A stretch of DNA of 64,000 nt from Polaribacter sp. (GTDB lineage: Bacteria; Bacteroidota; Bacteroidia; Flavobacteriales; Flavobacteriaceae), in NCBI GenBank assembly GCA_029250685.1, contig JAQXEU010000037.1, forward strand, positions 62,001-126,000, given 5' to 3'. The first letter of the stretch is position 1. The number at the start of each line of letters is the position of its first letter. The notes under the pieces were generated by a model. That model had not been told where the DNA came from, made no database searches, and saw only the letters and a program-made list of their open reading frames with translations. This document shows, piece after piece, positions 1 to 64,000 of this stretch. Position numbers and translations under genes: made by a program.

Positions 1-1
1 G

Positions 2-865
2 GCAAAAGTAGAATCGTCTTTTGATGATATATCAGAAGGAACTGAAGATTGGATTGAAATGATTAAAGGTTTCTATAATGAGTTTCATCCAACAGTAACT
101 TTTGTTTCTGAAAATGCCGAAAGAGAAAGCGGAGAACGTATTTTAGGAAATCACCCAGAATCAGGAAAAACGGTTTTAGTCCGTCTAGGTAAATTTGGAG
201 CGATGGCACAAATTGGAGATAGAGATGATGATGATAAACAATTTGCTAGTTTGCTAAAAGAGCAAAACTTAGGAACCATAACTTTAGAAGAAGCGTTAGA
301 TTTATTTTTGTTACCAAAAAATTTAGGAACATATGAAGCTGAAGAAGTGGTAGTTTCTAACGGTAGATTTGGTCCTTATATTAAGTTTGGAACCATGTAT
401 GTTTCCTTAGATAGAGGAGAAAATCCGATGGAGGTTGATTTAGAAAGAGCGACTGAATTAATTGTTGCAAAACAAGAAGCAGATGCACCAATTGCTGAAT
501 ATGAAAACTTACCAGTTCAAAAAGGAGTTGGAAGATTTGGTCCATTTATCAAATGGAATTCAATGTTTATCAACGTAAATAAAAAGTACGATTATGATAA
601 TTTAACATATGATAATATTGTTGAATTAATTGAAGACAAGAAGCGTAAAGAGATCGAAAAAGTGATTCATAATTGGGAAGAAGCAGGAATTAGAGTTGAA
701 AAAGCTCGTTGGGGAAGGTTTAATATTTTAAAAGGAAAAATTAAAATTGAAATGCCTAAAACTACAAATGCTAAAGAATTAACTTTAGAAGAAGTAGAGC
801 AAATTATTGCAGCAAAAGCACCAAAGAAAAAAACTACTAGAAAAAAAACTACTAAAAAGAAATAG
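2..865 (+). CDS. topA: DNA topoisomerase I, C-terminal part (5' end outside window)
   Basis: The reading frame is open from base 2, so the gene starts before the window; the ATG at 59 is internal. What is visible is the tail of bacterial topoisomerase I, which relaxes negatively supercoiled DNA through a transient 5'-phosphotyrosine link. The active-site tyrosine region lies upstream and cannot be seen. The visible part has repeated C-terminal topoisomerase modules, recognisable by the recurring pattern GRFGPYIKFG (about base 361) and GRFGPFIKW (about 532), as in other Bacteroidota TopA. It ends in a Lys/Arg/Thr-rich tail (AKAPKKKTTRKKTTKKK), a common DNA-binding extension. The next gene follows after 41 bases on the same strand. 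Confidence 0.95.
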   Translation, partial: AKVESSFDDISEGTEDWIEMIKGFYNEFHPTVTFVSENAERESGERILGNHPESGKTVLVRLGKFGAMAQIGDRDDDDKQFASLLKEQNLGTITLEEALDLFLLPKNLGTYEAEEVVVSNGRFGPYIKFGTMYVSLDRGENPMEVDLERATELIVAKQEADAPIAEYENLPVQKGVGRFGPFIKWNSMFINVNKKYDYDNLTYDNIVELIEDKKRKEIEKVIHNWEEAGIRVEKARWGRFNILKGKIKIEMPKTTNAKELTLEEVEQIIAAKAPKKKTTRKKTTKKK

Positions 866-906
866 CAATTAGTTATATTGCGTTCGTATAAGCGATAAAT
901 AAGTAC

Positions 907-2067
907 ATGAATTTCGATTTTTTAACCCCTATAAAAGATACGATCATTGCTCACTCAATGCTCCATTCTGCTCAAAGTTTCGGTAGGAATATTGCAGTAC
1001 ATTCTACGCAAAATGGTTTCCCTGAATTAGAAAATGTTCAAATTGCAATTTTTGGTGTTTTAGAAGATCGAAACGCTGAAGATAATTTAGGTTGTGGAGA
1101 AGATTTGCAGGCTATTCGTAAACACTTGTATCAATTGTTTCCAGGAAATTGGCACACAAATATTGCCGATTTAGGAAATATCATTAAAGGAAACTCTGTA
1201 GAAGACACTTATTTTGCAGTAACTATTTTAACAACATATTTATTAAAAAATAACATCATTCCAGTAATTATTGGAGGTAGTCAGGATATTACATATGCAA
1301 ATTATAGAGGTTATGATGCCCTTGAACAAACGGTAAATTTGGTTTCTGTTGATAGTAAATTTGATATTGGTTCTACAGAAGACGAACTAAATTCGCGCTC
1401 TTATTTGAGTAAAATAGTAATGAACGAGCCTAATAATTTGTTTAACTTTAGTAACATTGGTTATCAAACATATTATAATTCTCAAGAAGAATTAGATCTA
1501 TTAAATAGCTTGTTTTTTGATGCATATCGACTAGGAGAAGTAAAAGATTTAACGAAAGTTGAACCGATTATGAGAGATGCTGATGTTGTAAGTATTGATA
1601 TTGGTGCAATTCGTCAAAGTGAAGCACCAGCAAATAATAATTGTTCTCCAAACGGATTTTATGGAGAAGAGATTTGTGCAATTTCTCGTTACGCCGGAAT
1701 TAGTGATAAAGTAACCTCATTTGGGATTTACGAATACAATTCGAAGTTTGATAATAACAATCAAACTGCGCATTTGATTTCACAAATGATTTGGTATTTT
1801 ATTGAAGGCGTGAATTATAGAGCGAAAGATTACCCTTTTAGTACAAAAGAATCGTATCAGAAATTTATTGTTTTAGTTGAGAGTGACGATCCAATTAATT
1901 TTTACAAAAGTGATAAAAGCGGAAGATGGTGGATGGAGATAAATATCATAACAAATAATAAATACAAAAGACATGCGTTAATACCATGTACATATCAAGA
2001 TTACCTTGAAGCAATTGATCAAAAAATACCTGAAAGATGGTATAAAGCTTTAAGAAAATTAATGTAG
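907..2067 (+). CDS. Arginase/formimidoylglutamase-fold protein with degenerate metal site
   Basis: A 386-residue protein of the ureohydrolase (arginase/agmatinase/formimidoylglutamase) superfamily. The three family motifs are recognisable but altered: GGSQD where GGDHS is usual, VDSKFD where DAHxD is usual, and SIDIGAIRQSEAP where SxDxDxxDP is usual. Of the six classical Mn ligands, three Asp remain and two His and one Asp are replaced (by Gln, Lys and Gly). Normal arginase-type dinuclear Mn chemistry is therefore unlikely; it may be a pseudoenzyme or bind a different ligand. It lies between topA and gldK on the same strand, 110 bases before gldK, an arrangement I recall from other flavobacteria. 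No signal peptide is visible, so it is probably cytoplasmic. Family assignment is good; function is unknown. Confidence 0.8.
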   Translation: MNFDFLTPIKDTIIAHSMLHSAQSFGRNIAVHSTQNGFPELENVQIAIFGVLEDRNAEDNLGCGEDLQAIRKHLYQLFPGNWHTNIADLGNIIKGNSVEDTYFAVTILTTYLLKNNIIPVIIGGSQDITYANYRGYDALEQTVNLVSVDSKFDIGSTEDELNSRSYLSKIVMNEPNNLFNFSNIGYQTYYNSQEELDLLNSLFFDAYRLGEVKDLTKVEPIMRDADVVSIDIGAIRQSEAPANNNCSPNGFYGEEICAISRYAGISDKVTSFGIYEYNSKFDNNNQTAHLISQMIWYFIEGVNYRAKDYPFSTKESYQKFIVLVESDDPINFYKSDKSGRWWMEINIITNNKYKRHALIPCTYQDYLEAIDQKIPERWYKALRKLM

Positions 2068-2177
2068 AATTAAATGCTAATTTATTGTTAGCTATTGAAA
2101 TATAAAGTATTAAAACGATTGTTTTTTATAAAAAAAAGAATAGGTTTACGAACTTTTTGAGGAAAGATTATATACAT

Positions 2178-3560
2178 ATGAAGAGAGTAGCATTATTTGC
2201 ACTGATAGTAGTCACGCTTTATAGTTGTGGCTCTAATGATAGAGGAGAGTTGACCGGAGTTAATTCTAAAAGGAAATGGTTCGCAGAAAAACCTATGGGA
2301 ATGACTTTAATTCCTGGTGGTTCGTTTACTATGGGTAAACAAGATGAAGATTTAATGGGAGCTTTAAGTGCACCAACTAAAACAGTTACAGTTCGTCCTT
2401 TTTACATGGATGAAACTGAAGTTACAAATAGCGAGTACAAACAATTTGTATACTGGGTAAAAGATTCTGTTGTAAGAACAAAATTGGCATATAAAGCAGC
2501 AGAGGTAAATTTACTTTCTGATGGAAATGCTGATGGATCTCCATTATCTGGTGGAATTCACGATTTTTCATTTGCTGTAATTGGTACTACTAATGCAAAT
2601 CCATATCATAAATACATGTTAGAAAACTATTATGATATTGGTGGAGGTTTAGATTCTTTAAGACCTTTGAAAAAAGACATTGATATTATTTGGAATAAAA
2701 ATGATTATCCAGATGTAAATTATGTAGAGGTAATGGATTCACTTTATTTGAAAAAAGATGAAGCTGTTGATGGTAATAGAAGTTTTAATCCAAAGTTTTT
2801 AAATTACAGATATTTTTGGTTTGATAAAGAAGTTGCTGCAAGAAGAGGAGGTAATAGAAAAGATTTTTTACGTACAGAAATGATTAATATTTATCCGGAT
2901 ACAACGGTTTGGGTAAAAGATTTTAATTATTCATATAACGATCCAATGCATCAAGATTATTTTTATCACCAAGCTTATGGAGATTATCCTGTAGTTGGTG
3001 TTAACTGGTATCAAGCAGGAGCTTTCTGTAATTGGAGAACAAAAAATAAGAATGATTATTTAAGAGCAAGAAAAAACACAGTTGCAGTTCCAAGTTTTAG
3101 ACTTCCAACAGAAGCAGAATGGGAATACGCAGCGCGTGGTGGATTAAATTTCGCAAAATATCCTTGGGGTGGGCCAAGTACAACAAGTGATAGAGGTTGT
3201 TTTTTAGCAAATTTTAAACCTGTAAGAGGAGATTATGCTGTTGATGGCGCTTTATATACAATGGAAGGGAAATCGTTTAACGCAAATGATTATGGATTGT
3301 ATAATATGGCTGGAAATGTTTCAGAATGGACAAATTCATCATACAACATGTCATCATACTATTTAGGTTCTACAATGAACCCGAATATTGAAGACAGAAA
3401 CAATAAAAGAAAAATAATTCGTGGTGGTTCTTGGAAAGACGTAGCTTACTTTTTAGAAGTAAGTTCTAGAGATTACGAATATGCAGATACTGCAAGAAGT
3501 TATATCGGTTTTAGAACTGTACAAAATTACTTGGGTAAAATTTACGGCAAAAACAAATAA
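2178..3560 (+). CDS. gldK: Type IX secretion/gliding lipoprotein GldK
   Basis: GldK is an outer-membrane lipoprotein of the type IX secretion system (T9SS), forming with GldN a ring in the periplasm under the outer membrane. The start at 2178 is chosen over an in-frame TTG at 2157 because it places a lipoprotein signal peptide at the N terminus, with lipobox LYSC and Cys17 as the lipidated residue. The rest is a formylglycine-generating-enzyme/sulfatase-modifying-factor fold: TMGKQDED, RLPTEAEWEYAARGG, YGLYNMAGNVSEWT and RGGSWKD are typical. In GldK this fold is structural rather than catalytic. The length, 460 residues, is normal. It is first in gldKLMN; gldL follows after 32 bases. Confidence 0.95.
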   Translation: MKRVALFALIVVTLYSCGSNDRGELTGVNSKRKWFAEKPMGMTLIPGGSFTMGKQDEDLMGALSAPTKTVTVRPFYMDETEVTNSEYKQFVYWVKDSVVRTKLAYKAAEVNLLSDGNADGSPLSGGIHDFSFAVIGTTNANPYHKYMLENYYDIGGGLDSLRPLKKDIDIIWNKNDYPDVNYVEVMDSLYLKKDEAVDGNRSFNPKFLNYRYFWFDKEVAARRGGNRKDFLRTEMINIYPDTTVWVKDFNYSYNDPMHQDYFYHQAYGDYPVVGVNWYQAGAFCNWRTKNKNDYLRARKNTVAVPSFRLPTEAEWEYAARGGLNFAKYPWGGPSTTSDRGCFLANFKPVRGDYAVDGALYTMEGKSFNANDYGLYNMAGNVSEWTNSSYNMSSYYLGSTMNPNIEDRNNKRKIIRGGSWKDVAYFLEVSSRDYEYADTARSYIGFRTVQNYLGKIYGKNK

Positions 3561-3592
3561 ATATATTAGCTAGCCCCCTAAAAACAAAAATT

Positions 3593-4219
3593 ATGGCACA
3601 ATCAAGAAAAAACAAAAAAATAATGAATATGGTTTACGGCCTAGGAGCTGCAATCGTTATTCTTGGAGCGCTTTTTAAAATACAGCACATAACAATATTC
3701 GGTATTTCCGGTGGATTTATGTTAACTCTTGGTTTAATAGTAGAAGCAGGAGTATTTGCAGTCTCTGCTTTTGAACCTGTAGATGATGATTTAGATTGGA
3801 GTAAAGTATATCCAGAATTAGGAGATTCTGATGAAGAGGCAACTGGAGCAAATGGAATGCTTTCTAAAAAATTAGATAATTTATTAAGAGAAGCAGAATT
3901 AGATAATACACTTATTAAAAGCTTTGGCGATAGTATAAAAGATTTTAAAAGTGCAGCACAAGGTTTAACAGTAGCGTCTGAAACTATTTCTGCAACAAGT
4001 AGTTATAATGAAGAAATAGCCAAAGCTGTTTCTCAAATGGAATCTTTAAACGGATTGTATCAAGTACAAGTTCAAAATGCAGATAAACAAGCAGAGTTGA
4101 ACAATTCATTAGCTGAAAATTCTGAGAAATTACAACAACAAATGGAATCATTAGCCGAAAATATGTCTTCTTTAAATGGAGTTTATGGTGGAATGTTATC
4201 TGCAATGTCAAGCAAATAA
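3593..4219 (+). CDS. gldL: Type IX secretion motor protein GldL
   Basis: GldL is the inner-membrane proton-channel subunit of the T9SS/gliding motor, working with GldM to turn proton flow into torque. The 208-residue protein shows two N-terminal membrane helices at about residues 13-33 and 38-58, the latter followed by an acidic segment (EPVDDDLDWSKVYPELGD). The cytoplasmic part from about 85 onward is helical and probably coiled coil, rich in Glu, Gln and Ser. A Glu in the second helix (EAGVF) is in the position of the functionally important glutamate known in this family. It lies between gldK (32-base gap) and gldM (32-base gap), with no terminator between, so co-transcription is likely. 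Confidence 0.95.
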   Translation: MAQSRKNKKIMNMVYGLGAAIVILGALFKIQHITIFGISGGFMLTLGLIVEAGVFAVSAFEPVDDDLDWSKVYPELGDSDEEATGANGMLSKKLDNLLREAELDNTLIKSFGDSIKDFKSAAQGLTVASETISATSSYNEEIAKAVSQMESLNGLYQVQVQNADKQAELNNSLAENSEKLQQQMESLAENMSSLNGVYGGMLSAMSSK

Positions 4220-4251
4220 TTAGTAATAATTTATAACTAAACTAATTAGAT

Positions 4252-5787
4252 ATGGCAGGAGGAAAAATGTCCCCAAGACAAAAAATGATAAACTTAATGT
4301 ATCTTGTATTTATTGCAATGTTAGCAATGAATATGAGTAAAGAGGTTTTATCAGCATTCGGTTTTATGAATGAAGGAATTTCTGAGAATAATACAACAAC
4401 AACTCAGAAAAATAATGCAGCTTATTTAAGTTTAAGCTCAAAAGCAACAGATCAACCAGCAGAATATGGTCCTTTAAATCAACAAGCATTAGAAATTAAA
4501 GGAGTAGCAGAGAACTTTTATTCGTACTTAGATAATTTAAAATCTAAAATGACTGAAGGTATAGAAGATGACAAAGCGTATCAATCTATGGATAAAACAG
4601 ATTTCTTAGATTCTTACTTTTTTCTAGGAGATGGTTTTACAGCTGAAGGAGATGATTTCTTAGCTAAAATTGCAAGTTTTAGAGATGGAATTAAAGCTGC
4701 GTTAGGAAACAATGAAACATTAAAATCTACAGTTGATAGAAGATTTAATACAGATGTTCAATTAGATGCAGATAATAAAGAAATTCCTTGGCTAAAATAT
4801 AGATACGAAGGGTTTCCATTAATTGCATCGATTGCAAACTTAACACAAATGCAATCGAATATAAAGAATACAGAAAGTGATATTTTAACAACCTTATTAG
4901 GTGGTAAATTAGAAAGTGAAGTATCTTTAAGCAATTATAAAGGAATTGTTCAGTTAGATAAAACTGCATATTATGTTGGAGAAAAAGTAACTGGTAAAGT
5001 TGTATTAGGTCGTTACGATGCGAATATGAAACCAGATAAAGTTACTTTAAACGGACGTAATTATACAAATGTAAAATCTGGACAAGTAATTTTAGATTTT
5101 AGAGCTAACAAATTAGGAGATAATGATATTAAAGGAGTTATTAGTTTTACGGAGAATGGTAAATCTGTTCCAGTAGCATTTAATAGTTCTTATACAGTCA
5201 TTCCGGAGCCTAACGATGCAGTAATTTCTGCGGATGCAATGAATGTTGTATATCGTGGTGTAGATAATCCTGTTTCGGTTTCGTTACCAGGTGTTAGTAA
5301 TAATAATTTAAATGTTTCTGCAACTGGTGGTTTAATTGCTAAAAGTGGATCTAGTTATCTTCTAAAACCAGGAAAAGGAAACGAAATGAAAGTAAATGTT
5401 AGCGCAACTTTAAGTAGCGGGAAAAAGGTGAATTCACCTAAAAAATTTAGAATAAAAGACATTCCTCCAGCAATGGGAACAGCAAGAGGTGGTTTTGGTA
5501 TTGTTAAAATGCCAAAGACTAGTGTAGGACGCGTGACTATTGGAGCAGGATTACAAGATTTTGTTTTTGACTTAAAGTTAAAAGTAACAAAGTTCTCTGT
5601 AAAGGTTCCTGGTCAATTAGCCGTTACAGTAAATGGTACAACTTTTAATGCCGCTGCTAAAAAAGCAATAGGTAGAGCAAGAAGAGGGCAACAGATTACA
5701 ATTTTTGATATTGAAGCTGTTATTGAAAACAATACATCTTACAAGCTTAAAAAAGTAATGCCTGTAATTATTGAAATTTCAAATTAA
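4252..5787 (+). CDS. gldM: Type IX secretion motor protein GldM
   Basis: GldM is the rotor/shaft partner of GldL. It has one N-terminal membrane helix (about residues 14-32, within MINLMYLVFIAMLAMNMSK) and a long periplasmic part that reaches the GldK/GldN ring. The 511-residue length fits the family. The periplasmic part begins with a helical domain (residues 40-220) and continues as successive beta-rich domains (KTAYYVGEKVTGKVVLGRYD; the C-terminal one near IKDIPPAMGTARGG). The start ATG at 4252 is followed by MAGGKMSPRQKM, the conserved beginning of this family. It lies 32 bases after gldL and 16 bases before gldN. Confidence 0.96.
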   Translation: MAGGKMSPRQKMINLMYLVFIAMLAMNMSKEVLSAFGFMNEGISENNTTTTQKNNAAYLSLSSKATDQPAEYGPLNQQALEIKGVAENFYSYLDNLKSKMTEGIEDDKAYQSMDKTDFLDSYFFLGDGFTAEGDDFLAKIASFRDGIKAALGNNETLKSTVDRRFNTDVQLDADNKEIPWLKYRYEGFPLIASIANLTQMQSNIKNTESDILTTLLGGKLESEVSLSNYKGIVQLDKTAYYVGEKVTGKVVLGRYDANMKPDKVTLNGRNYTNVKSGQVILDFRANKLGDNDIKGVISFTENGKSVPVAFNSSYTVIPEPNDAVISADAMNVVYRGVDNPVSVSLPGVSNNNLNVSATGGLIAKSGSSYLLKPGKGNEMKVNVSATLSSGKKVNSPKKFRIKDIPPAMGTARGGFGIVKMPKTSVGRVTIGAGLQDFVFDLKLKVTKFSVKVPGQLAVTVNGTTFNAAAKKAIGRARRGQQITIFDIEAVIENNTSYKLKKVMPVIIEISN

Positions 5788-5803
5788 GATTAAACTAAGT
5801 AGT

Positions 5804-6661
5804 ATGAATGGAAAACGTTTTTATATTGTTTTTTTAGCATTAATTACCTCAGGGATAATTAACGCACAAGCCAATTTATTAAATTCAACATCTGTTGATC
5901 AAATTGGAAAGAAAACAAAAGAACAATTGTTGGCAGATAATGATACACCTTTACCTTATAGGTATATTGACGATAGAGATATTTTATGGTCTAAAGTTGT
6001 TTGGGAAATTATTGATTTAAATCAAAAAATTAATCTTCCTTATTATTTTCCTATTGATACTGCTAATATTTCTAAAGATCGTAGATCGTTATTTGATACC
6101 TTGTATAAAGGAATTAAAACAGGGAAAATTAAAGAAGCATATTCTGATGATTTTTTCAATTCTAAAATTACGAGACAAGAAATCTCTGAACTACTTTTTA
6201 ATGCGCGTCCAAACGGAAATGACATCGATACATTTAGAGTTAGTACACAAGATATTACAGCCTATAAGATTAAAGGAATGTGGTATTTTGATAAAAGACA
6301 AGGAGAATTAAAATATCGATTATTAGCAATTGCGCCTTTAGGACCAGATGTGAAAACAATGGGAGTTTCTGAAGTTGAAGATGACAATTTATATCCGTTA
6401 TTTTGGATTTTTTATCCGTCGGCTAGAAATGTTTTGCACAAAGCAAAAGTATTTAATCCAAAGAACTCATCACATCCAATTTCCTTTGATCACTTGCTAA
6501 ATGCTAGGCGATTTGCCTCCTTTGTTGTGCGGACAGAAAACATTTATGACAATCGAAAAATATCCGATTATGTAAGAGGAAATTCTTTATTTCAATTGCT
6601 AGAAGCAGACAAGATTAAAGAAGAGATTAGAAATAGAGAAATTGATATGTGGAATTACTAA
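5804..6661 (+). CDS. gldN: Type IX secretion/gliding protein GldN
   Basis: GldN (PorN) is the periplasmic partner of GldK in the T9SS ring. The start at 5804 is preferred over an in-frame TTG at 5771 that would overlap gldM, because 5804 gives a clean signal peptide: a short basic start (MNGKRFY), a hydrophobic stretch and cleavage after INAQA. The mature part carries the family features YRYIDDRDILWSKVVWEIIDLNQ (split here over residues about 52-74) and YRLLAIAPLGPD. Its length, 285 residues, is typical. It is the last gene of the cluster, with a strong terminator 20 bases downstream. Confidence 0.95.
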   Translation: MNGKRFYIVFLALITSGIINAQANLLNSTSVDQIGKKTKEQLLADNDTPLPYRYIDDRDILWSKVVWEIIDLNQKINLPYYFPIDTANISKDRRSLFDTLYKGIKTGKIKEAYSDDFFNSKITRQEISELLFNARPNGNDIDTFRVSTQDITAYKIKGMWYFDKRQGELKYRLLAIAPLGPDVKTMGVSEVEDDNLYPLFWIFYPSARNVLHKAKVFNPKNSSHPISFDHLLNARRFASFVVRTENIYDNRKISDYVRGNSLFQLLEADKIKEEIRNREIDMWNY

Positions 6662-6680
6662 TGTCAATTCAATAAATAAT

Positions 6681-6713
6681 AAAAAAGCGTTCTGAATTTC
6701 AGAACGCTTTTTT
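6681..6713 (+). terminator. Intrinsic terminator after gldKLMN
   Basis: A near-perfect inverted repeat with core AGCGTTCTGAA/TTCAGAACGCT is flanked by an A run upstream and a T run downstream. It follows the gldN stop by 20 bases and closes the topA-gld transcription unit. Confidence 0.85.
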
Positions 6714-6738
6714 GCGTTTAATAGCGTATTTTTACCAC

Positions 6739-7785
6739 ATGAGAGTAGCTTATATTGTTGTTGGTTTGGGTTTGGCTGGTTTGGCTTTTGTTGAGGAATT
6801 AATTGCCGCTAAAAAAACATTTATTGTTTTTGAAGACGATTCTCAAACATCTTCTTTAGTTGCTGGCGGTGTATACAATCCTGTAATTTTAAAACGATTT
6901 ACGCCAGTTTGGAATGCCGAAAAACAATTAGAAACAGCGCTTCCTTTTTATAAAAAAATTGAAGAAAAACTGAACCTGAAGATTGACATTAAGTTTAAAA
7001 TCAGAAAAGCTTTTAAATCCATTGAAGATCAAAATAATTGGTTTGAAGCATCAGATAAACCAATGCTTTCTAATTTTATGAATCCAGAGATTCTGAATGA
7101 AAAAATTGATGCTGTTGTTGCTGATTTTGGTTTTGGAGAAGTAGAAAATACAGGAAGAATTGATACTGAAAAATTGGTAACTGCTTATAGAAACTACTTG
7201 AAGGAAAACGCGCAAATTGTTTTTGAAAAGTTTGATTATGATTCGATAGAATTTAATAAAGAAAGTGTTTCATACAATACTATTGAAGCAAACCGAATTG
7301 TTTTTTGTGAAGGTTTTGGAATCAAACAAAATCCGTTTTTTAATGACTTGCCTTTAAATGAAGTAAAAGGAGAGTTGTTTACAATTCACGCGCCAGAATT
7401 AGATATCGATTTTTTATTAAAATCAACCTTGTTTGTAATGCCTTTAGGAAATCACCATTATAAAGTCGGCGCAACTTTTAATTGGAAAGACAAAACATTA
7501 GATCTAACCAAGGCAGGAAAAGAAGAGTTGATTGAGAAACTAAAAAAAGTAATTAAAGTTCCGTACACAATTGTAAAGCAATTTGCAGGAATTAGGCCAA
7601 CAGTAAAAGACAGAAGACCAATGGTTGGTGTTCATCTAGAGAAACCAGAATTAATCGTTTTAAACGGTTTGGGAACGCGTGGAGTTATGATTGCGCCAAC
7701 AATTGCTAAAAACCTTTTTAATCACTTAGAAAAGGGTGAAATGTTAGATAAAGAAATAGATATTAAAAGATTTATTAAGAATTAG
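6739..7785 (+). CDS. FAD-dependent oxidoreductase (DadA/glycine-oxidase-like)
   Basis: A 348-residue member of the FAD-dependent oxidoreductase family that includes D-amino-acid dehydrogenases, glycine oxidase and ThiO. The N terminus is a dinucleotide-binding Rossmann motif (VVGLGLAGLA, then a basic/acidic end near IVFEDD). A Gly-rich segment SSLVAGGVYNP and a C-terminal GIRPTVKDRRPMVG plus LNGLGTRGVMIAP, which contacts the flavin in this family, are also present. The start at 6739 is used instead of a TTG at 6712 that lies within the preceding terminator. The substrate cannot be told from sequence. Its last 11 bases overlap the convergent DUF983 gene. Confidence 0.8.
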   Translation: MRVAYIVVGLGLAGLAFVEELIAAKKTFIVFEDDSQTSSLVAGGVYNPVILKRFTPVWNAEKQLETALPFYKKIEEKLNLKIDIKFKIRKAFKSIEDQNNWFEASDKPMLSNFMNPEILNEKIDAVVADFGFGEVENTGRIDTEKLVTAYRNYLKENAQIVFEKFDYDSIEFNKESVSYNTIEANRIVFCEGFGIKQNPFFNDLPLNEVKGELFTIHAPELDIDFLLKSTLFVMPLGNHHYKVGATFNWKDKTLDLTKAGKEELIEKLKKVIKVPYTIVKQFAGIRPTVKDRRPMVGVHLEKPELIVLNGLGTRGVMIAPTIAKNLFNHLEKGEMLDKEIDIKRFIKN

Positions 7786-8161
7786 CTTTATCTTTTTTTT
7801 CAAAAGCAACAAACATATTAATCCAAAGAATTCTAGAAAGTCTCATATTTAAAGGCATCAAAATTACTGCGGTAATTAAAATGGCCGCAAAAGATTCTAA
7901 AATTTCTAACCCAATAAAAACTTTTGCAATAATAAATACAGCTACAAACATGGCTACAGTAATTCCGTAACTCACATACATCGCGCCATAAAAAAAAGAC
8001 GGTTCTAACATGTATTTTAAATCGCAATTTGGACAATTATCATGCAATTTTGTAATTTTATTTGGGTGATAAGTAAGTTTGTGTTTGAAAAAATCTCCTT
8101 CATGGCATTTAGGACATTTATGGTTGAAAATGCTGTATAATTTTGTGCCTTTCTTAAACAT
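7775..8161 (-). CDS. DUF983 small membrane protein with zinc-ribbon-like cysteines
   Basis: A 128-residue protein with two CxxC pairs near the N terminus (CPKCHEGDFF and CPNCDLKY), which look like a zinc ribbon. Two membrane helices follow (about residues 60-80 and 85-105). This is the DUF983 pattern; the biochemical role is unknown. The start at 8161 (MFKKGTKLYS) is preferred to upstream in-frame alternatives because it matches the usual family beginning and leaves room for the divergent ABC-F gene start at 8216. The 3' end overlaps the FAD oxidoreductase on the opposite strand by 11 bases. Confidence 0.8.
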   Translation of the reverse strand: MFKKGTKLYSIFNHKCPKCHEGDFFKHKLTYHPNKITKLHDNCPNCDLKYMLEPSFFYGAMYVSYGITVAMFVAVFIIAKVFIGLEILESFAAILITAVILMPLNMRLSRILWINMFVAFEKKDKANS

Positions 8162-8215
8162 GATTACTCTAATTATTTTAAGTAGATTTGCAATCACAAA
8201 TTTACAAAAAAATAC

Positions 8216-10132
8216 ATGCTTAACGTACATAATTTATCGGTTTCTTTTATGGGGACAGATTTGTTTTCTGGAATCACTTTTAAATTAAATAAAGGAGATA
8301 GAATTGGGTTGATTGGGAAAAATGGAGCAGGAAAATCTACGCTGTTAAAAGTATTGTCTAAAGACATTGAAACCAGTGGCGGAACGATGGCTTTTGATAA
8401 AGATATTCGCATGGGATTTCTACGTCAAGATATCGATTTTGTTCAAGGAAGAACTATTTTAGAAGAAGCATATCAAGCATTTGAAGAGATTAAAGAAATT
8501 GAGTTAAAGCTTGATGATATCAATAATCAATTAGCCACAAGAACGGATTATGAAAGTGAAGCATATAGTCAGTTAATTCATGATTTAACTGATTTAACAG
8601 AACGTTACGAATTGCTTGGTGGATATAATTATCAAGGAAATACAGAGAAAATATTACAAGGTTTAGGTTTTCAAAGAGAAGATTTTGATAAGCTTACAGA
8701 TACTTTTTCTGGTGGATGGAGAATGCGTATCGAGTTGGCAAAACTATTATTGCAAGACAATGATATTTTATTATTAGATGAGCCAACGAATCACTTAGAC
8801 ATCGAATCTATTATTTGGTTAGAGAATTTCTTAAAAGGTTATTCTGGCGCAATTGTATTGGTTTCGCATGATAAAATGTTCTTAGATAATGTAACAAATC
8901 GTACCATAGAAATTTCTTTGGGACAGATTTACGATTACAAAAAACCGTATTCTCAATTCTTATTATTAAGAGGAGAAATCAAAGAAAAACAACTGCAAGC
9001 TCAGAAAAATCAAGAGAAAGAAATTAAACAAAAACAACATTTAATAAACAAGTTTAAGGCAAAAGCAAGTAAAGCTTCGATGGCGCAATCGTTAATGAAA
9101 CAACTTGATAAAGTTGAATTAATTGAAGTAGATCAAGATGATAATCAGGCAATGAATATTCGTTTTGCAAAATCGATTGAACCAGGAAAAATTATTGTCG
9201 AAGCAGAAAAGATGAGCAAAAGCTACGGCGATAATCATGTCTTAGAAAATGTTGATTTATTAATTGAGCGTAACAGCAGAATTGCATTTGTTGGTCAAAA
9301 TGGACAAGGAAAATCTACGTTGGCAAAAATGATGGTTGGCGATATTCCATTTGATGGTCATTTAAAGTTGGGACATAATGTGCAAATCGGATATTTTGCG
9401 CAAAATCAATCTGAACATTTACCGCCAGAAAAAACAGTTTTACAAATTATGGAAGATGCCGCAACAGATTCTAACAGAGCAAGAGTTAGAGATATGTTAG
9501 GGTCATTTTTATTTAGTGGAGATACAGTAGATAAAAAAGCAAAAGTACTTTCTGGAGGAGAACGTAATCGTTTGGCTTTGTGTAAATTGTTGTTGTCTCC
9601 GTTTAACGTGTTGATAATGGATGAACCAACAAACCATTTAGATATTGCATCTAAAAGTGTTTTGAAAGAAGCATTAAGAAGTTTTACTGGAACCTTGATT
9701 TTAGTTTCGCATGATAGAGATTTCTTACAAGGATTAACTTCAACTGTTTATGGATTTAAAGATAAAGTAATCAAAGAATATTTAGGTGATATTGATTATT
9801 TCTTAGAACAACACAAAATGGAGAATTTACGTGAAGCAGAAAAGAAAACCGTTGTTAAAGAAGTAAAAGAAACAAAGAAGAAAGAAGCAACTCAATTAAG
9901 TAGAGAAGAAGAAAAAGAGCTGAAGAAATTAAAAAATAAATTGTCTAAAATTGAAGCTGAAATTGCAAGTTTAGAAACTCAAATTGAGAATATGGATTTT
10001 GAATTATCGCAACATTACGACGCCGTTTCAACAAGACCGAATTTCTTTAAAAACTACGAAGCTAAAAAAGAAGAATTAGACGCTTTACTTTCTGATTGGG
10101 AAAAGGTTGAAGAACAGGTGACTAGTTTTTAG
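8216..10132 (+). CDS. ABC-F family ATPase (Uup/YheS-like)
   Basis: A soluble protein with two ATP-binding cassettes and no membrane domain, which identifies the ABC-F class of ribosome-associated ATPases. Cassette 1 has Walker A GKNGAGKST (residues 34-42), signature FSGGWRMR and Walker B LLLDEPTNHLD. Cassette 2 has GQNGQGKST, LSGGERNR and LIMDEPTNHLD. Between them is the charged helical linker typical of ABC-F proteins (about residues 240-300). The C-terminal 110 residues form a Lys/Glu-rich coiled coil, as in Uup-type members. Such proteins act on the ribosomal E-site in translation or assembly. Drug resistance cannot be inferred. Length is 638 residues and both catalytic glutamates are present. 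Confidence 0.92.
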   Translation: MLNVHNLSVSFMGTDLFSGITFKLNKGDRIGLIGKNGAGKSTLLKVLSKDIETSGGTMAFDKDIRMGFLRQDIDFVQGRTILEEAYQAFEEIKEIELKLDDINNQLATRTDYESEAYSQLIHDLTDLTERYELLGGYNYQGNTEKILQGLGFQREDFDKLTDTFSGGWRMRIELAKLLLQDNDILLLDEPTNHLDIESIIWLENFLKGYSGAIVLVSHDKMFLDNVTNRTIEISLGQIYDYKKPYSQFLLLRGEIKEKQLQAQKNQEKEIKQKQHLINKFKAKASKASMAQSLMKQLDKVELIEVDQDDNQAMNIRFAKSIEPGKIIVEAEKMSKSYGDNHVLENVDLLIERNSRIAFVGQNGQGKSTLAKMMVGDIPFDGHLKLGHNVQIGYFAQNQSEHLPPEKTVLQIMEDAATDSNRARVRDMLGSFLFSGDTVDKKAKVLSGGERNRLALCKLLLSPFNVLIMDEPTNHLDIASKSVLKEALRSFTGTLILVSHDRDFLQGLTSTVYGFKDKVIKEYLGDIDYFLEQHKMENLREAEKKTVVKEVKETKKKEATQLSREEEKELKKLKNKLSKIEAEIASLETQIENMDFELSQHYDAVSTRPNFFKNYEAKKEELDALLSDWEKVEEQVTSF

Positions 10133-10187
10133 AAGTTTCACTAACTTTAAATGATTAGACGAGTTTTAACTCGTTATATCAAACCTT

Positions 10188-10210
10188 AGCGAAGTTCGCT
10201 TTTTTTATTT
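10188..10210 (+). terminator. Intrinsic terminator after the ABC-F gene
   Basis: Short stem AGCGA/TCGCT with a three-base loop, followed by a run of T. A second small hairpin (ACGAG/CTCGT, 10159-10174) sits just before it. Confidence 0.65.
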
Positions 10211-10221
10211 TAAAAGTCAAG

Positions 10222-10249
10222 TTTGTGAAATTTATATCTCTTATTTTTG
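10222..10249 (+). promoter_or_regulatory. Possible promoter of the ACC-deaminase-family gene
   Basis: TTTG at 10222-10225 and TATTTTTG (TAnnTTTG) at 10242-10249, spaced by 16 bases, slightly shorter than the 19-20 seen at the better promoters here. It lies 20 bases before the TTG start at 10269. Confidence 0.4.
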
Positions 10250-10268
10250 TGTAAACAAATAGGTTACT

Positions 10269-11225
10269 TTGATTGCAACTAGAAACTCTTTTTTTAATAC
10301 GATTGTTGAAACACAGAACCAACAAGTTTTTCTTCCACTTTTAGAAGAAAAAAAAGTAGAGTTATTTATCAAACGAGAAGATAAAATTCATCCCTTTGTC
10401 TCTGGAAATAAATTTAGAAAACTCAAATACAACATTCAAGAAGCTAAAAAGGAAAAGCAGAAAACCATATTGACTTTTGGAGGCGCTTTTTCCAATCATA
10501 TTTTAGCGACAGCAGTTGCAGGTAAATTAGCTGGATTAAAAACCATTGGTGTTATTCGCGGAGATGAATTGGCGAATGATTTCCAAAAAACACTAGCGCA
10601 TAATTCAACATTACGGCAAGCATATGAAAACGGAATGCAATTTCATTTTGTGTCTAGAGAAATATATCGAGAAAAAAAATCAGAATTATTTCTTAATTCC
10701 TTGAAACAGAAATTTGGAAATTTTTATGTAATTCCTGAAGGCGGAACCAATGATTTGGCCATAAAAGGATGTGAAGAAATTTTGTCAGAAAAGGACTCGA
10801 AATTTGATGTTATTTGTGTTGCAGTTGGAACTGGCGGAACTATTTCTGGTTTGATTAACTCGGCTAAAAATCACCAAAGAGTTATTGGATTCCCTGCTTT
10901 GAAAGGTGATTTTTTACAACAAGAAATCGAAAGACTAACAACAAAAAGAGAAAATTGGAGTTTACTAAACGGTTATCAATTTGGTGGTTATGCAAAGTAT
11001 AATGAAACGTTGATTTCGTTTATCAACCAATTTTATGAGGCGACAAATATTCCTTTAGATCCAATTTATACCGGAAAAATGCTATTTGGAATTGTAGATG
11101 TAATCAAAAAGGACTATTTTTCAGAAAATAGTAAAATTTTAATAATTCACACTGGCGGTTTACAAGGAATTGAAGGCGTTAATCAGAAATTATCAAAGAA
11201 AAATTTAGAATTAATTACCCTTTAA
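10269..11225 (+). CDS. PLP-dependent ACC deaminase/D-cysteine desulfhydrase family protein
   Basis: A 318-residue fold-type II pyridoxal-phosphate enzyme. The motif FIKREDKIHPFVSGNKFRKL holds the probable PLP lysine (in SGNK). GGAFSNHILATA and the Gly-rich phosphate loop VGTGGTISG are also typical. Members act as D-cysteine desulfhydrase or 1-aminocyclopropane-1-carboxylate deaminase; which reaction applies here cannot be decided. No ATG or GTG lies at the expected N terminus, so the start is a TTG at 10269, with a stop codon close upstream. The stop overlaps the ATG of the next gene by one base (11225), which suggests translational coupling. Confidence 0.82.
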   Translation: MIATRNSFFNTIVETQNQQVFLPLLEEKKVELFIKREDKIHPFVSGNKFRKLKYNIQEAKKEKQKTILTFGGAFSNHILATAVAGKLAGLKTIGVIRGDELANDFQKTLAHNSTLRQAYENGMQFHFVSREIYREKKSELFLNSLKQKFGNFYVIPEGGTNDLAIKGCEEILSEKDSKFDVICVAVGTGGTISGLINSAKNHQRVIGFPALKGDFLQQEIERLTTKRENWSLLNGYQFGGYAKYNETLISFINQFYEATNIPLDPIYTGKMLFGIVDVIKKDYFSENSKILIIHTGGLQGIEGVNQKLSKKNLELITL

Positions 11226-12088
11226 TGAAGTTTAAATCTTACATAATTATAGCATTTCTTAGCATCTTTATTGTAAGCTGTGGCTCTAAAAAAAGCGTGG
11301 TAAAATCTAAAAAGAAAGCTCCAAAAGAAACTACCTCTATAAAGAAAATGCCCTCTGTAAAGCAGAATGCACACGTAAAAAAGCTTGTCAAGAAAAATAA
11401 AAAACTAAACAAATACACGTTAACGTATATTAAAAAGTATGCACCGTTAGCAGTAATAAAAATGCACGAATATAAAATTCCGGCAAGTATAACTTTAGCA
11501 CAAGGAATTTTAGAATCTGGAAACGGAAGAAGTACATTGGCATCAAAATCTAACAATCATTTTGGAATAAAATGTCATAGAGGTTGGACAGGGAAACGCG
11601 TATATCATGATGATGATAAAAAAGACGATTGTTTTAGAAAATATAGATATGTAGAGAATTCATATAACGATCATTCTAAGTTTTTAACAGGAAGGAGACG
11701 TTATGCTTTTTTGTTCAATTACAGAATCAAAGATTATAAGAAATGGGCTAGAGGTTTAAAAAAAGCGGGTTATGCTACGGATAGAAAATATCCAAATAAG
11801 CTTATTAAGATAATTGAAGATTATAAATTATATGAGTTTGATAAGGTTAAAAAAAGTGATTTAAAAAAGTATAGAAAAGAAGTTAAAAAGAATCAACCAA
11901 AAGTTGTTCCTGTAAAAAAGACTGTGAAGCCTAAGAAGTTTTCAAAAGGTAAAACGCATACAGTTAAAAAAGGAGAAACGTTATATTCTATTTCTAGGAA
12001 GTATAAAATTACAGTGAGTCAGTTAAAAAAAGCCAATAACTTATCAAGTAACACAATAAGTGTTGGGCAAACCTTGAAAATCAAATAA
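11225..12088 (+). CDS. Glucosaminidase lipoprotein with C-terminal LysM domain
   Basis: A peptidoglycan hydrolase of the mannosyl-glycoprotein endo-beta-N-acetylglucosaminidase family (GH73-like). The N terminus is a lipoprotein signal peptide with lipobox IVSC (Cys19). A Lys-rich linker follows, then the glucosaminidase domain at about residues 70-200: ITLAQGILESGNGRSTLA contains the likely catalytic Glu, and SNNHFGIKCH is diagnostic. The C terminus is one LysM domain for glycan binding (residues 241-287, HTVKKGETLYSISRKYK to VGQTLKIK). Its length is 287 residues. Its start overlaps the previous stop by one base, so the two are co-translated. Confidence 0.9.
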   Translation: MKFKSYIIIAFLSIFIVSCGSKKSVVKSKKKAPKETTSIKKMPSVKQNAHVKKLVKKNKKLNKYTLTYIKKYAPLAVIKMHEYKIPASITLAQGILESGNGRSTLASKSNNHFGIKCHRGWTGKRVYHDDDKKDDCFRKYRYVENSYNDHSKFLTGRRRYAFLFNYRIKDYKKWARGLKKAGYATDRKYPNKLIKIIEDYKLYEFDKVKKSDLKKYRKEVKKNQPKVVPVKKTVKPKKFSKGKTHTVKKGETLYSISRKYKITVSQLKKANNLSSNTISVGQTLKIK

Positions 12089-12095
12089 ATTTTTA

Positions 12096-12611
12096 ATGAA
12101 AATAATTAAAGCTGTAAAAGGTAATTTTCCGCAAATTCCAGAAGATTGTTATGTCGCAGAAAATGCAACTATTGTAGGCGAAGTTTCTATGGGTAAAAAT
12201 TGTAGCGTTTGGTTTAATGCTGTAATTCGTGGCGATGTTCATTTTATAAAAATGGGCGATAAAGTAAATGTGCAAGATGGCGCTGTAATCCATGCAACGT
12301 ATCAAAAATCACCGACAACAATTGGTAATAATGTTTCTATTGGTCATAATGCAATTGTACACGGTTGTACAATTCAGGACAATGTTTTAATTGGGATGGG
12401 AAGTATTATTATGGATGATTGTGTGATTGAAAGTAATTCGATAGTTGCAGCTGGGGCAGTAGTTTCTAAAAACACTATTGTAGAAAGTGGAACTATTTAC
12501 GCGGGAGTTCCTGCTAAAAAAATAAAAGATATTTCTAAGGAATTAATTTCTGGAGAGATTGACAGAATTGCCAATAATTATGTGGAGTATTCTAGTTGGT
12601 TTAAAGAATAA
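12096..12611 (+). CDS. Gamma-carbonic anhydrase family hexapeptide-repeat protein
   Basis: A 171-residue left-handed beta-helix protein of the YrdA/PaaY/gamma-carbonic anhydrase group. Hexapeptide repeats run from about residue 20 to 140 (for example IVGEVSMGKNCSVWFNAV, IGNNVSIGHNAIVHG). Three His in GAVIHATY, IGHNA and VHGC match the zinc ligands of gamma-carbonic anhydrases. RGDVHFIKMGDKVNVQDG is also typical. Hydration of CO2 is possible, but many members of this subgroup have not been shown to be active. It begins 8 bases after the glucosaminidase gene. Confidence 0.88.
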   Translation: MKIIKAVKGNFPQIPEDCYVAENATIVGEVSMGKNCSVWFNAVIRGDVHFIKMGDKVNVQDGAVIHATYQKSPTTIGNNVSIGHNAIVHGCTIQDNVLIGMGSIIMDDCVIESNSIVAAGAVVSKNTIVESGTIYAGVPAKKIKDISKELISGEIDRIANNYVEYSSWFKE

Positions 12612-12614
12612 AAA

Positions 12615-12656
12615 AGAAAAACCCGATGAACTCTCACATAACATCGGGCTTTTTTG
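12615..12656. terminator. Bidirectional terminator
   Basis: Inverted repeat CCCGATG/CATCGGG flanked by A-rich sequence on the left and T6 on the right. It serves the carbonic-anhydrase gene on the plus strand and the basic-protein gene on the minus strand. Confidence 0.85.
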
Positions 12657-12687
12657 TATCAATCAATCAAACAAATACATTTATTTT

Positions 12688-13200
12688 TTAACGCTTTCCT
12701 TTTCCGCGTTTTTTCATTTTTTTATTTTTTGCCATTTTCTTCTTTTTTCCAGCCATCATTTTCTTTGCTTTACCAACTTTACGTTTTTGAAGTTTAGAAA
12801 ATTTTTCATATTGCTCTGAAGTTAAGATCTTTTTCATTTTTGCTTGAAAAGCAATTCTATTATCTAAAGCTTCATTGGTAGTTTCAAAATCTGCTCTTGG
12901 TCTTCGCTGTCTTCTAACATCGTCTTTTTTGTTTTTTGCTAACTTTGCCCTAGAAGCTTCTGCTTCTTTTCTCATTTTATCCCCTTTTACTTTTCTTTGT
13001 TTTGCCATATCGGTGTACAAAGCAGTAATTTTTCGAGTTTGGTCTTTAGATAAATCTAATTGAAGTGTTAATTTTTTTGCAGACAATGTTGCCACTTGTT
13101 CTGGAGTCATATTATTCTTTTTAGCCATTCTTTTTCTCTGTTGAGAAAAACCAGCTGAAACTGTAAATATAAACGCTAATGCTAATGCTACTTTTTTCAT
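12688..13200 (-). CDS. Secreted, extremely basic Spy/CpxP-like protein
   Basis: A 170-residue protein with a clear signal peptide (MKKVALALAFIFTVSAGFSQ). The middle is helical and has two LTxxQ-like elements, LDLSKDQTRKI and LTSEQYEKFSKLQ, as in Spy/CpxP-type periplasmic proteins and related Bacteroidota families. The last 35 residues are almost entirely Lys, Arg, Met, Ala and Gly (KKKKMAKNKKMKKRGKGKR), giving a very high predicted pI. The function is unknown; chaperone-like or metal/stress-related roles are only inferred from the family. It converges on the carbonic-anhydrase gene with a shared terminator. Confidence 0.72.
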   Translation of the reverse strand: MKKVALALAFIFTVSAGFSQQRKRMAKKNNMTPEQVATLSAKKLTLQLDLSKDQTRKITALYTDMAKQRKVKGDKMRKEAEASRAKLAKNKKDDVRRQRRPRADFETTNEALDNRIAFQAKMKKILTSEQYEKFSKLQKRKVGKAKKMMAGKKKKMAKNKKMKKRGKGKR

Positions 13201-13235
13201 GTTTTAAAATTTTAATTGTTATTTATTATGCTTCT

Positions 13236-13268
13236 TTGACTTTAAAAAAATCAAAAGGTTTAACTTTG
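13236..13268 (+). promoter_or_regulatory. Probable promoter of the MscS gene
   Basis: TTG at 13236-13238 and TAACTTTG at 13261-13268, with a 22-base spacer. This fits the TTG-N17-23-TAnnTTTG form known for flavobacteria. The gene starts 45 bases downstream. Confidence 0.5.
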
Positions 13269-13312
13269 AATGTTTTTTTAACATACGATTAACAAATTTG
13301 AAATCCTTAAAA

Positions 13313-14920
13313 ATGAAAAGATTACTACTCGTTTTTTTACTATTTACATCAGTTTTGTCGGCTCAAGATTCTACTAAAGTTAACCTTAAGAATCCTAATG
13401 CTACTATATACTCGCACTTGTATTTTTTACAATCAGACTCATACCAGCCTGAAAAAGCAGCATTAACCATTTTTCCAAATTCTACAAAAAAACCTAAAAA
13501 TGCAGCGATTAAAATAAAGCAAATTTTAGATGGGAAAGGGTTGTTTGTCGATTTTAAAAATACACCAACAAATTCAGATTATAAAGATTCATTAATGCTA
13601 GGGAATTTTAATAAGTATGTCTTATTTCCAGATGTGATGCCTTTAATTTCTGTTGAAAAAGTTGGAGAGAAATGGTATTATTCTCAGGAAACAATTAAAA
13701 ACCTCGATGATATTTATAATGATGTTTTTCCTTGGTATGTTTTAAAGCTTGAAGAATTAATGCCAGATTTTGGACATAAAAAAGTTTTTGAGATTGAGGT
13801 TTGGAAATATGTAGGGTTGCTAATTATGCTAATTATTGCATTTTTATTACATGCTATTTTTAAACGTTTTACTTTTTTCGTTCTACGTAAAGTACACAGT
13901 TATTTCCTTCATAACGATGGCTTAGCTATTGCCAAAGTCTTAAAAAAATTGGCGCATCCGATAGGCTTGTTAATAGCACTAAGTTTTATTGATAAAGTAT
14001 TTCCTTCTTTTCAATTTAGTTTGACAATTAACAAATGGGTGTTTGTTGGATTAAATATAGCACAAACTGTTTTTTGGATTTATGTTTTCTTAAAATTAGT
14101 GCAAGTAGTTATGCATGTGTATTCAGAATTTACAGAAAGAACTGTAAGTAAGTTAGATGATCAATTAGTTCCTATTTTAAATAATTTTTTAACAGGAATT
14201 GTCATTTTTGTTGGAATTTTAAAGATGTTAACTGTTTTAGGTTTTGATGCAACAACAGTTATTGCTGGTGCTTCAATTGGTGGTTTGGCAGTTGCATTAG
14301 CATCTCAAGATACTGTTCGAAATTTGATAGGAACATTTATGATATTTCTTGACAAGCCGTTTCATATTGGAGACTGGATTGAAGCTGGTGAGGTTGTTGG
14401 ATCCGTAGAAGAAGTTGGATTTAGATCATCAAGAATTAGAGCTGTAGATACTTCTATTTATCAAATACCTAATAGTAAGTTGTCTGAGATTGTCATCAAT
14501 AATAAAGGCTTAAGATTGTATAGACGTTACAACACAAAGTTGGGTTTACGATACGACACACCACCAGAACTAATTGAAGCTTTTGTAAAAGGATTAAGAG
14601 AATTGATAATTGCACATCCAGAAACACGCACAGAGTCTTATAATGTAGAATTTACTGGGTTTGGAGATTCTGCTTTATTAATCATGATAAATGTGTATTT
14701 TAAGTCTTTGGAATGGGGAACAGAGCAATCTTCTAAACACAGGTTACATATTGCAATTGTAAAATTGGCAAAGGCTTTAGGTGTTGATTTTGCTTTTCCT
14801 TCATCATCATTAATTATTGAGCAATTCCCAGAAAAGAATGGTTTAGATATGAAATATAATATAGATCAGAAAAGATTAGACGAAGTCATAAAGAACTCAA
14901 TTGAAGATTTTAATAAGTAG
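13313..14920 (+). CDS. Mechanosensitive ion channel, MscS family
   Basis: A 535-residue MscS-type channel that would release solutes on osmotic downshock. The ATG at 13313 gives a signal peptide (MKRLLLVFLLFTSVLSAQ); a TTG at 13298 is less likely. A periplasmic N-terminal domain occupies about residues 20-150. Four or five membrane helices follow between 155 and 330. The last, pore-lining helix is the Ala/Gly-rich segment VIAGASIGGLAVALASQDTV, followed by the conserved NLIGTFMIFLDKPFHIGDWI. The C-terminal part is the cytoplasmic vestibule. It is longer than E. coli MscS (286 residues) because of the extra N-terminal domain. Confidence 0.92.
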   Translation: MKRLLLVFLLFTSVLSAQDSTKVNLKNPNATIYSHLYFLQSDSYQPEKAALTIFPNSTKKPKNAAIKIKQILDGKGLFVDFKNTPTNSDYKDSLMLGNFNKYVLFPDVMPLISVEKVGEKWYYSQETIKNLDDIYNDVFPWYVLKLEELMPDFGHKKVFEIEVWKYVGLLIMLIIAFLLHAIFKRFTFFVLRKVHSYFLHNDGLAIAKVLKKLAHPIGLLIALSFIDKVFPSFQFSLTINKWVFVGLNIAQTVFWIYVFLKLVQVVMHVYSEFTERTVSKLDDQLVPILNNFLTGIVIFVGILKMLTVLGFDATTVIAGASIGGLAVALASQDTVRNLIGTFMIFLDKPFHIGDWIEAGEVVGSVEEVGFRSSRIRAVDTSIYQIPNSKLSEIVINNKGLRLYRRYNTKLGLRYDTPPELIEAFVKGLRELIIAHPETRTESYNVEFTGFGDSALLIMINVYFKSLEWGTEQSSKHRLHIAIVKLAKALGVDFAFPSSSLIIEQFPEKNGLDMKYNIDQKRLDEVIKNSIEDFNK

Positions 14921-14925
14921 AATTA

Positions 14926-14962
14926 ATAAAAAAAGCCTCTCAAACTTGAGAGGCTTTTTTTA
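14926..14962. terminator. Bidirectional terminator between MscS and glycosidase genes
   Basis: Long inverted repeat with core AAGCCTCTCAA/TTGAGAGGCTT, A run on the left and T run on the right. It overlaps the stop codon of the minus-strand gene. Confidence 0.88.
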
Positions 14963-17584
14963 GTTTAAGGTAACATCAACTGTCTCACTTTCTTTAATTG
15001 TTGAGTTTAAATAGACTTTCTTATTATTAAAAACTTTAATATGAAGTTGATTGTTTTTTCTTTTAATTTCAATGTCAAAATCAGAATTAAAGGCTTTGAT
15101 ATTTCTTAAAGCTATTTGATTCCATTCTTTTGGAAGTTTTGGGGAAAACGAAAAATTCTTAAAACCAGTGGGTCTAATTCCTAATAATCCTTCAGTAATT
15201 ACTCTACAGTATAAGGCACTTTCGGCAGATAAATGTCGTTGACTTCCTTCTGGGTAAGCTTCAACAGGATAAGGAACGTGTTCACCTAACAAACGTCTTT
15301 CTGAATACTCTTTTAAATATTTCATAGTACGTTTGGTTTCACCAGCTGCAAAAGCTCCTCTAAAAGCATATAATGTTGCTCTGTCCCAAAAGGTTGTAAT
15401 GTTTTCATCCTGAAAAATAGATTTTAATTTTTCTTGATGATTTAATATTTGTTTACTTTTTTTAGTGGCTTTAATAAAATACTGATAGTTTCTTGTAAAC
15501 CCGTAAAACAAATATTTCCATTTTCCATTTAAAGAGATTTTAACACCTGAATTATTTTCAATAGAAATATCTCCAGTAATTCCACCAGGACCCCTTCGGT
15601 CAATTGCTAAAATTGCGACGATGTTTTCTCCTTTTCTTAAATATGATTTAGGAATTGTAAAATTATTAGCTGTTGTATTCCAAATAGAAGTTCCAATTGT
15701 TTTTCCATTCACAAATATTCTTGCCGAATCGTCAATTGATTCATCAATATTTAAGGTAAAATCTGAATTTATATTTTGAATTTTGAATTTTTTTCGAAAC
15801 CAATAAACACCATCTAATGGCTCTTTGTCTTTAAAAATAGTTTCATAATACCCAGGAAGTTGAACACTTCTCCATTTAGAATCTCTAAAGTTTCTCTTTG
15901 TAAATTGATCTTGATTAAAAACCTTGTCATCAAATACTTTATTAATTGCTGCAATTGATCGATTATCACTTTCTTGTAATTTGTGAATTTTAATATATGG
16001 TTTTACAGACGCTTTCCAATCTTTAATGCTTGCTTGAGAAGCCAATCCGTCATTTGTCCATAAATATTTTGAAAATAGAGCATCAACAGTTCCTTTTGTT
16101 CTATTAAAAATATTAACGGTTAATGGTGTAGCAATCCAAGCTCTTAAAAAATCGTTTCCTTCAAAATATCTATATGTTTCAAAACCATTAAGATTTGCTC
16201 CGAAGAATTTTTCAATAGCAATTTTCAAATTTTCTGACTGGGTTTTGTAAGTATTTAATTGCTTTACGTCAATGTCAATTTCTTTTCCTAAAATTGCTGC
16301 AGAAACTAAAGCGTCATAATATAAACTAGATGTATTTAAGTTAGCATCTCCTGCTGCGAACCTTCCTTCTAATTCATCAGAATCAGAAACTACAACTCCG
16401 TTAGAATTCACTTTTCTTCTAGAAAACTCTAAACACCATTCAATTAATGGCCACAATTCTTTTGCTGTATTTCTATTTCCGTAAGCTAACGCAAACCTTG
16501 TAGCTCCATAAGCTATCATCGCCATATCACCTCTGTCTCCAGCGCCATTCCAATAATCTAGGCCTTCTGCTATAATTGAACTAGGAATAGGTTTGTACTC
16601 ATCGTTTATATATCTAGCAAAATGTCTAAAAGAATTTATTGCAGATTCATTTCCTGCACGATTTCCTAGAAAAGGAAAAAAAGGATTTGCATATTCTGCT
16701 TGGTCATTTGCCCATATTGCGGCATAATATCTACTTCCTCCTGGAGCATGCATCAAACCTCCTTTTGTTTTAAAAATGCTTTCTACAGCTCTTATTTTTG
16801 CGAAAGAAAAAGCATTGTTTAAAATTTCATCTGGGGATTCAAGAACTAAAGCGGATGAAGTGTTTTTAACAAAATCAACTCTCTTTTTGTATTCATAATC
16901 TGCAGAAACAAATTGCTCATCTTCGTGTATTCTTCTAGCAGAATATATAATAGCATATTCTAATACTTCATTCTTTCTTAAACTAAACACCCCTCTTTTA
17001 GAAGTTTTAGCTGAAATGATATAAGAACCGGTTACTCCTTTTTCCGCATCTGTTGTGTGTAAATAATTGATATCAGGTAGATCAATTTTTACTGAATTCT
17101 GAGTAGTGTTTTTCAAAGTTATTTTATCAATAAAAACAGGTTGATCTGTAGAAGGAAACAAGTGGTGTTCTACAGCAATTCCAGTATTAGTATTCGATTT
17201 TATTTTAATAATACCTTTGTGATAAAAATGACTAGGGTATTCAATAATTGATTTTCCATTTACTTTTACCTTATCAAAAGTATCACTATCTAAATCATGA
17301 ATTAAACTTGCATGCGTATCATTAGGAATGGTGCGAAGCATTGGGAAAACCAATTTTGTTTTCTGTTTTAAAACCCCCTTTTCTACACCGTAATAAACAA
17401 TTGCTGATGTGTAAAAACCACTCATTTCAATATGATCTAAATGAGATTCATTTTGCTTTACCTTCCATTCAATAGCATTGTCATTTGTTAAATTCCATCT
17501 CGTATCCTGAGATTGAATTGTAAATGGCAAAAAAGCAATTAAAAAAAAGAGGATATATTTTAATACTATAGTTTGGTGTTTCAT
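14960..17584 (-). CDS. Secreted six-hairpin glycosidase with inserted jelly-roll domain
   Basis: An 874-residue secreted protein. The start at 17584 (MKHQTIVLKY) gives a signal peptide ending near FTIQSQ. The N-terminal 260 residues are beta-rich, as in many glycoside hydrolases with an (alpha/alpha)6 catalytic barrel. The barrel begins near ANDQAEYANPFFPFLG and continues with LDYWNGAGDRGDMAM and AGDANLNTSSLYYDALV. At about residues 560-690 a beta jelly-roll resembling GH2 sugar-binding domains (GVYWFRKKFKI, SARIFVNGKTIGTS, LRKGENIVAILAIDRRGPG) interrupts it. The barrel then resumes (TTFWDRATLYAFRGAFA; HLSAESALYCRVITEGLLG). It is probably a rhamnosidase- or debranching-type enzyme, but family and substrate are not certain. 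Confidence 0.7.
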   Translation of the reverse strand: MKHQTIVLKYILFFLIAFLPFTIQSQDTRWNLTNDNAIEWKVKQNESHLDHIEMSGFYTSAIVYYGVEKGVLKQKTKLVFPMLRTIPNDTHASLIHDLDSDTFDKVKVNGKSIIEYPSHFYHKGIIKIKSNTNTGIAVEHHLFPSTDQPVFIDKITLKNTTQNSVKIDLPDINYLHTTDAEKGVTGSYIISAKTSKRGVFSLRKNEVLEYAIIYSARRIHEDEQFVSADYEYKKRVDFVKNTSSALVLESPDEILNNAFSFAKIRAVESIFKTKGGLMHAPGGSRYYAAIWANDQAEYANPFFPFLGNRAGNESAINSFRHFARYINDEYKPIPSSIIAEGLDYWNGAGDRGDMAMIAYGATRFALAYGNRNTAKELWPLIEWCLEFSRRKVNSNGVVVSDSDELEGRFAAGDANLNTSSLYYDALVSAAILGKEIDIDVKQLNTYKTQSENLKIAIEKFFGANLNGFETYRYFEGNDFLRAWIATPLTVNIFNRTKGTVDALFSKYLWTNDGLASQASIKDWKASVKPYIKIHKLQESDNRSIAAINKVFDDKVFNQDQFTKRNFRDSKWRSVQLPGYYETIFKDKEPLDGVYWFRKKFKIQNINSDFTLNIDESIDDSARIFVNGKTIGTSIWNTTANNFTIPKSYLRKGENIVAILAIDRRGPGGITGDISIENNSGVKISLNGKWKYLFYGFTRNYQYFIKATKKSKQILNHQEKLKSIFQDENITTFWDRATLYAFRGAFAAGETKRTMKYLKEYSERRLLGEHVPYPVEAYPEGSQRHLSAESALYCRVITEGLLGIRPTGFKNFSFSPKLPKEWNQIALRNIKAFNSDFDIEIKRKNNQLHIKVFNNKKVYLNSTIKESETVDVTLN

Positions 17585-17641
17585 CAAAAAAAAATTAAAA
17601 GTGTAATACGTGTACAATTTAAAGTTTTAATATGTAGGAAT

Positions 17642-17676
17642 AAAAAAAAGCGTTACCAAATTGGTAACGCTTTTTA
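17642..17676. terminator. Terminator after the metalloprotease gene
   Basis: Perfect stem AGCGTTACCAA/TTGGTAACGCT bordered by A and T runs, 18 bases beyond the stop of the minus-strand metalloprotease. It should separate it from the glycosidase gene downstream. Confidence 0.85.
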
Positions 17677-17694
17677 TAATTAGTTAAGAAAATA

Positions 17695-20139
17695 CTATTT
17701 AGGGTCTAAAATAGTATCTATTCTTTCAACAACATCTTGTAAATGATATCTAGTCATTGTATCAGGTGCAGTAGCAATTGCTCTCTTAGTATCTCTTTTA
17801 ATTCTGTTTAACTCTCCTCTTACTACAGGTTTGATGTCAGAAATATCAGTTCCTTTAGACATTAAAGTTCCTAATCTACTAATGTGAGCTCTTTGTAAGT
17901 TTCTTCTGTATGTATCAATTGATTTTTTTGAATACAACTCAGCCCAAATACCTCTACGTAAATCATACATTAGAGTTATTACAGTATATGCTTTTGCTCC
18001 ATTTAGAGTTTGGTTTTCTACCATTCTAATGATTCTAGCATCATTTAAAAGTCCGTTAAGAGCTCTTGACTGCATGTTTTTGATACGGTTAGAAACTCCA
18101 GATGATTCAGTTCTATCAATAATTGCTTTGTTGATTAACCAAGATGGTGTATTAAATACTTCATCATTAAGATATTTAACAGCACTTCTTTGTCTGTCTT
18201 TTGAAACATTTGTATAGATAACTCCAGCTTGATCAGATGTTTTATTGTCTTCAATAACACCACCCACAATAGTAGTTACATGTCCAGAATATCTCATAAA
18301 TTGAGAAAGTACATGGCCATACATTTCTTTTAAGTCAGCATAATTTTCACCTTTTTTACCAGTCCATCTCATTAAATTCGGAACAATGCGTTTTAAATTT
18401 GCAACTCCGTATTTACTCGCTTTAATTCCGTCATCACCTAAATCTTCAGTTTGAGAACTTGGGTCAATTCTGTTATTTCTTCCAAAACGATACCAAGGAT
18501 CTCCAGCATGTTTTAAAATCCAGCTATCTAAGATTGGTTTTTCTTGTTCTGCAGTTCTTCCTAAGATTGGTCTATAACCCCAGTTAATTGCATGCTTATC
18601 ATATACACCAATATTTGGCATTAATGCAACTCCTTTATCTCCTGGTTGTGCTACATAATTGAAACGTGCATAATCCATAATAGAAGGTGCTGTTCCGAAT
18701 TTTTTTGTAAAAGTAGCAGAACGTAAAGAGTCTACAGGGTATGCAGAACTACTTCCCATGTTATGTGGTAATCCAATTGTGTGTCCTAATTCGTGAGAAG
18801 AAACAAACTTGATTAACTCTCCCATAACTTCAGTTTTGAATCCAACTTTTTGTGCTTCAGGATTTATTGCTGCTGTTTGAACAAAAAACCATCCTTGTAA
18901 TAAGCTCATTACATTGTGATACCAGTTGATATCTGATTCTAAAATTTCTCCTGAACGTGGATCACTTACGTGAGGTCCGTTTGCATTTGGAATTGGAGAA
19001 GCTAAATAACGAATTACAGAATAACGTACATCTTCTGGACTGTACTCTGGATCTTCTTCTGCAGTTGGAGCTCTCTTCGCAACAATTGCATTTTTAAATC
19101 CTGCTGCTTCAAAAGCTACATTCCAGTCATTAACTCCTTGAATAATAAATGGAACCCACTCTTCAGGAGTAGCTCTATCTACGTAATAAACAATTTGTTT
19201 TTTAGGCTCAACTAATTCACCTCTATTAAACTTAGCGATGTCTTCTTTTTTAACTTCTAAACGATACCTATCTAAGTATCTTACAGTTTTACTTCTTTGA
19301 TCAGATAAACCATAGTCTACCTGAGATCTTGCGAACCATCCAACTCTATCGTCAGCGTAACGACGCTTCATAGGAACTTTAGGTAATAAAATCAATGAGT
19401 TACTTAATTCTATTGAAATAGAACCAACACTTTGATTTGAAGGAGGAGCAGATGAGAAATAAGTTTTAACATCTCTGATTTCAATATTTTGTGGGTAACT
19501 ATTTACTCTATCAATAAAAGAACGCTTTGTATCTAATCTAGTAGCTTTTAACCTTCTTTTATAAAAACTAGGTAATCCAATTGCTGCAACATCAGTTGTA
19601 AATAATGTAGTTGCATCAATTACGATAGCATTATTAGCATCTTTATTAATTGCTAGTATAGGAAAAGCAAATAATATTGGGGCAAAATTAGAGTTTTCTA
19701 CTGCTTCGTGTACTGGTAAATTTTTATCAGCAACTACATTTTGAGAAATAACTCTTAATAATATTTTTTTGTCTTTACGTTCCCAACGTAACATTTGTGT
19801 GTTGATTTTTCCACCACCAAAGCCAAGACCATTTGCTGTTTTAGCAATTCTAGTTACCATTAACATATCTCTCCCTAATAAATCATTAGGAATTTCAAAT
19901 AGGTAAGCTGCGTCTTTTTTATGAACTTTAAATAAACCATCATCAGTTTTTACATCTTTTGTAACAACATCTGCATAAGGTTTAATGGCTCCTTTTTTAG
20001 GTTTTGGTTTTGGAGTAGGTTTAACTACTGTTTTAGCATCTTTTTTGCTGTTTTTCTTTTTTCGCTGAGCATCAGCGTCTATAGAAAAACCAAAAACAAA
20101 TAAGACAACTAATAATCTTGAAATGACTTTTTGTATCAT
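17695..20139 (-). CDS. Secreted zinc-dependent metalloprotease (DUF5117/DUF5118 type)
   Basis: An 814-residue protein of a large Bacteroidota family with N-terminal DUF5118 and DUF5117 regions and a zincin catalytic domain. The signal peptide ends near DADAQ, followed by a very basic Lys-rich segment (residues 25-50). The zinc motif HELGHTIGLPHN at about residues 449-460 is the extended HExxHxxGxxH form of metzincins; the Met-turn appears downstream as SIMDYARF. All expected catalytic residues are present, so the enzyme should be active. Substrates are unknown; export to the cell surface or periplasm is inferred from the signal peptide. No T9SS C-terminal sorting domain is evident. Confidence 0.88.
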   Translation of the reverse strand: MIQKVISRLLVVLFVFGFSIDADAQRKKKNSKKDAKTVVKPTPKPKPKKGAIKPYADVVTKDVKTDDGLFKVHKKDAAYLFEIPNDLLGRDMLMVTRIAKTANGLGFGGGKINTQMLRWERKDKKILLRVISQNVVADKNLPVHEAVENSNFAPILFAFPILAINKDANNAIVIDATTLFTTDVAAIGLPSFYKRRLKATRLDTKRSFIDRVNSYPQNIEIRDVKTYFSSAPPSNQSVGSISIELSNSLILLPKVPMKRRYADDRVGWFARSQVDYGLSDQRSKTVRYLDRYRLEVKKEDIAKFNRGELVEPKKQIVYYVDRATPEEWVPFIIQGVNDWNVAFEAAGFKNAIVAKRAPTAEEDPEYSPEDVRYSVIRYLASPIPNANGPHVSDPRSGEILESDINWYHNVMSLLQGWFFVQTAAINPEAQKVGFKTEVMGELIKFVSSHELGHTIGLPHNMGSSSAYPVDSLRSATFTKKFGTAPSIMDYARFNYVAQPGDKGVALMPNIGVYDKHAINWGYRPILGRTAEQEKPILDSWILKHAGDPWYRFGRNNRIDPSSQTEDLGDDGIKASKYGVANLKRIVPNLMRWTGKKGENYADLKEMYGHVLSQFMRYSGHVTTIVGGVIEDNKTSDQAGVIYTNVSKDRQRSAVKYLNDEVFNTPSWLINKAIIDRTESSGVSNRIKNMQSRALNGLLNDARIIRMVENQTLNGAKAYTVITLMYDLRRGIWAELYSKKSIDTYRRNLQRAHISRLGTLMSKGTDISDIKPVVRGELNRIKRDTKRAIATAPDTMTRYHLQDVVERIDTILDPK

Positions 20140-20267
20140 GTATTTATATTTAAAAGGTTAGTGTAAAAAAATTATTTTTTCGAATTTAATACTAATATAG
20201 AAGAAAATTCTTAAAAAAATGTTAAAGACATTGTTGAGTTTACTAGTAAACTAATTTCTATTTATTG

Positions 20268-22469
20268 TTATAAATTAAGCCAATAACTGAGTTTTAAATT
20301 TATGGATCTAAATCTAGGGCTTAAAGGTGAGTTTGTGTTGTAATTATCATTATAAGCAATGAATAAATCAGATAACGGAGCAAAACGCCATTGTAATCTA
20401 GAGTTTATACTCAAACTCTCGTCTTGACTACTGTACTGAATTAACGTATTCCAAAACAAACTTTTATTAAAGGTAACGTCAAATCGAGGGCCAACTAACC
20501 ATATTGATGCTGTTGCATAAGGATCTGGTAAACTAATATAGTTGTAGTTTACTTGAATTTTAGTTTGAAAATTAGGTTCAAACCTCCAATTTAAATTACT
20601 TTCTAATGAATATTTATTTCCATTATAAAATTGCCCTACTGAAGGGGAAACATCAAAAGAAAATTGTTTTCTAATATCTGATCTATATTTTGCTTCAAAA
20701 CTTGTGTAAGAATATCCAACATTTGCTGGTAATTCTGTTGAGCTTGTTCTAGTCGGGTCAAAACCATCATACAAATACGTGTAACGATTAAACATAGAAA
20801 ACTCTAGGTTTGTAGCATTATTAAAATCGATATTCCAATTGCTAATTATCGTGTAATCTGAGTTCTCATAACTTAATTCGGGTTTCCAAATAAAAATTGG
20901 CGTTATTGAAACTGCATGCTTTTGAATTTTGCCAGACTTTGGATAAAAAGTGCGTTCAAAATTTGGATTGATTTTTAAAATATCTGTTCTTCTAATAAAA
21001 CCTAAATCAGATCTAAAAGCATCTTCAATATAAACACCGCTTAATCTAATTTTAAAATTTCTAGAATTGTATTCTGTAGAAATTCCTGCAGAAATATCTT
21101 TGCCATTTGTAGTTGGAGAAAAAGACTTATGTATAAAATATCTTCCATTCCAGGTATTATTTGCGGAAGCTAAATTGTAATCTACACCAATAACTCGATT
21201 GTATTTGTCTTCTTGAGCTAGAAAACTATACTCTTTTGTCGCTTGTTTATTAATGAATAAAAAACTAAGATTTGACCGGCTAAATAATTTTTGTTGAATT
21301 GCAACCACCGAATTGTTTGTAGACGGAATTTCATTTGCAACATCTTCTTCAGTCTGAACACTCAAGATACCTAAACGTAAATTGTTATTTAATTTTCCGC
21401 TTAATCTTGCTCCAGCAACAATTCCGTTCTCTATAGAATTTCCGCTTTTATCTTTTGCAATTCCAATCCGTCTTGAGAAAAAAGGATTTCCGTCTCTTGA
21501 ACTTCCAAAATCTCCAAATAAATCACTGTTTTCAATAAAAAACTGTCTTCGTTCTGGTAACGAAATTTCAAATCTGGTTAAATTTGTGGTTTGTTGATCA
21601 ACTTCTACTTGGGAAAAATCTGGATTGATTGTTACATCTAAATTCATGCTATTGCCAATAGCAAACTTTGCATCTCCTCCAATTTTTACATCATTTATTG
21701 ATGTGTTATTTTCAAAATCTTTTCCAGAAAAAGTATTGATGTATGGTATAATTGCAATAGGTGCTCTAGACTTTCCTAATGGTTTTTCGAAAATCATTTC
21801 GCCCATATAAGCTAAACTAAAAATAAACTGATTTTGTGGAATATTCATCCATGTATTTTGCTGGTTATCTTGCGTATCAAATTGATAGCTATTAAAACGC
21901 CATTTCGTTTCTCCTTCTCTAAATTTAAATGCGGTTAACGGAATTGCAATTTCTGCAACATAGGCATCTTCTAAAATTTGAGTTTTACAAACCCATTTTG
22001 TATCCCAAGCTAAATTAAATCCTCGTAAATCTGTTCCTCCACCAGAAAGCAATGCTTCTCTTTTTACACCTGCGGGATTTGTTCCAAAGAAAAAAGCATT
22101 GGAGCCATCATTAAATGTGTCAAAAATTAGTGTAACATTATCGTTACCTGAAGCTCTAAAATCTCTTCTCAAGGAAGGGACGATGAAATCGTTTGATTTT
22201 GCTTTAACTATAATTCCAACATATAAGTTTTTGTCATCAAACATCATCTTTATTTCTGTTTGATTTTTTGCTTTTAAAGAATCTGTTGGAAAGTATTGCC
22301 AGAAATTTGTAGTTGTTTTAGCTGTTGCCCAAGCGGCCTCATTTAGTAGCCCATCAATAGCTATTTCTCTAATATCTGTATTGATGTGTTTTACAAAAAC
22401 TTGTTTTTTTTCTTGTGCAAATATTGTTGCGAAACTAATTATAAAAATTAGAAATAGATTTTTTTTCAA
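20268..22469 (-). CDS. DUF5916 outer-membrane protein with N-terminal CBM9-like domain
   Basis: A 733-residue protein with a signal peptide ending at ATIFAQ. Residues about 30-220 look like a carbohydrate-binding family 9-like beta-sandwich (IDGLLNEAAWATA, MMFDDKNLYVGIIVKA, YVAEIAIPLTAF). The rest (DUF5916) is rich in alternating aromatic/polar strands (FEISLPERRQFFIENSDLFG is a typical motif) and ends in an aromatic C-terminal strand, KLSYWLNL, as expected for an outer-membrane beta barrel. Similar proteins are often near exported hydrolases. The start codon is TTG (22469); no ATG fits the signal peptide. The substrate is unknown. Confidence 0.8.
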   Translation of the reverse strand: MKKNLFLIFIISFATIFAQEKKQVFVKHINTDIREIAIDGLLNEAAWATAKTTTNFWQYFPTDSLKAKNQTEIKMMFDDKNLYVGIIVKAKSNDFIVPSLRRDFRASGNDNVTLIFDTFNDGSNAFFFGTNPAGVKREALLSGGGTDLRGFNLAWDTKWVCKTQILEDAYVAEIAIPLTAFKFREGETKWRFNSYQFDTQDNQQNTWMNIPQNQFIFSLAYMGEMIFEKPLGKSRAPIAIIPYINTFSGKDFENNTSINDVKIGGDAKFAIGNSMNLDVTINPDFSQVEVDQQTTNLTRFEISLPERRQFFIENSDLFGDFGSSRDGNPFFSRRIGIAKDKSGNSIENGIVAGARLSGKLNNNLRLGILSVQTEEDVANEIPSTNNSVVAIQQKLFSRSNLSFLFINKQATKEYSFLAQEDKYNRVIGVDYNLASANNTWNGRYFIHKSFSPTTNGKDISAGISTEYNSRNFKIRLSGVYIEDAFRSDLGFIRRTDILKINPNFERTFYPKSGKIQKHAVSITPIFIWKPELSYENSDYTIISNWNIDFNNATNLEFSMFNRYTYLYDGFDPTRTSSTELPANVGYSYTSFEAKYRSDIRKQFSFDVSPSVGQFYNGNKYSLESNLNWRFEPNFQTKIQVNYNYISLPDPYATASIWLVGPRFDVTFNKSLFWNTLIQYSSQDESLSINSRLQWRFAPLSDLFIAYNDNYNTNSPLSPRFRSINLKLSYWLNL

Positions 22470-22520
22470 AACGGTAGTTGGTTAGCGTTTCGAAAGATAA
22501 AAAAAATAATAATAGATAGC

Positions 22521-23471
22521 TTATTGAAGTAGAGAAAACAAAAATGTTCTAATTTCTACTGAACAGGAATTACAATTTACAAACGCATCGTGTTTGCCGT
22601 CTTGAACCGTATTTAACTTGCTTGTTAAACCAATTGATTTCGCATAAGGATGTAAAATTCCAGAACCATCAGCAATAATTCCTGTTCCATTTACATTTCC
22701 TTGTAAAAAAGGAACAACTAAATCATCAGTTCCATGATAACTGTATAAACTAGCTTCGCTAGAATTTATAAAATTCGAATTAAATAAAGCGCCAGAAATA
22801 TTAATGACACCTTTTATATCAGAAGAATAATTTTCGTTTCCGCTCATACCTTCCAGTCCACCTTTTGAGTTTACATAATCTACAAATGTTTGTCCGCCAA
22901 TGGTTGTTAATTCGCTTTCATTATTAACATAAGCAGTATGTAAAGCTGTGATTGCTCCGGCTGAATATCCGCCAATAAATACTTTTGTAGAATCGGTTTT
23001 GTACAAGTTAGTTGTTGCTGCATCTTTTGTGAAATAACGAACAGAAGCTTTCATGTCAGCGACAGAATTTATGACCACTTTTTTGAAGTCTAATTGTGTT
23101 GGTGTAACATCTAATAACCTGTAGTTTATGGAAGCGACAACATAACCTGCTTTTGCTAAAAAAGCAGCTAATTCTGATAGATCTTTTTTGTCACCAGAAG
23201 TATAACTTCCGCCATGTGCTAAAACTATTAAAGGTCTATTTATTTCTGTGTCGTTTTCTGGTTGATAAATATCCATAGATAAACCAGTCGCAGCTCCGCT
23301 TAAAGTAACATTTGCTCCATAACGAACATCCTCAGAAACAATTGCGTTTTGAAAAATCTGACTGTTATACCGTTGCTGATTATCTGCTTGATTTGTATAA
23401 TTAATTTCACTTTTTCCACATGAAATTAATAAAAGCAATGAAAAACTAAGAAATAGAATTTTACGAGTCAT
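22521..23471 (-). CDS. Alpha/beta hydrolase lipoprotein (BD-FAE/esterase-like)
   Basis: A 316-residue esterase-like protein. The start at 23471 (MTRKILFLSF) gives a lipoprotein signal with lipobox LISC. The fold is the alpha/beta hydrolase: VLAHGGSYTSGDKKD holds the oxyanion-hole His-Gly-Gly, GGYSAGA the nucleophilic Ser, GTDDLVVPF the likely acid Asp, and GKHDAF the catalytic His. This pattern is of the hormone-sensitive-lipase/BD-FAE group, which hydrolyses carboxyl esters. Substrate is unknown. A Cys pair (NCNSCS) near the C terminus may form a disulfide. It lies between lysS and the DUF5916 gene, all on the minus strand. Confidence 0.82.
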   Translation of the reverse strand: MTRKILFLSFSLLLLISCGKSEINYTNQADNQQRYNSQIFQNAIVSEDVRYGANVTLSGAATGLSMDIYQPENDTEINRPLIVLAHGGSYTSGDKKDLSELAAFLAKAGYVVASINYRLLDVTPTQLDFKKVVINSVADMKASVRYFTKDAATTNLYKTDSTKVFIGGYSAGAITALHTAYVNNESELTTIGGQTFVDYVNSKGGLEGMSGNENYSSDIKGVINISGALFNSNFINSSEASLYSYHGTDDLVVPFLQGNVNGTGIIADGSGILHPYAKSIGLTSKLNTVQDGKHDAFVNCNSCSVEIRTFLFSLLQ

Positions 23472-23579
23472 ATTTTTTGTTGATTGAATCAAGTTTAAAT
23501 TGTTTTTTTGATTCGGTATCTCTTTTTAACGAAAAAAAAGAAACTACATTGTTTGTAATTCCTTTTTTGAATTTATTTT

Positions 23580-25274
23580 TTATAAAGCTTCTACAAATAA
23601 GCCTTCATCTGTTTTAGAAACCTTAGCAACCTCTTTTTTGGTTAACCCTTTAATGGTTTTATCCCATTTTTTGTTGGATAAACCAGATTGTGCTTTCAAC
23701 TCGTTCAAATCTATTTTTTCTGCTTTTGTGATGATTTCCAGCACTGCTTTTTCTTCCTCATTCAATTCTACAGAAACCGCTTTTTTCTCAGGTCGCATTT
23801 GAGGAAAGAATAATACTTCTTGTATTGATTGATTATTCGTTAAAAACATAATCAATCTGTCCATTCCAATCCCCATTCCAGATGTTGGAGGCATTCCGTA
23901 TTCTAAAGCTCTTAAGAAATCTTCATCTATAAATTCTGTTGCTTCATCATCTCCTTTTGCAGCTAGTTTTAATTGGTGCTCAAAACGCTCTCTTTGATCA
24001 ATAGGGTCATTTAATTCTGAATATGCATTTGCAATTTCTTTACCACAAACCATCAATTCAAAACGCTCTGTTAATTCTGGATTATCTCTATGTTCTTTAC
24101 AAAGTGGAGACATTTCCTTCGGGTAATCTGTAATGTATGTTGGCTGAATGTAATTTCCTTCACACTTTTCTCCGAAAATTTCATCAATCAATTTTCCTTT
24201 CCCCATGGTTGCATCAACCTCGATTCCCATTCCTTTTGCTGCTGCAAAAATTTCTTCTTCAGTTTTATCACTAATGTCAAAACCTGTGAAATGTTTGATA
24301 GAATCTGCCATTGTTACTCTTGCATATGGCGCTTTAAAATCAATTTCGTGTTCTCCGAAAGTTGCTTTTGTGGTTCCGTTTACGGCAATTGCACAATGCT
24401 CTAATAAACGCTCACAGAAATCCATCATCCAATTGTAATCTTTGTATGCGACATAGATTTCCATTGCAGTAAATTCTGGATTGTGAGTTCTATCCATTCC
24501 TTCATTTCTGAAGTTTTTAGAAAACTCATAAACACCATCAAATCCACCAACAATTAATCTTTTTAAATACAATTCGTTGGCAATTCTCATATATAATGGA
24601 ATATCTAATGAATTGTGATGTGTAATAAACGGTCTTGCTGCTGCTCCACCAGGAATTGGTTGTAAAATAGGGGTTTCAACTTCAAAGTATCCAGATTCAT
24701 TAAAGAAATTACGCATTGCGTTAAATAACTTTGTTCTTTTAATGAATACTTCTTTTACATGAGGATTTACTGCTAAATCTGCATAACGTTGTCTGTATCT
24801 CATTTCTGGATCTGTAAATGCATCAAATACAACTCCGTCTTTTTCTTTTGGTAATGGTAAAGGTTTTAAAGCTTTACTTAATAAGGTGAAGTCTTTAACT
24901 CTAACTGTTTTTTCGCCAACTTTAGTAGTGAATAATTCTCCTTCAATTCCAACAAAATCTCCTAAATCTAATAATTTCTTAAAGACATCATTGTACTTCG
25001 TTTTATCTTCTCCTTCACAAATAATATCTCTATTAAAATACACCTGAATTTTACCTTCAGCATCTTGTAACTGTGCGAAAGAAGCTTTTCCTTGAATATT
25101 AATAGACATTAATCTACCAGCAATAATTACCTGTTTATCTTCAGTAAAACTCTCTTTAATCTGTTTTGAATTGTGGTTCACTGGAAATAAATCTGCCGGA
25201 TAAGGATTGATCCCTAATTCGCGTAATTTTGATAGTTTTTCTCTACGTACAACTTCTTGTTCTGATAATTGCAT
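23580..25274 (-). CDS. lysS: Lysyl-tRNA synthetase, class II
   Basis: Charges tRNA-Lys with lysine. The 564-residue protein has an N-terminal OB-fold anticodon-binding domain (residues 50-150, [21 protein letters not shown]). The class II catalytic core follows with motif 2 ([20 protein letters not shown]) and motif 3 ([19 protein letters not shown]). The C-terminal 60 residues, beyond the usual end near FFPQMRP, form an extra charged helical extension seen in Bacteroidota LysS. The ATG at 25274 follows a good promoter at 25311-25341. Confidence 0.96.
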
Positions 25275-25310
25275 AATGCCTTATTCTTTATAGGATATAT
25301 AATAAAGGCG

Positions 25311-25341
25311 CAAAGATACAATCAATAAAATGATTAAGCAA
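25311..25341 (-). promoter_or_regulatory. lysS promoter
   Basis: On the minus strand TTG (25341-25339), a 20-base spacer and TATCTTTG (25318-25311). It matches the Bacteroidota TTG-N19/20-TAnnTTTG consensus, with a predicted transcription start about 30 bases before the lysS ATG. Confidence 0.65.
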
Positions 25342-25383
25342 TTTGCAATTAAATAGATTTCTTTTAGAAATCTTTAAAATAAG

Positions 25384-25413
25384 TTGTCAGGTTTAAAAAA
25401 CCTTGTATATTTG
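25384..25413 (+). promoter_or_regulatory. Promoter of the small RNA
   Basis: TTG at 25384-25386, 19-base spacer, TATATTTG at 25406-25413. It is one of the two best promoter matches in the window, and no ORF follows it. This is the main reason to call the downstream stretch an RNA gene. Confidence 0.75.
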
Positions 25414-25416
25414 CAG

Positions 25417-25525
25417 GCTGCTTTTTTTAAAGTAGCATTTAGTTGTGTTGTTTTGGCACTTTCATAAAAGTGTCGTGGTTTTGTTAACCAATGGAAAGCT
25501 TCCCTGAGATGGGACGCTTTTTTTT
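25417..25525 (+). ncRNA. Structured small RNA of about 109 nt (6S-Flavo or Flavo-1 candidate)
   Basis: No coding frame is present, but there is a consensus promoter before it and a terminator at its end. Hairpin 1 is GCTGCTTT/AAAGTAGC (25417-25436, loop T4). Hairpin 2 is GGCACTTT/AAAGTGTC (25455-25474, loop CATA, one G-U pair). Hairpin 3 is TGGTT/AACCA (25476-25490). The final hairpin pairs TCCC with GGGA (25501-25514), extended by AGC/GCT across a mismatch, and runs into T8. The size of about 109 nt agrees with what I recall for the flavobacterial 6S RNA family (6S-Flavo); Flavo-1 is the other candidate. The SRP RNA core motif is absent. The RNA gene call is fairly firm, the family is not. 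Confidence 0.65.
25497..25525 (+). terminator. Terminator of the small RNA
   Basis: Stem AGCTTCCC/GGGACGCT with one mismatch and six-base loop, followed by T8 (25518-25525). Confidence 0.75.
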
Positions 25526-25536
25526 GTTATCAACTT

Positions 25537-26037
25537 TTAAAAAAAGACCGACTTATATTCCCAAAAAGAACTGATAAAAAACCAGAAATACACCAATCCA
25601 ACACCAAATTTCAAACTTGCCGAAACAAAAAAACCAAGTAAAGACCCAAAAGAAGCTTTTAATGCTTTGTCTGATTTCTTTTTATCAAAAACTGTTTCAC
25701 CAATAAAAGCACCAACAAAAGCACCAATTAACATTCCAAATGGAATAGGAGATAACAAACCAAGGATTAATCCGATTGTAGTTCCGTAAACGCCATATTT
25801 ACTTCCGCCAAAACGTTTTGTTCCCATTGCGGGTATAAAATAATCGAGAATCCAAACTAAAATTGCAACGGCTAACGTAATTCCTAAAAAGGTCCAATCT
25901 TTTGGTACAACAGATGTGAAACTCAATAATAATAAACCGAGCCAACCAGTTAAAGGCCCAGGTAAAATTGGTAAAAATGCGCCGATGATTCCTAAAATCA
26001 TACAAATCAACCCTAGAAAAAGTAAAAGTAAATCCAT
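25537..26037 (-). CDS. DUF456 family membrane protein
   Basis: A 166-residue integral membrane protein of the DUF456 family, function unknown. It has Gly-rich hydrophobic segments at about residues 4-24, 30-48, 50-68, 85-115 and 135-160. The family-typical signature is GAFLPILPGPLTGWLGLLLL, and FGGSKYGVYGTTIG and IGAFVGAFIGE are Gly-zipper-like helices. It converges on the small-RNA terminator, only 12 bases away, so that terminator may also limit antisense reading. Confidence 0.82.
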   Translation of the reverse strand: MDLLLLFLGLICMILGIIGAFLPILPGPLTGWLGLLLLSFTSVVPKDWTFLGITLAVAILVWILDYFIPAMGTKRFGGSKYGVYGTTIGLILGLLSPIPFGMLIGAFVGAFIGETVFDKKKSDKALKASFGSLLGFFVSASLKFGVGLVYFWFFISSFWEYKSVFF

Positions 26038-26133
26038 GTAGTTTTTATAGTAAGACGAAAATACAAAAAGTTTGTTACTGAAGTTTTTATCCTCTAGAAA
26101 TAAATTATTATTTTCGGCTTTTAAAACATCAAA

Positions 26134-26588
26134 ATGAAATCAATAAAACTTCTTTTTTTACATTCTTATTTTCAGTCAGTTGTTTTTCTCAATCAGAGGG
26201 AGAAAGTAAAGGAAAAGAAAATCAAGACACAAAAAATGTTCCTTTTGTAATAGTAGAATCTCCACCCGTTTATCCTGGTTGTATTGGTACTAAAAAAGAA
26301 AAAATAAAATGCTTAAATGTTAGTATGCAACAATTTCTTGCTAAAAATTTTGATTTTTCTTTAACAAATAAATTAGACCTTTCAGCAGGTAAGTATAGGT
26401 TTTTGGTAATGTTAGTTGTAAAGCCATCTGGATATTCTGAAGCTGTTAAAGTACAAGCTCCACATCCGGATATTGTAAAGGAGCTTAAAAGAGTTGTGTC
26501 TACTTTCCCTAAGATGAAGCCCGGAAATCAACGAGGAAAAGCAATTGGAATGAGATATGCTTTGCCATTAACTGTTATTGTGCAATAA
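26134..26588 (+). pseudogene. TonB-C-like secreted protein, broken by a frameshift in a T run
   Basis: From ATG 26134 the frame reads MKSIKLLFLHSYF and stops within 40 codons. If the T7 run at 26153-26159 had eight Ts, the reading would continue as MKSIKLLFFTFLFSVSCFSQ, a good signal peptide. It would then stay open without a stop to 26588, about 151 residues. The downstream frame includes VIVESPPVYPGCIG, two Cys, and a TonB-C/energy-transducer-like end (FLVMLVVKPSGYSEAVKV; MRYALPLTVIVQ). The gene at 26699 has the same layout, so this is a tandem paralogue. The ATG at 26325 is internal and would lose the signal peptide. A real mutation, a homopolymer sequencing error or programmed slippage could each explain it. 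Confidence 0.7.
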
Positions 26589-26610
26589 TTAAAACTTACA
26601 AAATATATCA

Positions 26611-26632
26611 AATCAGGAATTCGTCCTGATTT
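26611..26632. terminator. Weak hairpin after the frameshifted gene
   Basis: AATCAGGA/TCCTGATT stem with loop and only a short T-rich tail. It may be a weak terminator between the two tandem paralogues. Confidence 0.45.
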
Positions 26633-26698
26633 ATTAAGGTAAAACTCTATTTTTTAGAACAATTATTTAATCGTATTTTTACCTAGTAATTTTACAAT

Positions 26699-27172
26699 AT
26701 GCGATTTCGAGTACTTTCATTTTTCTTAATCATCTTAATGGGTTCATCTTGTGAGTTTTTCAATTTGAAAAAGAAATCGCAATTACAAGAAGTAGATACT
26801 ATTATCGATTTTTCTTCTGTAGATGTTTTTCCAACTTTTGATGCTTGTAAAAGTTTTATTGATAAAGAAAAAAAGACAGATTGTTTTAGAAACACAATTC
26901 ACCAACACATTTCTAAAAACTTAGCTGAAAACAAGATTGAAGTTAAAAATCCTGTGAAAGAAATTGTAAATGTTGTAGTGTTGATTAACAACGAAGGAAA
27001 TGTGTCAATTCAAAAAATTACAACTTCGGGTATTTTAAAAACAGAAATTCCTACAATTGATAGTTTGATAACTGCAAGTTTGCAAAATTTACCTAGACCT
27101 TCTCCTGCAACAAAAAGAGGAATTCCAGTTGCTACTCAATATCAAATTCCGATTCAAATTAACGTAAACTAA
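26699..27172 (+). CDS. TonB-C-like lipoprotein, intact paralogue
   Basis: A 157-residue lipoprotein: the signal ends with GSSC (Cys18). The mature part has the same plan as the broken gene before it: a segment with two Cys (VFPTFDACKSF, KKTDCFRNTI), an amphipathic helix (HQHISKNLA), and a TonB-C-like beta-alpha-beta domain (VNVVVLINNEGNVSIQKI; LPRPSPATKRGIPVATQYQIPI). Such domains are common in Bacteroidota envelope proteins and resemble the C terminus of TonB. An energy-transducing role is not supported, as there is no membrane helix or Pro-rich spacer. The function is unknown. Confidence 0.72.
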   Translation: MRFRVLSFFLIILMGSSCEFFNLKKKSQLQEVDTIIDFSSVDVFPTFDACKSFIDKEKKTDCFRNTIHQHISKNLAENKIEVKNPVKEIVNVVVLINNEGNVSIQKITTSGILKTEIPTIDSLITASLQNLPRPSPATKRGIPVATQYQIPIQINVN

Positions 27173-27203
27173 AAATAGATTTCCGAAGCGAAAATCTATT
27201 TTT
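27171..27203. terminator. Bidirectional terminator between TonB-C-like gene and obg
   Basis: Stem AAAATAGATTT/AAATCTATTTT with an eight-base loop, just after the plus-strand stop and 24 bases beyond the minus-strand obg stop. Confidence 0.7.
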
Positions 27204-27226
27204 AAAATATAAAGTTTGTTGAGTTT

Positions 27227-28216
27227 TTAATTCAACATTTTCCAAAGTTGATCTTTTAATTCTACCAAGCCAGTATTTGCTAATGAAGAGAAAAATATAT
27301 GCGGAATTCCCTCAGGTAATTCTTTTGTAATTTCTGCTCTCAATTCATCATCTAACATATCGTCTTTTGAAATCGCTAATAATCGTTGTTTGTCTAGTAA
27401 CTCTGGATTGTGTGTTTTGAGTTCGTTTAATAAAATTTCATACTCTTTATTAATATCTTCACTATCTGCTGGAACTAGAAATAATAAGGTTGAATTACGT
27501 TCTATATGACGCAAAAAACGATGTCCTAAACCTTTTCCTTCAGCAGCACCTTCAATAATTCCAGGAATATCAGCAATTACAAAACTTTTAAAATCTCTAT
27601 ATTCTACAATTCCTAAATTAGGTTTTAAAGTTGTAAATGCGTAATCAGCAATTTTTGGTTTTGCTGATGTAATTACTGATAATAAAGTTGATTTTCCTGC
27701 ATTTGGAAACCCAACCAAACCAACATCAGCCAATAATTTTAATTCTAATAAAAACCAACCTTCAGCTCCTTCCATTCCTGGTTGTGCATATCTTGGAGTT
27801 TGATTTGTAGAAGATTTAAAATGCCAGTTCCCTAAGCCACCTTTTCCTCCTCTTAACAAAACGATTTCTTGTTGATCGTCTGTTATTTCAAAAAGAATCT
27901 TATTGGTATCTGCATCTCTAATAATTGTTCCTAAAGGCACGTCTACAAAAACATCACCACCATCGTGACCCGTACTTCTACTTTTAGAACCAGAACCACC
28001 TTGATCTGCTCTAAAATGTTTTTTAAATTTTAAATGAAATAATGTCCACATATTTTTACTGCCACGAAGAATTATATGTCCGCCACGACCACCATCTCCA
28101 CCATCTGGACCACCTTTGGTAATAAATTTTTCTCTATGTAAATGCATAGATCCACTTCCTCCATTTCCAGATGAAGCATGTACTTTTATGTAGTCAACAA
28201 AATTTCCTTCAGTCAT
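27227..28216 (-). CDS. obg: Obg/CgtA GTPase
   Basis: An essential ribosome-associated GTPase involved in 50S subunit assembly and stress responses. The 329-residue protein starts with the Gly-rich Obg fold (residues 1-157: [27 protein letters not shown]). The G domain follows with P-loop [10 protein letters not shown]3 DIPGIIEGA and further G motifs (LAISKDD; SSLANTG). It lacks the variable C-terminal domain of some Obg proteins, as is normal here. It is the last gene of the probable hpt-adk-obg unit. Confidence 0.96.
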
Positions 28217-28231
28217 AATTTTTTGTGTATG

Positions 28232-28281
28232 CGTTTATCTGTTTATAGAGTTTATGCATTAAACGGATAAACAAATAAACG
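28232..28281. repeat. Inverted repeat between adk and obg
   Basis: Two 15-base arms (28232-28246 and 28267-28281) pair with one mismatch around a 20-base loop. There is no T run in the direction of transcription, so this looks like an intercistronic stem rather than a terminator. Confidence 0.6.
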
Positions 28282-28293
28282 ATTAAACATTAT

Positions 28294-28866
28294 CTATAAT
28301 GTGTCAAAAACTTCTGCCAAACGATTTGTAATATCATCAATAGAACCAACTCCGTTTACTCCGAAATAGTTTCCATGTGCCTGATAATAATCTTTTAGAA
28401 TTGCTGTTTTTGTATTGTATTCATTAAAACGATTTCTGATTTTGTTTTCATCAGTATCATCTGTTCTTCCGCTTGTTTTTCCTCTTTCTAATAAACGTGC
28501 AACTAATAAATCTTCAGAAACTTCTAAAGCTACCATTCCGTTTATTTGCTCTCCTTTTTCTGTTAAAAAAATATCCAAAGCTTTTGCTTGAGATTCTGTT
28601 CTTGGAAATCCATCAAAAATAAATCCGTTTGCATCAGCATTTTTATTTACTTCTGCTTTTAACATGTTAATTGTTACTTCATCCGGAACTAAATCTCCTT
28701 CATCCATGTATTTTTTTGCTAACAAACCTAAATCAGTTTCGTTTTTGATATTGTATCTAAAAACATCTCCAGTAGAAATGTGAACTAATTGATATTTCTC
28801 TTTTAAAAGTGTTGCCTGTGTACCTTTTCCTGCTCCTGGAGGACCGAATAATACAATGTTTTTCAT
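28294..28866 (-). CDS. adk: Adenylate kinase
   Basis: Interconverts ATP + AMP and 2 ADP. The 190-residue protein starts MKNIVLFGPPGAGKGTQ with the P-loop at residues 7-15. The AMP-binding region includes STGDVFRYNI and FDGFPRTESQA. The LID is the short form without zinc-binding cysteines (RGKTSGRTDDTDE). The gene is 4 bases downstream of hpt and 77 bases before obg, so the three are probably co-transcribed. Confidence 0.97.
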   Translation of the reverse strand: MKNIVLFGPPGAGKGTQATLLKEKYQLVHISTGDVFRYNIKNETDLGLLAKKYMDEGDLVPDEVTINMLKAEVNKNADANGFIFDGFPRTESQAKALDIFLTEKGEQINGMVALEVSEDLLVARLLERGKTSGRTDDTDENKIRNRFNEYNTKTAILKDYYQAHGNYFGVNGVGSIDDITNRLAEVFDTL

Positions 28867-28870
28867 TTTT

Positions 28871-29413
28871 TTAGTGTTGTGTTGTTAGTTGATAAATTTT
28901 CGGCAAATTTCTTCCCAAACCATTATAATCTAAGCCGTAGCCGACGATAAATTTATCTGGAATGCTTTTGCCAACATAATCTATAGGTAATTCTTTTTTA
29001 AATACATCTGGTTTAAAGAAAAGCGTTGCAATTTTTAATTGCTTTACATTTTTGTCTTTAAAGATGTTATATATTTCTTGAAGCGTGTTTCCTGTGTCAA
29101 TAATATCTTCTAAGATCACGACAGTTCTACCTTCTAAATCTTCGTTTATTCCGACAAGTTGTTTTACTTTTTCTGTAGATGAAGTGCCTTCGTAAGAAGC
29201 TAATTTTACAAAAGAAATTTCGCAATCTCCTTTGTATTTTTTTACAAAATCAGAAACAAACATAAATGAACCGTTTAAGATACCAATAAACAGCGGAGTT
29301 TCTCCTTCGCAATCTTTTGCTATTTCTGTAGCTAATGATTGAACGATGTTATTGATTTCTTCTTCTTCTATAAAAGAATTAAAACTTAAATCGTGTAGTT
29401 TAACGGTGTTCAT
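28871..29413 (-). CDS. hpt: Hypoxanthine phosphoribosyltransferase
   Basis: Purine salvage: joins hypoxanthine or guanine to PRPP to give IMP or GMP. The 180-residue type I phosphoribosyltransferase carries the PRPP-binding motif VVILEDIIDTGNT. The flexible loop segment (SFVKLASYEGTSSTEKVKQL) and a C-terminal hood region (GYGLDYNGLGRNLP) are also present. It is first in the hpt-adk-obg group. A TATCTTTG element ends only five bases before the ATG, so the mRNA may be leaderless. Confidence 0.94.
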   Translation of the reverse strand: MNTVKLHDLSFNSFIEEEEINNIVQSLATEIAKDCEGETPLFIGILNGSFMFVSDFVKKYKGDCEISFVKLASYEGTSSTEKVKQLVGINEDLEGRTVVILEDIIDTGNTLQEIYNIFKDKNVKQLKIATLFFKPDVFKKELPIDYVGKSIPDKFIVGYGLDYNGLGRNLPKIYQLTTQH

Positions 29414-29442
29414 TTTGCAAAGATACGCTCTAGTTACTGAAT

Positions 29443-29480
29443 GAAAAAACCGTTTTGAATTTTGTTCAAAACGGTTTTTC
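29443..29480. terminator. Terminator after secDF
   Basis: Long perfect stem GAAAAACCGTTTTGAA/TTCAAAACGGTTTTTC with a five-base loop, just beyond the secDF stop on the minus strand and upstream of hpt. Confidence 0.88.
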
Positions 29481-29498
29481 TATTGTTTGTTTTTTAGA

Positions 29499-32483
29499 TT
29501 ATTCTTTTTCCTCTTTCTTAGAAGAATCAAACATAATCGGAGTTGCTACGAATAATGAAGAGTATGTTCCAACTACCACACCAACGATTAATGCAAACAT
29601 AAATCCTTTAATAGAATCTCCTCCGAAAAAGAAGATTGCTAACATTACTAATAATGTAGTTAAAGATGTATTTATTGTTCTTCCTAAAGTAGAACTTAAT
29701 GCTTTATCTACAACTTCAGAATATTTCCATTTTGTGTGAATTCCGGCAAACTCTCTGATTCTATCAAAAATTACCACCGTATCATTCAGAGAATAACCAA
29801 CTACAGTTAATATTGCTGCAATAAAGGATTGTCCTACCTCCATATCAAATGGCATAAACTTGTATAATATAGAGAAGACTCCTAGTACAATTAATACATC
29901 GTGGAATACTGCTATTACAGCACCAATACTAAATGATATTTTTCTAAAACGTAATAAAATGTATAAGAAAACTACAATTAATGAACCTAAAACTGCCCAT
30001 AATGCAGATGTTTTGATGTCATCGGCAATTGTTGGATCAACTTTTCTCGCACTCATAATACCACTTGCATTATCAGCCTTTTCAAAACCTGGTTTAAAGC
30101 TTTCGTAGGTTGTAGTTCCTAAATGAGATTTTAAACCGTTGTATAAAGCCGTTTGAACTTCTTCATCAACAGTTGCGTTTTTATCTTCAATTTTAAAAGC
30201 TGTTGTTATTTTTAACTGATTTGAAGCTCCATATGTTTTTACTTCTGGCGCACCATTGAAAACAGCTGTTAATTGAGTTCTAACCTCTGAAGCATTCATT
30301 GGTTGGTCAAAACGAACCATATAAGAACGACCTCCTTTAAAGTCAACTCCTTGTTTTAATCCAAGTGTTGCTATAGAAACAATTCCTCCTAAAATAATAG
30401 CTCCAGAAATTACGTAAGCAATTTTACGTTTTCTTAAGAACTTTATATTGATGTTTTGGAACCAGTTTTTAGAAATTGAAGTATTGAATGTTAAGTTGTT
30501 GTTTTTATTAACAGCACCATCAATTAACATTCTTGTAATAAATACAGCAGTAAATAATGATGTTGCAATACCAATCATTAATGTTAATGCAAAACCTTTT
30601 ATTGGTCCTGTACCGAAAACATATAATATAATACCCGTTAATAAAGTTGTAATATTCGCATCAATAATTGCAGATAAAGCTCCTTTTACACTAAATCCAT
30701 CTTCAACGGCTAATTTTAATCCTTTTCCGCCTCTTAAGCCTTCCTTAATTCTTTCGAATATAATAACGTTTGCATCTACAGACATACCAATTGTTAAGAT
30801 AATACCTGCAATTCCAGGTAATGTTAACACGGCACTAAATGAAGCTAAAATTCCGAAGATAAATAAAATGTTTACTAATAAAGCAACGTTTGCAAAAGCA
30901 CCTGCTTTACCATAATAGAACATCATCCAAACTAAAACTAAAAGAATTGCTAAGCCAAAAGATTTGAATGACTTATCAATCGCTTCTTGTCCTAATGAAG
31001 GTCCAACTACACTAGATTCAATAATTCTAGCAGCAGCAGGTAATTTACCAGCTTTTAAAACGGTTGCAATATCTTGTGCTTCTGTAATAGTCATTAATCC
31101 ACCAGAAATTGAAGTTCTACCACCAGAAATTGGTTGGTTTACAGAAGGAGCAGTGTATACATAATCATCTAATACAACAGCAACAAATTTCCCAGCATTG
31201 TCTGTGGTCATTTTTTCCCATTGTTTAGAACCTGAACTGTTCATTGTCATGCTTACTTCTGGTTTGTTTCCTAATTGGTCAAAAACCTGAGCAGCATCTA
31301 CAATTACATCACCTTCAATTGTAGCAACATCTTTTCTGTTTGATTTAATTGCATATAAGCTAATAACTTCAGCAGACTTATCTGCATTTGGTTGTGCTTT
31401 GTAGTCCCATAAGAATTTCACATACCTTAAGTTGTTTGGTAATAAAGCTCTAATTTCTTTTCTGCTTAGTAAGTTATTTACAGTTGCGGTATCAGAAACT
31501 TTAACGAAAGCAACTAAAGAGCTAATCTGTTGTTGATTTTGCGCTACATTAGGAGATAAGTAAGTAAACAATGTTTTTTGGTTATTTACTTTCGTAGAAT
31601 CATTTTCTCCTAATAAGTTGTCGATATTGTCTTTTTGGATAGAATCTTTTGAAGTAGGATTTTCATCTTTTAAAAGCTCAGTAACTTTTGCATTTGCTTC
31701 AAAGAAGAAATTTTGAACTTCTGTATTTGTAAATACTTCCCAAAACTGTAATTTTGCAGTACTTTCTAGTAATCTTCTAACACGAGCAATATCTTTAGCT
31801 CCAGGTAATTCAATTTGAATTCTCCCCGAACTTCCTAAACGTTGAATGTTTGGTTGCGTTACACCGAATTTATCAATTCTACTACGTAATACTTCAAAAG
31901 CAGTATTAATAGAACTGTCTATTTCAGTTTGTATAATTGGCTTAACTTCAGCATTTGTTTTGTTAAAGTTGATTCCTTTTTCAGATAAATTCTTTGTTCC
32001 GAAAATTGTAGGGTCACTTAATTTTATTGTTCCGTTACTTAAGTTTTCAAATTCTGAAAAGAATAAGTTTAGATACGTATCCGAACTATTTTTTTGTGCT
32101 GCATCAGCCGCAACTAAAGCCTGATTGAAAATTGCATTTTTAGATTCATTAGATAATCCTATTAAGATATCTTTTACAGAAACTTGTAAAATAGCATTTA
32201 TTCCACCTTTTAAATCAAGACCAAGATTCATTTCTTTGTCTCTAATATCATTGTAACTATACTCAGCAATTCCTAAGTTTATAGATTTGATATTACCAAC
32301 ACTATCTAAGTATTTTTTTTCAAAATTGGCTAATTCTCTACCATCATTATTGGTAACTTTTTCTTTAGCATATACCTTTGCTGCATCTTCAACATTTCCT
32401 GCGAAATATGTAAATGATAATTGATATAAACTCACTAACCCAAAAAGGATTGCGAATAATCTGATAAGTCCTTTGTTTTGCAT
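29499..32483 (-). CDS. secDF: Fused protein translocase subunit SecDF
   Basis: A natural fusion of SecD and SecF, proton-driven helpers of Sec export. The 994-residue protein starts with a membrane helix (residues 5-25) and the motif LGLDLKGGINAILQV, typical of SecD. The large periplasmic P1 region follows, longer than in E. coli and containing family-specific insertions. The SecD membrane part includes GAFANVALLVNILFIFGIL and SVDANVIIFERIKE. The SecF half begins near residue 690 (KQGVDFKGGRSYMVRF) and ends with VGYSLNDTVVIFDRIRE and five helices. Fusion is usual in Bacteroidota. It is preceded by a good promoter. Confidence 0.96.
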   Translation of the reverse strand: MQNKGLIRLFAILFGLVSLYQLSFTYFAGNVEDAAKVYAKEKVTNNDGRELANFEKKYLDSVGNIKSINLGIAEYSYNDIRDKEMNLGLDLKGGINAILQVSVKDILIGLSNESKNAIFNQALVAADAAQKNSSDTYLNLFFSEFENLSNGTIKLSDPTIFGTKNLSEKGINFNKTNAEVKPIIQTEIDSSINTAFEVLRSRIDKFGVTQPNIQRLGSSGRIQIELPGAKDIARVRRLLESTAKLQFWEVFTNTEVQNFFFEANAKVTELLKDENPTSKDSIQKDNIDNLLGENDSTKVNNQKTLFTYLSPNVAQNQQQISSLVAFVKVSDTATVNNLLSRKEIRALLPNNLRYVKFLWDYKAQPNADKSAEVISLYAIKSNRKDVATIEGDVIVDAAQVFDQLGNKPEVSMTMNSSGSKQWEKMTTDNAGKFVAVVLDDYVYTAPSVNQPISGGRTSISGGLMTITEAQDIATVLKAGKLPAAARIIESSVVGPSLGQEAIDKSFKSFGLAILLVLVWMMFYYGKAGAFANVALLVNILFIFGILASFSAVLTLPGIAGIILTIGMSVDANVIIFERIKEGLRGGKGLKLAVEDGFSVKGALSAIIDANITTLLTGIILYVFGTGPIKGFALTLMIGIATSLFTAVFITRMLIDGAVNKNNNLTFNTSISKNWFQNINIKFLRKRKIAYVISGAIILGGIVSIATLGLKQGVDFKGGRSYMVRFDQPMNASEVRTQLTAVFNGAPEVKTYGASNQLKITTAFKIEDKNATVDEEVQTALYNGLKSHLGTTTYESFKPGFEKADNASGIMSARKVDPTIADDIKTSALWAVLGSLIVVFLYILLRFRKISFSIGAVIAVFHDVLIVLGVFSILYKFMPFDMEVGQSFIAAILTVVGYSLNDTVVIFDRIREFAGIHTKWKYSEVVDKALSSTLGRTINTSLTTLLVMLAIFFFGGDSIKGFMFALIVGVVVGTYSSLFVATPIMFDSSKKEEKE

Positions 32484-32524
32484 CTTCTATAAATAATTTT
32501 AATCGACTTCTTTGTAAAAACGTG

Positions 32525-32555
32525 CAAATATAGTATTTCAATAAAGAGTAACCAA
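32525..32555 (-). promoter_or_regulatory. secDF promoter
   Basis: On the minus strand TTG (32555-32553), a 20-base spacer and TATATTTG (32532-32525). The predicted transcription start is about 35 bases before the secDF ATG. Confidence 0.6.
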
Positions 32556-32691
32556 TTGTTTTGTCATATTTGTAGCATAAGATTCTTGTTTTTGAACTCA
32601 TTAAAATAATTGAGTGAAATGAAGTCTTAATTTTTTATATATTTACTAACCAAAATAAGTAAACAAACAACTTAAAATAAAACAAACTAGA

Positions 32692-34368
32692 ATGGCTTAT
32701 CAATCTGATATTGAAATCGCACAAGCTAAAACCTTAGTGCACATTAAAGAAATTGCAGCAAAATTGAATATTGAAGAAGACAATATGGAAATGTACGGAA
32801 AATACAAAGCCAAATTGCCGTTAGATTTAATTAATGAAGATAGCATCAAGCAAAACAACTTAGTATTGGTTACTGCTTTGACGCCAACACCTGCCGGAGA
32901 AGGAAAAACTACAGTTTCTATTGGGTTAACAGAAGGGTTAAATAAAATAGGGAAGCAAGCAACAGTAGTTTTAAGAGAACCGTCTTTAGGTCCAGTTTTT
33001 GGTATAAAAGGTGGAGCAGCTGGTGGAGGATATTCTCAGGTTGTGCCAATGGAAGATATCAATTTACATTTTACAGGCGACTTTAACGCTGTTGAAAAAG
33101 CAAATAATTTATTGTCTGCCTTGATTGATAATAACCTACAGAGTAAAGTTGGAAACTTAAATATTGATCCTCGAACAATTTTATGGAAACGTGTAATTGA
33201 CATGAATGATAGAGCTTTGCGAGATATTACGATTGGTTTAGGAGGAACAGGAAACGGAATTCCAAGACAAGATGGTTTTAATATTACACCAGCTTCTGAA
33301 GTTATGGCGATTTTATGTATGGCAACCGATTTTGAAAACTTAAAGAAACGTTTAGGAGATATTTTTATAGGGTTTACTTTTGATAAGAAAGCTGTTTTTG
33401 CACGTGATTTAAATGCAGAAAACGCCATGGCAATTTTATTAAAAGATGCTATCAAACCAAATCTAGTGCAAACTTTAGAAGAAAATCCTGCAATTATTCA
33501 TGGAGGACCTTTTGCTAATATAGCGCAAGGAACAAATACAGTTTTAGCTACTAAAATGGGGTTATCATTATCTAATTATGTAGTTACAGAAGCAGGGTTT
33601 GGAGCTGATTTAGGAGCAGAAAAATTCTTAAATATCAAATCGGCTTTTGCTGGGTTAAATCCAAAATGTGTAGTGCTGGTTGCAACAATTAGAGCATTAC
33701 GTCATCATGGTGGTGCAAAACCAGATGAATACAATACGCCAAGTTTAGAAAGAGTTACAGAAGGGTTTAAAAACCTTGAAAAGCATATAGAAAATATACG
33801 TAAATTTAATATTGAACCTGTTGTGGCAATTAATTCTTTTGTTTCTGATTCTGATGAAGAAGTACAGTTTATTAAAGATACCTGTAAAGGATTAGGAGTA
33901 GAAGCTGTATTGTCTGAAGGTTGGGCGAAAGGAGGAGAGGGAACCAGAAACCTAGCAACAGCAGTTGTTGATGTTGTTGAGAATAAAGCAACTCAGTTTA
34001 AACCATTATATGATTGGAAATCTCCAGTGAAAGAAAAAATCGCAATCATTGCAAAGGAGATTTACGGTGCAGATGCTGTTATTTATGATAAAAAAGCAGA
34101 ATTAAACTTACGTAGAATTGATCGTTTAGGATTTAATGATTTTGCGATTTGTATGGCAAAAACTCAAAAATCTTTTTCTGACGATGATAAGTTAATCGGA
34201 AGGCCAACAGGCTTCTCAGTTACAGTAAGAGAAATTGAAATTGCTGCTGGTGCACAATTTATCATTCCGATTTTAGGAAAAATGATGCGTATGCCAGGTT
34301 TACCAGGAAAACCAGCTTCTGAAAATATGACAATTGATAACAACGGAGTTATCTCTGGATTGTCTTAA
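32692..34368 (+). CDS. fhs: Formate-tetrahydrofolate ligase
   Basis: Makes 10-formyl-tetrahydrofolate from formate, THF and ATP, feeding one-carbon metabolism. The 558-residue length is typical. The ATP-binding loop TPTPAGEGKTTVSIGL lies near residues 64-80. Family signatures REPSLGPVFGIKGGAAGGG and EAGFGADLGAEKF are present, as is the folate-side segment MRMPGLPGKPAS at the C terminus. It stands alone between secDF (divergent) and a convergent gene, with its own terminator. Confidence 0.97.
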   Translation: MAYQSDIEIAQAKTLVHIKEIAAKLNIEEDNMEMYGKYKAKLPLDLINEDSIKQNNLVLVTALTPTPAGEGKTTVSIGLTEGLNKIGKQATVVLREPSLGPVFGIKGGAAGGGYSQVVPMEDINLHFTGDFNAVEKANNLLSALIDNNLQSKVGNLNIDPRTILWKRVIDMNDRALRDITIGLGGTGNGIPRQDGFNITPASEVMAILCMATDFENLKKRLGDIFIGFTFDKKAVFARDLNAENAMAILLKDAIKPNLVQTLEENPAIIHGGPFANIAQGTNTVLATKMGLSLSNYVVTEAGFGADLGAEKFLNIKSAFAGLNPKCVVLVATIRALRHHGGAKPDEYNTPSLERVTEGFKNLEKHIENIRKFNIEPVVAINSFVSDSDEEVQFIKDTCKGLGVEAVLSEGWAKGGEGTRNLATAVVDVVENKATQFKPLYDWKSPVKEKIAIIAKEIYGADAVIYDKKAELNLRRIDRLGFNDFAICMAKTQKSFSDDDKLIGRPTGFSVTVREIEIAAGAQFIIPILGKMMRMPGLPGKPASENMTIDNNGVISGLS

Positions 34369-34388
34369 ATAGTAGAAAGAATAGAAAA

Positions 34389-34420
34389 GAAAAATCCAGC
34401 CATTTGGCTGGATTTTTTTT
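34389..34420 (+). terminator. Terminator after fhs
   Basis: Stem AAATCCAGCC/GGCTGGATTT with a small loop followed by T8. Confidence 0.85.
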
Positions 34421-34446
34421 ATGATAAACGTACTTTTTAATACTGT

Positions 34447-35097
34447 TTAATTCATTTTTTCATAACCTTCTGGAGGAGTCATGCTAAATTTTTTGCCATC
34501 AATAGCAACTTCTTTTTTGATTTCCGTAACTTCAGTTGTTATAGTCATGCTAACTCCCATTTGATCCATTTTCATTACAGAGTATAAAGGAAATCCTTTT
34601 ATTTTGTTACCTAACATAGCAGTTTGTTGCGAAGTGATAGTAATAGCTTCTGTAGTAAACAAGTCCATGTCAATAGATTGTCCTTTAACATTACCAGAAA
34701 CAATAAACTGCTTACAAGTATAGCCTAAAACTACTTTAGTTTTACCTGTTGCTGTTATTTTTATGTTTTTCAAATCTTCAGCTGTAATATCATTTTTTTG
34801 CAACATGTACTTTTTTCCAAGCATAGGATTTTCCAATAGCATCAATACATCTCCTGTTTTTGTATCGCCAATTGTAATTACATCTCCAGACATCGGATTA
34901 GATAATTCTGATCTAGATTTTGTTCCACTAAAAAAGGTGGTAGTTTTCATATCTCCCATCATAGCAAATTGTTGATTTGCTTGCTCATTATCACTTGTAA
35001 GTGATTGTTTAGAGATGATAATTCCTTTTGAAATTTTCTTTTGTGCAGAAATTGCAACTGTTAGCGATAGTGCTAATAAGATTAATATTTTTTTCAT
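34447..35097 (-). CDS. Secreted DUF4412-like protein
   Basis: A 216-residue protein with a cleavable signal peptide (MKKILILLALSLTVAISAQ). The mature part is rich in Thr, Met and Lys and strand-forming, with FSGTKSRSELSN, VLGYTCKQFIVSGN and PPEGYEKMN near the end. This looks like DUF4412-type envelope proteins, which often share a LolA-like curved sheet, but the match is from memory and moderate. The function is unknown. The mdh terminator separates it from mdh upstream. Confidence 0.62.
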   Translation of the reverse strand: MKKILILLALSLTVAISAQKKISKGIIISKQSLTSDNEQANQQFAMMGDMKTTTFFSGTKSRSELSNPMSGDVITIGDTKTGDVLMLLENPMLGKKYMLQKNDITAEDLKNIKITATGKTKVVLGYTCKQFIVSGNVKGQSIDMDLFTTEAITITSQQTAMLGNKIKGFPLYSVMKMDQMGVSMTITTEVTEIKKEVAIDGKKFSMTPPEGYEKMN

Positions 35098-35134
35098 CTT
35101 TTTATTTTTGAATTGTGTTCGTTAATTTATTTTA

Positions 35135-35168
35135 AAAAAACCTCACAAGTAACAAACGAGTGAGGTTT
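35135..35168 (-). terminator. Terminator after mdh
   Basis: Stem AAACCTCAC/GTGAGGTTT with a 13-base loop, and a T run on the minus-strand 3' side. Confidence 0.72.
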
Positions 35169-35192
35169 AAGATATTGTGTTTGTGCTATTTG

Positions 35193-36119
35193 TTAAAGCT
35201 CTAACAATCCGTTTGTAGCTTTTACTCCTTGAGCAGAATCTTGCATTTGTGCTTTTTCAGCATCACTTAATTCAATTTCAACAATACTTTCAATTCCGTT
35301 TTTACCTAAAACAACAGGAACTCCGATACATAAATCATTCAATCCATATTCTCCGTCTAATAAAACAGAACATGGGAATATTTTCTTTTGATCGCAAGCA
35401 ATTGCTTGCACCAATCCAGAAACTGCAGCACCTGGAGCATACCAAGCAGAAGTTCCTAATAATCTAGTTAATGTAGCGCCACCAACTTTAGTGTCTTGTA
35501 AAACTTGTGCCAATCTTTCTTCAGAAATAAACTGAGAAACAGGAACAGAATTTCTTGTTGCCAAACGTGTTAATGGAACCATTCCTTTGTCTGAATGTCC
35601 TCCAATTACCATTCCGTCTACATCAGATATTGGTGCTTCTAATGCTTCCGCTAAACGGTATTTAAAACGAGCAGAATCTAAAGCGCCACCCATACCGATA
35701 ATTCTATTTTTAGGTAAACCAGTTGTTTTGTGAACTAAATACGTCATGGTATCCATTGGGTTAGAAACCACAATGATAATTGTGTTTGGAGAATGGGCAA
35801 TCAAACTAGCGGAAACCATCTTTACAATTCCAGCATTAATTCCAATTAATTCCTCACGTGTCATTCCTGGTTTTCTAGGGATTCCAGAAGTAATTACACA
35901 AATATCAGAATTTGCTGTTTTAGAATAATCACTAGTAGAACCAGTAATTTTAGTATCAAACCCGTTTAAAGAAGCGGTTTGCATTAAATCCATAGCTTTA
36001 CCTTCTGCAAAACCTTCTTTAATGTCTAAGATTACAACTTCTGATGCAAAATTTTTAATTGCAATGTACTCTGCACAACTTGCTCCTACAGCACCTGCTC
36101 CTACAACTGTTACTTTCAT
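35193..36119 (-). CDS. mdh: Malate dehydrogenase (LDH-like type)
   Basis: Oxidises malate to oxaloacetate with NAD in the TCA cycle. The 308-residue enzyme starts MKVTVVGAGAVGASCAEYIA, the NAD-binding loop; Asp in VVILDIKEG selects NAD. The substrate residues Arg in GIPRKPGMTREEL (mobile loop), Arg and Asp in MGGALDSARFKYRLAE, and the catalytic His in IGGHSDKGMVPL are all in place. This is the LDH-like MDH subgroup common in Bacteroidota. Fifteen A residues directly precede its ATG. Confidence 0.96.
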   Translation of the reverse strand: MKVTVVGAGAVGASCAEYIAIKNFASEVVILDIKEGFAEGKAMDLMQTASLNGFDTKITGSTSDYSKTANSDICVITSGIPRKPGMTREELIGINAGIVKMVSASLIAHSPNTIIIVVSNPMDTMTYLVHKTTGLPKNRIIGMGGALDSARFKYRLAEALEAPISDVDGMVIGGHSDKGMVPLTRLATRNSVPVSQFISEERLAQVLQDTKVGGATLTRLLGTSAWYAPGAAVSGLVQAIACDQKKIFPCSVLLDGEYGLNDLCIGVPVVLGKNGIESIVEIELSDAEKAQMQDSAQGVKATNGLLEL

Positions 36120-36134
36120 TTTTTTTTTTTTTTT
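36120..36134 (-). promoter_or_regulatory. A15 tract directly upstream of the mdh start
   Basis: On the mRNA strand 15 consecutive A touch the mdh ATG. A possible -10 element TACTTTTG lies at 36167-36160, so the tract would form the 3' half of a leader of about 35 nt. A-rich leaders are known to aid initiation in Bacteroidota, which lack Shine-Dalgarno use; this is an extreme case. Confidence 0.6.
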
Positions 36135-36203
36135 AATTGTGATGATAAATTTTGTTGCACAAAAGTACTATAAATAATTGAAAATTAGTTGTTTTCTAAA
36201 TCA

Positions 36204-36231
36204 AAAAAGACCACGAAAAACGTGGTCTTTT
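36204..36231. terminator. Terminator after the DUF6588 gene
   Basis: Stem AAAAGACCACG/CGTGGTCTTTT with loop A5, 25 bases beyond the minus-strand stop; it separates it from mdh. Confidence 0.82.
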
Positions 36232-36255
36232 AGGTGATAATTTTTTTAAATATTT

Positions 36256-37299
36256 CTATCGAATACTAAATGCAACACCTAAATTTAAAGTGTTGTATTC
36301 TTGTAGTGTATAATCTGCATATATTTTAAAGAACAATAAGCTAATTCTAGCTCCGATTGTAGTTTTTATTCCATTCGCATCGAATTTCATGTCATTTGGA
36401 GTCGTTAAATTTTCTGTTGTAGTAGCAGTTCCTCCACCAGGGGTAGCATAAGAATAAACTCCTGCGTATGTTCCATTCATTTTCAATGTCGAAGTTCCAC
36501 CGCTATATCCAATTCCGCCATATACATTAATGAAAGGGAAATTTAATGAAGCAATTGCTTGAACTGTATACGCTTTTAAAGAAAATTCTGATCCAGCTCC
36601 ATTTGTTTGAATTGGACCTGTAGTAACATTCGCTATTCCATAGTTCACATCCATAGAAGTATATGCTCCTAATAAAGATACGTGTAAAGGTAATTTGTCC
36701 AAAGGTCCAAACCAGCTTGTAATTTCTTTTTTAATTCCAATACCATACATTTTGGCCTTACTATTATCACCTCCAATTGAGGTTTCAGGAAAATAACGAA
36801 CCATTGCTTCTGTTTTAAATGGTAAACCAATATTAAACTGAACAGCTGGTGCGGGTACAGCGTTTAAAGGAAGACTACTGCTTTTTCCTCCGGGCATGCT
36901 AAAATTTGCACTTACTTGCGTAGATTGACCATTTACTGACAAGGTTCTTGTGACTACTAAAGGAGTTTTTACATCCTTTCCTGCGAAAGTTGGTGCTGAT
37001 GACGCTCCTGAAACTGATGTTAATCCAGCTAAACTAAATATTTCATCTTCTGAGGGCACCATTGAAGCGCTTAATCCTATTTGTAAATCAAATCCTAATA
37101 CTTTGTGAACTTTAGCAGTGTGATACCAGCCACTGTTCATTGAGTAAATAAATCCTTTCATTGCGGGATTAAAATACCCTTGGATTAATTTGGTTGCATC
37201 ATTGGGGCTAGCTAATAGCAATGCTTCAATATTGTCTTGAGCTTTTGCGGAAAATGTAAGGGTAAAAACCCCTAATAAAATTAAAATAGACTTCTTCAT
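36256..37299 (-). CDS. DUF6588 family secreted/outer-membrane protein
   Basis: A 347-residue protein with a signal peptide ending at FSAKAQ. The mature part begins with LLLASPNDATKLIQGYFNPAMKG, a pattern I associate with DUF6588. It continues as many amphipathic strands with Gly turns and ends in YNTLNLGVAFSIR, as expected for an outer-membrane beta barrel of 12 or more strands. No catalytic motif is visible and the function is unknown. Confidence 0.7.
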   Translation of the reverse strand: MKKSILILLGVFTLTFSAKAQDNIEALLLASPNDATKLIQGYFNPAMKGFIYSMNSGWYHTAKVHKVLGFDLQIGLSASMVPSEDEIFSLAGLTSVSGASSAPTFAGKDVKTPLVVTRTLSVNGQSTQVSANFSMPGGKSSSLPLNAVPAPAVQFNIGLPFKTEAMVRYFPETSIGGDNSKAKMYGIGIKKEITSWFGPLDKLPLHVSLLGAYTSMDVNYGIANVTTGPIQTNGAGSEFSLKAYTVQAIASLNFPFINVYGGIGYSGGTSTLKMNGTYAGVYSYATPGGGTATTTENLTTPNDMKFDANGIKTTIGARISLLFFKIYADYTLQEYNTLNLGVAFSIR

Positions 37300-37376
37300 A
37301 AGTAAAATGGTTTAGTTAATACTTATTTTGTGTTCTTGTGTTAAAATTTGTTAATTTAATAAAGCGAATATACAAA

Positions 37377-37411
37377 GAAAAAAAACACCCCCAATGATGG
37401 GGGTGTTTTTT
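37377..37411. terminator. Terminator after gyrB
   Basis: Perfect stem AAACACCCCC/GGGGGTGTTT with loop, A and T runs on the two sides, 30 bases beyond the gyrB stop. Confidence 0.88.
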
Positions 37412-37440
37412 GATAAAATACAACAAGTGTCGTAGTTGTT

Positions 37441-39453
<2,013 letters not shown>

Positions 39454-39604
39454 TCAATTACTGTCTTTATTGAAAGAGAATCGACTGATTTGTGTTCAAA
39501 TTATTAACATTTGTTAACTACGTAATAGTGTCTTAAATCGCTTAAAAAGGACTTTATTTTTAATTTATTGATTCTGTTTTAAGGTTGATTTTGGATAAAA
39601 TAAT

Positions 39605-39629
39605 AAAACCTCGCAAATGCGAGATTTTA
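39605..39629 (-). terminator. Terminator after the CPBP protease gene
   Basis: Stem CTCGCA/TGCGAG flanked by AAAA and TTTT, 16 bases beyond the minus-strand stop. Confidence 0.62.
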
Positions 39630-39644
39630 GGCGCAATTAATTTG

Positions 39645-40448
39645 TTATGTTATTGCTGTTTTAGGCTTTTTTCTTCTGAAATATTCAGTTAGTATAATTC
39701 CAATTAAAAGGATGCATAATTGCATTATCAATCCAATATGCTCTGTTTGAGCTCTTAGAACTGGAGTGATTTCTGTTGTGTATTCAAGATTCCATATAGC
39801 ATGTCTACTATCTTTTTGCCCAACCAAAGCCAAAACAACATTAATAGCCATGTGTAATCCTGTAGGAAAAGCTAAACCTTTTGACCAAACAGCAGAAACA
39901 CCATAAATTAAAGCCCAAGTTCCAGGCCCTAATAATTGATTTAATAAAGTAACTCCAGTAAAATCATGATACCATGCAAAAAGAATTGCCATCAAAATTT
40001 GTGCTGGCCATAAACCAATATTTTTGTTTATTTTAGAAAATGCATATCCTCTAAAAATTATTTCTTCCATATATGCTAAAGGAAAAAATGCCAGCAACCA
40101 AAATAGAACAGTAGGAATGTTTGCGTTTTTATTATAATTCAATTCGATGCTCGAAAAATAGATTAAAATAGTTAGCATTACTATGGTTATTAAAGCACCA
40201 ATAAGAAACCCTATTGAAAATCTAATTGGTGTTTTTCTATCTAAATAGAATCCTATTTCTTTAAATGTTTTCCTGTCTGTTTTTAAGGCAATAAAAGTGA
40301 TAATAAGCGCGATAATTGTAATAATTACACCTCCAGAGCCATATTTGCTAATTTTTTGTAGTGGTATCGTAATTAATAAGAATAAAATTAAAATAAAACT
40401 GATAGGTAATAATAGTGCAGACAAAGTCTGTATGAATTTATTTTTCAT
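39645..40448 (-). CDS. CPBP-family intramembrane glutamic endopeptidase
   Basis: A 267-residue membrane protein of the CAAX-protease/bacteriocin-processing (CPBP, ABI) family. Eight or so hydrophobic helices cover most of its length. The conserved motifs are in order: EEIIFRGYAF (catalytic Glu pair, about residue 128), FAWYHD (His) and GLHMAINVV (His). All three are intact, so it is probably an active protease. It follows the XRE-DUF4870 gene by 34 bases on the same strand, so the regulator and protease may be one unit. Substrate is unknown. Confidence 0.85.
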   Translation of the reverse strand: MKNKFIQTLSALLLPISFILILFLLITIPLQKISKYGSGGVIITIIALIITFIALKTDRKTFKEIGFYLDRKTPIRFSIGFLIGALITIVMLTILIYFSSIELNYNKNANIPTVLFWLLAFFPLAYMEEIIFRGYAFSKINKNIGLWPAQILMAILFAWYHDFTGVTLLNQLLGPGTWALIYGVSAVWSKGLAFPTGLHMAINVVLALVGQKDSRHAIWNLEYTTEITPVLRAQTEHIGLIMQLCILLIGIILTEYFRRKKPKTAIT

Positions 40449-40482
40449 ATCGTTATAGATTTAAATTAAAAAAATGGGTGTT

Positions 40483-41046
40483 TTATTTCTTCTTCAAAAA
40501 AGAAATAGAAAACGGATACTTAAAAGTTCCAGAACTTAATGCTGAAAGAATATTTACAATAGTTGTAGTTATTCCAAATAAAACAACAGCGCCTGTTAAA
40601 AAGAAATTCAGACCTGGAAAAGGGAAAAAGAGCAATAAAGAAACAATTAAATATAAGTTTAAAGAACAATGAAAGTTAACAATGGCTCTTCCATGATTAT
40701 CATATGTTTTATTATCATTTGCCTTGTGAATCCATAAAAATAAAGGAAATAATATGTTTCCAAACGGAATAATCAATCCTAAAAAGGGAATTGCGTGTAG
40801 TAAAAGCATCCATTTTCTCTCAATCACTTCTTCTTTTGGATTATCAAGCGGAATTAAATCATCTACTTCGATGTCTAATCCTAATGCTAATAATTTTACA
40901 GTTTGTAGATGAGGTTGAACATCGCCCTTTTCTATACGTTGAATTGTACGAACACCAACTGTAGTTTTTTCTGAAAGTTGATCTTGAGTGAAACCTTTTA
41001 GCTTTCGGTGATATAATAAATTCTCTCTAATCGATTGTTGTTTCAT
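40483..41046 (-). CDS. XRE-type HTH regulator with C-terminal DUF4870 membrane domain
   Basis: A 187-residue protein. Residues 7-65 are a Cro/CI-type helix-turn-helix (LLYHRKLKGFTQDQLSEKTT, GVRTIQRIEKGDVQPHL). Residues about 78-180 form three membrane helices with a DUF4870-like pattern (LLLHAIPFLGLIIPFGNILF, NHGRAIVNFHCSLNLYLIVS). It would be a DNA-binding protein tethered to the inner membrane. A TAGATTTG element lies at 41075-41068 on the minus strand, and a perfect 10-base palindrome CATTTAAATG at 41102-41111 might be its operator (speculative). Confidence 0.8.
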   Translation of the reverse strand: MKQQSIRENLLYHRKLKGFTQDQLSEKTTVGVRTIQRIEKGDVQPHLQTVKLLALGLDIEVDDLIPLDNPKEEVIERKWMLLLHAIPFLGLIIPFGNILFPLFLWIHKANDNKTYDNHGRAIVNFHCSLNLYLIVSLLLFFPFPGLNFFLTGAVVLFGITTTIVNILSALSSGTFKYPFSISFLKKK

Positions 41047-41067
41047 TTCTAAGTTATTTTGATGTTA

Positions 41068-41075
41068 CAAATCTA
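41068..41075 (-). promoter_or_regulatory. Possible -10 element of the XRE-DUF4870 gene
   Basis: TAGATTTG fits TAnnTTTG and ends 22 bases before the ATG, but no good TTG lies at the right distance upstream. Confidence 0.35.
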
Positions 41076-41231
41076 TAGAGTAATATTAGTTTTTAGCACG
41101 TCATTTAAATGTCACCTAGCTGTCAGTTTCAGTATTTATAGGTGTTATAACGAAGATAAAACAAAAAAACGTGGTATTTGTACAGTTTAATGAGTAAATA
41201 AGAATCACTTAAATAAAAGTTGCTTTTTTAT

Positions 41232-41261
41232 TTGTCAGATTAAAAATCTATTATAAATTTG
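41232..41261 (+). promoter_or_regulatory. trp operon promoter
   Basis: TTG at 41232-41234 (part of TTTG), a 19-base spacer and TAAATTTG at 41254-41261. It is an exact match to the Bacteroidota consensus. Transcription should begin at about 41265-41268, so the leader peptide ATG at 41269 would be at or within a few bases of the mRNA 5' end. Confidence 0.75.
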
Positions 41262-41268
41262 TTCCTAA

Positions 41269-41316
41269 ATGATGAAACAATTAAACATATGGTGGTGGAA
41301 CTCTCTTAATCAATAA
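41269..41316 (+). CDS. trpL: trp leader peptide with three consecutive Trp codons
   Basis: A 15-codon frame reads MMKQLNIWWWNSLNQ and stops at TAA 41314-41316. Three TGG codons in a row (41290-41298) in so short a peptide, just downstream of a consensus promoter and upstream of a terminator and trpE, fit a control peptide of ribosome-mediated attenuation. The ATG at 41272 is an alternative start. There is essentially no 5' leader, so initiation would be leaderless or nearly so. Confidence 0.8.
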   Translation: MMKQLNIWWWNSLNQ

Positions 41317-41376
41317 GTGAGAAGTAAACCTATATGTAAAATATAAAAAAAGGCTTATCTCACGATAAGCCTTTTT
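41301..41376 (+). promoter_or_regulatory. trp attenuator: alternative hairpins
   Basis: Four segments can be drawn. Segment 1 (41301-41308, CTCTCTTA) pairs with segment 2 (41314-41321, TAAGTGAG) in 7 of 8 positions. Segment 2 (GTGAGA, 41317-41322) can instead pair with TCTCAC (41358-41363), extended by AG/CT across a two-base bulge, which breaks the terminator stem. Segments 3 and 4 form the terminator. A ribosome stalled at the Trp codons would cover segment 1 and free segment 2 for antitermination. A ribosome at the stop codon would cover segment 2 and allow termination. The pairings are seen; the mechanism is inferred. Confidence 0.72.
41347..41376 (+). terminator. trp attenuator terminator
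   Basis: Perfect 13-bp stem AAAAAGGCTTATC/GATAAGCCTTTTT with loop TCAC, ending 12 bases before the trpE ATG. Confidence 0.85.
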
Positions 41377-41388
41377 CAGTTCTATAAA

Positions 41389-42780
41389 ATGAAGAAAATA
41401 AAATTTAATACAATTACAAAAAGAAGAATTTCAGACACAATTACACCGGTTGGTTTGTATTTGCGTTTTAGAGATAAATTTTCAAACACGTTATTGTTAG
41501 AGAGTTCAGATTATCATAGTAAAGAAGAAAGTTTTTCTTTTATTGCTATTGAACCTGTTTTTTCAATGAAAGCAGATAAAAATATTTTTTCTACAAACTA
41601 CAAAGGAAAAGATCTTGATAACCAGAATATTGATGGAAATTTCTACCAGTTATTTGATGGATTTTGTAATAAAGTGGATTTAAATTGTGATGAAGAAATC
41701 AAATCTTTCAATGGTTTGTATGGATACACCACTTTTGATTCTGTTCAGTATTTTGAAACCATAAAATTTAACAATCCAGATGCACCTTCTGCAATTCCGG
41801 AAATGCAATACAGTTTTTACAGATTTATTATTGCCATCAATCATTTTAACGATGAAATGACGTTGATTGAGAATATTGAAGAAGGAACGGATTCTAGAAT
41901 TTCAGAAATTGAAACAATTATTGAAGCGCAAACTTTCAATACTCAAAAATTTGATATTGTTGGTGATGAAACTTCAAATTGTACGGATGAAGATTTTAGA
42001 GATTATGTTGTAAAAGCAAAGCAACACTGTAAAAGAGGAGATGTTTTTCAATTGGTTTTATCACGCCAATTTCAACAGAAATTTAAAGGCGATGAATTTA
42101 ATGTCTATAGAGCGTTACGTTCTATAAATCCGTCTCCATATTTGTTTTATTTCGATTACGGAAGCTTCAGATTGATGGGTTCCTCACCAGAAGCACAAAT
42201 TAAAATTTCTGATAATAAAGCAACCATAAATCCAATTGCGGGAACGTTTAGAAGAACTGGTGATATGGCACAAGATATTCAGTTAGGAAAAAAACTATCC
42301 GAAGATAAAAAAGAGACGGCAGAACATGTTATGTTAGTAGATTTAGCTCGTAACGACCTTAGTAAACATGCAGACAATGTTACGGTTGAAGTTTTTAAGG
42401 AAGTGCAGTATTTTAGTCATGTTATTCATTTAGTTTCTACCGTTCGTGGAAAAATTAAAGGAAATCCGATAGAAATTGTTGGAGATACTTTTCCTGCAGG
42501 AACTTTGAGTGGTGCTCCAAAATACAAGGCAATGGAATTGATTAATAAATATGAAAATCAAACGCGTGGATTTTACGGTGGCGCTGTCGGAATTATTGGA
42601 CTAAATGGTTCAGTAAATTTGGCGATAGCAATCCGTTCTTTTGTGAGTAAAAACAATGTGTTGTATTCGCAAGCTGGAGCAGGAATTGTAATTCATTCTG
42701 ATGAGCAAAAGGAATTACAAGAAGTAAATAATAAGTTAGCGGCGTTAAAGAAGGCGTTGCTTTTAGCAGAAAACATTTAA
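41389..42780 (+). CDS. trpE: Anthranilate synthase component I
   Basis: Chorismate-utilising subunit that, with TrpG, makes anthranilate from chorismate and glutamine. The 463-residue protein ends in the chorismate-binding domain: VFQLVLSRQFQQ, PSPYLFYFDYG, GSSPE, NPIAGTFRRT, LSEDKKETAEHVMLVDLARND, GAPKYKAMELI and the final YSQAGAGIV. An N-terminal ESSDYHSKEESFSFIAIEP segment resembles the Trp feedback site (LLES), suggesting allosteric inhibition. It is the first gene after the attenuator; trpG follows after one base. Confidence 0.95.
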   Translation: MKKIKFNTITKRRISDTITPVGLYLRFRDKFSNTLLLESSDYHSKEESFSFIAIEPVFSMKADKNIFSTNYKGKDLDNQNIDGNFYQLFDGFCNKVDLNCDEEIKSFNGLYGYTTFDSVQYFETIKFNNPDAPSAIPEMQYSFYRFIIAINHFNDEMTLIENIEEGTDSRISEIETIIEAQTFNTQKFDIVGDETSNCTDEDFRDYVVKAKQHCKRGDVFQLVLSRQFQQKFKGDEFNVYRALRSINPSPYLFYFDYGSFRLMGSSPEAQIKISDNKATINPIAGTFRRTGDMAQDIQLGKKLSEDKKETAEHVMLVDLARNDLSKHADNVTVEVFKEVQYFSHVIHLVSTVRGKIKGNPIEIVGDTFPAGTLSGAPKYKAMELINKYENQTRGFYGGAVGIIGLNGSVNLAIAIRSFVSKNNVLYSQAGAGIVIHSDEQKELQEVNNKLAALKKALLLAENI

Positions 42781-42781
42781 A

Positions 42782-43357
42782 ATGAAAATATTAATATTAG
42801 ATAATTACGATTCGTTTACTTACAATTTGGTTCACATGGTTGAAAAAATTACAGGAAACTTTCCTGCAGTTTATAGAAATGATGAAATCAGTATTGAGGA
42901 AATTGGAATGTTTGATTTAATTATGCTTTCTCCAGGACCTGGAATTCCTGATGAGGCCGGAATCTTAAAGGAAGTAATTAAAACCTATGCTGGTATAAAA
43001 CCAATTTTTGGGGTTTGCTTAGGTTTACAAGCAATTACTGAAGTTTTTGGAGGGAAAATAATCAATTTAGAAAATGTTTTTCACGGAGTTGCAACAGAAA
43101 TGAGGGTAATAAAGGATGACTGCGTCATCTTTAAAGATATACCAGAAACATTTTTGGCAGCACGTTATCATTCTTGGTTAGCTTCTGATGAAGGTTTTCC
43201 ATCAGAATTAATTGTAACAGCAAGAGATGAAGAAGGTGGAATTCAAGCAATTGAACATAATGCATTCCGAATTTCTGCAGTACAATTTCATCCAGAAAGT
43301 ATTTTAACAGAAGTTGGAGAGCAAATTGTGAAGAATTTTATAGAAGCAAATAATTAA
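42782..43357 (+). CDS. trpG: Anthranilate synthase component II (glutamine amidotransferase)
   Basis: Class I glutamine amidotransferase that supplies ammonia to TrpE. The 191-residue protein starts MKILILDNYDSFTYNLVH. The catalytic triad is Cys in GVCLGLQAI, His in AVQFHPES and the following Glu. LSPGPGIPDEAG is the oxyanion-side loop. As in other organisms it might also serve a para-aminobenzoate synthase. It begins one base after trpE and is followed by a REP-like element before trpD. Confidence 0.95.
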   Translation: MKILILDNYDSFTYNLVHMVEKITGNFPAVYRNDEISIEEIGMFDLIMLSPGPGIPDEAGILKEVIKTYAGIKPIFGVCLGLQAITEVFGGKIINLENVFHGVATEMRVIKDDCVIFKDIPETFLAARYHSWLASDEGFPSELIVTARDEEGGIQAIEHNAFRISAVQFHPESILTEVGEQIVKNFIEANN

Positions 43358-43376
43358 AAAAGTAGAGTGTGTCCCC

Positions 43377-43420
43377 TCGAGCGCAGTCGAGAGGTTTATT
43401 TAGGTCTCGACTGCGCTCGA
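43377..43420. repeat. REP-like palindromic element, copy 1
   Basis: Two perfect 16-base arms, TCGAGCGCAGTCGAGA (43377-43392) and its complement (43405-43420), around a 12-base loop. It is unusually GC-rich for this genome and lies between trpG and trpD. A second copy is at 47036-47093. Confidence 0.85.
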
Positions 43421-43431
43421 CCTGAAAAAAA

Positions 43432-43452
43432 ATACTGAAATAAATTCAGCAT
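43432..43452. repeat. Short palindromic repeat, copy 1
   Basis: A 21-base motif with CTGAA/TTCAG arms directly after REP copy 1 and 3 bases before the trpD ATG. The same motif with one change occurs at 55596-55616, so it is a dispersed repeat often joined to the REP element. Confidence 0.6.
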
Positions 43453-43455
43453 ATA

Positions 43456-44445
43456 ATGAAAGATATTTTAAACGATTTATATCAACATAAAAGATTAACG
43501 CAATCTCAAGCAAAAGAGGTTTTGATTAATATAGCAGCAGAAAAATATAACGATGCGCATTTAGCATCGTTCATGACTGTTTTTATGATGCGTCCAATTA
43601 CGGTTGATGAACTTTCTGGGTTTAGAAATGCATTAAAAGTATTGGCAATAAAAGTAGATTTCTCTGATTATAATACAATTGATATTGTTGGAACTGGTGG
43701 CGATGGAAAAGATACTTTTAACATTTCAACATTAACATCATTTATAGTTGCAGGAACTGGTCAGAAAGTTGCAAAACATGGTAATTATTCTGTGTCTTCA
43801 AAATCTGGTTCTTCTGATATGTTGGAGAGTTTTGGTTATGAATTTACAAATGATGAAAATATTTTAAAAGAGCATTTAGAAAAAGCAAATATTTGTTTTT
43901 TACATGCACCAAAATTTCACCCTGCAATGAAAGCTGTTGGACCAACTAGAAAAGCGTTAAAATTAAAAACGTTCTTTAATATGTTGGGGCCTCTGGTAAA
44001 TCCGAGTTCACCACAGAATCAATTATTAGGAACTTTTAATGTTGAAGTTGCACGTTTGTATAATTATATTTTACAAGAGGAAAATACGAATTACGGAATT
44101 GTACACGGATTAGATGGTTATGATGAAATCTCTTTAACAAGCGGATTTAAATTGTTTACCAAAAATGGTGAGCAATTAATTACCCCTGAAGATTTAGGTC
44201 AAAAAAGAATTCAACAATCAGAAATTTTTGGTGGAAATTCTGTTGCAGATGCAGCCAAAATTTTCAAAAATATTTTAGATGGAAATGGAAGTGAAGCACA
44301 AAACAATGTGGTATTAACAAATACGGCATTCGCATTAAAAATAGTAGATTCAAAAAAGAGTTTTGAGAGTGCTTTTGAAGAAGCAAAAGATTCATTATTT
44401 TCAGGGAATGCAAAACAAAAATTAGAAACATTAGTAAGTTTATAA
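43456..44445 (+). CDS. trpD: Anthranilate phosphoribosyltransferase
   Basis: Transfers the phosphoribosyl group of PRPP to anthranilate. The 329-residue protein has the family motifs VGTGGDGKDTFNISTLTSF (PRPP site), KHGNYSVSSKSGSSDMLE and AMKAVGPTRKALKLKTFFNM. HGLDGYDEISL is the second metal-binding region. It is monofunctional, not fused to trpG. It is separated from trpG by 98 bases holding the repeats and lies 2 bases before trpC. Confidence 0.95.
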   Translation: MKDILNDLYQHKRLTQSQAKEVLINIAAEKYNDAHLASFMTVFMMRPITVDELSGFRNALKVLAIKVDFSDYNTIDIVGTGGDGKDTFNISTLTSFIVAGTGQKVAKHGNYSVSSKSGSSDMLESFGYEFTNDENILKEHLEKANICFLHAPKFHPAMKAVGPTRKALKLKTFFNMLGPLVNPSSPQNQLLGTFNVEVARLYNYILQEENTNYGIVHGLDGYDEISLTSGFKLFTKNGEQLITPEDLGQKRIQQSEIFGGNSVADAAKIFKNILDGNGSEAQNNVVLTNTAFALKIVDSKKSFESAFEEAKDSLFSGNAKQKLETLVSL

Positions 44446-44447
44446 AA

Positions 44448-45236
44448 ATGACAATTTTAGACAAAATAATAGCTTTTAAAAAGAAGGAAATTGCAAAAAT
44501 TAAAGCAGAAGTTCCTTTAAAAAAATTAGTTGAAAGTCCAAACTTTAAAAGAACTGGAATTTCGTTAAAATCATCTTTATTAGAAGTTGGTTCAACAGGG
44601 ATTATTGCCGAGTTTAAACGTCAATCTCCATCCAAAGGAATCATCAATGATAAAGCAACGATTGAAGAGGTTACAAATGGTTATTTAGACGCAAACGTTG
44701 CCGCACAATCTATTTTAACAGACACTTCTTTTTTTGGCGGAACGATGGCTGATTTAATGGAAGCAAGAGTAATTAATCAGCAAAAACCAATTTTAAGAAA
44801 AGATTTTATTGTTGACGGATTTCAAATTGTAGAAGCAAAAGCAATTGGAGCTGATGTTATTTTGTTAATTGCCGCTTGTTTATCTCAAGAGCAATTAAAG
44901 AATTACGGACAACTGGCAACTGATTTAGGTTTAGAGGTTTTGTATGAAGTGCATACACAAGAAGATTTGTATAAAATTAATGATTTAGACAATAAGATTA
45001 TCGGAATTAACAACAGGAACTTAAAAACTTTTGAAGTTGATTTAGAAAACTCAATGTTGTTGGCGAATCAAATTCCTGATAGCTGTGTAAAAGTTTCTGA
45101 AAGCGGAATTTCTGATCCAAGAATTATAACAGGATTAAAAGAATATGGTTTTCATGGATTTTTAATTGGTGAAACATTTATGAAAACTGAAAATCCAGGA
45201 GAAGCGTGTCAAGAATTCATCAGTCAAATACGTTAA
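44448..45236 (+). CDS. trpC: Indole-3-glycerol phosphate synthase
   Basis: Closes the pyrrole ring to form indole-3-glycerol phosphate. The 262-residue TIM barrel shows IIAEFKRQSPSKGII (catalytic Lys), TDTSFFGG, PILRKDFIVDGFQI (catalytic Lys), GINNRNLKTFEVD and SESGISDPR (phosphate site). It is monofunctional, separate from trpF. It starts 2 bases after trpD and ends 1 base before trpF. Confidence 0.95.
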   Translation: MTILDKIIAFKKKEIAKIKAEVPLKKLVESPNFKRTGISLKSSLLEVGSTGIIAEFKRQSPSKGIINDKATIEEVTNGYLDANVAAQSILTDTSFFGGTMADLMEARVINQQKPILRKDFIVDGFQIVEAKAIGADVILLIAACLSQEQLKNYGQLATDLGLEVLYEVHTQEDLYKINDLDNKIIGINNRNLKTFEVDLENSMLLANQIPDSCVKVSESGISDPRIITGLKEYGFHGFLIGETFMKTENPGEACQEFISQIR

Positions 45237-45237
45237 A

Positions 45238-45861
45238 ATGAAGCTGAAGGTTTGCGGAATGAAATATGTAGAAAATATTCAGCAAGTTGCTGAATTACAA
45301 CCTGATTATTTGGGTTTTATTTTCTATGATAAATCAAAAAGAAATTTTGACGGAATTATTCCTGAGCTATCACAATCAATCAAGAAGATTGGTGTTTTTG
45401 TAAACCCAATCAGGGATGAAGTTGTTTCAAAGGTTGATAAATATAATTTGCAAGCAGTTCAATTACATGGTGATGAGTCTGTGGAATATATAAAAGGATT
45501 GAAAAAACATTTACCTAACGCAGAGATTATAAAAGTTTTCGGAATCAAAGACGAATTCGATTTCAATATTTTAAACCCATATTTAGAAGTTGTCGATTAT
45601 TTTTTATTCGACACAAAAGGAAAAGAACGTGGAGGAAATGGAATTACATTCGATTGGAAAATGTTAGAAAACTATCCATTTTCAAAACCCTTTTTTTTAA
45701 GTGGAGGAATTGGGTTAGATCAGGTTCAAGAAATAAATAAGATTAGAAAAACAGATTTACCAATTTATGCTTTAGATATAAATAGTCAATTTGAAATAGA
45801 AGCTGGTTTAAAATCAGTAGAAAACATAAAGAAATTTAAAGATGAAATTTCAACCAAATAA
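45238..45861 (+). CDS. trpF: Phosphoribosylanthranilate isomerase
   Basis: Amadori rearrangement of phosphoribosylanthranilate. The 207-residue TIM barrel begins [14 protein letters not shown] with the catalytic Cys in [51 protein letters not shown] (catalytic Asp) and FLSGGIG are the usual motifs. It is between trpC and trpB, and its last 20 bases overlap the start of trpB. Confidence 0.94.
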
Positions 45862-47020
45862 AAACGGTTATTACGGACAATTCGGAGGTGCATTTATCCC
45901 AGAACTATTGTATCCAAATGTTAAAGAATTAGAAGATAATTATTTAACAATTTTAGAATCTGTAGCATTTCAAACTGAATACAAAGATTTATTACAACAT
46001 TATGTTGGTCGACCAAGTCCGTTGTATTTAGCAAAACGATTGTCTGAAAAATATGGAGCAACTATTTATTTAAAACGTGAAGATTTAAATCATACAGGCG
46101 CACATAAAGTGAACAATACAATTGGTCAGATTTTAGTAGCCAAACATTTAGGAAAAACGAAGATTATTGCAGAAACTGGCGCTGGTCAACATGGAGTTGC
46201 AACAGCAACTGTTTGTGCATTAATGAATTTAGAATGTACTGTTTTTATGGGAGAAGTTGATATTAAGCGTCAAGCCCCAAATGTTGCTAGAATGAAAATG
46301 TTAGGTGCAAAAGTTGTTGCAGCTACAAGCGGAAGTAAGACTTTAAAAGACGCCACAAATGAAGCAATAAGATATTGGATTCAAAATCCAGAAACGTATT
46401 ATTTAATTGGTTCAGTTGTTGGACCGCATCCATATCCAGATATGGTGGCGCGTTTACAAGCAGTAATTTCTAAAGAAATGAAAGCACAATTAAAAATGCA
46501 AACAGGAAATGAAAATCCGGATACAATTATTGCTTGTGTTGGAGGAGGATCTAACGCAGCTGGCGCTTTTTATCATTATTTAGAAAATGAGAACGTAGAG
46601 TTAATTGCAGTTGAAGCTGCTGGTTTAGGAGTTCATTCTGGCGAAAGTGCAGCAACATCACAATTAGGAGAAGTTGGTGTGATTCATGGAAGTAAAACGA
46701 TTTTAATGCAAGATGAATATGGACAAATTGTTGAGCCGTATTCTATTTCTGCTGGATTGGATTATCCAGGAGTTGGACCTTTACATGCGTTTTTACATGA
46801 AACTAAAAGAGCGAAATTTATGAATGCAACTGATAAGGAAGCGTTAAAAGCAGCGTATGAATTAACAAAGATTGAAGGAATAATTCCAGCCTTAGAAAGT
46901 GCGCATGCATTGGCCGTTTTACCAAAAATAAAATTCAAGAAAGATCAAGTTGTGGTTGTAAATTTATCAGGAAGAGGTGATAAAGATTTAGAAACCTATA
47001 TCAATCATTTAGAAAAGTAA
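45842..47020 (+). CDS. trpB: Tryptophan synthase beta chain
   Basis: PLP enzyme that joins indole and serine to make tryptophan. The 392-residue protein has the PLP lysine in [15 protein letters not shown], the Gly/Ser phosphate loop [10 protein letters not shown], and the ammonium/indole-side signature [14 protein letters not shown]. It is the TrpB1 type (adjacent to trpA) by length and motifs. The start overlaps trpF by 20 bases, which suggests translational coupling. A REP-like element separates it from trpA. Confidence 0.96.
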
Positions 47021-47035
47021 AATAATAATGTCACC

Positions 47036-47093
47036 TCGAGCGGAGTCGAGAGGTTATGACAATTAGAAGTAAATAGTTCTCGACTGCGCTCGA
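47036..47093. repeat. REP-like palindromic element, copy 2
   Basis: Arms at 47036-47051 and 47078-47093. The right arm is identical to that of copy 1; the left arm differs by one base, and the loop is longer (26 bases). It is between trpB and trpA. Confidence 0.82.
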
Positions 47094-47111
47094 ACTGACA
47101 AAAAGGAAAAA

Positions 47112-47873
47112 ATGAAATCATTAAAAAACATATTTCAAGAAAAAGAAAATTTATTATCGATTTTCTTCACAGCTGGTTATCCAAATTTGAATGATACAAC
47201 TACCATTATTTCAGAGTTAGCTAATAACAATGTTGATTTTATTGAAGTCGGTTTGCCATATTCAGATCCGTTGGCTGATGGACCAACAATTCAAGATAGT
47301 AGTCAGGTTGCGTTGCAAAACGGAATGAATCTAGACATTGTTTTTGAGCAATTAAAAGCAATCAAAGAAACAAACTCTAAGCCGTTAGTCTTAATGGGAT
47401 ATTTAAATCAGTTATTGAAATATGGTGAAGATAAATTTTGTCAAGCTTGTTTAGAAAGCGGAATCGAAACTTTAATTCTTCCAGATTTGCCAATGGTTGA
47501 ATATGAAAATCATTATCAGCAATTATTTAAAAAATACGGATTGACAAATGTGTTTTTAATTACGCCACATACATCCGAAGAACGAATTAGAAAGATTGAT
47601 GCTTTAACGGAAGCTTTTATTTATGTTGTTGCATCTGCTTCAATAACTGGAGCAAAAGGGGATATTTCTAATAGTCAAATCACTTATTTTGAGCGCATCA
47701 AAACAATGAATTTAAAAAGTGATTTAATTATTGGATTCGGAATATCGAATAACGAAACGTTTAAAACGGCTTGTCAGTTTGCAAACGGAGCAATTATTGG
47801 GTCGGCTTTTATAAAAGAATTATCTAAAAATGGTGTTTCAGAAATAGATAATTTCATACAATCAATTCGTTAA
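47112..47873 (+). CDS. trpA: Tryptophan synthase alpha chain
   Basis: Cleaves indole-3-glycerol phosphate to indole, which is channelled to TrpB. The 253-residue TIM barrel shows FIEVGLPYSDPLADGPTIQ (catalytic Glu and Asp), LILPDLPMVEYENH, VASASITGAKG and GFGISNNET. It is the last gene of the trp operon and lies 91 bases after trpB. Its stop TAA overlaps the convergent FKBP stop by four bases (TTAA). Confidence 0.95.
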   Translation: MKSLKNIFQEKENLLSIFFTAGYPNLNDTTTIISELANNNVDFIEVGLPYSDPLADGPTIQDSSQVALQNGMNLDIVFEQLKAIKETNSKPLVLMGYLNQLLKYGEDKFCQACLESGIETLILPDLPMVEYENHYQQLFKKYGLTNVFLITPHTSEERIRKIDALTEAFIYVVASASITGAKGDISNSQITYFERIKTMNLKSDLIIGFGISNNETFKTACQFANGAIIGSAFIKELSKNGVSEIDNFIQSIR

Positions 47874-48310
47874 TTGATTTTTAATAAATGAATACTAAAA
47901 ACTAAAACAGAACCTCCTGGGATTGAGTTTGAACCACTACTTCCATAACCTAAATGAGAAGGAACTAAAAGCCAACCTTGAGCATTTTCATTAAAATGTG
48001 TTAACCCTTCAGACCAACCTGTTATCACTTGATTTAAATTGAATGTTATGTTTTGCCCTTGATCAAAAAGACGTCCGTCTGTAAAATAACCTTTATAATT
48101 TACAGTTACAGATGAGCTAGAATTTGGCTTCCCGCCATTTCCTTGATCAGTTATTACATAGTATAAGCCACTTGCAGTTTTAGTTGCATTTAAGTTGTTT
48201 GCTTTAATATATTCTTGAATTTCTAAATCATTTTCTGTGCTGTAATCATCTTCATCATTACTACAAGAGATAAAGAAAATCATTAAAAATAGAACTAAAT
48301 ATGGTTTCAT
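47870..48310 (-). CDS. FKBP-type peptidyl-prolyl isomerase lipoprotein
   Basis: A 146-residue lipoprotein: lipobox FISC (Cys16) followed by an acidic, Asn/Ser-rich linker. The C-terminal FKBP domain (about residues 50-146) shows SSVTVNYKGYFTDGRLFDQG, NQVITGWSEGL and LVPSHLGYGSSG. It should speed proline isomerisation during folding of exported proteins. GldI of gliding flavobacteria is a lipoprotein of this type, but this may be another paralogue, so no symbol is given. It converges on trpA with a four-base overlap and no terminator between. Confidence 0.88.
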   Translation of the reverse strand: MKPYLVLFLMIFFISCSNDEDDYSTENDLEIQEYIKANNLNATKTASGLYYVITDQGNGGKPNSSSSVTVNYKGYFTDGRLFDQGQNITFNLNQVITGWSEGLTHFNENAQGWLLVPSHLGYGSSGSNSIPGGSVLVFSIHLLKIN

Positions 48311-48481
48311 GCTTTTAAATATTTGTGTTTTAAATGGCGAATATATAAGAATTTATCTTAATGATAAAGTTATAAGAACGATTCAGAAAAGTTAATTCTT
48401 GCTTAAAACATTACTATAAACTGCAACTTTTTTTATTGATAGTTTTTTTGAATTATATTAGTGGTCATAAACTTTACAACA

Positions 48482-51400
48482 ATGACTAAAAAAACTTTAT
48501 TTTTCTTAGCAATCTTTCTGAATTGTGGATTGCTAATTGCACAAAACACACTAATTCGTCAACCTTCAATTAGTCCAGATGCTTCTAAAATGGCATTTAG
48601 TTTTCATGGAGATATTTGGGTGCACAATTTTGCAACCAATCAATCAAAAAGATTAACGATTCATCAGGCCTATGAAAATGGTATAGTTTGGAATTCAAAA
48701 GGAAATCAACTTGCTTTTACTTCAAATAGAAAAGGAGTAACTAATATTTTCAAGATGGGTCTACAAGGAGGAATTCCAACACAAGTCACGTATTTTCCGA
48801 CTACAAATATGCCTTCGCAATGGAATTCTGATGGTAGGATTTTGTTTACTTCTAATAGAATGTACAAAGGTCCAGAACGAGACCCAGCAATGTATGTTGT
48901 AAATGAAAAAGGTGAAACACCACAAAGACTGTTAACTGCATTAGGAAGCCAGCCGGTTATTTCTCCTAATGGGAATTTTATAGCTTTTGTAAAAGGAGCT
49001 TGTAGAATAGCCAGAGAAGATTATAGTGGTCCGGCACAAAGAGATGTTTGGATTTATAATTTAAAAACAAAACAATATTATCAAATTACAACGAGTAAAA
49101 AGAATGATCATACACCGCTTTGGGATGCAAACAATAATCTATATTATGTTGGAGCAGAAAGTGGTCGATACAATATTTACAAAACTTCTGTAAATGCAAA
49201 TGGTTCTTCAACTGGAAAAGCACAACGATTAACAAGGTTGAATAAAGATGGAGTTTTGTCTTATTCGGTCAGTGAAAACGGAACGATAGTTTATAATAGT
49301 GGAGTTAGTGCTTATAAGTTACAGAATGGTTCAACAAAAAAGTTAAACTTAAATATTGCAACTGATAATCGATTTGAATTAGAAGAAACAAAAACTGTTT
49401 CTAACGGAATTGGTGATTTAAGTGTTTCACCAAACGGGAAATTAGTTGCGTTAAGTATCAACGGAGAAATTTTTGTAAAGGAGAATAATAAAGACAAAAC
49501 AACTACAAATAATGTAAGTAATCATAGTTTTAAAGATGATAATCCTTTTTGGATTGATGATAATACATTAGGTTTTTTATCTGATAGAAGTGGGCAAAAC
49601 GAATTGTATAAAGTTGTTTCAACGGATGAAAATGTAAACTTGAGTAGAAGTTTAAAAACGAAAGTTACCAAATTAACAAAAAGTAAGATTGATGTTTTTG
49701 AGCCATTATTGTCTCCAGATAGAAAAAAGATTTCTTACAGAATTGGAAGAGGTCAATTAGTGATTGCTGATGTAAAAGATGGAAAAATTAGCAACGTTAT
49801 AAGTTTTTCTGACACTTGGGCAGCAGCTGAAGGTGTTAGTTGGAGTCCAGATAGTAAATACATTGCATATTCTCAGGAGGATTTAAATTTTGATAGTGAA
49901 ATTTATATTCAGTCTGTTGCAAATGCAGCAATTAAAATGAATGTTTCAATGCACCCAAGATCTGATGTTGGACCAGTTTGGAGTCCAGATGGAAAGAAAC
50001 TTTCATTTGCTTCTAATAGAGCAGGAGATAGAGGTGGGATCAATTTTGACACTTGGATGGTTTGGTTACAAAAATCTGATTGGGAAAAATCTAGAACTGA
50101 TTTTAAAGAAGGAGCATATTATCAGCCAAAGAAAGACCCGAAAGCTAAGAAAACTAAAAAAGAAGTTGTTGTTACAATTGATCAAGATAGAATTTATGAT
50201 CGTTTAGTTCAGATTACAAGTTGGGCTGGAAACGAATTTGGAGCAATGTTCAGTGCAGATAGTAAAAGTATTTATATTTCAGCTACAAATCCTGCAACAA
50301 GACAAAACGGATTTTATACTGTAAAATTAACTGGCGGAGTTCCAGCTCCAGTAAAAGGAGTTTCTAATGTTGGTGCAACAAGTTTTAATAAAGGAACGTT
50401 GTATTATGCTTCTCGTGGTAGATTAAAGTCATTAAATTTAAAATCAAATAAAGTTTCTTCATTTTCACACTCTGCAACCTACACGACAAATAATAAAAAG
50501 TTAAATGAGCAAATTTTTGAAGAAGGTGTTAGAGCAATTACCGCAGGATTTTACGACCCTAAATACCATGGTTATAATTGGAGCTCAATCGTAAAAAGAT
50601 ATCGCCCTTGGGTATTATCTGCTAAGACCAAACAAGATTATACATTTATGTTCAATAATATGTTAGGACAATTAAATGCTAGTCATATGGGATATAGAGG
50701 ATCTAATCCAGAGCAAGTTTCTAGTGATAGAATTGGTTTGTTAGGTTTGGATGTTACCAATGTTAAAAATGGCGCAAGAATTAATTATATATTACCAAAT
50801 TCAGCTGCGACAAAAACAAATGTTGCTTTAAATGTTGGTGATGTAATTGCATCGATAAACGGAAAGTCAATTGGAAAGAACACAAATTTTTATAGTTTGT
50901 TAAAGAATACATCTAACAAAGAAATCTTGTTGAGATTAAGCTCAGGAAAAGAAGTGGTTGTTAGAACGCAGTCAAACGGAGTTTTAGGAAGATTGCGTTA
51001 TGAAGAATGGATTGATTCTCGTAAAAAATTAGTTGATAAATTCTCTAATGGACAATTAGGTTATATTCATATTCAAGGGATGAATTTACCAAGTTTTGAG
51101 CGTTTTGAGCGTGAATTAAAGGCAAGTGGTTACGGTAAAAAAGGAATTGTAATTGATGTACGTTATAACGGTGGTGGTTGGACAACAGATCGTGTAATGA
51201 CGGTTTTAACAACACAACAACATGCCTATACAGTTCCAAGAGGAGCAACTAATAATCTACAAAGAGATAATAAAAAGTACGCAAGTAATTATCCATATAA
51301 TGAAAGAGCAATTTTATCTGTAAATACAAAACCTTTAGTTGCATTGGCGAATGAAAGTAGTTACTCGAATGCAGAGATTTTCGCACATGCTTTCAAGAGT

Positions 51401-51649
51401 TTTAAATTAGGGAAATTAGTTGGACAACCAACATTTGGAGCTGTAATTTCTACAGGAAGCCACAGATTGCAAAACGGAGCGATTAGAATGCCTTTTAGAG
51501 CTTGGTATGTAAAAGAATCTGGAATGAATATGGAACACGGACCTGCAGTACCAGATTATTTAGTCACAAACAAACCAGGTTGGAAAGCTAGAGGAGAAGA
51601 CGATCAATTGAAAAAAGCAGTTGAGGTTTTATTAGAAGGAATGAAATAA
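48482..51649 (+). CDS. Tricorn-like S41 protease
   Basis: A 1055-residue secreted protease of the tricorn/S41 type. The ATG at 48482 gives a signal peptide (MTKKTLFFLAIFLNCGLLIA); a GTG at 48461 is less likely. WD40/PD40 propeller repeats fill residues 30-640 (PDASKMAFSFHGDIWVHNF; WSPDGKKLSFASNRAGDRGG). A PDZ domain follows at about 755-830 (LGLDVTNVKNGARINYILPN; NVGDVIASINGKSIG). The S41 catalytic part is at 850-1055, with the probable nucleophilic Ser in ANESSYSNAE. It probably degrades oligopeptides or misfolded proteins in the periplasm. Confidence 0.9.
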   Translation: MTKKTLFFLAIFLNCGLLIAQNTLIRQPSISPDASKMAFSFHGDIWVHNFATNQSKRLTIHQAYENGIVWNSKGNQLAFTSNRKGVTNIFKMGLQGGIPTQVTYFPTTNMPSQWNSDGRILFTSNRMYKGPERDPAMYVVNEKGETPQRLLTALGSQPVISPNGNFIAFVKGACRIAREDYSGPAQRDVWIYNLKTKQYYQITTSKKNDHTPLWDANNNLYYVGAESGRYNIYKTSVNANGSSTGKAQRLTRLNKDGVLSYSVSENGTIVYNSGVSAYKLQNGSTKKLNLNIATDNRFELEETKTVSNGIGDLSVSPNGKLVALSINGEIFVKENNKDKTTTNNVSNHSFKDDNPFWIDDNTLGFLSDRSGQNELYKVVSTDENVNLSRSLKTKVTKLTKSKIDVFEPLLSPDRKKISYRIGRGQLVIADVKDGKISNVISFSDTWAAAEGVSWSPDSKYIAYSQEDLNFDSEIYIQSVANAAIKMNVSMHPRSDVGPVWSPDGKKLSFASNRAGDRGGINFDTWMVWLQKSDWEKSRTDFKEGAYYQPKKDPKAKKTKKEVVVTIDQDRIYDRLVQITSWAGNEFGAMFSADSKSIYISATNPATRQNGFYTVKLTGGVPAPVKGVSNVGATSFNKGTLYYASRGRLKSLNLKSNKVSSFSHSATYTTNNKKLNEQIFEEGVRAITAGFYDPKYHGYNWSSIVKRYRPWVLSAKTKQDYTFMFNNMLGQLNASHMGYRGSNPEQVSSDRIGLLGLDVTNVKNGARINYILPNSAATKTNVALNVGDVIASINGKSIGKNTNFYSLLKNTSNKEILLRLSSGKEVVVRTQSNGVLGRLRYEEWIDSRKKLVDKFSNGQLGYIHIQGMNLPSFERFERELKASGYGKKGIVIDVRYNGGGWTTDRVMTVLTTQQHAYTVPRGATNNLQRDNKKYASNYPYNERAILSVNTKPLVALANESSYSNAEIFAHAFKSFKLGKLVGQPTFGAVISTGSHRLQNGAIRMPFRAWYVKESGMNMEHGPAVPDYLVTNKPGWKARGEDDQLKKAVEVLLEGMK

Positions 51650-51710
51650 CGATTTGTAATCATAAAATTATTCGAAATTAATTATAATTAAGTAAAAAAT
51701 ATATAGATAT

Positions 51711-51944
51711 ATGAAACTACCAAAAAGAGCTGGAGATGGACCAGTAGCAGTAGAGTTGGAAGCAGGAAAAAATTATGCTTGGTGCACTTGTGGGTTGTCT
51801 GACAACCAACCATTATGTGATGGAAAGCATAGAGGAACAGGAATGAGTCCAAATGTGTTTACTGCAGAAAATACAGAAACAAAGTATTTATGTGCTTGTA
51901 AATTAACGGTCAATCAGCCATTTTGTGATGGTTCTCATAAATAG
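51711..51944 (+). CDS. CDGSH iron-sulfur domain protein with two CDGSH motifs
   Basis: A 77-residue protein with two 2Fe-2S-binding CDGSH motifs in tandem. Motif 1 is CTCGLSDNQPLCDGKH (Cys25, Cys27, Cys36, His40) and motif 2 is CACKLTVNQPFCDGSH (Cys61, Cys63, Cys72, His76). The 3-Cys-1-His ligand set is intact in both, so two clusters are expected. There is no membrane helix, unlike mitoNEET, so it is a small soluble protein. The role is unknown, possibly redox sensing. It has its own terminator. Confidence 0.9.
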   Translation: MKLPKRAGDGPVAVELEAGKNYAWCTCGLSDNQPLCDGKHRGTGMSPNVFTAENTETKYLCACKLTVNQPFCDGSHK

Positions 51945-51960
51945 AAAAAAACGTGTAATA

Positions 51961-51994
51961 AAAAAGGCAAACCAAATTGGTTTGCCTTTTTTTT
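51961..51994 (+). terminator. Terminator after the CDGSH gene
   Basis: Perfect stem AAAGGCAAACCAA/TTGGTTTGCCTTT followed by T8. Confidence 0.87.
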
Positions 51995-52190
51995 ATGTTT
52001 TCTTTTCATTTTGTCTTAATACAAAACGAAACAAAAAATCAATTCAATCCTTATGAAATTCTTTCAGACCGTTCTCTTTCGGAATTTTATGCTAAGTTCT
52101 GCGAACTGCAATTCCATTCCTTCGTTCACTATTTCTAGGATTGAAGACTAAGCTAAAAAGGTATAATCTCTGAATTTGAGTGATAAACAA
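51995..52190. other. Non-coding stretch with a small inverted repeat
   Basis: No open frame or promoter match was found. An inverted repeat TTTTGT/ACAAAA lies near 52011-52028. It may be a remnant or part of a dispersed repeat, but a single copy does not show this. Confidence 0.3.
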
Positions 52191-52382
52191 TTACAAGTTT
52201 TTTAAAACCAAAATGATTCCAGAAATTATTAGAATTATTGGTAAAATTTTATCTTGTACATCAGTTGTTTTAGAAAGTATATTTGGATTTTTCTCTTTCT
52301 TTTTTAAAAAATAACTCCAAGATCCATATAAAACACCTAATAATATAAGTAAAATTCCTACACCTAATATTTCAACATCCAT
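52191..52382 (-). CDS. Small two-helix membrane protein
   Basis: A 63-residue protein with two hydrophobic helices (MDVEILGVGILLILLGVLYG and ILPIILIISGIILVL) linked by a Lys-rich loop (KKKEKNPN). I do not recognise the family. The ATG begins immediately after the stop codon of the upstream amidohydrolase gene (TAA then ATG on the minus strand), a typical operon junction. This supports it as a real gene. Confidence 0.6.
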   Translation of the reverse strand: MDVEILGVGILLILLGVLYGSWSYFLKKKEKNPNILSKTTDVQDKILPIILIISGIILVLKNL

Positions 52383-54005
52383 TTAATAAACCTTTTCACC
52401 ATTTAAATAAGTAGAAACTACTTTCGTTTTATGAATTTTAGAACCTTCAACTTCCATAATATTTTGATTTAGAATTACAAAATCTGCAAACTTACCAACT
52501 TCAATACTTCCTTTTTCGTTTTCTTCAAAGTTAGAATGTGCAGCCCAAATTGTCATTCCACGTAAGGTTTCTTCTCTCGTTAAAACATTTTCCATTTGAA
52601 ATCCACCTTTTGGATAACCATCAGTATCTTGACGAGTTGCCGCAGCAGAAAATGTTAAAAATGGACTTACTCTTTCTACAGGGAAATCAGTTCCTAAAGC
52701 AACGCTTCCGTATTTATTTAATAAATCTTTAAAAGCATAAGCACCTTTCATACGTTCTTTCCCAACTCTATCTCCAGCCCAATACATATCAGAAGTTGCG
52801 TGTGTTGGTTGAATAGAAGGAACAATATTATCGAACATATCAAAATCTTCTGGAGAAACAATTTGAGAATGCTCAATTTTCCAGCGTCTATCTTTTTGTC
52901 CTTTTAATGCTAGTTTATACGTTTTTAAAATGTGTGTATTTGCAGAATCTCCAATTGCGTGTGTATTCATTTGATAATCAGATTTTGCAATTTGAGCTGC
53001 TATTTCTGTATATCTTTTTGGTTCGAAAATTAATGCGCCAAAATGATTATCTCTATCGCTATATGATTTACGCATTGCAGCTCCACGAGAACCTAAAGCG
53101 CCATCGCCATAAACTTTAAAAGAACGCACATTTAAACGATCTGTTTTAATGATTCCTTTTGGTAAATAATAATCCAAACTTTTTTGGCTTACCGAAACCA
53201 TTGCATAAATACGCATTTTTAAATCTCCAGTTTTTTGTAAACTATCCATTAAATCGATCGTAGATTTGCTAACTCCTGCATCATTTACCGTTGTTAATCC
53301 GTAGCTAAAAGTTACTTTTTGGGCATCTAATAAACCTTGAATAGATTCTTTTTTTGTAGTGTTTGGAGTTTTAATATAGCCCATTGCTGCATCAATTAAG
53401 ACACCTGTTAATTTCCCGTTTTTCTGAATGAATTCTCCTCCAGATATTTTCTTTGGGAATTTTCGGCTAGATAATCCAGAGTATTTTAAAGCAGCTTCGT
53501 TTACTAATAAAGCATGACCATCAACTCTTCTGATGGCAACTGGTGTATTCGGAAATAATTTGTCTAATTTTTCTTTTGTTGGAAATACTTTTACCTCCCA
53601 GTCATTTTGATCCCAACCACGACCAGTAATGTAGTCTGCATTTTTTTCTTTTTTAAATGCGGAAAGTTTTTCTAAAATCTCATCATAACTTTTTGTACCT
53701 CTTAAATCTACTTTTTGTAGACTTAATCCCAATCCGTAAAAATGACAATGCGCATCGATTAACCCAGGAACAATCGTTTGATTTTCTGCATCAATTGTTT
53801 TAAGAGTTGCATAGTTTTTTAAGATTTCATCGTTCGTTCCTACAGCAATAAATTTCCCGTCTTTTACAGCAAAACTTTCTGCTTTATCAAATCCTTCATT
53901 TACTGTATATGCATTCGCATTGATAACAATAAAATCTGCTTTTTCTTGTTGTTGACAAGCGGTAAACAAACCGATAATACTAAGTGCTAAAATAAATTTT
54001 CTCAT
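52383..54005 (-). CDS. Amidohydrolase lipoprotein (YtcJ-like)
   Basis: A 540-residue metal-dependent hydrolase of the amidohydrolase superfamily, YtcJ/AepA-like. The N terminus is a lipoprotein signal (lipobox FTAC). The metal-binding HxH is in PGLIDAHCHFYGLG, further motifs are TGRGWDQNDWE, MNTHAIGDSANTH, KIEHSQI and ALGTDFPVERVSPF (Asp ligand). The short C-terminal sheet domain (IEVGKFADFVIL) is typical. Substrate is unknown. It overlaps none of its neighbours; the small membrane protein follows directly and the M28 peptidase lies 60 bases upstream. Confidence 0.87.
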   Translation of the reverse strand: MRKFILALSIIGLFTACQQQEKADFIVINANAYTVNEGFDKAESFAVKDGKFIAVGTNDEILKNYATLKTIDAENQTIVPGLIDAHCHFYGLGLSLQKVDLRGTKSYDEILEKLSAFKKEKNADYITGRGWDQNDWEVKVFPTKEKLDKLFPNTPVAIRRVDGHALLVNEAALKYSGLSSRKFPKKISGGEFIQKNGKLTGVLIDAAMGYIKTPNTTKKESIQGLLDAQKVTFSYGLTTVNDAGVSKSTIDLMDSLQKTGDLKMRIYAMVSVSQKSLDYYLPKGIIKTDRLNVRSFKVYGDGALGSRGAAMRKSYSDRDNHFGALIFEPKRYTEIAAQIAKSDYQMNTHAIGDSANTHILKTYKLALKGQKDRRWKIEHSQIVSPEDFDMFDNIVPSIQPTHATSDMYWAGDRVGKERMKGAYAFKDLLNKYGSVALGTDFPVERVSPFLTFSAAATRQDTDGYPKGGFQMENVLTREETLRGMTIWAAHSNFEENEKGSIEVGKFADFVILNQNIMEVEGSKIHKTKVVSTYLNGEKVY

Positions 54006-54065
54006 GATGTTGTGTAAATTAAATAGGCGTTATGCATTAATAAAAAAGATAAAAGGCTTTTGTAA

Positions 54066-55499
54066 TTAAGGTTTGATTGGCGTATTGTTGTATAAGTATT
54101 TATCCATTAAATAAATCATACTAGCCATTGAAGCACTACCTAATTCAAGTTCACGTTTGTTTACTTTATCAAATGTATCTGTTGCTGCATGATGATAATC
54201 AAAGTAACGTTGCGGGTCTGGACGATAACCAACTAACGTAACCCCATCTGATTTCAAAGGACTGATATCTGCACCACTTCCGCCTTTTGTTATGTCATGT
54301 AATCCATAAGGAGATAATAATTTTTTCCAGCTTTTTAATAAATCAGTATTTGCAGTATTTGCATCAATTGTAAAACCTCTCGGTGTATGTCCGCCAGCAT
54401 CAGATTCTAAACCTCCAATATGAATTTCTTTCGTCGTTTTTACAGCATCAGCATATGCATCTGCTCCTCCGCCACCTTGCTCTTCATCCATAAAGAAAAC
54501 TACACGAATTGTGTTCTTTGGTCTGATGTTATTCATTTTTAAAATATGTAATACTTCTAGAGACTGTACAATTCCAGTTCCGTCATCGTGTGCTCCATCT
54601 CCCAAATCCCAAGAATCTAAATGACCACCAACTACAATAATTTTTTCTGGATTTTCAGAACCTCTAATTTCACCAATCACATTAAATGATTTTTCTTTTG
54701 GTAAATTTTTACTACTCTGTTTTAAGTATACTTTTAAGTTTGGATCTTTCTTTAATTGTTTGCTCAATGTCTCAGCAGCCAATGTGCTAATAGCAGCTCC
54801 AGGAATATATTCATTCTCAGGAATGTTTCCGTAACGCATTGTTCCTGTGTGTGGATAATTGTCGATGTTATTTGTCATAGAACGGACAATTACGGCCAAA
54901 GCTCCAAACTTACCTACGGTTGCTGCACCACTTCCTCGTTGATCTACACAACCTCCATAAGCACTAAACGTATTTATGATTGTATTATCAAAGGGCCTGT
55001 TGTAAAAGATGATTTTTCCTTTTGCTTTATTACCTAAAGCTTCTGCTTCTTTTAAACTGAAAACTTCAATTACTTCAGCAAAAACACCTTTTTTTGGAGT
55101 GCTGATTGAACTTCCTAAAGCACAAACAGCCATGTCAACCTTTTCTCCATTGGATACAAAATAAGAAACTTCTTTTTCTCCTCTTACCCAATGCGGAACC
55201 ATTGCTGGTTGTAGCCAAACTGAATCTAATCCAGCTTCTTTCATTACTTTTTCTCCCCATTTCACAGCCATTGCTGCTTCCGGTGAACCTGATAATCTTC
55301 CGCCAACATTTGATGTTAAATCACGAAGCCATTCGTAAGACTTTCCTTGTGTTAAAGCGGTATCAAAAATGGTTTTGATATTGGTTTTGTCAATTTTCTC
55401 TTCTGCTGTTAATTCGCTTGAAGCTGTTTTAGTTTCTTTCTTTTCGTTACATGCAATTGCTAAAATTGCAAAAAGGAAAAGGACGGATAGTTTTTTCAT
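54066..55499 (-). CDS. M28 family peptidase lipoprotein
   Basis: A 477-residue zinc aminopeptidase/carboxypeptidase-type protein of family M28 (glutamate carboxypeptidase Q-like). The lipoprotein signal ends in IAC (Cys17). A PA-like insert is present (residues about 140-210). Dinuclear zinc ligands are in VVGGHLDSWDLGDGAHDDGTG (His and Asp), VVFFMDEEQGGGGADAY (Glu pair), GGLESDAGG (Asp) and FDYHHAATDTFD (His). All appear intact. It should trim peptides in the periplasm or at the surface. It sits 60 bases upstream of the amidohydrolase gene, on the same strand. Confidence 0.9.
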   Translation of the reverse strand: MKKLSVLFLFAILAIACNEKKETKTASSELTAEEKIDKTNIKTIFDTALTQGKSYEWLRDLTSNVGGRLSGSPEAAMAVKWGEKVMKEAGLDSVWLQPAMVPHWVRGEKEVSYFVSNGEKVDMAVCALGSSISTPKKGVFAEVIEVFSLKEAEALGNKAKGKIIFYNRPFDNTIINTFSAYGGCVDQRGSGAATVGKFGALAVIVRSMTNNIDNYPHTGTMRYGNIPENEYIPGAAISTLAAETLSKQLKKDPNLKVYLKQSSKNLPKEKSFNVIGEIRGSENPEKIIVVGGHLDSWDLGDGAHDDGTGIVQSLEVLHILKMNNIRPKNTIRVVFFMDEEQGGGGADAYADAVKTTKEIHIGGLESDAGGHTPRGFTIDANTANTDLLKSWKKLLSPYGLHDITKGGSGADISPLKSDGVTLVGYRPDPQRYFDYHHAATDTFDKVNKRELELGSASMASMIYLMDKYLYNNTPIKP

Positions 55500-55548
55500 T
55501 TGGTTGTAGTTTTATAAAAGTGTATAAATCTACATAAAATCAATGACA

Positions 55549-55583
55549 AAAAGAAAGCCTATCTTTTAAGATAAACTTTTTTT
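55549..55583 (-). terminator. Possible terminator after the barrel-protein gene
   Basis: Stem TATCTT/AAGATA extended by AAAG/CTTT, with A- and T-rich flanks. It is 47 bases beyond the stop at 55630. Confidence 0.5.
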
Positions 55584-55595
55584 TAAAATTTTGAG

Positions 55596-55616
55596 ATACT
55601 GATATAAATTCAGCAT
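55596..55616. repeat. Short palindromic repeat, copy 2
   Basis: Differs by one base from the 21-base motif at 43432-43452. It has the same TTCAG arm and lies in an intergenic region. Confidence 0.55.
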
Positions 55617-55629
55617 GAGGATGTTATCG

Positions 55630-57381
55630 TTAAAAATCAAACTTATAGCTAATTCCACCTAAAACTTGAAAACCTTGAACATTAAAATTACTAAATTGTT
55701 GATATTCAGAATTAGTTACATTATTCATTTTTACAAAAGCAGTAAACTTATCATTAAAATGATAACCTCCGTTTATGTTTATATCGATAAAAGATTTTAA
55801 TGTCTGAATTCCGCTTAATGCTGAAGGATAAATTCCTCCGTAAGTCACATCTTTTCGTTCAGAAACTGTGAAAATATTTACTCCAGCATACCATTTTGCT
55901 GTTTTGTAATTTGCGAATATTTCGGTATTCATTGTTGGTAGATTCCACGCTTCAGCTTGATTTGTTACTGTGTAGGAATTAAATTCTCCGTTTGCGCCAA
56001 CAACTAAATTTCTACTTACATCAAACGTAACTTCTCCAGAAAAAGAAAGTGTTTTTACATCATCATAAACCACAGAAAAAGAGTTTCCATATTCGTAACC
56101 TAATAATCCAACTGTATTTGTTCCGTTAGATTTTGAATTGTTTCTTACAAATAGTGCTTTGTCATCTTCATTGCTATAACTTGCTTTAAAGTCATAACTC
56201 ACATTAGATGATAATTTACCGTTTAATCCACCAAAGAAATCATATTTTTTATTGGTTTGCGTAATAAATTGTGTTGGAGAAATGTATGGGTTTTCATCCG
56301 TAAAACCTTTAATTGTGTTGGTGTTTAAATCTCCACCAGCACCAAGATACATATTTACATAATTTTCAAACAAAGGGTAGTTTATATTGATGTCTGGGTA
56401 CACATATAGTTGATTCGCTTTGTTTTCTAAATCGGATGTAAAATACAATTTTGTTCCAATTCTAAAATTGAATTTTTTGTATTCAAAATTATATTTAGGC
56501 GCTAAACCAATAGTGAAAAAACTGTGTTCTAATTTTGTTGTAGCACTGTAAGATTGTTGCGAATGTCCGTTTACATAATCAAAAGATGTATCTAAAATTA
56601 AATCATTTAATTTACTTCCGATGTTTTTTAGTGAAATTTTAAACTGTGGTTCAACAACAAAACGCAACTCTTTACTTAATAAGTTATCGTTGAAAAACGA
56701 AAGATTTACTTTGGCAGAATTCACGAAAAAATCTTCAAAAATAATTTCAGCATCGGTTTCGAAATTGCTGTAAGATTGCTCTTCATTTATTGCGGCAATT
56801 GTTGCTGGTAAATAAGTTATTGTGCTTGGTAAACCATACCAATTGTATTTGTTCTGTTGATAATTTGCTCCAATTTTCCAGGTAAAATAACGTTCTTCTT
56901 GTTTGTAAAAAGCACCAAAATTCATTTGAGAAAAATTGCTATTTAATTCAGTTGCATCAATACTGTTTTCTGATGAAATGTATTTTGTGTAGAAGCCAAA
57001 ATCGTTTTTAAATTTTGTTGCATGATGCAAAAAAGCTTCAAAAAAAGGTGTTGAATTATTTCCAAATCCTGCAGCTACATAGTTTTTATACAAACGTTCT
57101 TTTATACCCATATTTATACCTTTTGCAACACCACTTTTCGGAATAAAAGTTGAAGCAACTGGTGCAGAAAAAATTTGATATTTTAATTGTTTCTTTTGTG
57201 TTTTTGCACCTAATTTTATTTTAGGATTCTTTTTTATTTTAAACGCATCAGAAATTGTTGGCGTATAAGAAGTAACAACATTTATTACTTCTGTTTTTAT
57301 AGTGTCTTTTGCTTTGTTTGTTTGAGCATTTATAGCTGAAATCAAAGTACATAAGCAAAGTGTTAATACAATTTTTCGCAT
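55630..57381 (-). CDS. TonB-receptor-like outer-membrane barrel protein
   Basis: A 583-residue protein with a signal peptide (ending ISAINAQ). The mature part looks like the beta barrel of a TonB-dependent receptor: many alternating aromatic strands with Asn/Gly turns, ending in GGISYKFDF, an aromatic C-terminal strand. The N-terminal region (TEVINVVTSYTPTISDAFKI) resembles a TonB-box/plug start but is too short for a full plug. It lies 13 bases downstream of the TPR gene and is probably co-expressed. It may act with it in envelope biogenesis or uptake; that is inference only. Confidence 0.68.
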   Translation of the reverse strand: MRKIVLTLCLCTLISAINAQTNKAKDTIKTEVINVVTSYTPTISDAFKIKKNPKIKLGAKTQKKQLKYQIFSAPVASTFIPKSGVAKGINMGIKERLYKNYVAAGFGNNSTPFFEAFLHHATKFKNDFGFYTKYISSENSIDATELNSNFSQMNFGAFYKQEERYFTWKIGANYQQNKYNWYGLPSTITYLPATIAAINEEQSYSNFETDAEIIFEDFFVNSAKVNLSFFNDNLLSKELRFVVEPQFKISLKNIGSKLNDLILDTSFDYVNGHSQQSYSATTKLEHSFFTIGLAPKYNFEYKKFNFRIGTKLYFTSDLENKANQLYVYPDININYPLFENYVNMYLGAGGDLNTNTIKGFTDENPYISPTQFITQTNKKYDFFGGLNGKLSSNVSYDFKASYSNEDDKALFVRNNSKSNGTNTVGLLGYEYGNSFSVVYDDVKTLSFSGEVTFDVSRNLVVGANGEFNSYTVTNQAEAWNLPTMNTEIFANYKTAKWYAGVNIFTVSERKDVTYGGIYPSALSGIQTLKSFIDININGGYHFNDKFTAFVKMNNVTNSEYQQFSNFNVQGFQVLGGISYKFDF

Positions 57382-57394
57382 TATTTTAATCTAT

Positions 57395-60300
57395 TTAATT
57401 GTTGTTAGGAGTAACAGATTCGTTTGTTTTTGCTTCGTTTGTTTTTATGTTTGTAAGCTCTCTTTGTGCATCTAAAATTACATCATCAAATTGTTTAAAA
57501 TTCTTGATAATATTTTCTAAAATGTAGGTTGCTTGATAGGCATCTTTTAAACCGTAATAGTTTTTTGCCATTGTGATATAACTTTTAACACCCCAATACT
57601 TATAAGTAGAATAATCTGCAATCAACGTCTGAACAATTTTATTTGAAGCTGCGTATTCTTTATTCTGATTTTTAAAATAAGCATTGTAATACAAAGCTTC
57701 AGCTTTTAATTCGCCATTTGCATTACGTTCTACTTCGTTGTAAAATTCTTCAGCTGTCTTTAAATCATTCGTTTTAAAGGCTGAACGTGCAATAATTATT
57801 TTTGCATCAAACTCTACATTTTCCTCTAACTTATCGGTCAATAATATTTTTTCGGCGTATGCAACTGCATCATTAAATTGATTAGCTTCATAGTAACTTT
57901 TCATTAAATTACTTTGTGCAAATAAAATATTTTGAGGATAATTTGCCTCTAATTCTAAACGAACTAAAAGTGGAGTTGCATTTTTCCAGTCTTCTTTTTC
58001 AAGATAAATTTGAGCTAATTTGTTTAAAGATTCTTCGCTAAATTCGCTAAAATTTTGATCAACAACATATTTATAATATTGCTCTGCTTTTGCTTCTTGA
58101 TTTGTTTTAGATAAAGATTGAGCTAAGTAAAAATTCGCTTTTAATGCATGTAACCCCTTAGGGAAAGCAGCAATATATTTTGTAAATCCTTCAATTGCTT
58201 TTGCAGCGTTATTTTCTAAAAATTTGTTTTCTGCGGCTTCATAAGTAGTGTCGTCTAAATCTGAATCGGTAACATTAACAAATGAAATATTTTTAACCCA
58301 TGCAGCATATAAATCAACTTGACCCAAATCTACATATACATTTCTGGCGTTTGTAACAGCTTCTTTTGCTTCGTTAGAATTTGGATAAGCGCTTACAATT
58401 TTTTTGAATTTCCCTAAAGCTTGTGTGTTTTGGTTGTCATTATAATACACCAAACCTTGACGTAATAATGCTTTCGGAATATAAGAGCTTTTGGTGTGTC
58501 TTGTAATTAATGTATTGTACGTTTCGTGAGCTCTAGAATTGTTTTTTGCAGCTACATATGTGTTTGCTAATTGAAACAAACCATCATCTTGTAAAGTTGT
58601 CAATTCAAAATTAGAAACTAAATCATTTAGATTTTCTATTTTTTTAGAATTATCACCTAAAAAACCAAAACTAATTGCTTTTTGATAGGTTGCGTAATCA
58701 GAACCAACACCAGCATTATTAATTACTTTATCGTACGCTAAGATGGCGTTTGAATAATTTTTTGTCACAAAATAACAATCTGCCAATCTAATATTTGCAT
58801 CATCAAATAACGGATTTTCATTATTGGTTTTTCGGATGAAATTACTGAATGAATTTGCTGCGTTAGCATAATCCTTCAGTTTAAAATGACTGTATGCAAT
58901 ATTGTAATCGATTGCTTTAAAAGCATCAATTTGAGAAGCGCCAGACGCTTTCTTAAAAGTTGTAAATCCGGTTAAAGATTTTTTGAAGTTCGATAATTGA
59001 AAATCTGTTTCAGCTTTCCAATACAAAGCCGAAACTTTAATTTTAGTATCTGAAGAAGAGGTTGCCAAATTAAAATACGGGTATGCCTCTTGTAATTTTT
59101 TAAGATTGAATAATTGTACGCCTCGATAATAAGAAACATCTTTTGTCAAAGCTCTATTTTCGTTACTTTTCTTTTTTGCCAAATAATCTAAAGCGCCTTT
59201 GTAATCTTGTTGATACAAATAAGAAGTAACTACTAATTGATTTATTTCTTGATAAAAATTCGACTTAGGATATGCAGTTAAAAAATCTTGTAATACTTCT
59301 GCAACACTTTTGTATGGATTTCCTTGTTCGTAACTTAATTTGGCATAATTTAAAAATGCATCTTCTTTGATTTTCAAATCAAAATTCATTTCGCTTGCAC
59401 TTTTAAATGCATTTAAAGCTTCAGGTTTTTTTTCTAAATACAAATAACATTCAGCCAAATGATAATACGCGTTTTGTGAAACTGAATTTGTATCGCCAAT
59501 AATTTTATTAAAGTTTTTTACAGCGTTTTCAAAATCATTTTGTTTGTAATATGTATACCCTAATTGATAATAATCTGTATTATTCCATTTTCCACGTTTG
59601 CCTTTGTAAGCTTGTAAGAGAGGTAAAGCTTCTTTGTATTTCTTTAAATTGAAATAACTTTCTCCTACAATTTTAGAAATGTCAGAACGTTCTTTTTGTT
59701 TTTTATCTTTCAGTAATTTTTTACCGATTTCAATACTTTTTTCAAACTTTCCGTCTTTAAAACTAATATCTAATAAATAATAAGTTGCCTCATTTTTATA
59801 AGAAGCTTGCTTTGCAATTTCTGTTAAATGAATTTCTGCAGTTGCATAATCTGCTTGTTTGTATGCGATAAATCCGTAGTAATATCTAGAATCATTTCCG
59901 TAACGAGCATCATTTATCAACGGGAAAAACTTGTTTTTAGCGAGTTTTAAATTCCCTGTGGTTAACATCGCGTAACCCATTTTAAAATCTAACTCTTTTT
60001 TATTTTCGGTTGATAATACATTTCGGTTCACTTTAGAATACCATTTTAAAGCATGAGATGCTTTTTTATTGGCAAAATAATAATTACCAACATTTAAAAA
60101 AGCTTTCTCTTTTTTATTGCTGTTCGGATTATTTTCAACAAAACTCATCACCATTTTATCTGCTTCCGTTTGATTCAGTTTTATAGCACACATTGCTGTG
60201 TAATATTCAGAATCAGATTTTAAGGTTGCAGCATTTTTGTTTTGTGTCGCAACTTCTTTAAATTTCTTTTGAGCAGCTGCGTACGCTTTGTTATTGTATA

Positions 60301-60427
60301 GCTTTATTGCATGATTGTAATTCGTCAAACTGTTGGTGTTCATTTCAGTTTGCTGAGCAAATACAATGCTAGAACTTAACGTGATTAAAATTAAAAAAGC
60401 GATTTTCTTAAAAAAGCGAATATTCAT
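57395..60427 (-). CDS. Large secreted TPR-repeat protein
   Basis: A 1010-residue protein with a signal peptide (ending IVFAQ) and TPR-like repeats along almost its whole length. Examples are YNHAIKLYNNKAYAAAQKKF, YYQLGYTYYKQNDFENAV and YYHLAECYLYLEKKPEALNA. More than 15 repeats can be counted loosely. It should form a long helical scaffold in the periplasm or outer-membrane inner face. The partner gene is the barrel protein 13 bases downstream; it diverges from ftsE. The TPR plus barrel pair suggests an envelope complex, but its task is not known from this sequence. Confidence 0.8.
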   Translation of the reverse strand: MNIRFFKKIAFLILITLSSSIVFAQQTEMNTNSLTNYNHAIKLYNNKAYAAAQKKFKEVATQNKNAATLKSDSEYYTAMCAIKLNQTEADKMVMSFVENNPNSNKKEKAFLNVGNYYFANKKASHALKWYSKVNRNVLSTENKKELDFKMGYAMLTTGNLKLAKNKFFPLINDARYGNDSRYYYGFIAYKQADYATAEIHLTEIAKQASYKNEATYYLLDISFKDGKFEKSIEIGKKLLKDKKQKERSDISKIVGESYFNLKKYKEALPLLQAYKGKRGKWNNTDYYQLGYTYYKQNDFENAVKNFNKIIGDTNSVSQNAYYHLAECYLYLEKKPEALNAFKSASEMNFDLKIKEDAFLNYAKLSYEQGNPYKSVAEVLQDFLTAYPKSNFYQEINQLVVTSYLYQQDYKGALDYLAKKKSNENRALTKDVSYYRGVQLFNLKKLQEAYPYFNLATSSSDTKIKVSALYWKAETDFQLSNFKKSLTGFTTFKKASGASQIDAFKAIDYNIAYSHFKLKDYANAANSFSNFIRKTNNENPLFDDANIRLADCYFVTKNYSNAILAYDKVINNAGVGSDYATYQKAISFGFLGDNSKKIENLNDLVSNFELTTLQDDGLFQLANTYVAAKNNSRAHETYNTLITRHTKSSYIPKALLRQGLVYYNDNQNTQALGKFKKIVSAYPNSNEAKEAVTNARNVYVDLGQVDLYAAWVKNISFVNVTDSDLDDTTYEAAENKFLENNAAKAIEGFTKYIAAFPKGLHALKANFYLAQSLSKTNQEAKAEQYYKYVVDQNFSEFSEESLNKLAQIYLEKEDWKNATPLLVRLELEANYPQNILFAQSNLMKSYYEANQFNDAVAYAEKILLTDKLEENVEFDAKIIIARSAFKTNDLKTAEEFYNEVERNANGELKAEALYYNAYFKNQNKEYAASNKIVQTLIADYSTYKYWGVKSYITMAKNYYGLKDAYQATYILENIIKNFKQFDDVILDAQRELTNIKTNEAKTNESVTPNNN

Positions 60428-60586
60428 TTTTCTTAAAGGGTTTTTTGCTATTTGAAAACTATAACGCAGTTTTTTTATTTTTGTTTGATAAACAATCAGA
60501 AAAAATCAACCTTAGTTTAAAAATCAAAGATAAAAATTGTTATAGATTAATTCTCTTAATATTTCTTTAAACTCACAAGAAAATGA

Positions 60587-60594
60587 TAAGTTTG
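60587..60594 (+). promoter_or_regulatory. Possible -10 element of ftsE
   Basis: TAAGTTTG lies 16 bases before the ftsE ATG. No good TTG is found at the proper distance upstream. Confidence 0.35.
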
Positions 60595-60610
60595 TAGAAA
60601 CTACTTTTTT

Positions 60611-61297
60611 ATGGCTGATGCAATTTTACATTTAGAAGACGCAGATATTTACCAAAGAGATAATTTGGTGCTTTCTAAAGTCAATTTAAAAATTGAAAAA
60701 GGAGAGTTTTTCTATTTAATTGGAAAAACAGGAAGCGGTAAAAGTAGTTTGATGAAAACTTTATATGGCGATTTAAATTTAAATCGCGGAAAAGGAACCA
60801 TCGTAGATTTTGATTTAAATAAATTGAAAGAAAAAGACATTCCGTTTTTACGTAGAAAAATCGGAATTGTTTTTCAAGACTTTAAATTATTAAATGACAG
60901 AACTGTTTTTGATAATTTATTATTTGTCTTAAAAGCTACAGGCTGGAAAGACAAAGAGAAAATGACTTTTAAAATAAATGAAGTGTTAGATAAGGTTGAT
61001 ATGAAAACCAAATATTACAAAAAACCTTTCGAACTTTCTGGGGGAGAACAACAAAGAGTTGCAATTGCAAGAGCGTTGTTAAACGATCCAGATTTAATTT
61101 TAGCAGATGAACCAACGGGTAATTTAGATCCAAAAACTTCTTTAGAAGTAATGGAGTTGCTAAACGGAATTCATCAAAGCGGAAAATCAATTTTAATGGC
61201 AACGCATGATTATGCGCTGATTGTAAAATTCAAACAAAAAACAATTAAATGCGAAGGCGGAGAATTGTTTGAAGTTGTACAACAAGCAACTATTTAA
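60611..61297 (+). CDS. ftsE: Cell-division ATP-binding protein FtsE
   Basis: ATPase of the FtsEX complex, which activates peptidoglycan hydrolases at the division site. The 228-residue protein has Walker [10 protein letters not shown] (residues 38-46), Q-loop IVFQDFKLL, signature [15 protein letters not shown] and Walker [14 protein letters not shown] followed by the His switch ATHDYALI. No ftsX is visible nearby, so the partner must be elsewhere. It is followed after 9 bases by a glycosyltransferase gene on the same strand. Confidence 0.88.
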
Positions 61298-61306
61298 CAC
61301 AACGCT

Positions 61307-62410
61307 ATGTTGAACTCAAAAAAGAAAATTTTTGTAGCGGTAACAAATGATATTTCTACAGATCAGCGAGTTCACAAAGTTTCTAATTATCTGTTCAGTA
61401 AAGGTTTTGACGTTTTGGTTTACGGACGCATCTTACCAACAACTTTTTCGGTAAAAAGAAAGTACACAATCAAACGTAAAAAGCATTTTTTTAATCATAA
61501 CTTTTTATTTTATGCTGAATATAATTTTCGGTTATTTTTCAAATTATTGTTTTACAAATGCGATTATATTTTAGCCAATGATTTAGATGTTTTACCAGCT
61601 TGTTTTGTAGCAAGTAAGTTTAAAAAAACTGAATTAATTTACGATAGTCACGAACTGTTTTCAGAAGGACCAGAATTACAGGGAAGAAATTTTGTAAAAG
61701 GTTTTTGGAAAACATTAGAAAATTTTTTTCTACCCAGAATTAAAAAATCATACACAGTAAGTCAATCTATAGCAGATTATTATAACAGAAAACACAATGC
61801 TAATTTTGGTGTTGTTAGAAATGTCCCTCTTTTAAAAAGAAAAACTATTAAGGTTGATGCAAAATTCCCAACTGAAAATAAAACTGTTTTATATCAAGGT
61901 GTTTTAAATCCTGGAAGAGGAATAAAACCAATGATAAAAGCATTGCATTTCTTAAAAGAAATAGATTTAGTAATTATTGGTTACGGAAAAGTTGAAGAAG
62001 AGTTGCGGCAATTTGTAAAAGATGAAATATTAGAAAATCGAGTTCATTTTTTAGGAAGAATTCCGCAAGAAGAATTACCGAATTACACAAAGTTGGCAAC
62101 AATCGGAATGGTTTTAGAAGAACCGTTAGGGTTGAGTTTTGAATATTCATTACCGAATAAATTATTTGATTATATACATTCAGGATTGCCAATAATTTGC
62201 GGCAGTTTACCAGAAATAAAAAAGGTTGTTGAAACCTATAAAGTTGGAGTTGTTGTAGAAGATTATGCTCCAGAAACGATTGCTGAAAAAATTCAAGAAT
62301 TAGTTGATAATGAAGCTTTGTATTATCAAATAAAACTGAATCAACAAAAAATCAAAAAAGGGTTTTGTTGGGAAAACGAACAACAATTATTAGATAATTA
62401 TTTTTATTAA
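61307..62410 (+). CDS. Glycosyltransferase, GT4-like
   Basis: A 367-residue glycosyltransferase with the GT-B fold. The N-terminal half has VAVTNDISTDQRVHKVSNYL and a Tyr/Phe-rich stretch. The C-terminal nucleotide-sugar domain has LYQGVLNPGRGIKPMIKAL, VIIGYGKVEEEL, HFLGRIPQEELPNY and the EFGY-like region (FEYSLPNKLFDYIHSGLPII). It should add a sugar to a lipid or polysaccharide, with donor unknown. It follows ftsE by 9 bases. Its stop TAA (62408-62410) lies inside the presumed start region of the next gene. Confidence 0.85.
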   Translation: MLNSKKKIFVAVTNDISTDQRVHKVSNYLFSKGFDVLVYGRILPTTFSVKRKYTIKRKKHFFNHNFLFYAEYNFRLFFKLLFYKCDYILANDLDVLPACFVASKFKKTELIYDSHELFSEGPELQGRNFVKGFWKTLENFFLPRIKKSYTVSQSIADYYNRKHNANFGVVRNVPLLKRKTIKVDAKFPTENKTVLYQGVLNPGRGIKPMIKALHFLKEIDLVIIGYGKVEEELRQFVKDEILENRVHFLGRIPQEELPNYTKLATIGMVLEEPLGLSFEYSLPNKLFDYIHSGLPIICGSLPEIKKVVETYKVGVVVEDYAPETIAEKIQELVDNEALYYQIKLNQQKIKKGFCWENEQQLLDNYFY

Positions 62411-62415
62411 ACGAT

Positions 62416-63153
62416 ATCGAAACAACTATTTCCATAATAATTCCAACCTACAACAATCTTAGTCAATTAAAAGATTGTGTTGCCAGTATTCAACAACAAA
62501 TATTTACAGATTTTGATGTTTGGATTGTTGACGGAGATTCTACTGATGGGACTAAAGAATACTTACAGGAATTGCAAAACCCGTTTCATGTTGTTTCTGA
62601 AAAAGATAAAGGGATTTATGATGCAATGAATAAAGGAATCTCTTTGTCAAAAGGAAAATGGTTGTATTTTTTAGGAGGGGATGATGTGCTTAAAGACAAG
62701 AACGTTTTAGAGGAAGTTGCAAAAGAATTACATCTAAGTTTTGATATTGTTAGTGGAAAAATTCAATATCAATTTACTGAATCAGATTCACGACAACTAA
62801 AAAAGAATAATGGTATTTTTTCTTCAAGTTGGTCAAGAAAAATATGGATTAAAAACACCATTCACCATCAAGCAACATTTTATAAAAGAGGTTTGTTTTT
62901 AAAGAATCAGTTTAATACAGATTATAAAGTATTGGCAGATTACGAATTTAATTTACAGTTGTTTAAAAATAAAAAGAAGGCGAAAATGATTCCTGAAATT
63001 ATTGCTCTTTGTAGTACAAAAGGAATTTCTAAAAATTATAATTGGTCTTTATATAAAGAAGAAATTCGGTTTAAAACTAAAGCTTCTTCAAAGCTATTGT
63101 GGATTTTATTTTTTAAAATCGCATTGTTAAAATACCTTTTCAAGAAAGCATAA
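62416..63153 (+). CDS. Glycosyltransferase family 2, without canonical start codon
   Basis: The frame is open from 62398 to 63153 and encodes a GT2 (GT-A fold) enzyme. ISIIIPTYNN is the nucleotide-binding start, VDGDSTDGT the first acidic motif, and KGIYDAMNKGI and LGGDDVLKD the donor/DxD-type region. No ATG, GTG or TTG exists between the stop at 62395-62397 and these motifs. ATC (62416) and ATT (62428) are the only near-cognate options upstream of the core. The first ATG (62572) would remove the PTYN and DGDSTDG motifs and give a dead protein. A ribosomal -1 slip on T5 at 62401-62405 would fuse it to the GT4. The start given is arbitrary. Confidence 0.65.
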   Translation: METTISIIIPTYNNLSQLKDCVASIQQQIFTDFDVWIVDGDSTDGTKEYLQELQNPFHVVSEKDKGIYDAMNKGISLSKGKWLYFLGGDDVLKDKNVLEEVAKELHLSFDIVSGKIQYQFTESDSRQLKKNNGIFSSSWSRKIWIKNTIHHQATFYKRGLFLKNQFNTDYKVLADYEFNLQLFKNKKKAKMIPEIIALCSTKGISKNYNWSLYKEEIRFKTKASSKLLWILFFKIALLKYLFKKA

Positions 63154-63157
63154 AAAA

Positions 63158-63181
63158 CCCGTTTCAAATAAATGAAACGGG
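63158..63181 (-). terminator. Terminator, minus direction, after msrA
   Basis: Perfect stem CCCGTTTCA/TGAAACGGG. The T6 run lies on the minus-strand 3' side, so it works best for msrA, though it lies 100 bases beyond its stop. A second stem (TGATAAGA/TCTTATCA, 63202-63220) comes before it. Confidence 0.6.
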
Positions 63182-63201
63182 AAAATTGCTATGAAAAAGA
63201 A

Positions 63202-63220
63202 TGATAAGAAACTCTTATCA
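63202..63220 (-). terminator. Second hairpin after msrA
   Basis: Perfect 8-bp stem with a three-base loop and a T-rich minus-strand tail. Confidence 0.5.
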
Positions 63221-63286
63221 TATATTTAAACGTAATTTTTATAAAATCCTTACAGTCAGTTATTTATTTTAACACAATTTTGGGAT

Positions 63287-63823
63287 TTATTTTAGTTTAT
63301 CAGCATGTAGTTTTCTGAGTTTACTCAGTTTTGGAGTAATTACATAATTACAATAAGGTTGTTCTGAATTTTCTTTGTAAAAATCTTGATGTTCTTTTTC
63401 AGCTTCATAAAAGATTGTTAACGGACTAATTTCTGTTATTATTTTATTATCAAAAGCATTCGCTAATTGTTCAATGACCTTTTCTGAATTCTTCTTTTGA
63501 TTTTCATCTTTATAAAAAATCACAGATCTATATTGAGTTCCTCTATCGGCTCCTTGTTGATTTAGTGTTGTAGGATCATGCGTTGTCATAAAAATCAAAA
63601 TAATATCTTCAAAAGAAATGACATTAGAATCAAAAGTAATTTGAATAACTTCTGCATGACCAGTTAAACCAGAACATATTTCTCTGTATGTAGGTTTACC
63701 AGGAAGGGTTCCTCCAGAATAACCAGAAATTACTTCTTCGACACCTTTTATAGCTTGAAAAACTGCTTCTGTGCACCAAAAACATCCTCCACCAACAATG
63801 GCGGTTTCTAAATTATTTTTCAT
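63287..63823 (-). CDS. msrA: Peptide-methionine (S)-S-oxide reductase
   Basis: Repairs the S form of oxidised methionine. The 178-residue protein starts with the catalytic motif [13 protein letters not shown] (Cys14 nucleophile; the second Cys17 is also present). [20 protein letters not shown] and [11 protein letters not shown] are conserved, and the last part contains [11 protein letters not shown]. It overlaps the msrB stop by 11 bases, so the two are translationally coupled on the minus strand. Confidence 0.94.
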
Positions 63824-64000
63824 TTTTTAATTGTATTGAAATTGAATTTACACAAAAACGCAATCCACTTGGTTCTGGTCCGTCAGGGAATACATGTCCT
63901 AAATGTGCATCACATGTATTACACAAAACTTCTACACGAATCATTCCATGACTTGCGTCTTTAATATATTTTATGGCATTTTCTTTAATGGGTTCTGTAA
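63813..64000 (-). CDS. msrB: Peptide-methionine (R)-S-oxide reductase, C-terminal part
   Basis: Repairs the R form of oxidised methionine. About 62 C-terminal codons are visible; the start is beyond the window. The zinc-ligand pair [12 protein letters not shown] and the catalytic Cys in GLRFCVNS are seen, so this is an authentic MsrB. The end overlaps the msrA start by 11 bases. Confidence 0.92.

Follow-up and report, generated by a model that had tools for sequence, protein, structure and literature searches.

In the analysed window (a stretch of 64,000 nucleotides of Polaribacter sp. DNA, taken as a whole), the region upstream of trpE very probably (with a probability of roughly 0.87) represents a ribosome-mediated trp operon attenuator, a member of the Bacteroid-trp family, with a leader ATG predicted to lie near the 5' end of the transcript. 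The attenuator itself is ordinary, with textbook logic and in a known Rfam family. While the type of switch and the Rfam family are known, the surprise, as far as sequences can tell, seems to be that the tiny leader gene is placed almost at the start of the message and has been kept there across the Polaribacter/Tenacibaculum group. The features of the region are listed in Table 1.

Table 1. Features of the trpE leader region and the trp operon (positions are those of the window).
Feature	Position	Strand	Details and basis
Bacteroidota sigma-A type promoter	41231..41261	+	TTTG 41231-41234, 19-nt spacer, TAAATTTG 41254-41261; read from sequence, and comparison
Predicted transcription start	41266..41267	+	4-5 nt past the box; spacing taken from Flavobacterium johnsoniae
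Leader peptide ORF	41269..41316	+	15 codons MMKQLNIWWWNSLNQ, stop codon TAA 41314-41316; sequence and comparison
Three tandem Trp codons, presumed stall site	41290..41298	+	TGGTGGTGG; sequence and comparison
Inner 1:2 helix	41301..41321	+	CTCTCTTA 41301-41308 with TAAGTGAG 41314-41321; 7 of 8 pair
Outer 1:2 helix	41285..41337	+	ACATATGG 41285-41292 with CCTATATGT 41329-41337; part of the structure drawn by the Rfam model
Segment 2	41317..41322	+	GTGAGA, immediately past the stop codon of the leader
Segment 3	41358..41363	+	TCTCAC, last two bases of the left terminator arm plus the terminator loop
Intrinsic terminator (3:4)	41347..41376	+	41347-41359/41364-41376, 13 bp, loop TCAC, T5
trpE, first gene of the trp operon	41389..42780	+	ORF; starts 12 nt past the terminator
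trp operon trpE-G-D-C-F-B-A	to 47873	+	genes named by inspection of their translations, without family search

The trp attenuator of Escherichia coli has tandem Trp codons and follows a 1:2, 2:3 and 3:4 pairing logic; its leader ORF is preceded by a longer 5' UTR, which includes a Shine-Dalgarno site. The element described here has the codons and the logic in common with it, but segment 3 is mostly terminator loop, and the leader ATG apparently lies near the 5' end. To our knowledge, the mRNAs of Bacteroidota lack Shine-Dalgarno sequences. In the proposed mechanism, ribosomes would load, leaderless or almost so, on a leader ATG that is 2-3 nt from the 5' end. A shortage of charged tRNA-Trp would make the ribosome stall on the TGG run and open both 1:2 helices, which would set segment 2 (GTGAGA) free. 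The free segment 2 would capture the terminator-loop segment (TCTCAC) once this is transcribed, and RNA polymerase would continue into trpE. With Trp in good supply, the ribosome would advance to the stop codon and cover segment 2, and the terminator would form. This stall-at-Trp logic, already put forward in a preliminary description of the region, is supported by the match to RF01692 (see below), by the conserved tandem Trp codons and by the conserved alternative pairings. Upon direct reading, the consensus promoter, the 15-codon frame with three consecutive TGG codons, the 1:2 (7 of 8 bases), 2:3 and 3:4 pairings, and trpE 12 bases beyond the terminator were all found where that description had placed them, while the outer 1:2 helix is a pairing absent from it.

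Taken alone, the region (241 nt) matches RF01692 (Bacteroid-trp, "Bacteroidete tryptophan peptide leader RNA") from end to end (model positions 1-131) with 44.0 bits (E 2.6e-4), which is below the gathering cut-off of 49 bits. No family reached its gathering score in an Rfam scan of the whole window, and the 16 other Rfam matches in the region, all far below their cut-offs, are taken as chance, mostly terminator likeness. That the element is new to the databases is ruled out by the RF01692 match. RF01692 is listed by Weinberg et al. 2010 (PMC2864571; here and below, statements on published work refer to the available parts of the cited papers). The location before trp genes, the leader ORF with Trp codons, the stem as drawn and a terminator that begins with GGCTT are common to the family and the host element. 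Bacteroid-trp has already been placed before the trp operon of Flavobacterium psychrophilum and likened to the leader-peptide mechanism of E. coli (2019; PMC6414381). Indications that amino-acid operons of that species are preceded by leader-peptide attenuators have also been reported (PMC9723704); a near-5' start of the trp leader is not mentioned in the available parts of either paper.

Among the best 80 of 160 TrpE relatives (a set in which the host's own record may be absent), the closest are Tenacibaculum and Polaribacter records, with 94% identity for the best one. By this protein, the host is within the group that holds records of both genera. The preliminary description had spoken of a flavobacterium; this stands for the family (Flavobacteriaceae), whereas Flavobacterium in the narrow sense is ruled out by these nearest relatives. 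Within the genus group, RF01692 was found at E <= 0.001 in 100 of 116 genomes, host included (57 of 116 above the cut-off), and a TrpE-like frame is downstream of the leader in 99 of the 100 matching loci. Of the 16 genomes without a match, ten have a TrpE orthologue (77-85% identical) that is directly preceded by a weaker match to RF01692. For the other six, five have only distant TrpE relatives (31% identical or less), and one has a C-terminal fragment plus such a relative. One of the 16 (G030) has a weak RF01692 match (E 0.007) that is not beside trpE, and no leader was found there. In wider samples, RF01692 is present in 88 of 120 genomes of the Flavobacteriaceae (host included), 7 of 149 of the class and 18 of 198 of the phylum.

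The preliminary description had proposed to look for a conserved leader ORF with Trp codons in related genomes. Such an ORF of 13-17 codons, containing TGGTGG, was obtained in 100/100 genus-group loci, which means only that no locus failed the rule, since TGGTGG was part of the rule by which leaders were found. Three Trp codons are present in 94 loci and two in the remaining 6. The rule missed 2 of 130 loci (L121 and L122), and L122 was read separately. There is no other in-frame ATG before the Trp codons in 70 of the 100 loci, and in the other 30 there is one 3 or 6 nt later; in-frame GTG or TTG codons between the leader ATG and the Trp codons do not occur in the 100 loci.

In the host locus, the TAnnTTTG box is 7 nt from the leader ATG. 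For F. johnsoniae, probable promoters have been defined by 4 or 5 nt between this box and the start (PMC6847099). With this spacing, the 5' UTR of the host transcript is predicted to be 2-3 nt, so that the leader start codon would be 2-3 nt from the mRNA 5' end and loading would be leaderless or almost so. Gaps across the genus group are 6-10 nt in 100/100 loci (exactly 7 in 77), as measured to the leader ATG, the first in-frame ATG after the box, from the closest box within 80 nt; this nearest-box rule can shorten a gap. Together with the published spacing, this corresponds to a 5' UTR of about 1-6 nt. Ten further genomes of the genus group have a gap of 7 in nine loci and of 9 in one (L260, read by eye). 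The spacing is a real conserved DNA pattern in the group. A box 6-10 nt ahead was found for only 3 of 2388 other ATGs of the same loci (with a slightly stricter rule, allowing no G at the two free positions), and a TTG occurs 16-26 nt ahead of the box in 97 of the 100 loci, compared with 857 of 5000 random positions in the same loci.

These counts support the earlier placement of the leader ATG at or within about 4 bases of the transcription start, with the start itself predicted from box spacing. An alternative is a true promoter further upstream, in which case the attenuator would have an ordinary 5' UTR and the conserved box would not be the main start. This is unlikely, given the constancy of the box, its frequent TTG partner and its rarity before control ATGs. 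A second box (TAHHTTTG) within 120 nt upstream, as an upstream promoter might have, is present in 4 of the 100 loci but is missing from the other 96. A case from another genus is L112, where a second box 14 nt further up gives a gap of 18 instead of 4, and the value of 4, taken from the nearer of the two boxes, may be misread. Against a near-leaderless start, 17 of the 100 loci have an in-frame ATG, GTG or TTG upstream of the chosen ATG and before any stop codon; the nearest of these is in or before the box in 12 loci and after the box in 5.

A leaderless leader of an attenuator has a precedent in trpL (rnTrpL) of Sinorhizobium meliloti, which encodes a leader peptide of 14 amino acids with its ATG as the 5' end of the transcript (PMC7298713). 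That species belongs to another phylum, and its 5' end is reported, whereas the one discussed here is deduced from promoter spacing. Leaderless mRNAs account for 5.5% in F. psychrophilum (PMC9723704), and 87% of the F. johnsoniae transcripts with promoters of the above type carry leaders of >10 nt (PMC6847099). A description of a near-leaderless trp leader in Bacteroidota was not recognised among the open-access literature matches listed, as far as their available text goes.

In contrast to the 6-10 nt of the genus group, RF01692 elements from other genera of the family have a gap of 11-22 nt in 45 of 80 readable trp loci (7 of 87 loci were lost by the rule). A gap of 0 in L159, where the ATG is upstream of a second in-frame ATG, may be misread. 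For the best 80 of the 160 TrpE relatives, all of which have a leader and which come partly from the same genomes as the sets above, the gap is 6-10 nt in 68, 3 nt in one and 12-19 nt in 11. These 11 belong to other genera or carry no genus name. The gaps of 12-19 nt include Lutibacter, Flavicella and Urechidicola records, with leaders that are otherwise like those of the group (WWWNSL). In a TrpE tree (59 rows, quick method), a short gap (10 nt or less) needs five changes, and the starred branches force two. A repeated origin of the short gap is suggested by this count.

A second comparison is provided by the his leader of the genus group. Before hisG, a conserved leader ORF in which three to six His codons follow each other (e.g., MNFIQLHHHHFYNCSQAI) was found in 27 of 29 loci (L195-L223), and the gap is 16-19 nt in 25 of the 25 that have a box. 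Boxes were accepted in a relaxed form (A, two of A/C/T, TTTG) within 40 nt, the strict scan having found 2 of 29. HisG (PF01634) had no match in the host genome (G000) but is present in the 29 other sampled genomes of the group; thus, his and trp are not compared within the host genome itself. The missing HisG may be an assembly gap, as the assembly is 95.76% complete. In F. psychrophilum, structured 5' elements without Rfam hits precede hisG and pheA (PMC9723704). For pheA, a scan of 29 loci turned up leaders in just two, both with a gap of 18 nt, which is too few to be used. Upstream of pheA in L228 and L233, a Phe/Tyr-rich leader (MNLQYIWTRFYFYFYFNKS type) is located 18 nt past the box and is followed by a terminator-like hairpin.

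Because of the his gaps of 16-19 nt and the gaps of 12-19 nt in 11 of 80 trp loci, the short gap looks specific to trp as against his, and it also looks derived, probably in the Polaribacter/Tenacibaculum group and perhaps not only there. A tentative extension, to which we would give slightly short of even odds, is that the trp attenuator of this group has shed nearly all of its 5' UTR and has been kept so, while the his attenuator stayed ordinary, and that leaderless loading has been selected. The ribosome would then engage perhaps as soon as the 5' end emerges, and several other genera of the Flavobacteriaceae, with gaps of about 5 nt, would be separate cases. Selection on the short gap and truly leaderless initiation are both what we infer from these patterns. 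Nature offers a comparison here, in that related genera of a phylum lacking Shine-Dalgarno sequences have this attenuator either with an ordinary 5' UTR or, as predicted, without one. As attenuation depends on the relative timing of ribosome and RNA polymerase, an effect of leaderless loading on this timing is worth testing, and such a comparison would allow it.

The 1:2, 2:3 and 3:4 pairings, which exclude each other, are present and conserved, with covariation support only between lineages and for 2:3. Segment 2 has two alternative partners, the leader codons past WWW (inner 1:2) and the region of the terminator loop (2:3). The predicted transcript (41266-41388) folds with a z score of -4.86, and none of 200 shuffles was as stable. 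Neither the 2:3 antiterminator nor the terminator is shown by the Rfam model, the last positions of which are unpaired, ending at GGCTTGTC. In the genus group, 91.4% of the cells are paired for the inner 1:2 helix (one pair changed on both sides), 97.5% for 2:3 and 98.0% for the terminator, with no pair changed on both sides in the latter two. This lack of covariation is due to arms that are nearly invariant; it is expected and is no evidence either way. The outer 1:2 helix is less well kept (76.7% of cells paired). It has 20 cells that changed on both sides, all in one pair; only 1 of 500 shuffles was as high, yet a slid register reaches 25, and we consider its covariation ambiguous. Its own-sequence pairing is only modestly above that of shuffles (12.3 vs 10.0 in the group, 12.8 vs 10.9 in other genera).

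Two tests speak for 2:3, complementarity above that of shuffles and a difference between lineages. In 98 of 100 loci, GTGAG is close to the leader stop codon, with its first base at -1 to +10 nt relative to that of the stop. The region around the stop codon pairs with the terminator loop with a score of at least 12 in 97 of 99 group loci (shuffles: 11%) and in 78 of 80 loci from other genera (shuffles: 16%); one group locus, L034, was left out because no hairpin passed the rule. When loops were swapped between the two sets, the mean score dropped from 14.1 to 10.6 in the group and from 17.0 to 16.0 in the other genera. The latter pair with the swapped loop nearly as well, so that co-adaptation is visible in one direction only. 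Covariation of 2:3, which the preliminary description had suggested looking for, is not seen within the genus group (0 double changes) and is confined to one position across genera. At this position, the 179 loci have G-C in 99, A-U in 35, other standard pairs in 8 and non-pairs in 25, with 12 not scorable. The genus group has G-C wherever the position could be scored (95 of 99), and all A-U pairs and non-pairs are in other genera. The difference is therefore one between lineages and could reflect few events.

Folding with parts of the leader masked, which was done without a polymerase footprint, agrees in part with the mechanism. With the 3' end of the transcript at 41364 or 41368, the probability of 2:3 is 0.95 if a ribosome sits on any of the Trp codons and 0 if it sits at the stop codon; for the free RNA, the values are 0.25 (end at 41364) and 0.05 (end at 41368). 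Once the transcript extends to 41372, the terminator prevails at equilibrium whatever the ribosome state (0.99-1.00), so that antitermination would have to be a kinetic capture. It is this need for kinetic capture that most weakens the mechanistic claim. The dominance of the complete terminator and its nearly invariant stem would also suit a simple terminator with a constitutive fraction of readthrough, behind a leader ORF that is translated without regulating anything. The loop of such a terminator would be expected to vary freely, but 95 of 99 loci have the same TCTCA[C/T] (ATCTCA[C/T]GATA with its neighbours), which is complementary to the segment at the leader stop codon, and the three Trp codons are kept in 94 of 100 loci. 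We regard this alternative as very improbable. Regulation by a Trp-binding protein or a riboswitch instead of a stalled ribosome, for which no supporting point was found, is more improbable still, given that the window contains no Rfam match at gathering level, that a search for the TrpR family in the host genome found none (0/1), and that the conserved coding of WWW and the position of the stop codon would be left unexplained.

Three RF01692 matches outside the family (L131, L132 and L135) have GTCGTAAGG near the leader stop codon and a different terminator loop; by the nearest-box rule, their promoter gaps are 23, 22 and 59 nt, respectively. In one of the 99 group loci (L091), the terminator loop is GTGAGA rather than TCTCAC, which resembles an inversion of the hairpin, and with GTGGGC as segment 2 the 2:3 pairing is lost there.
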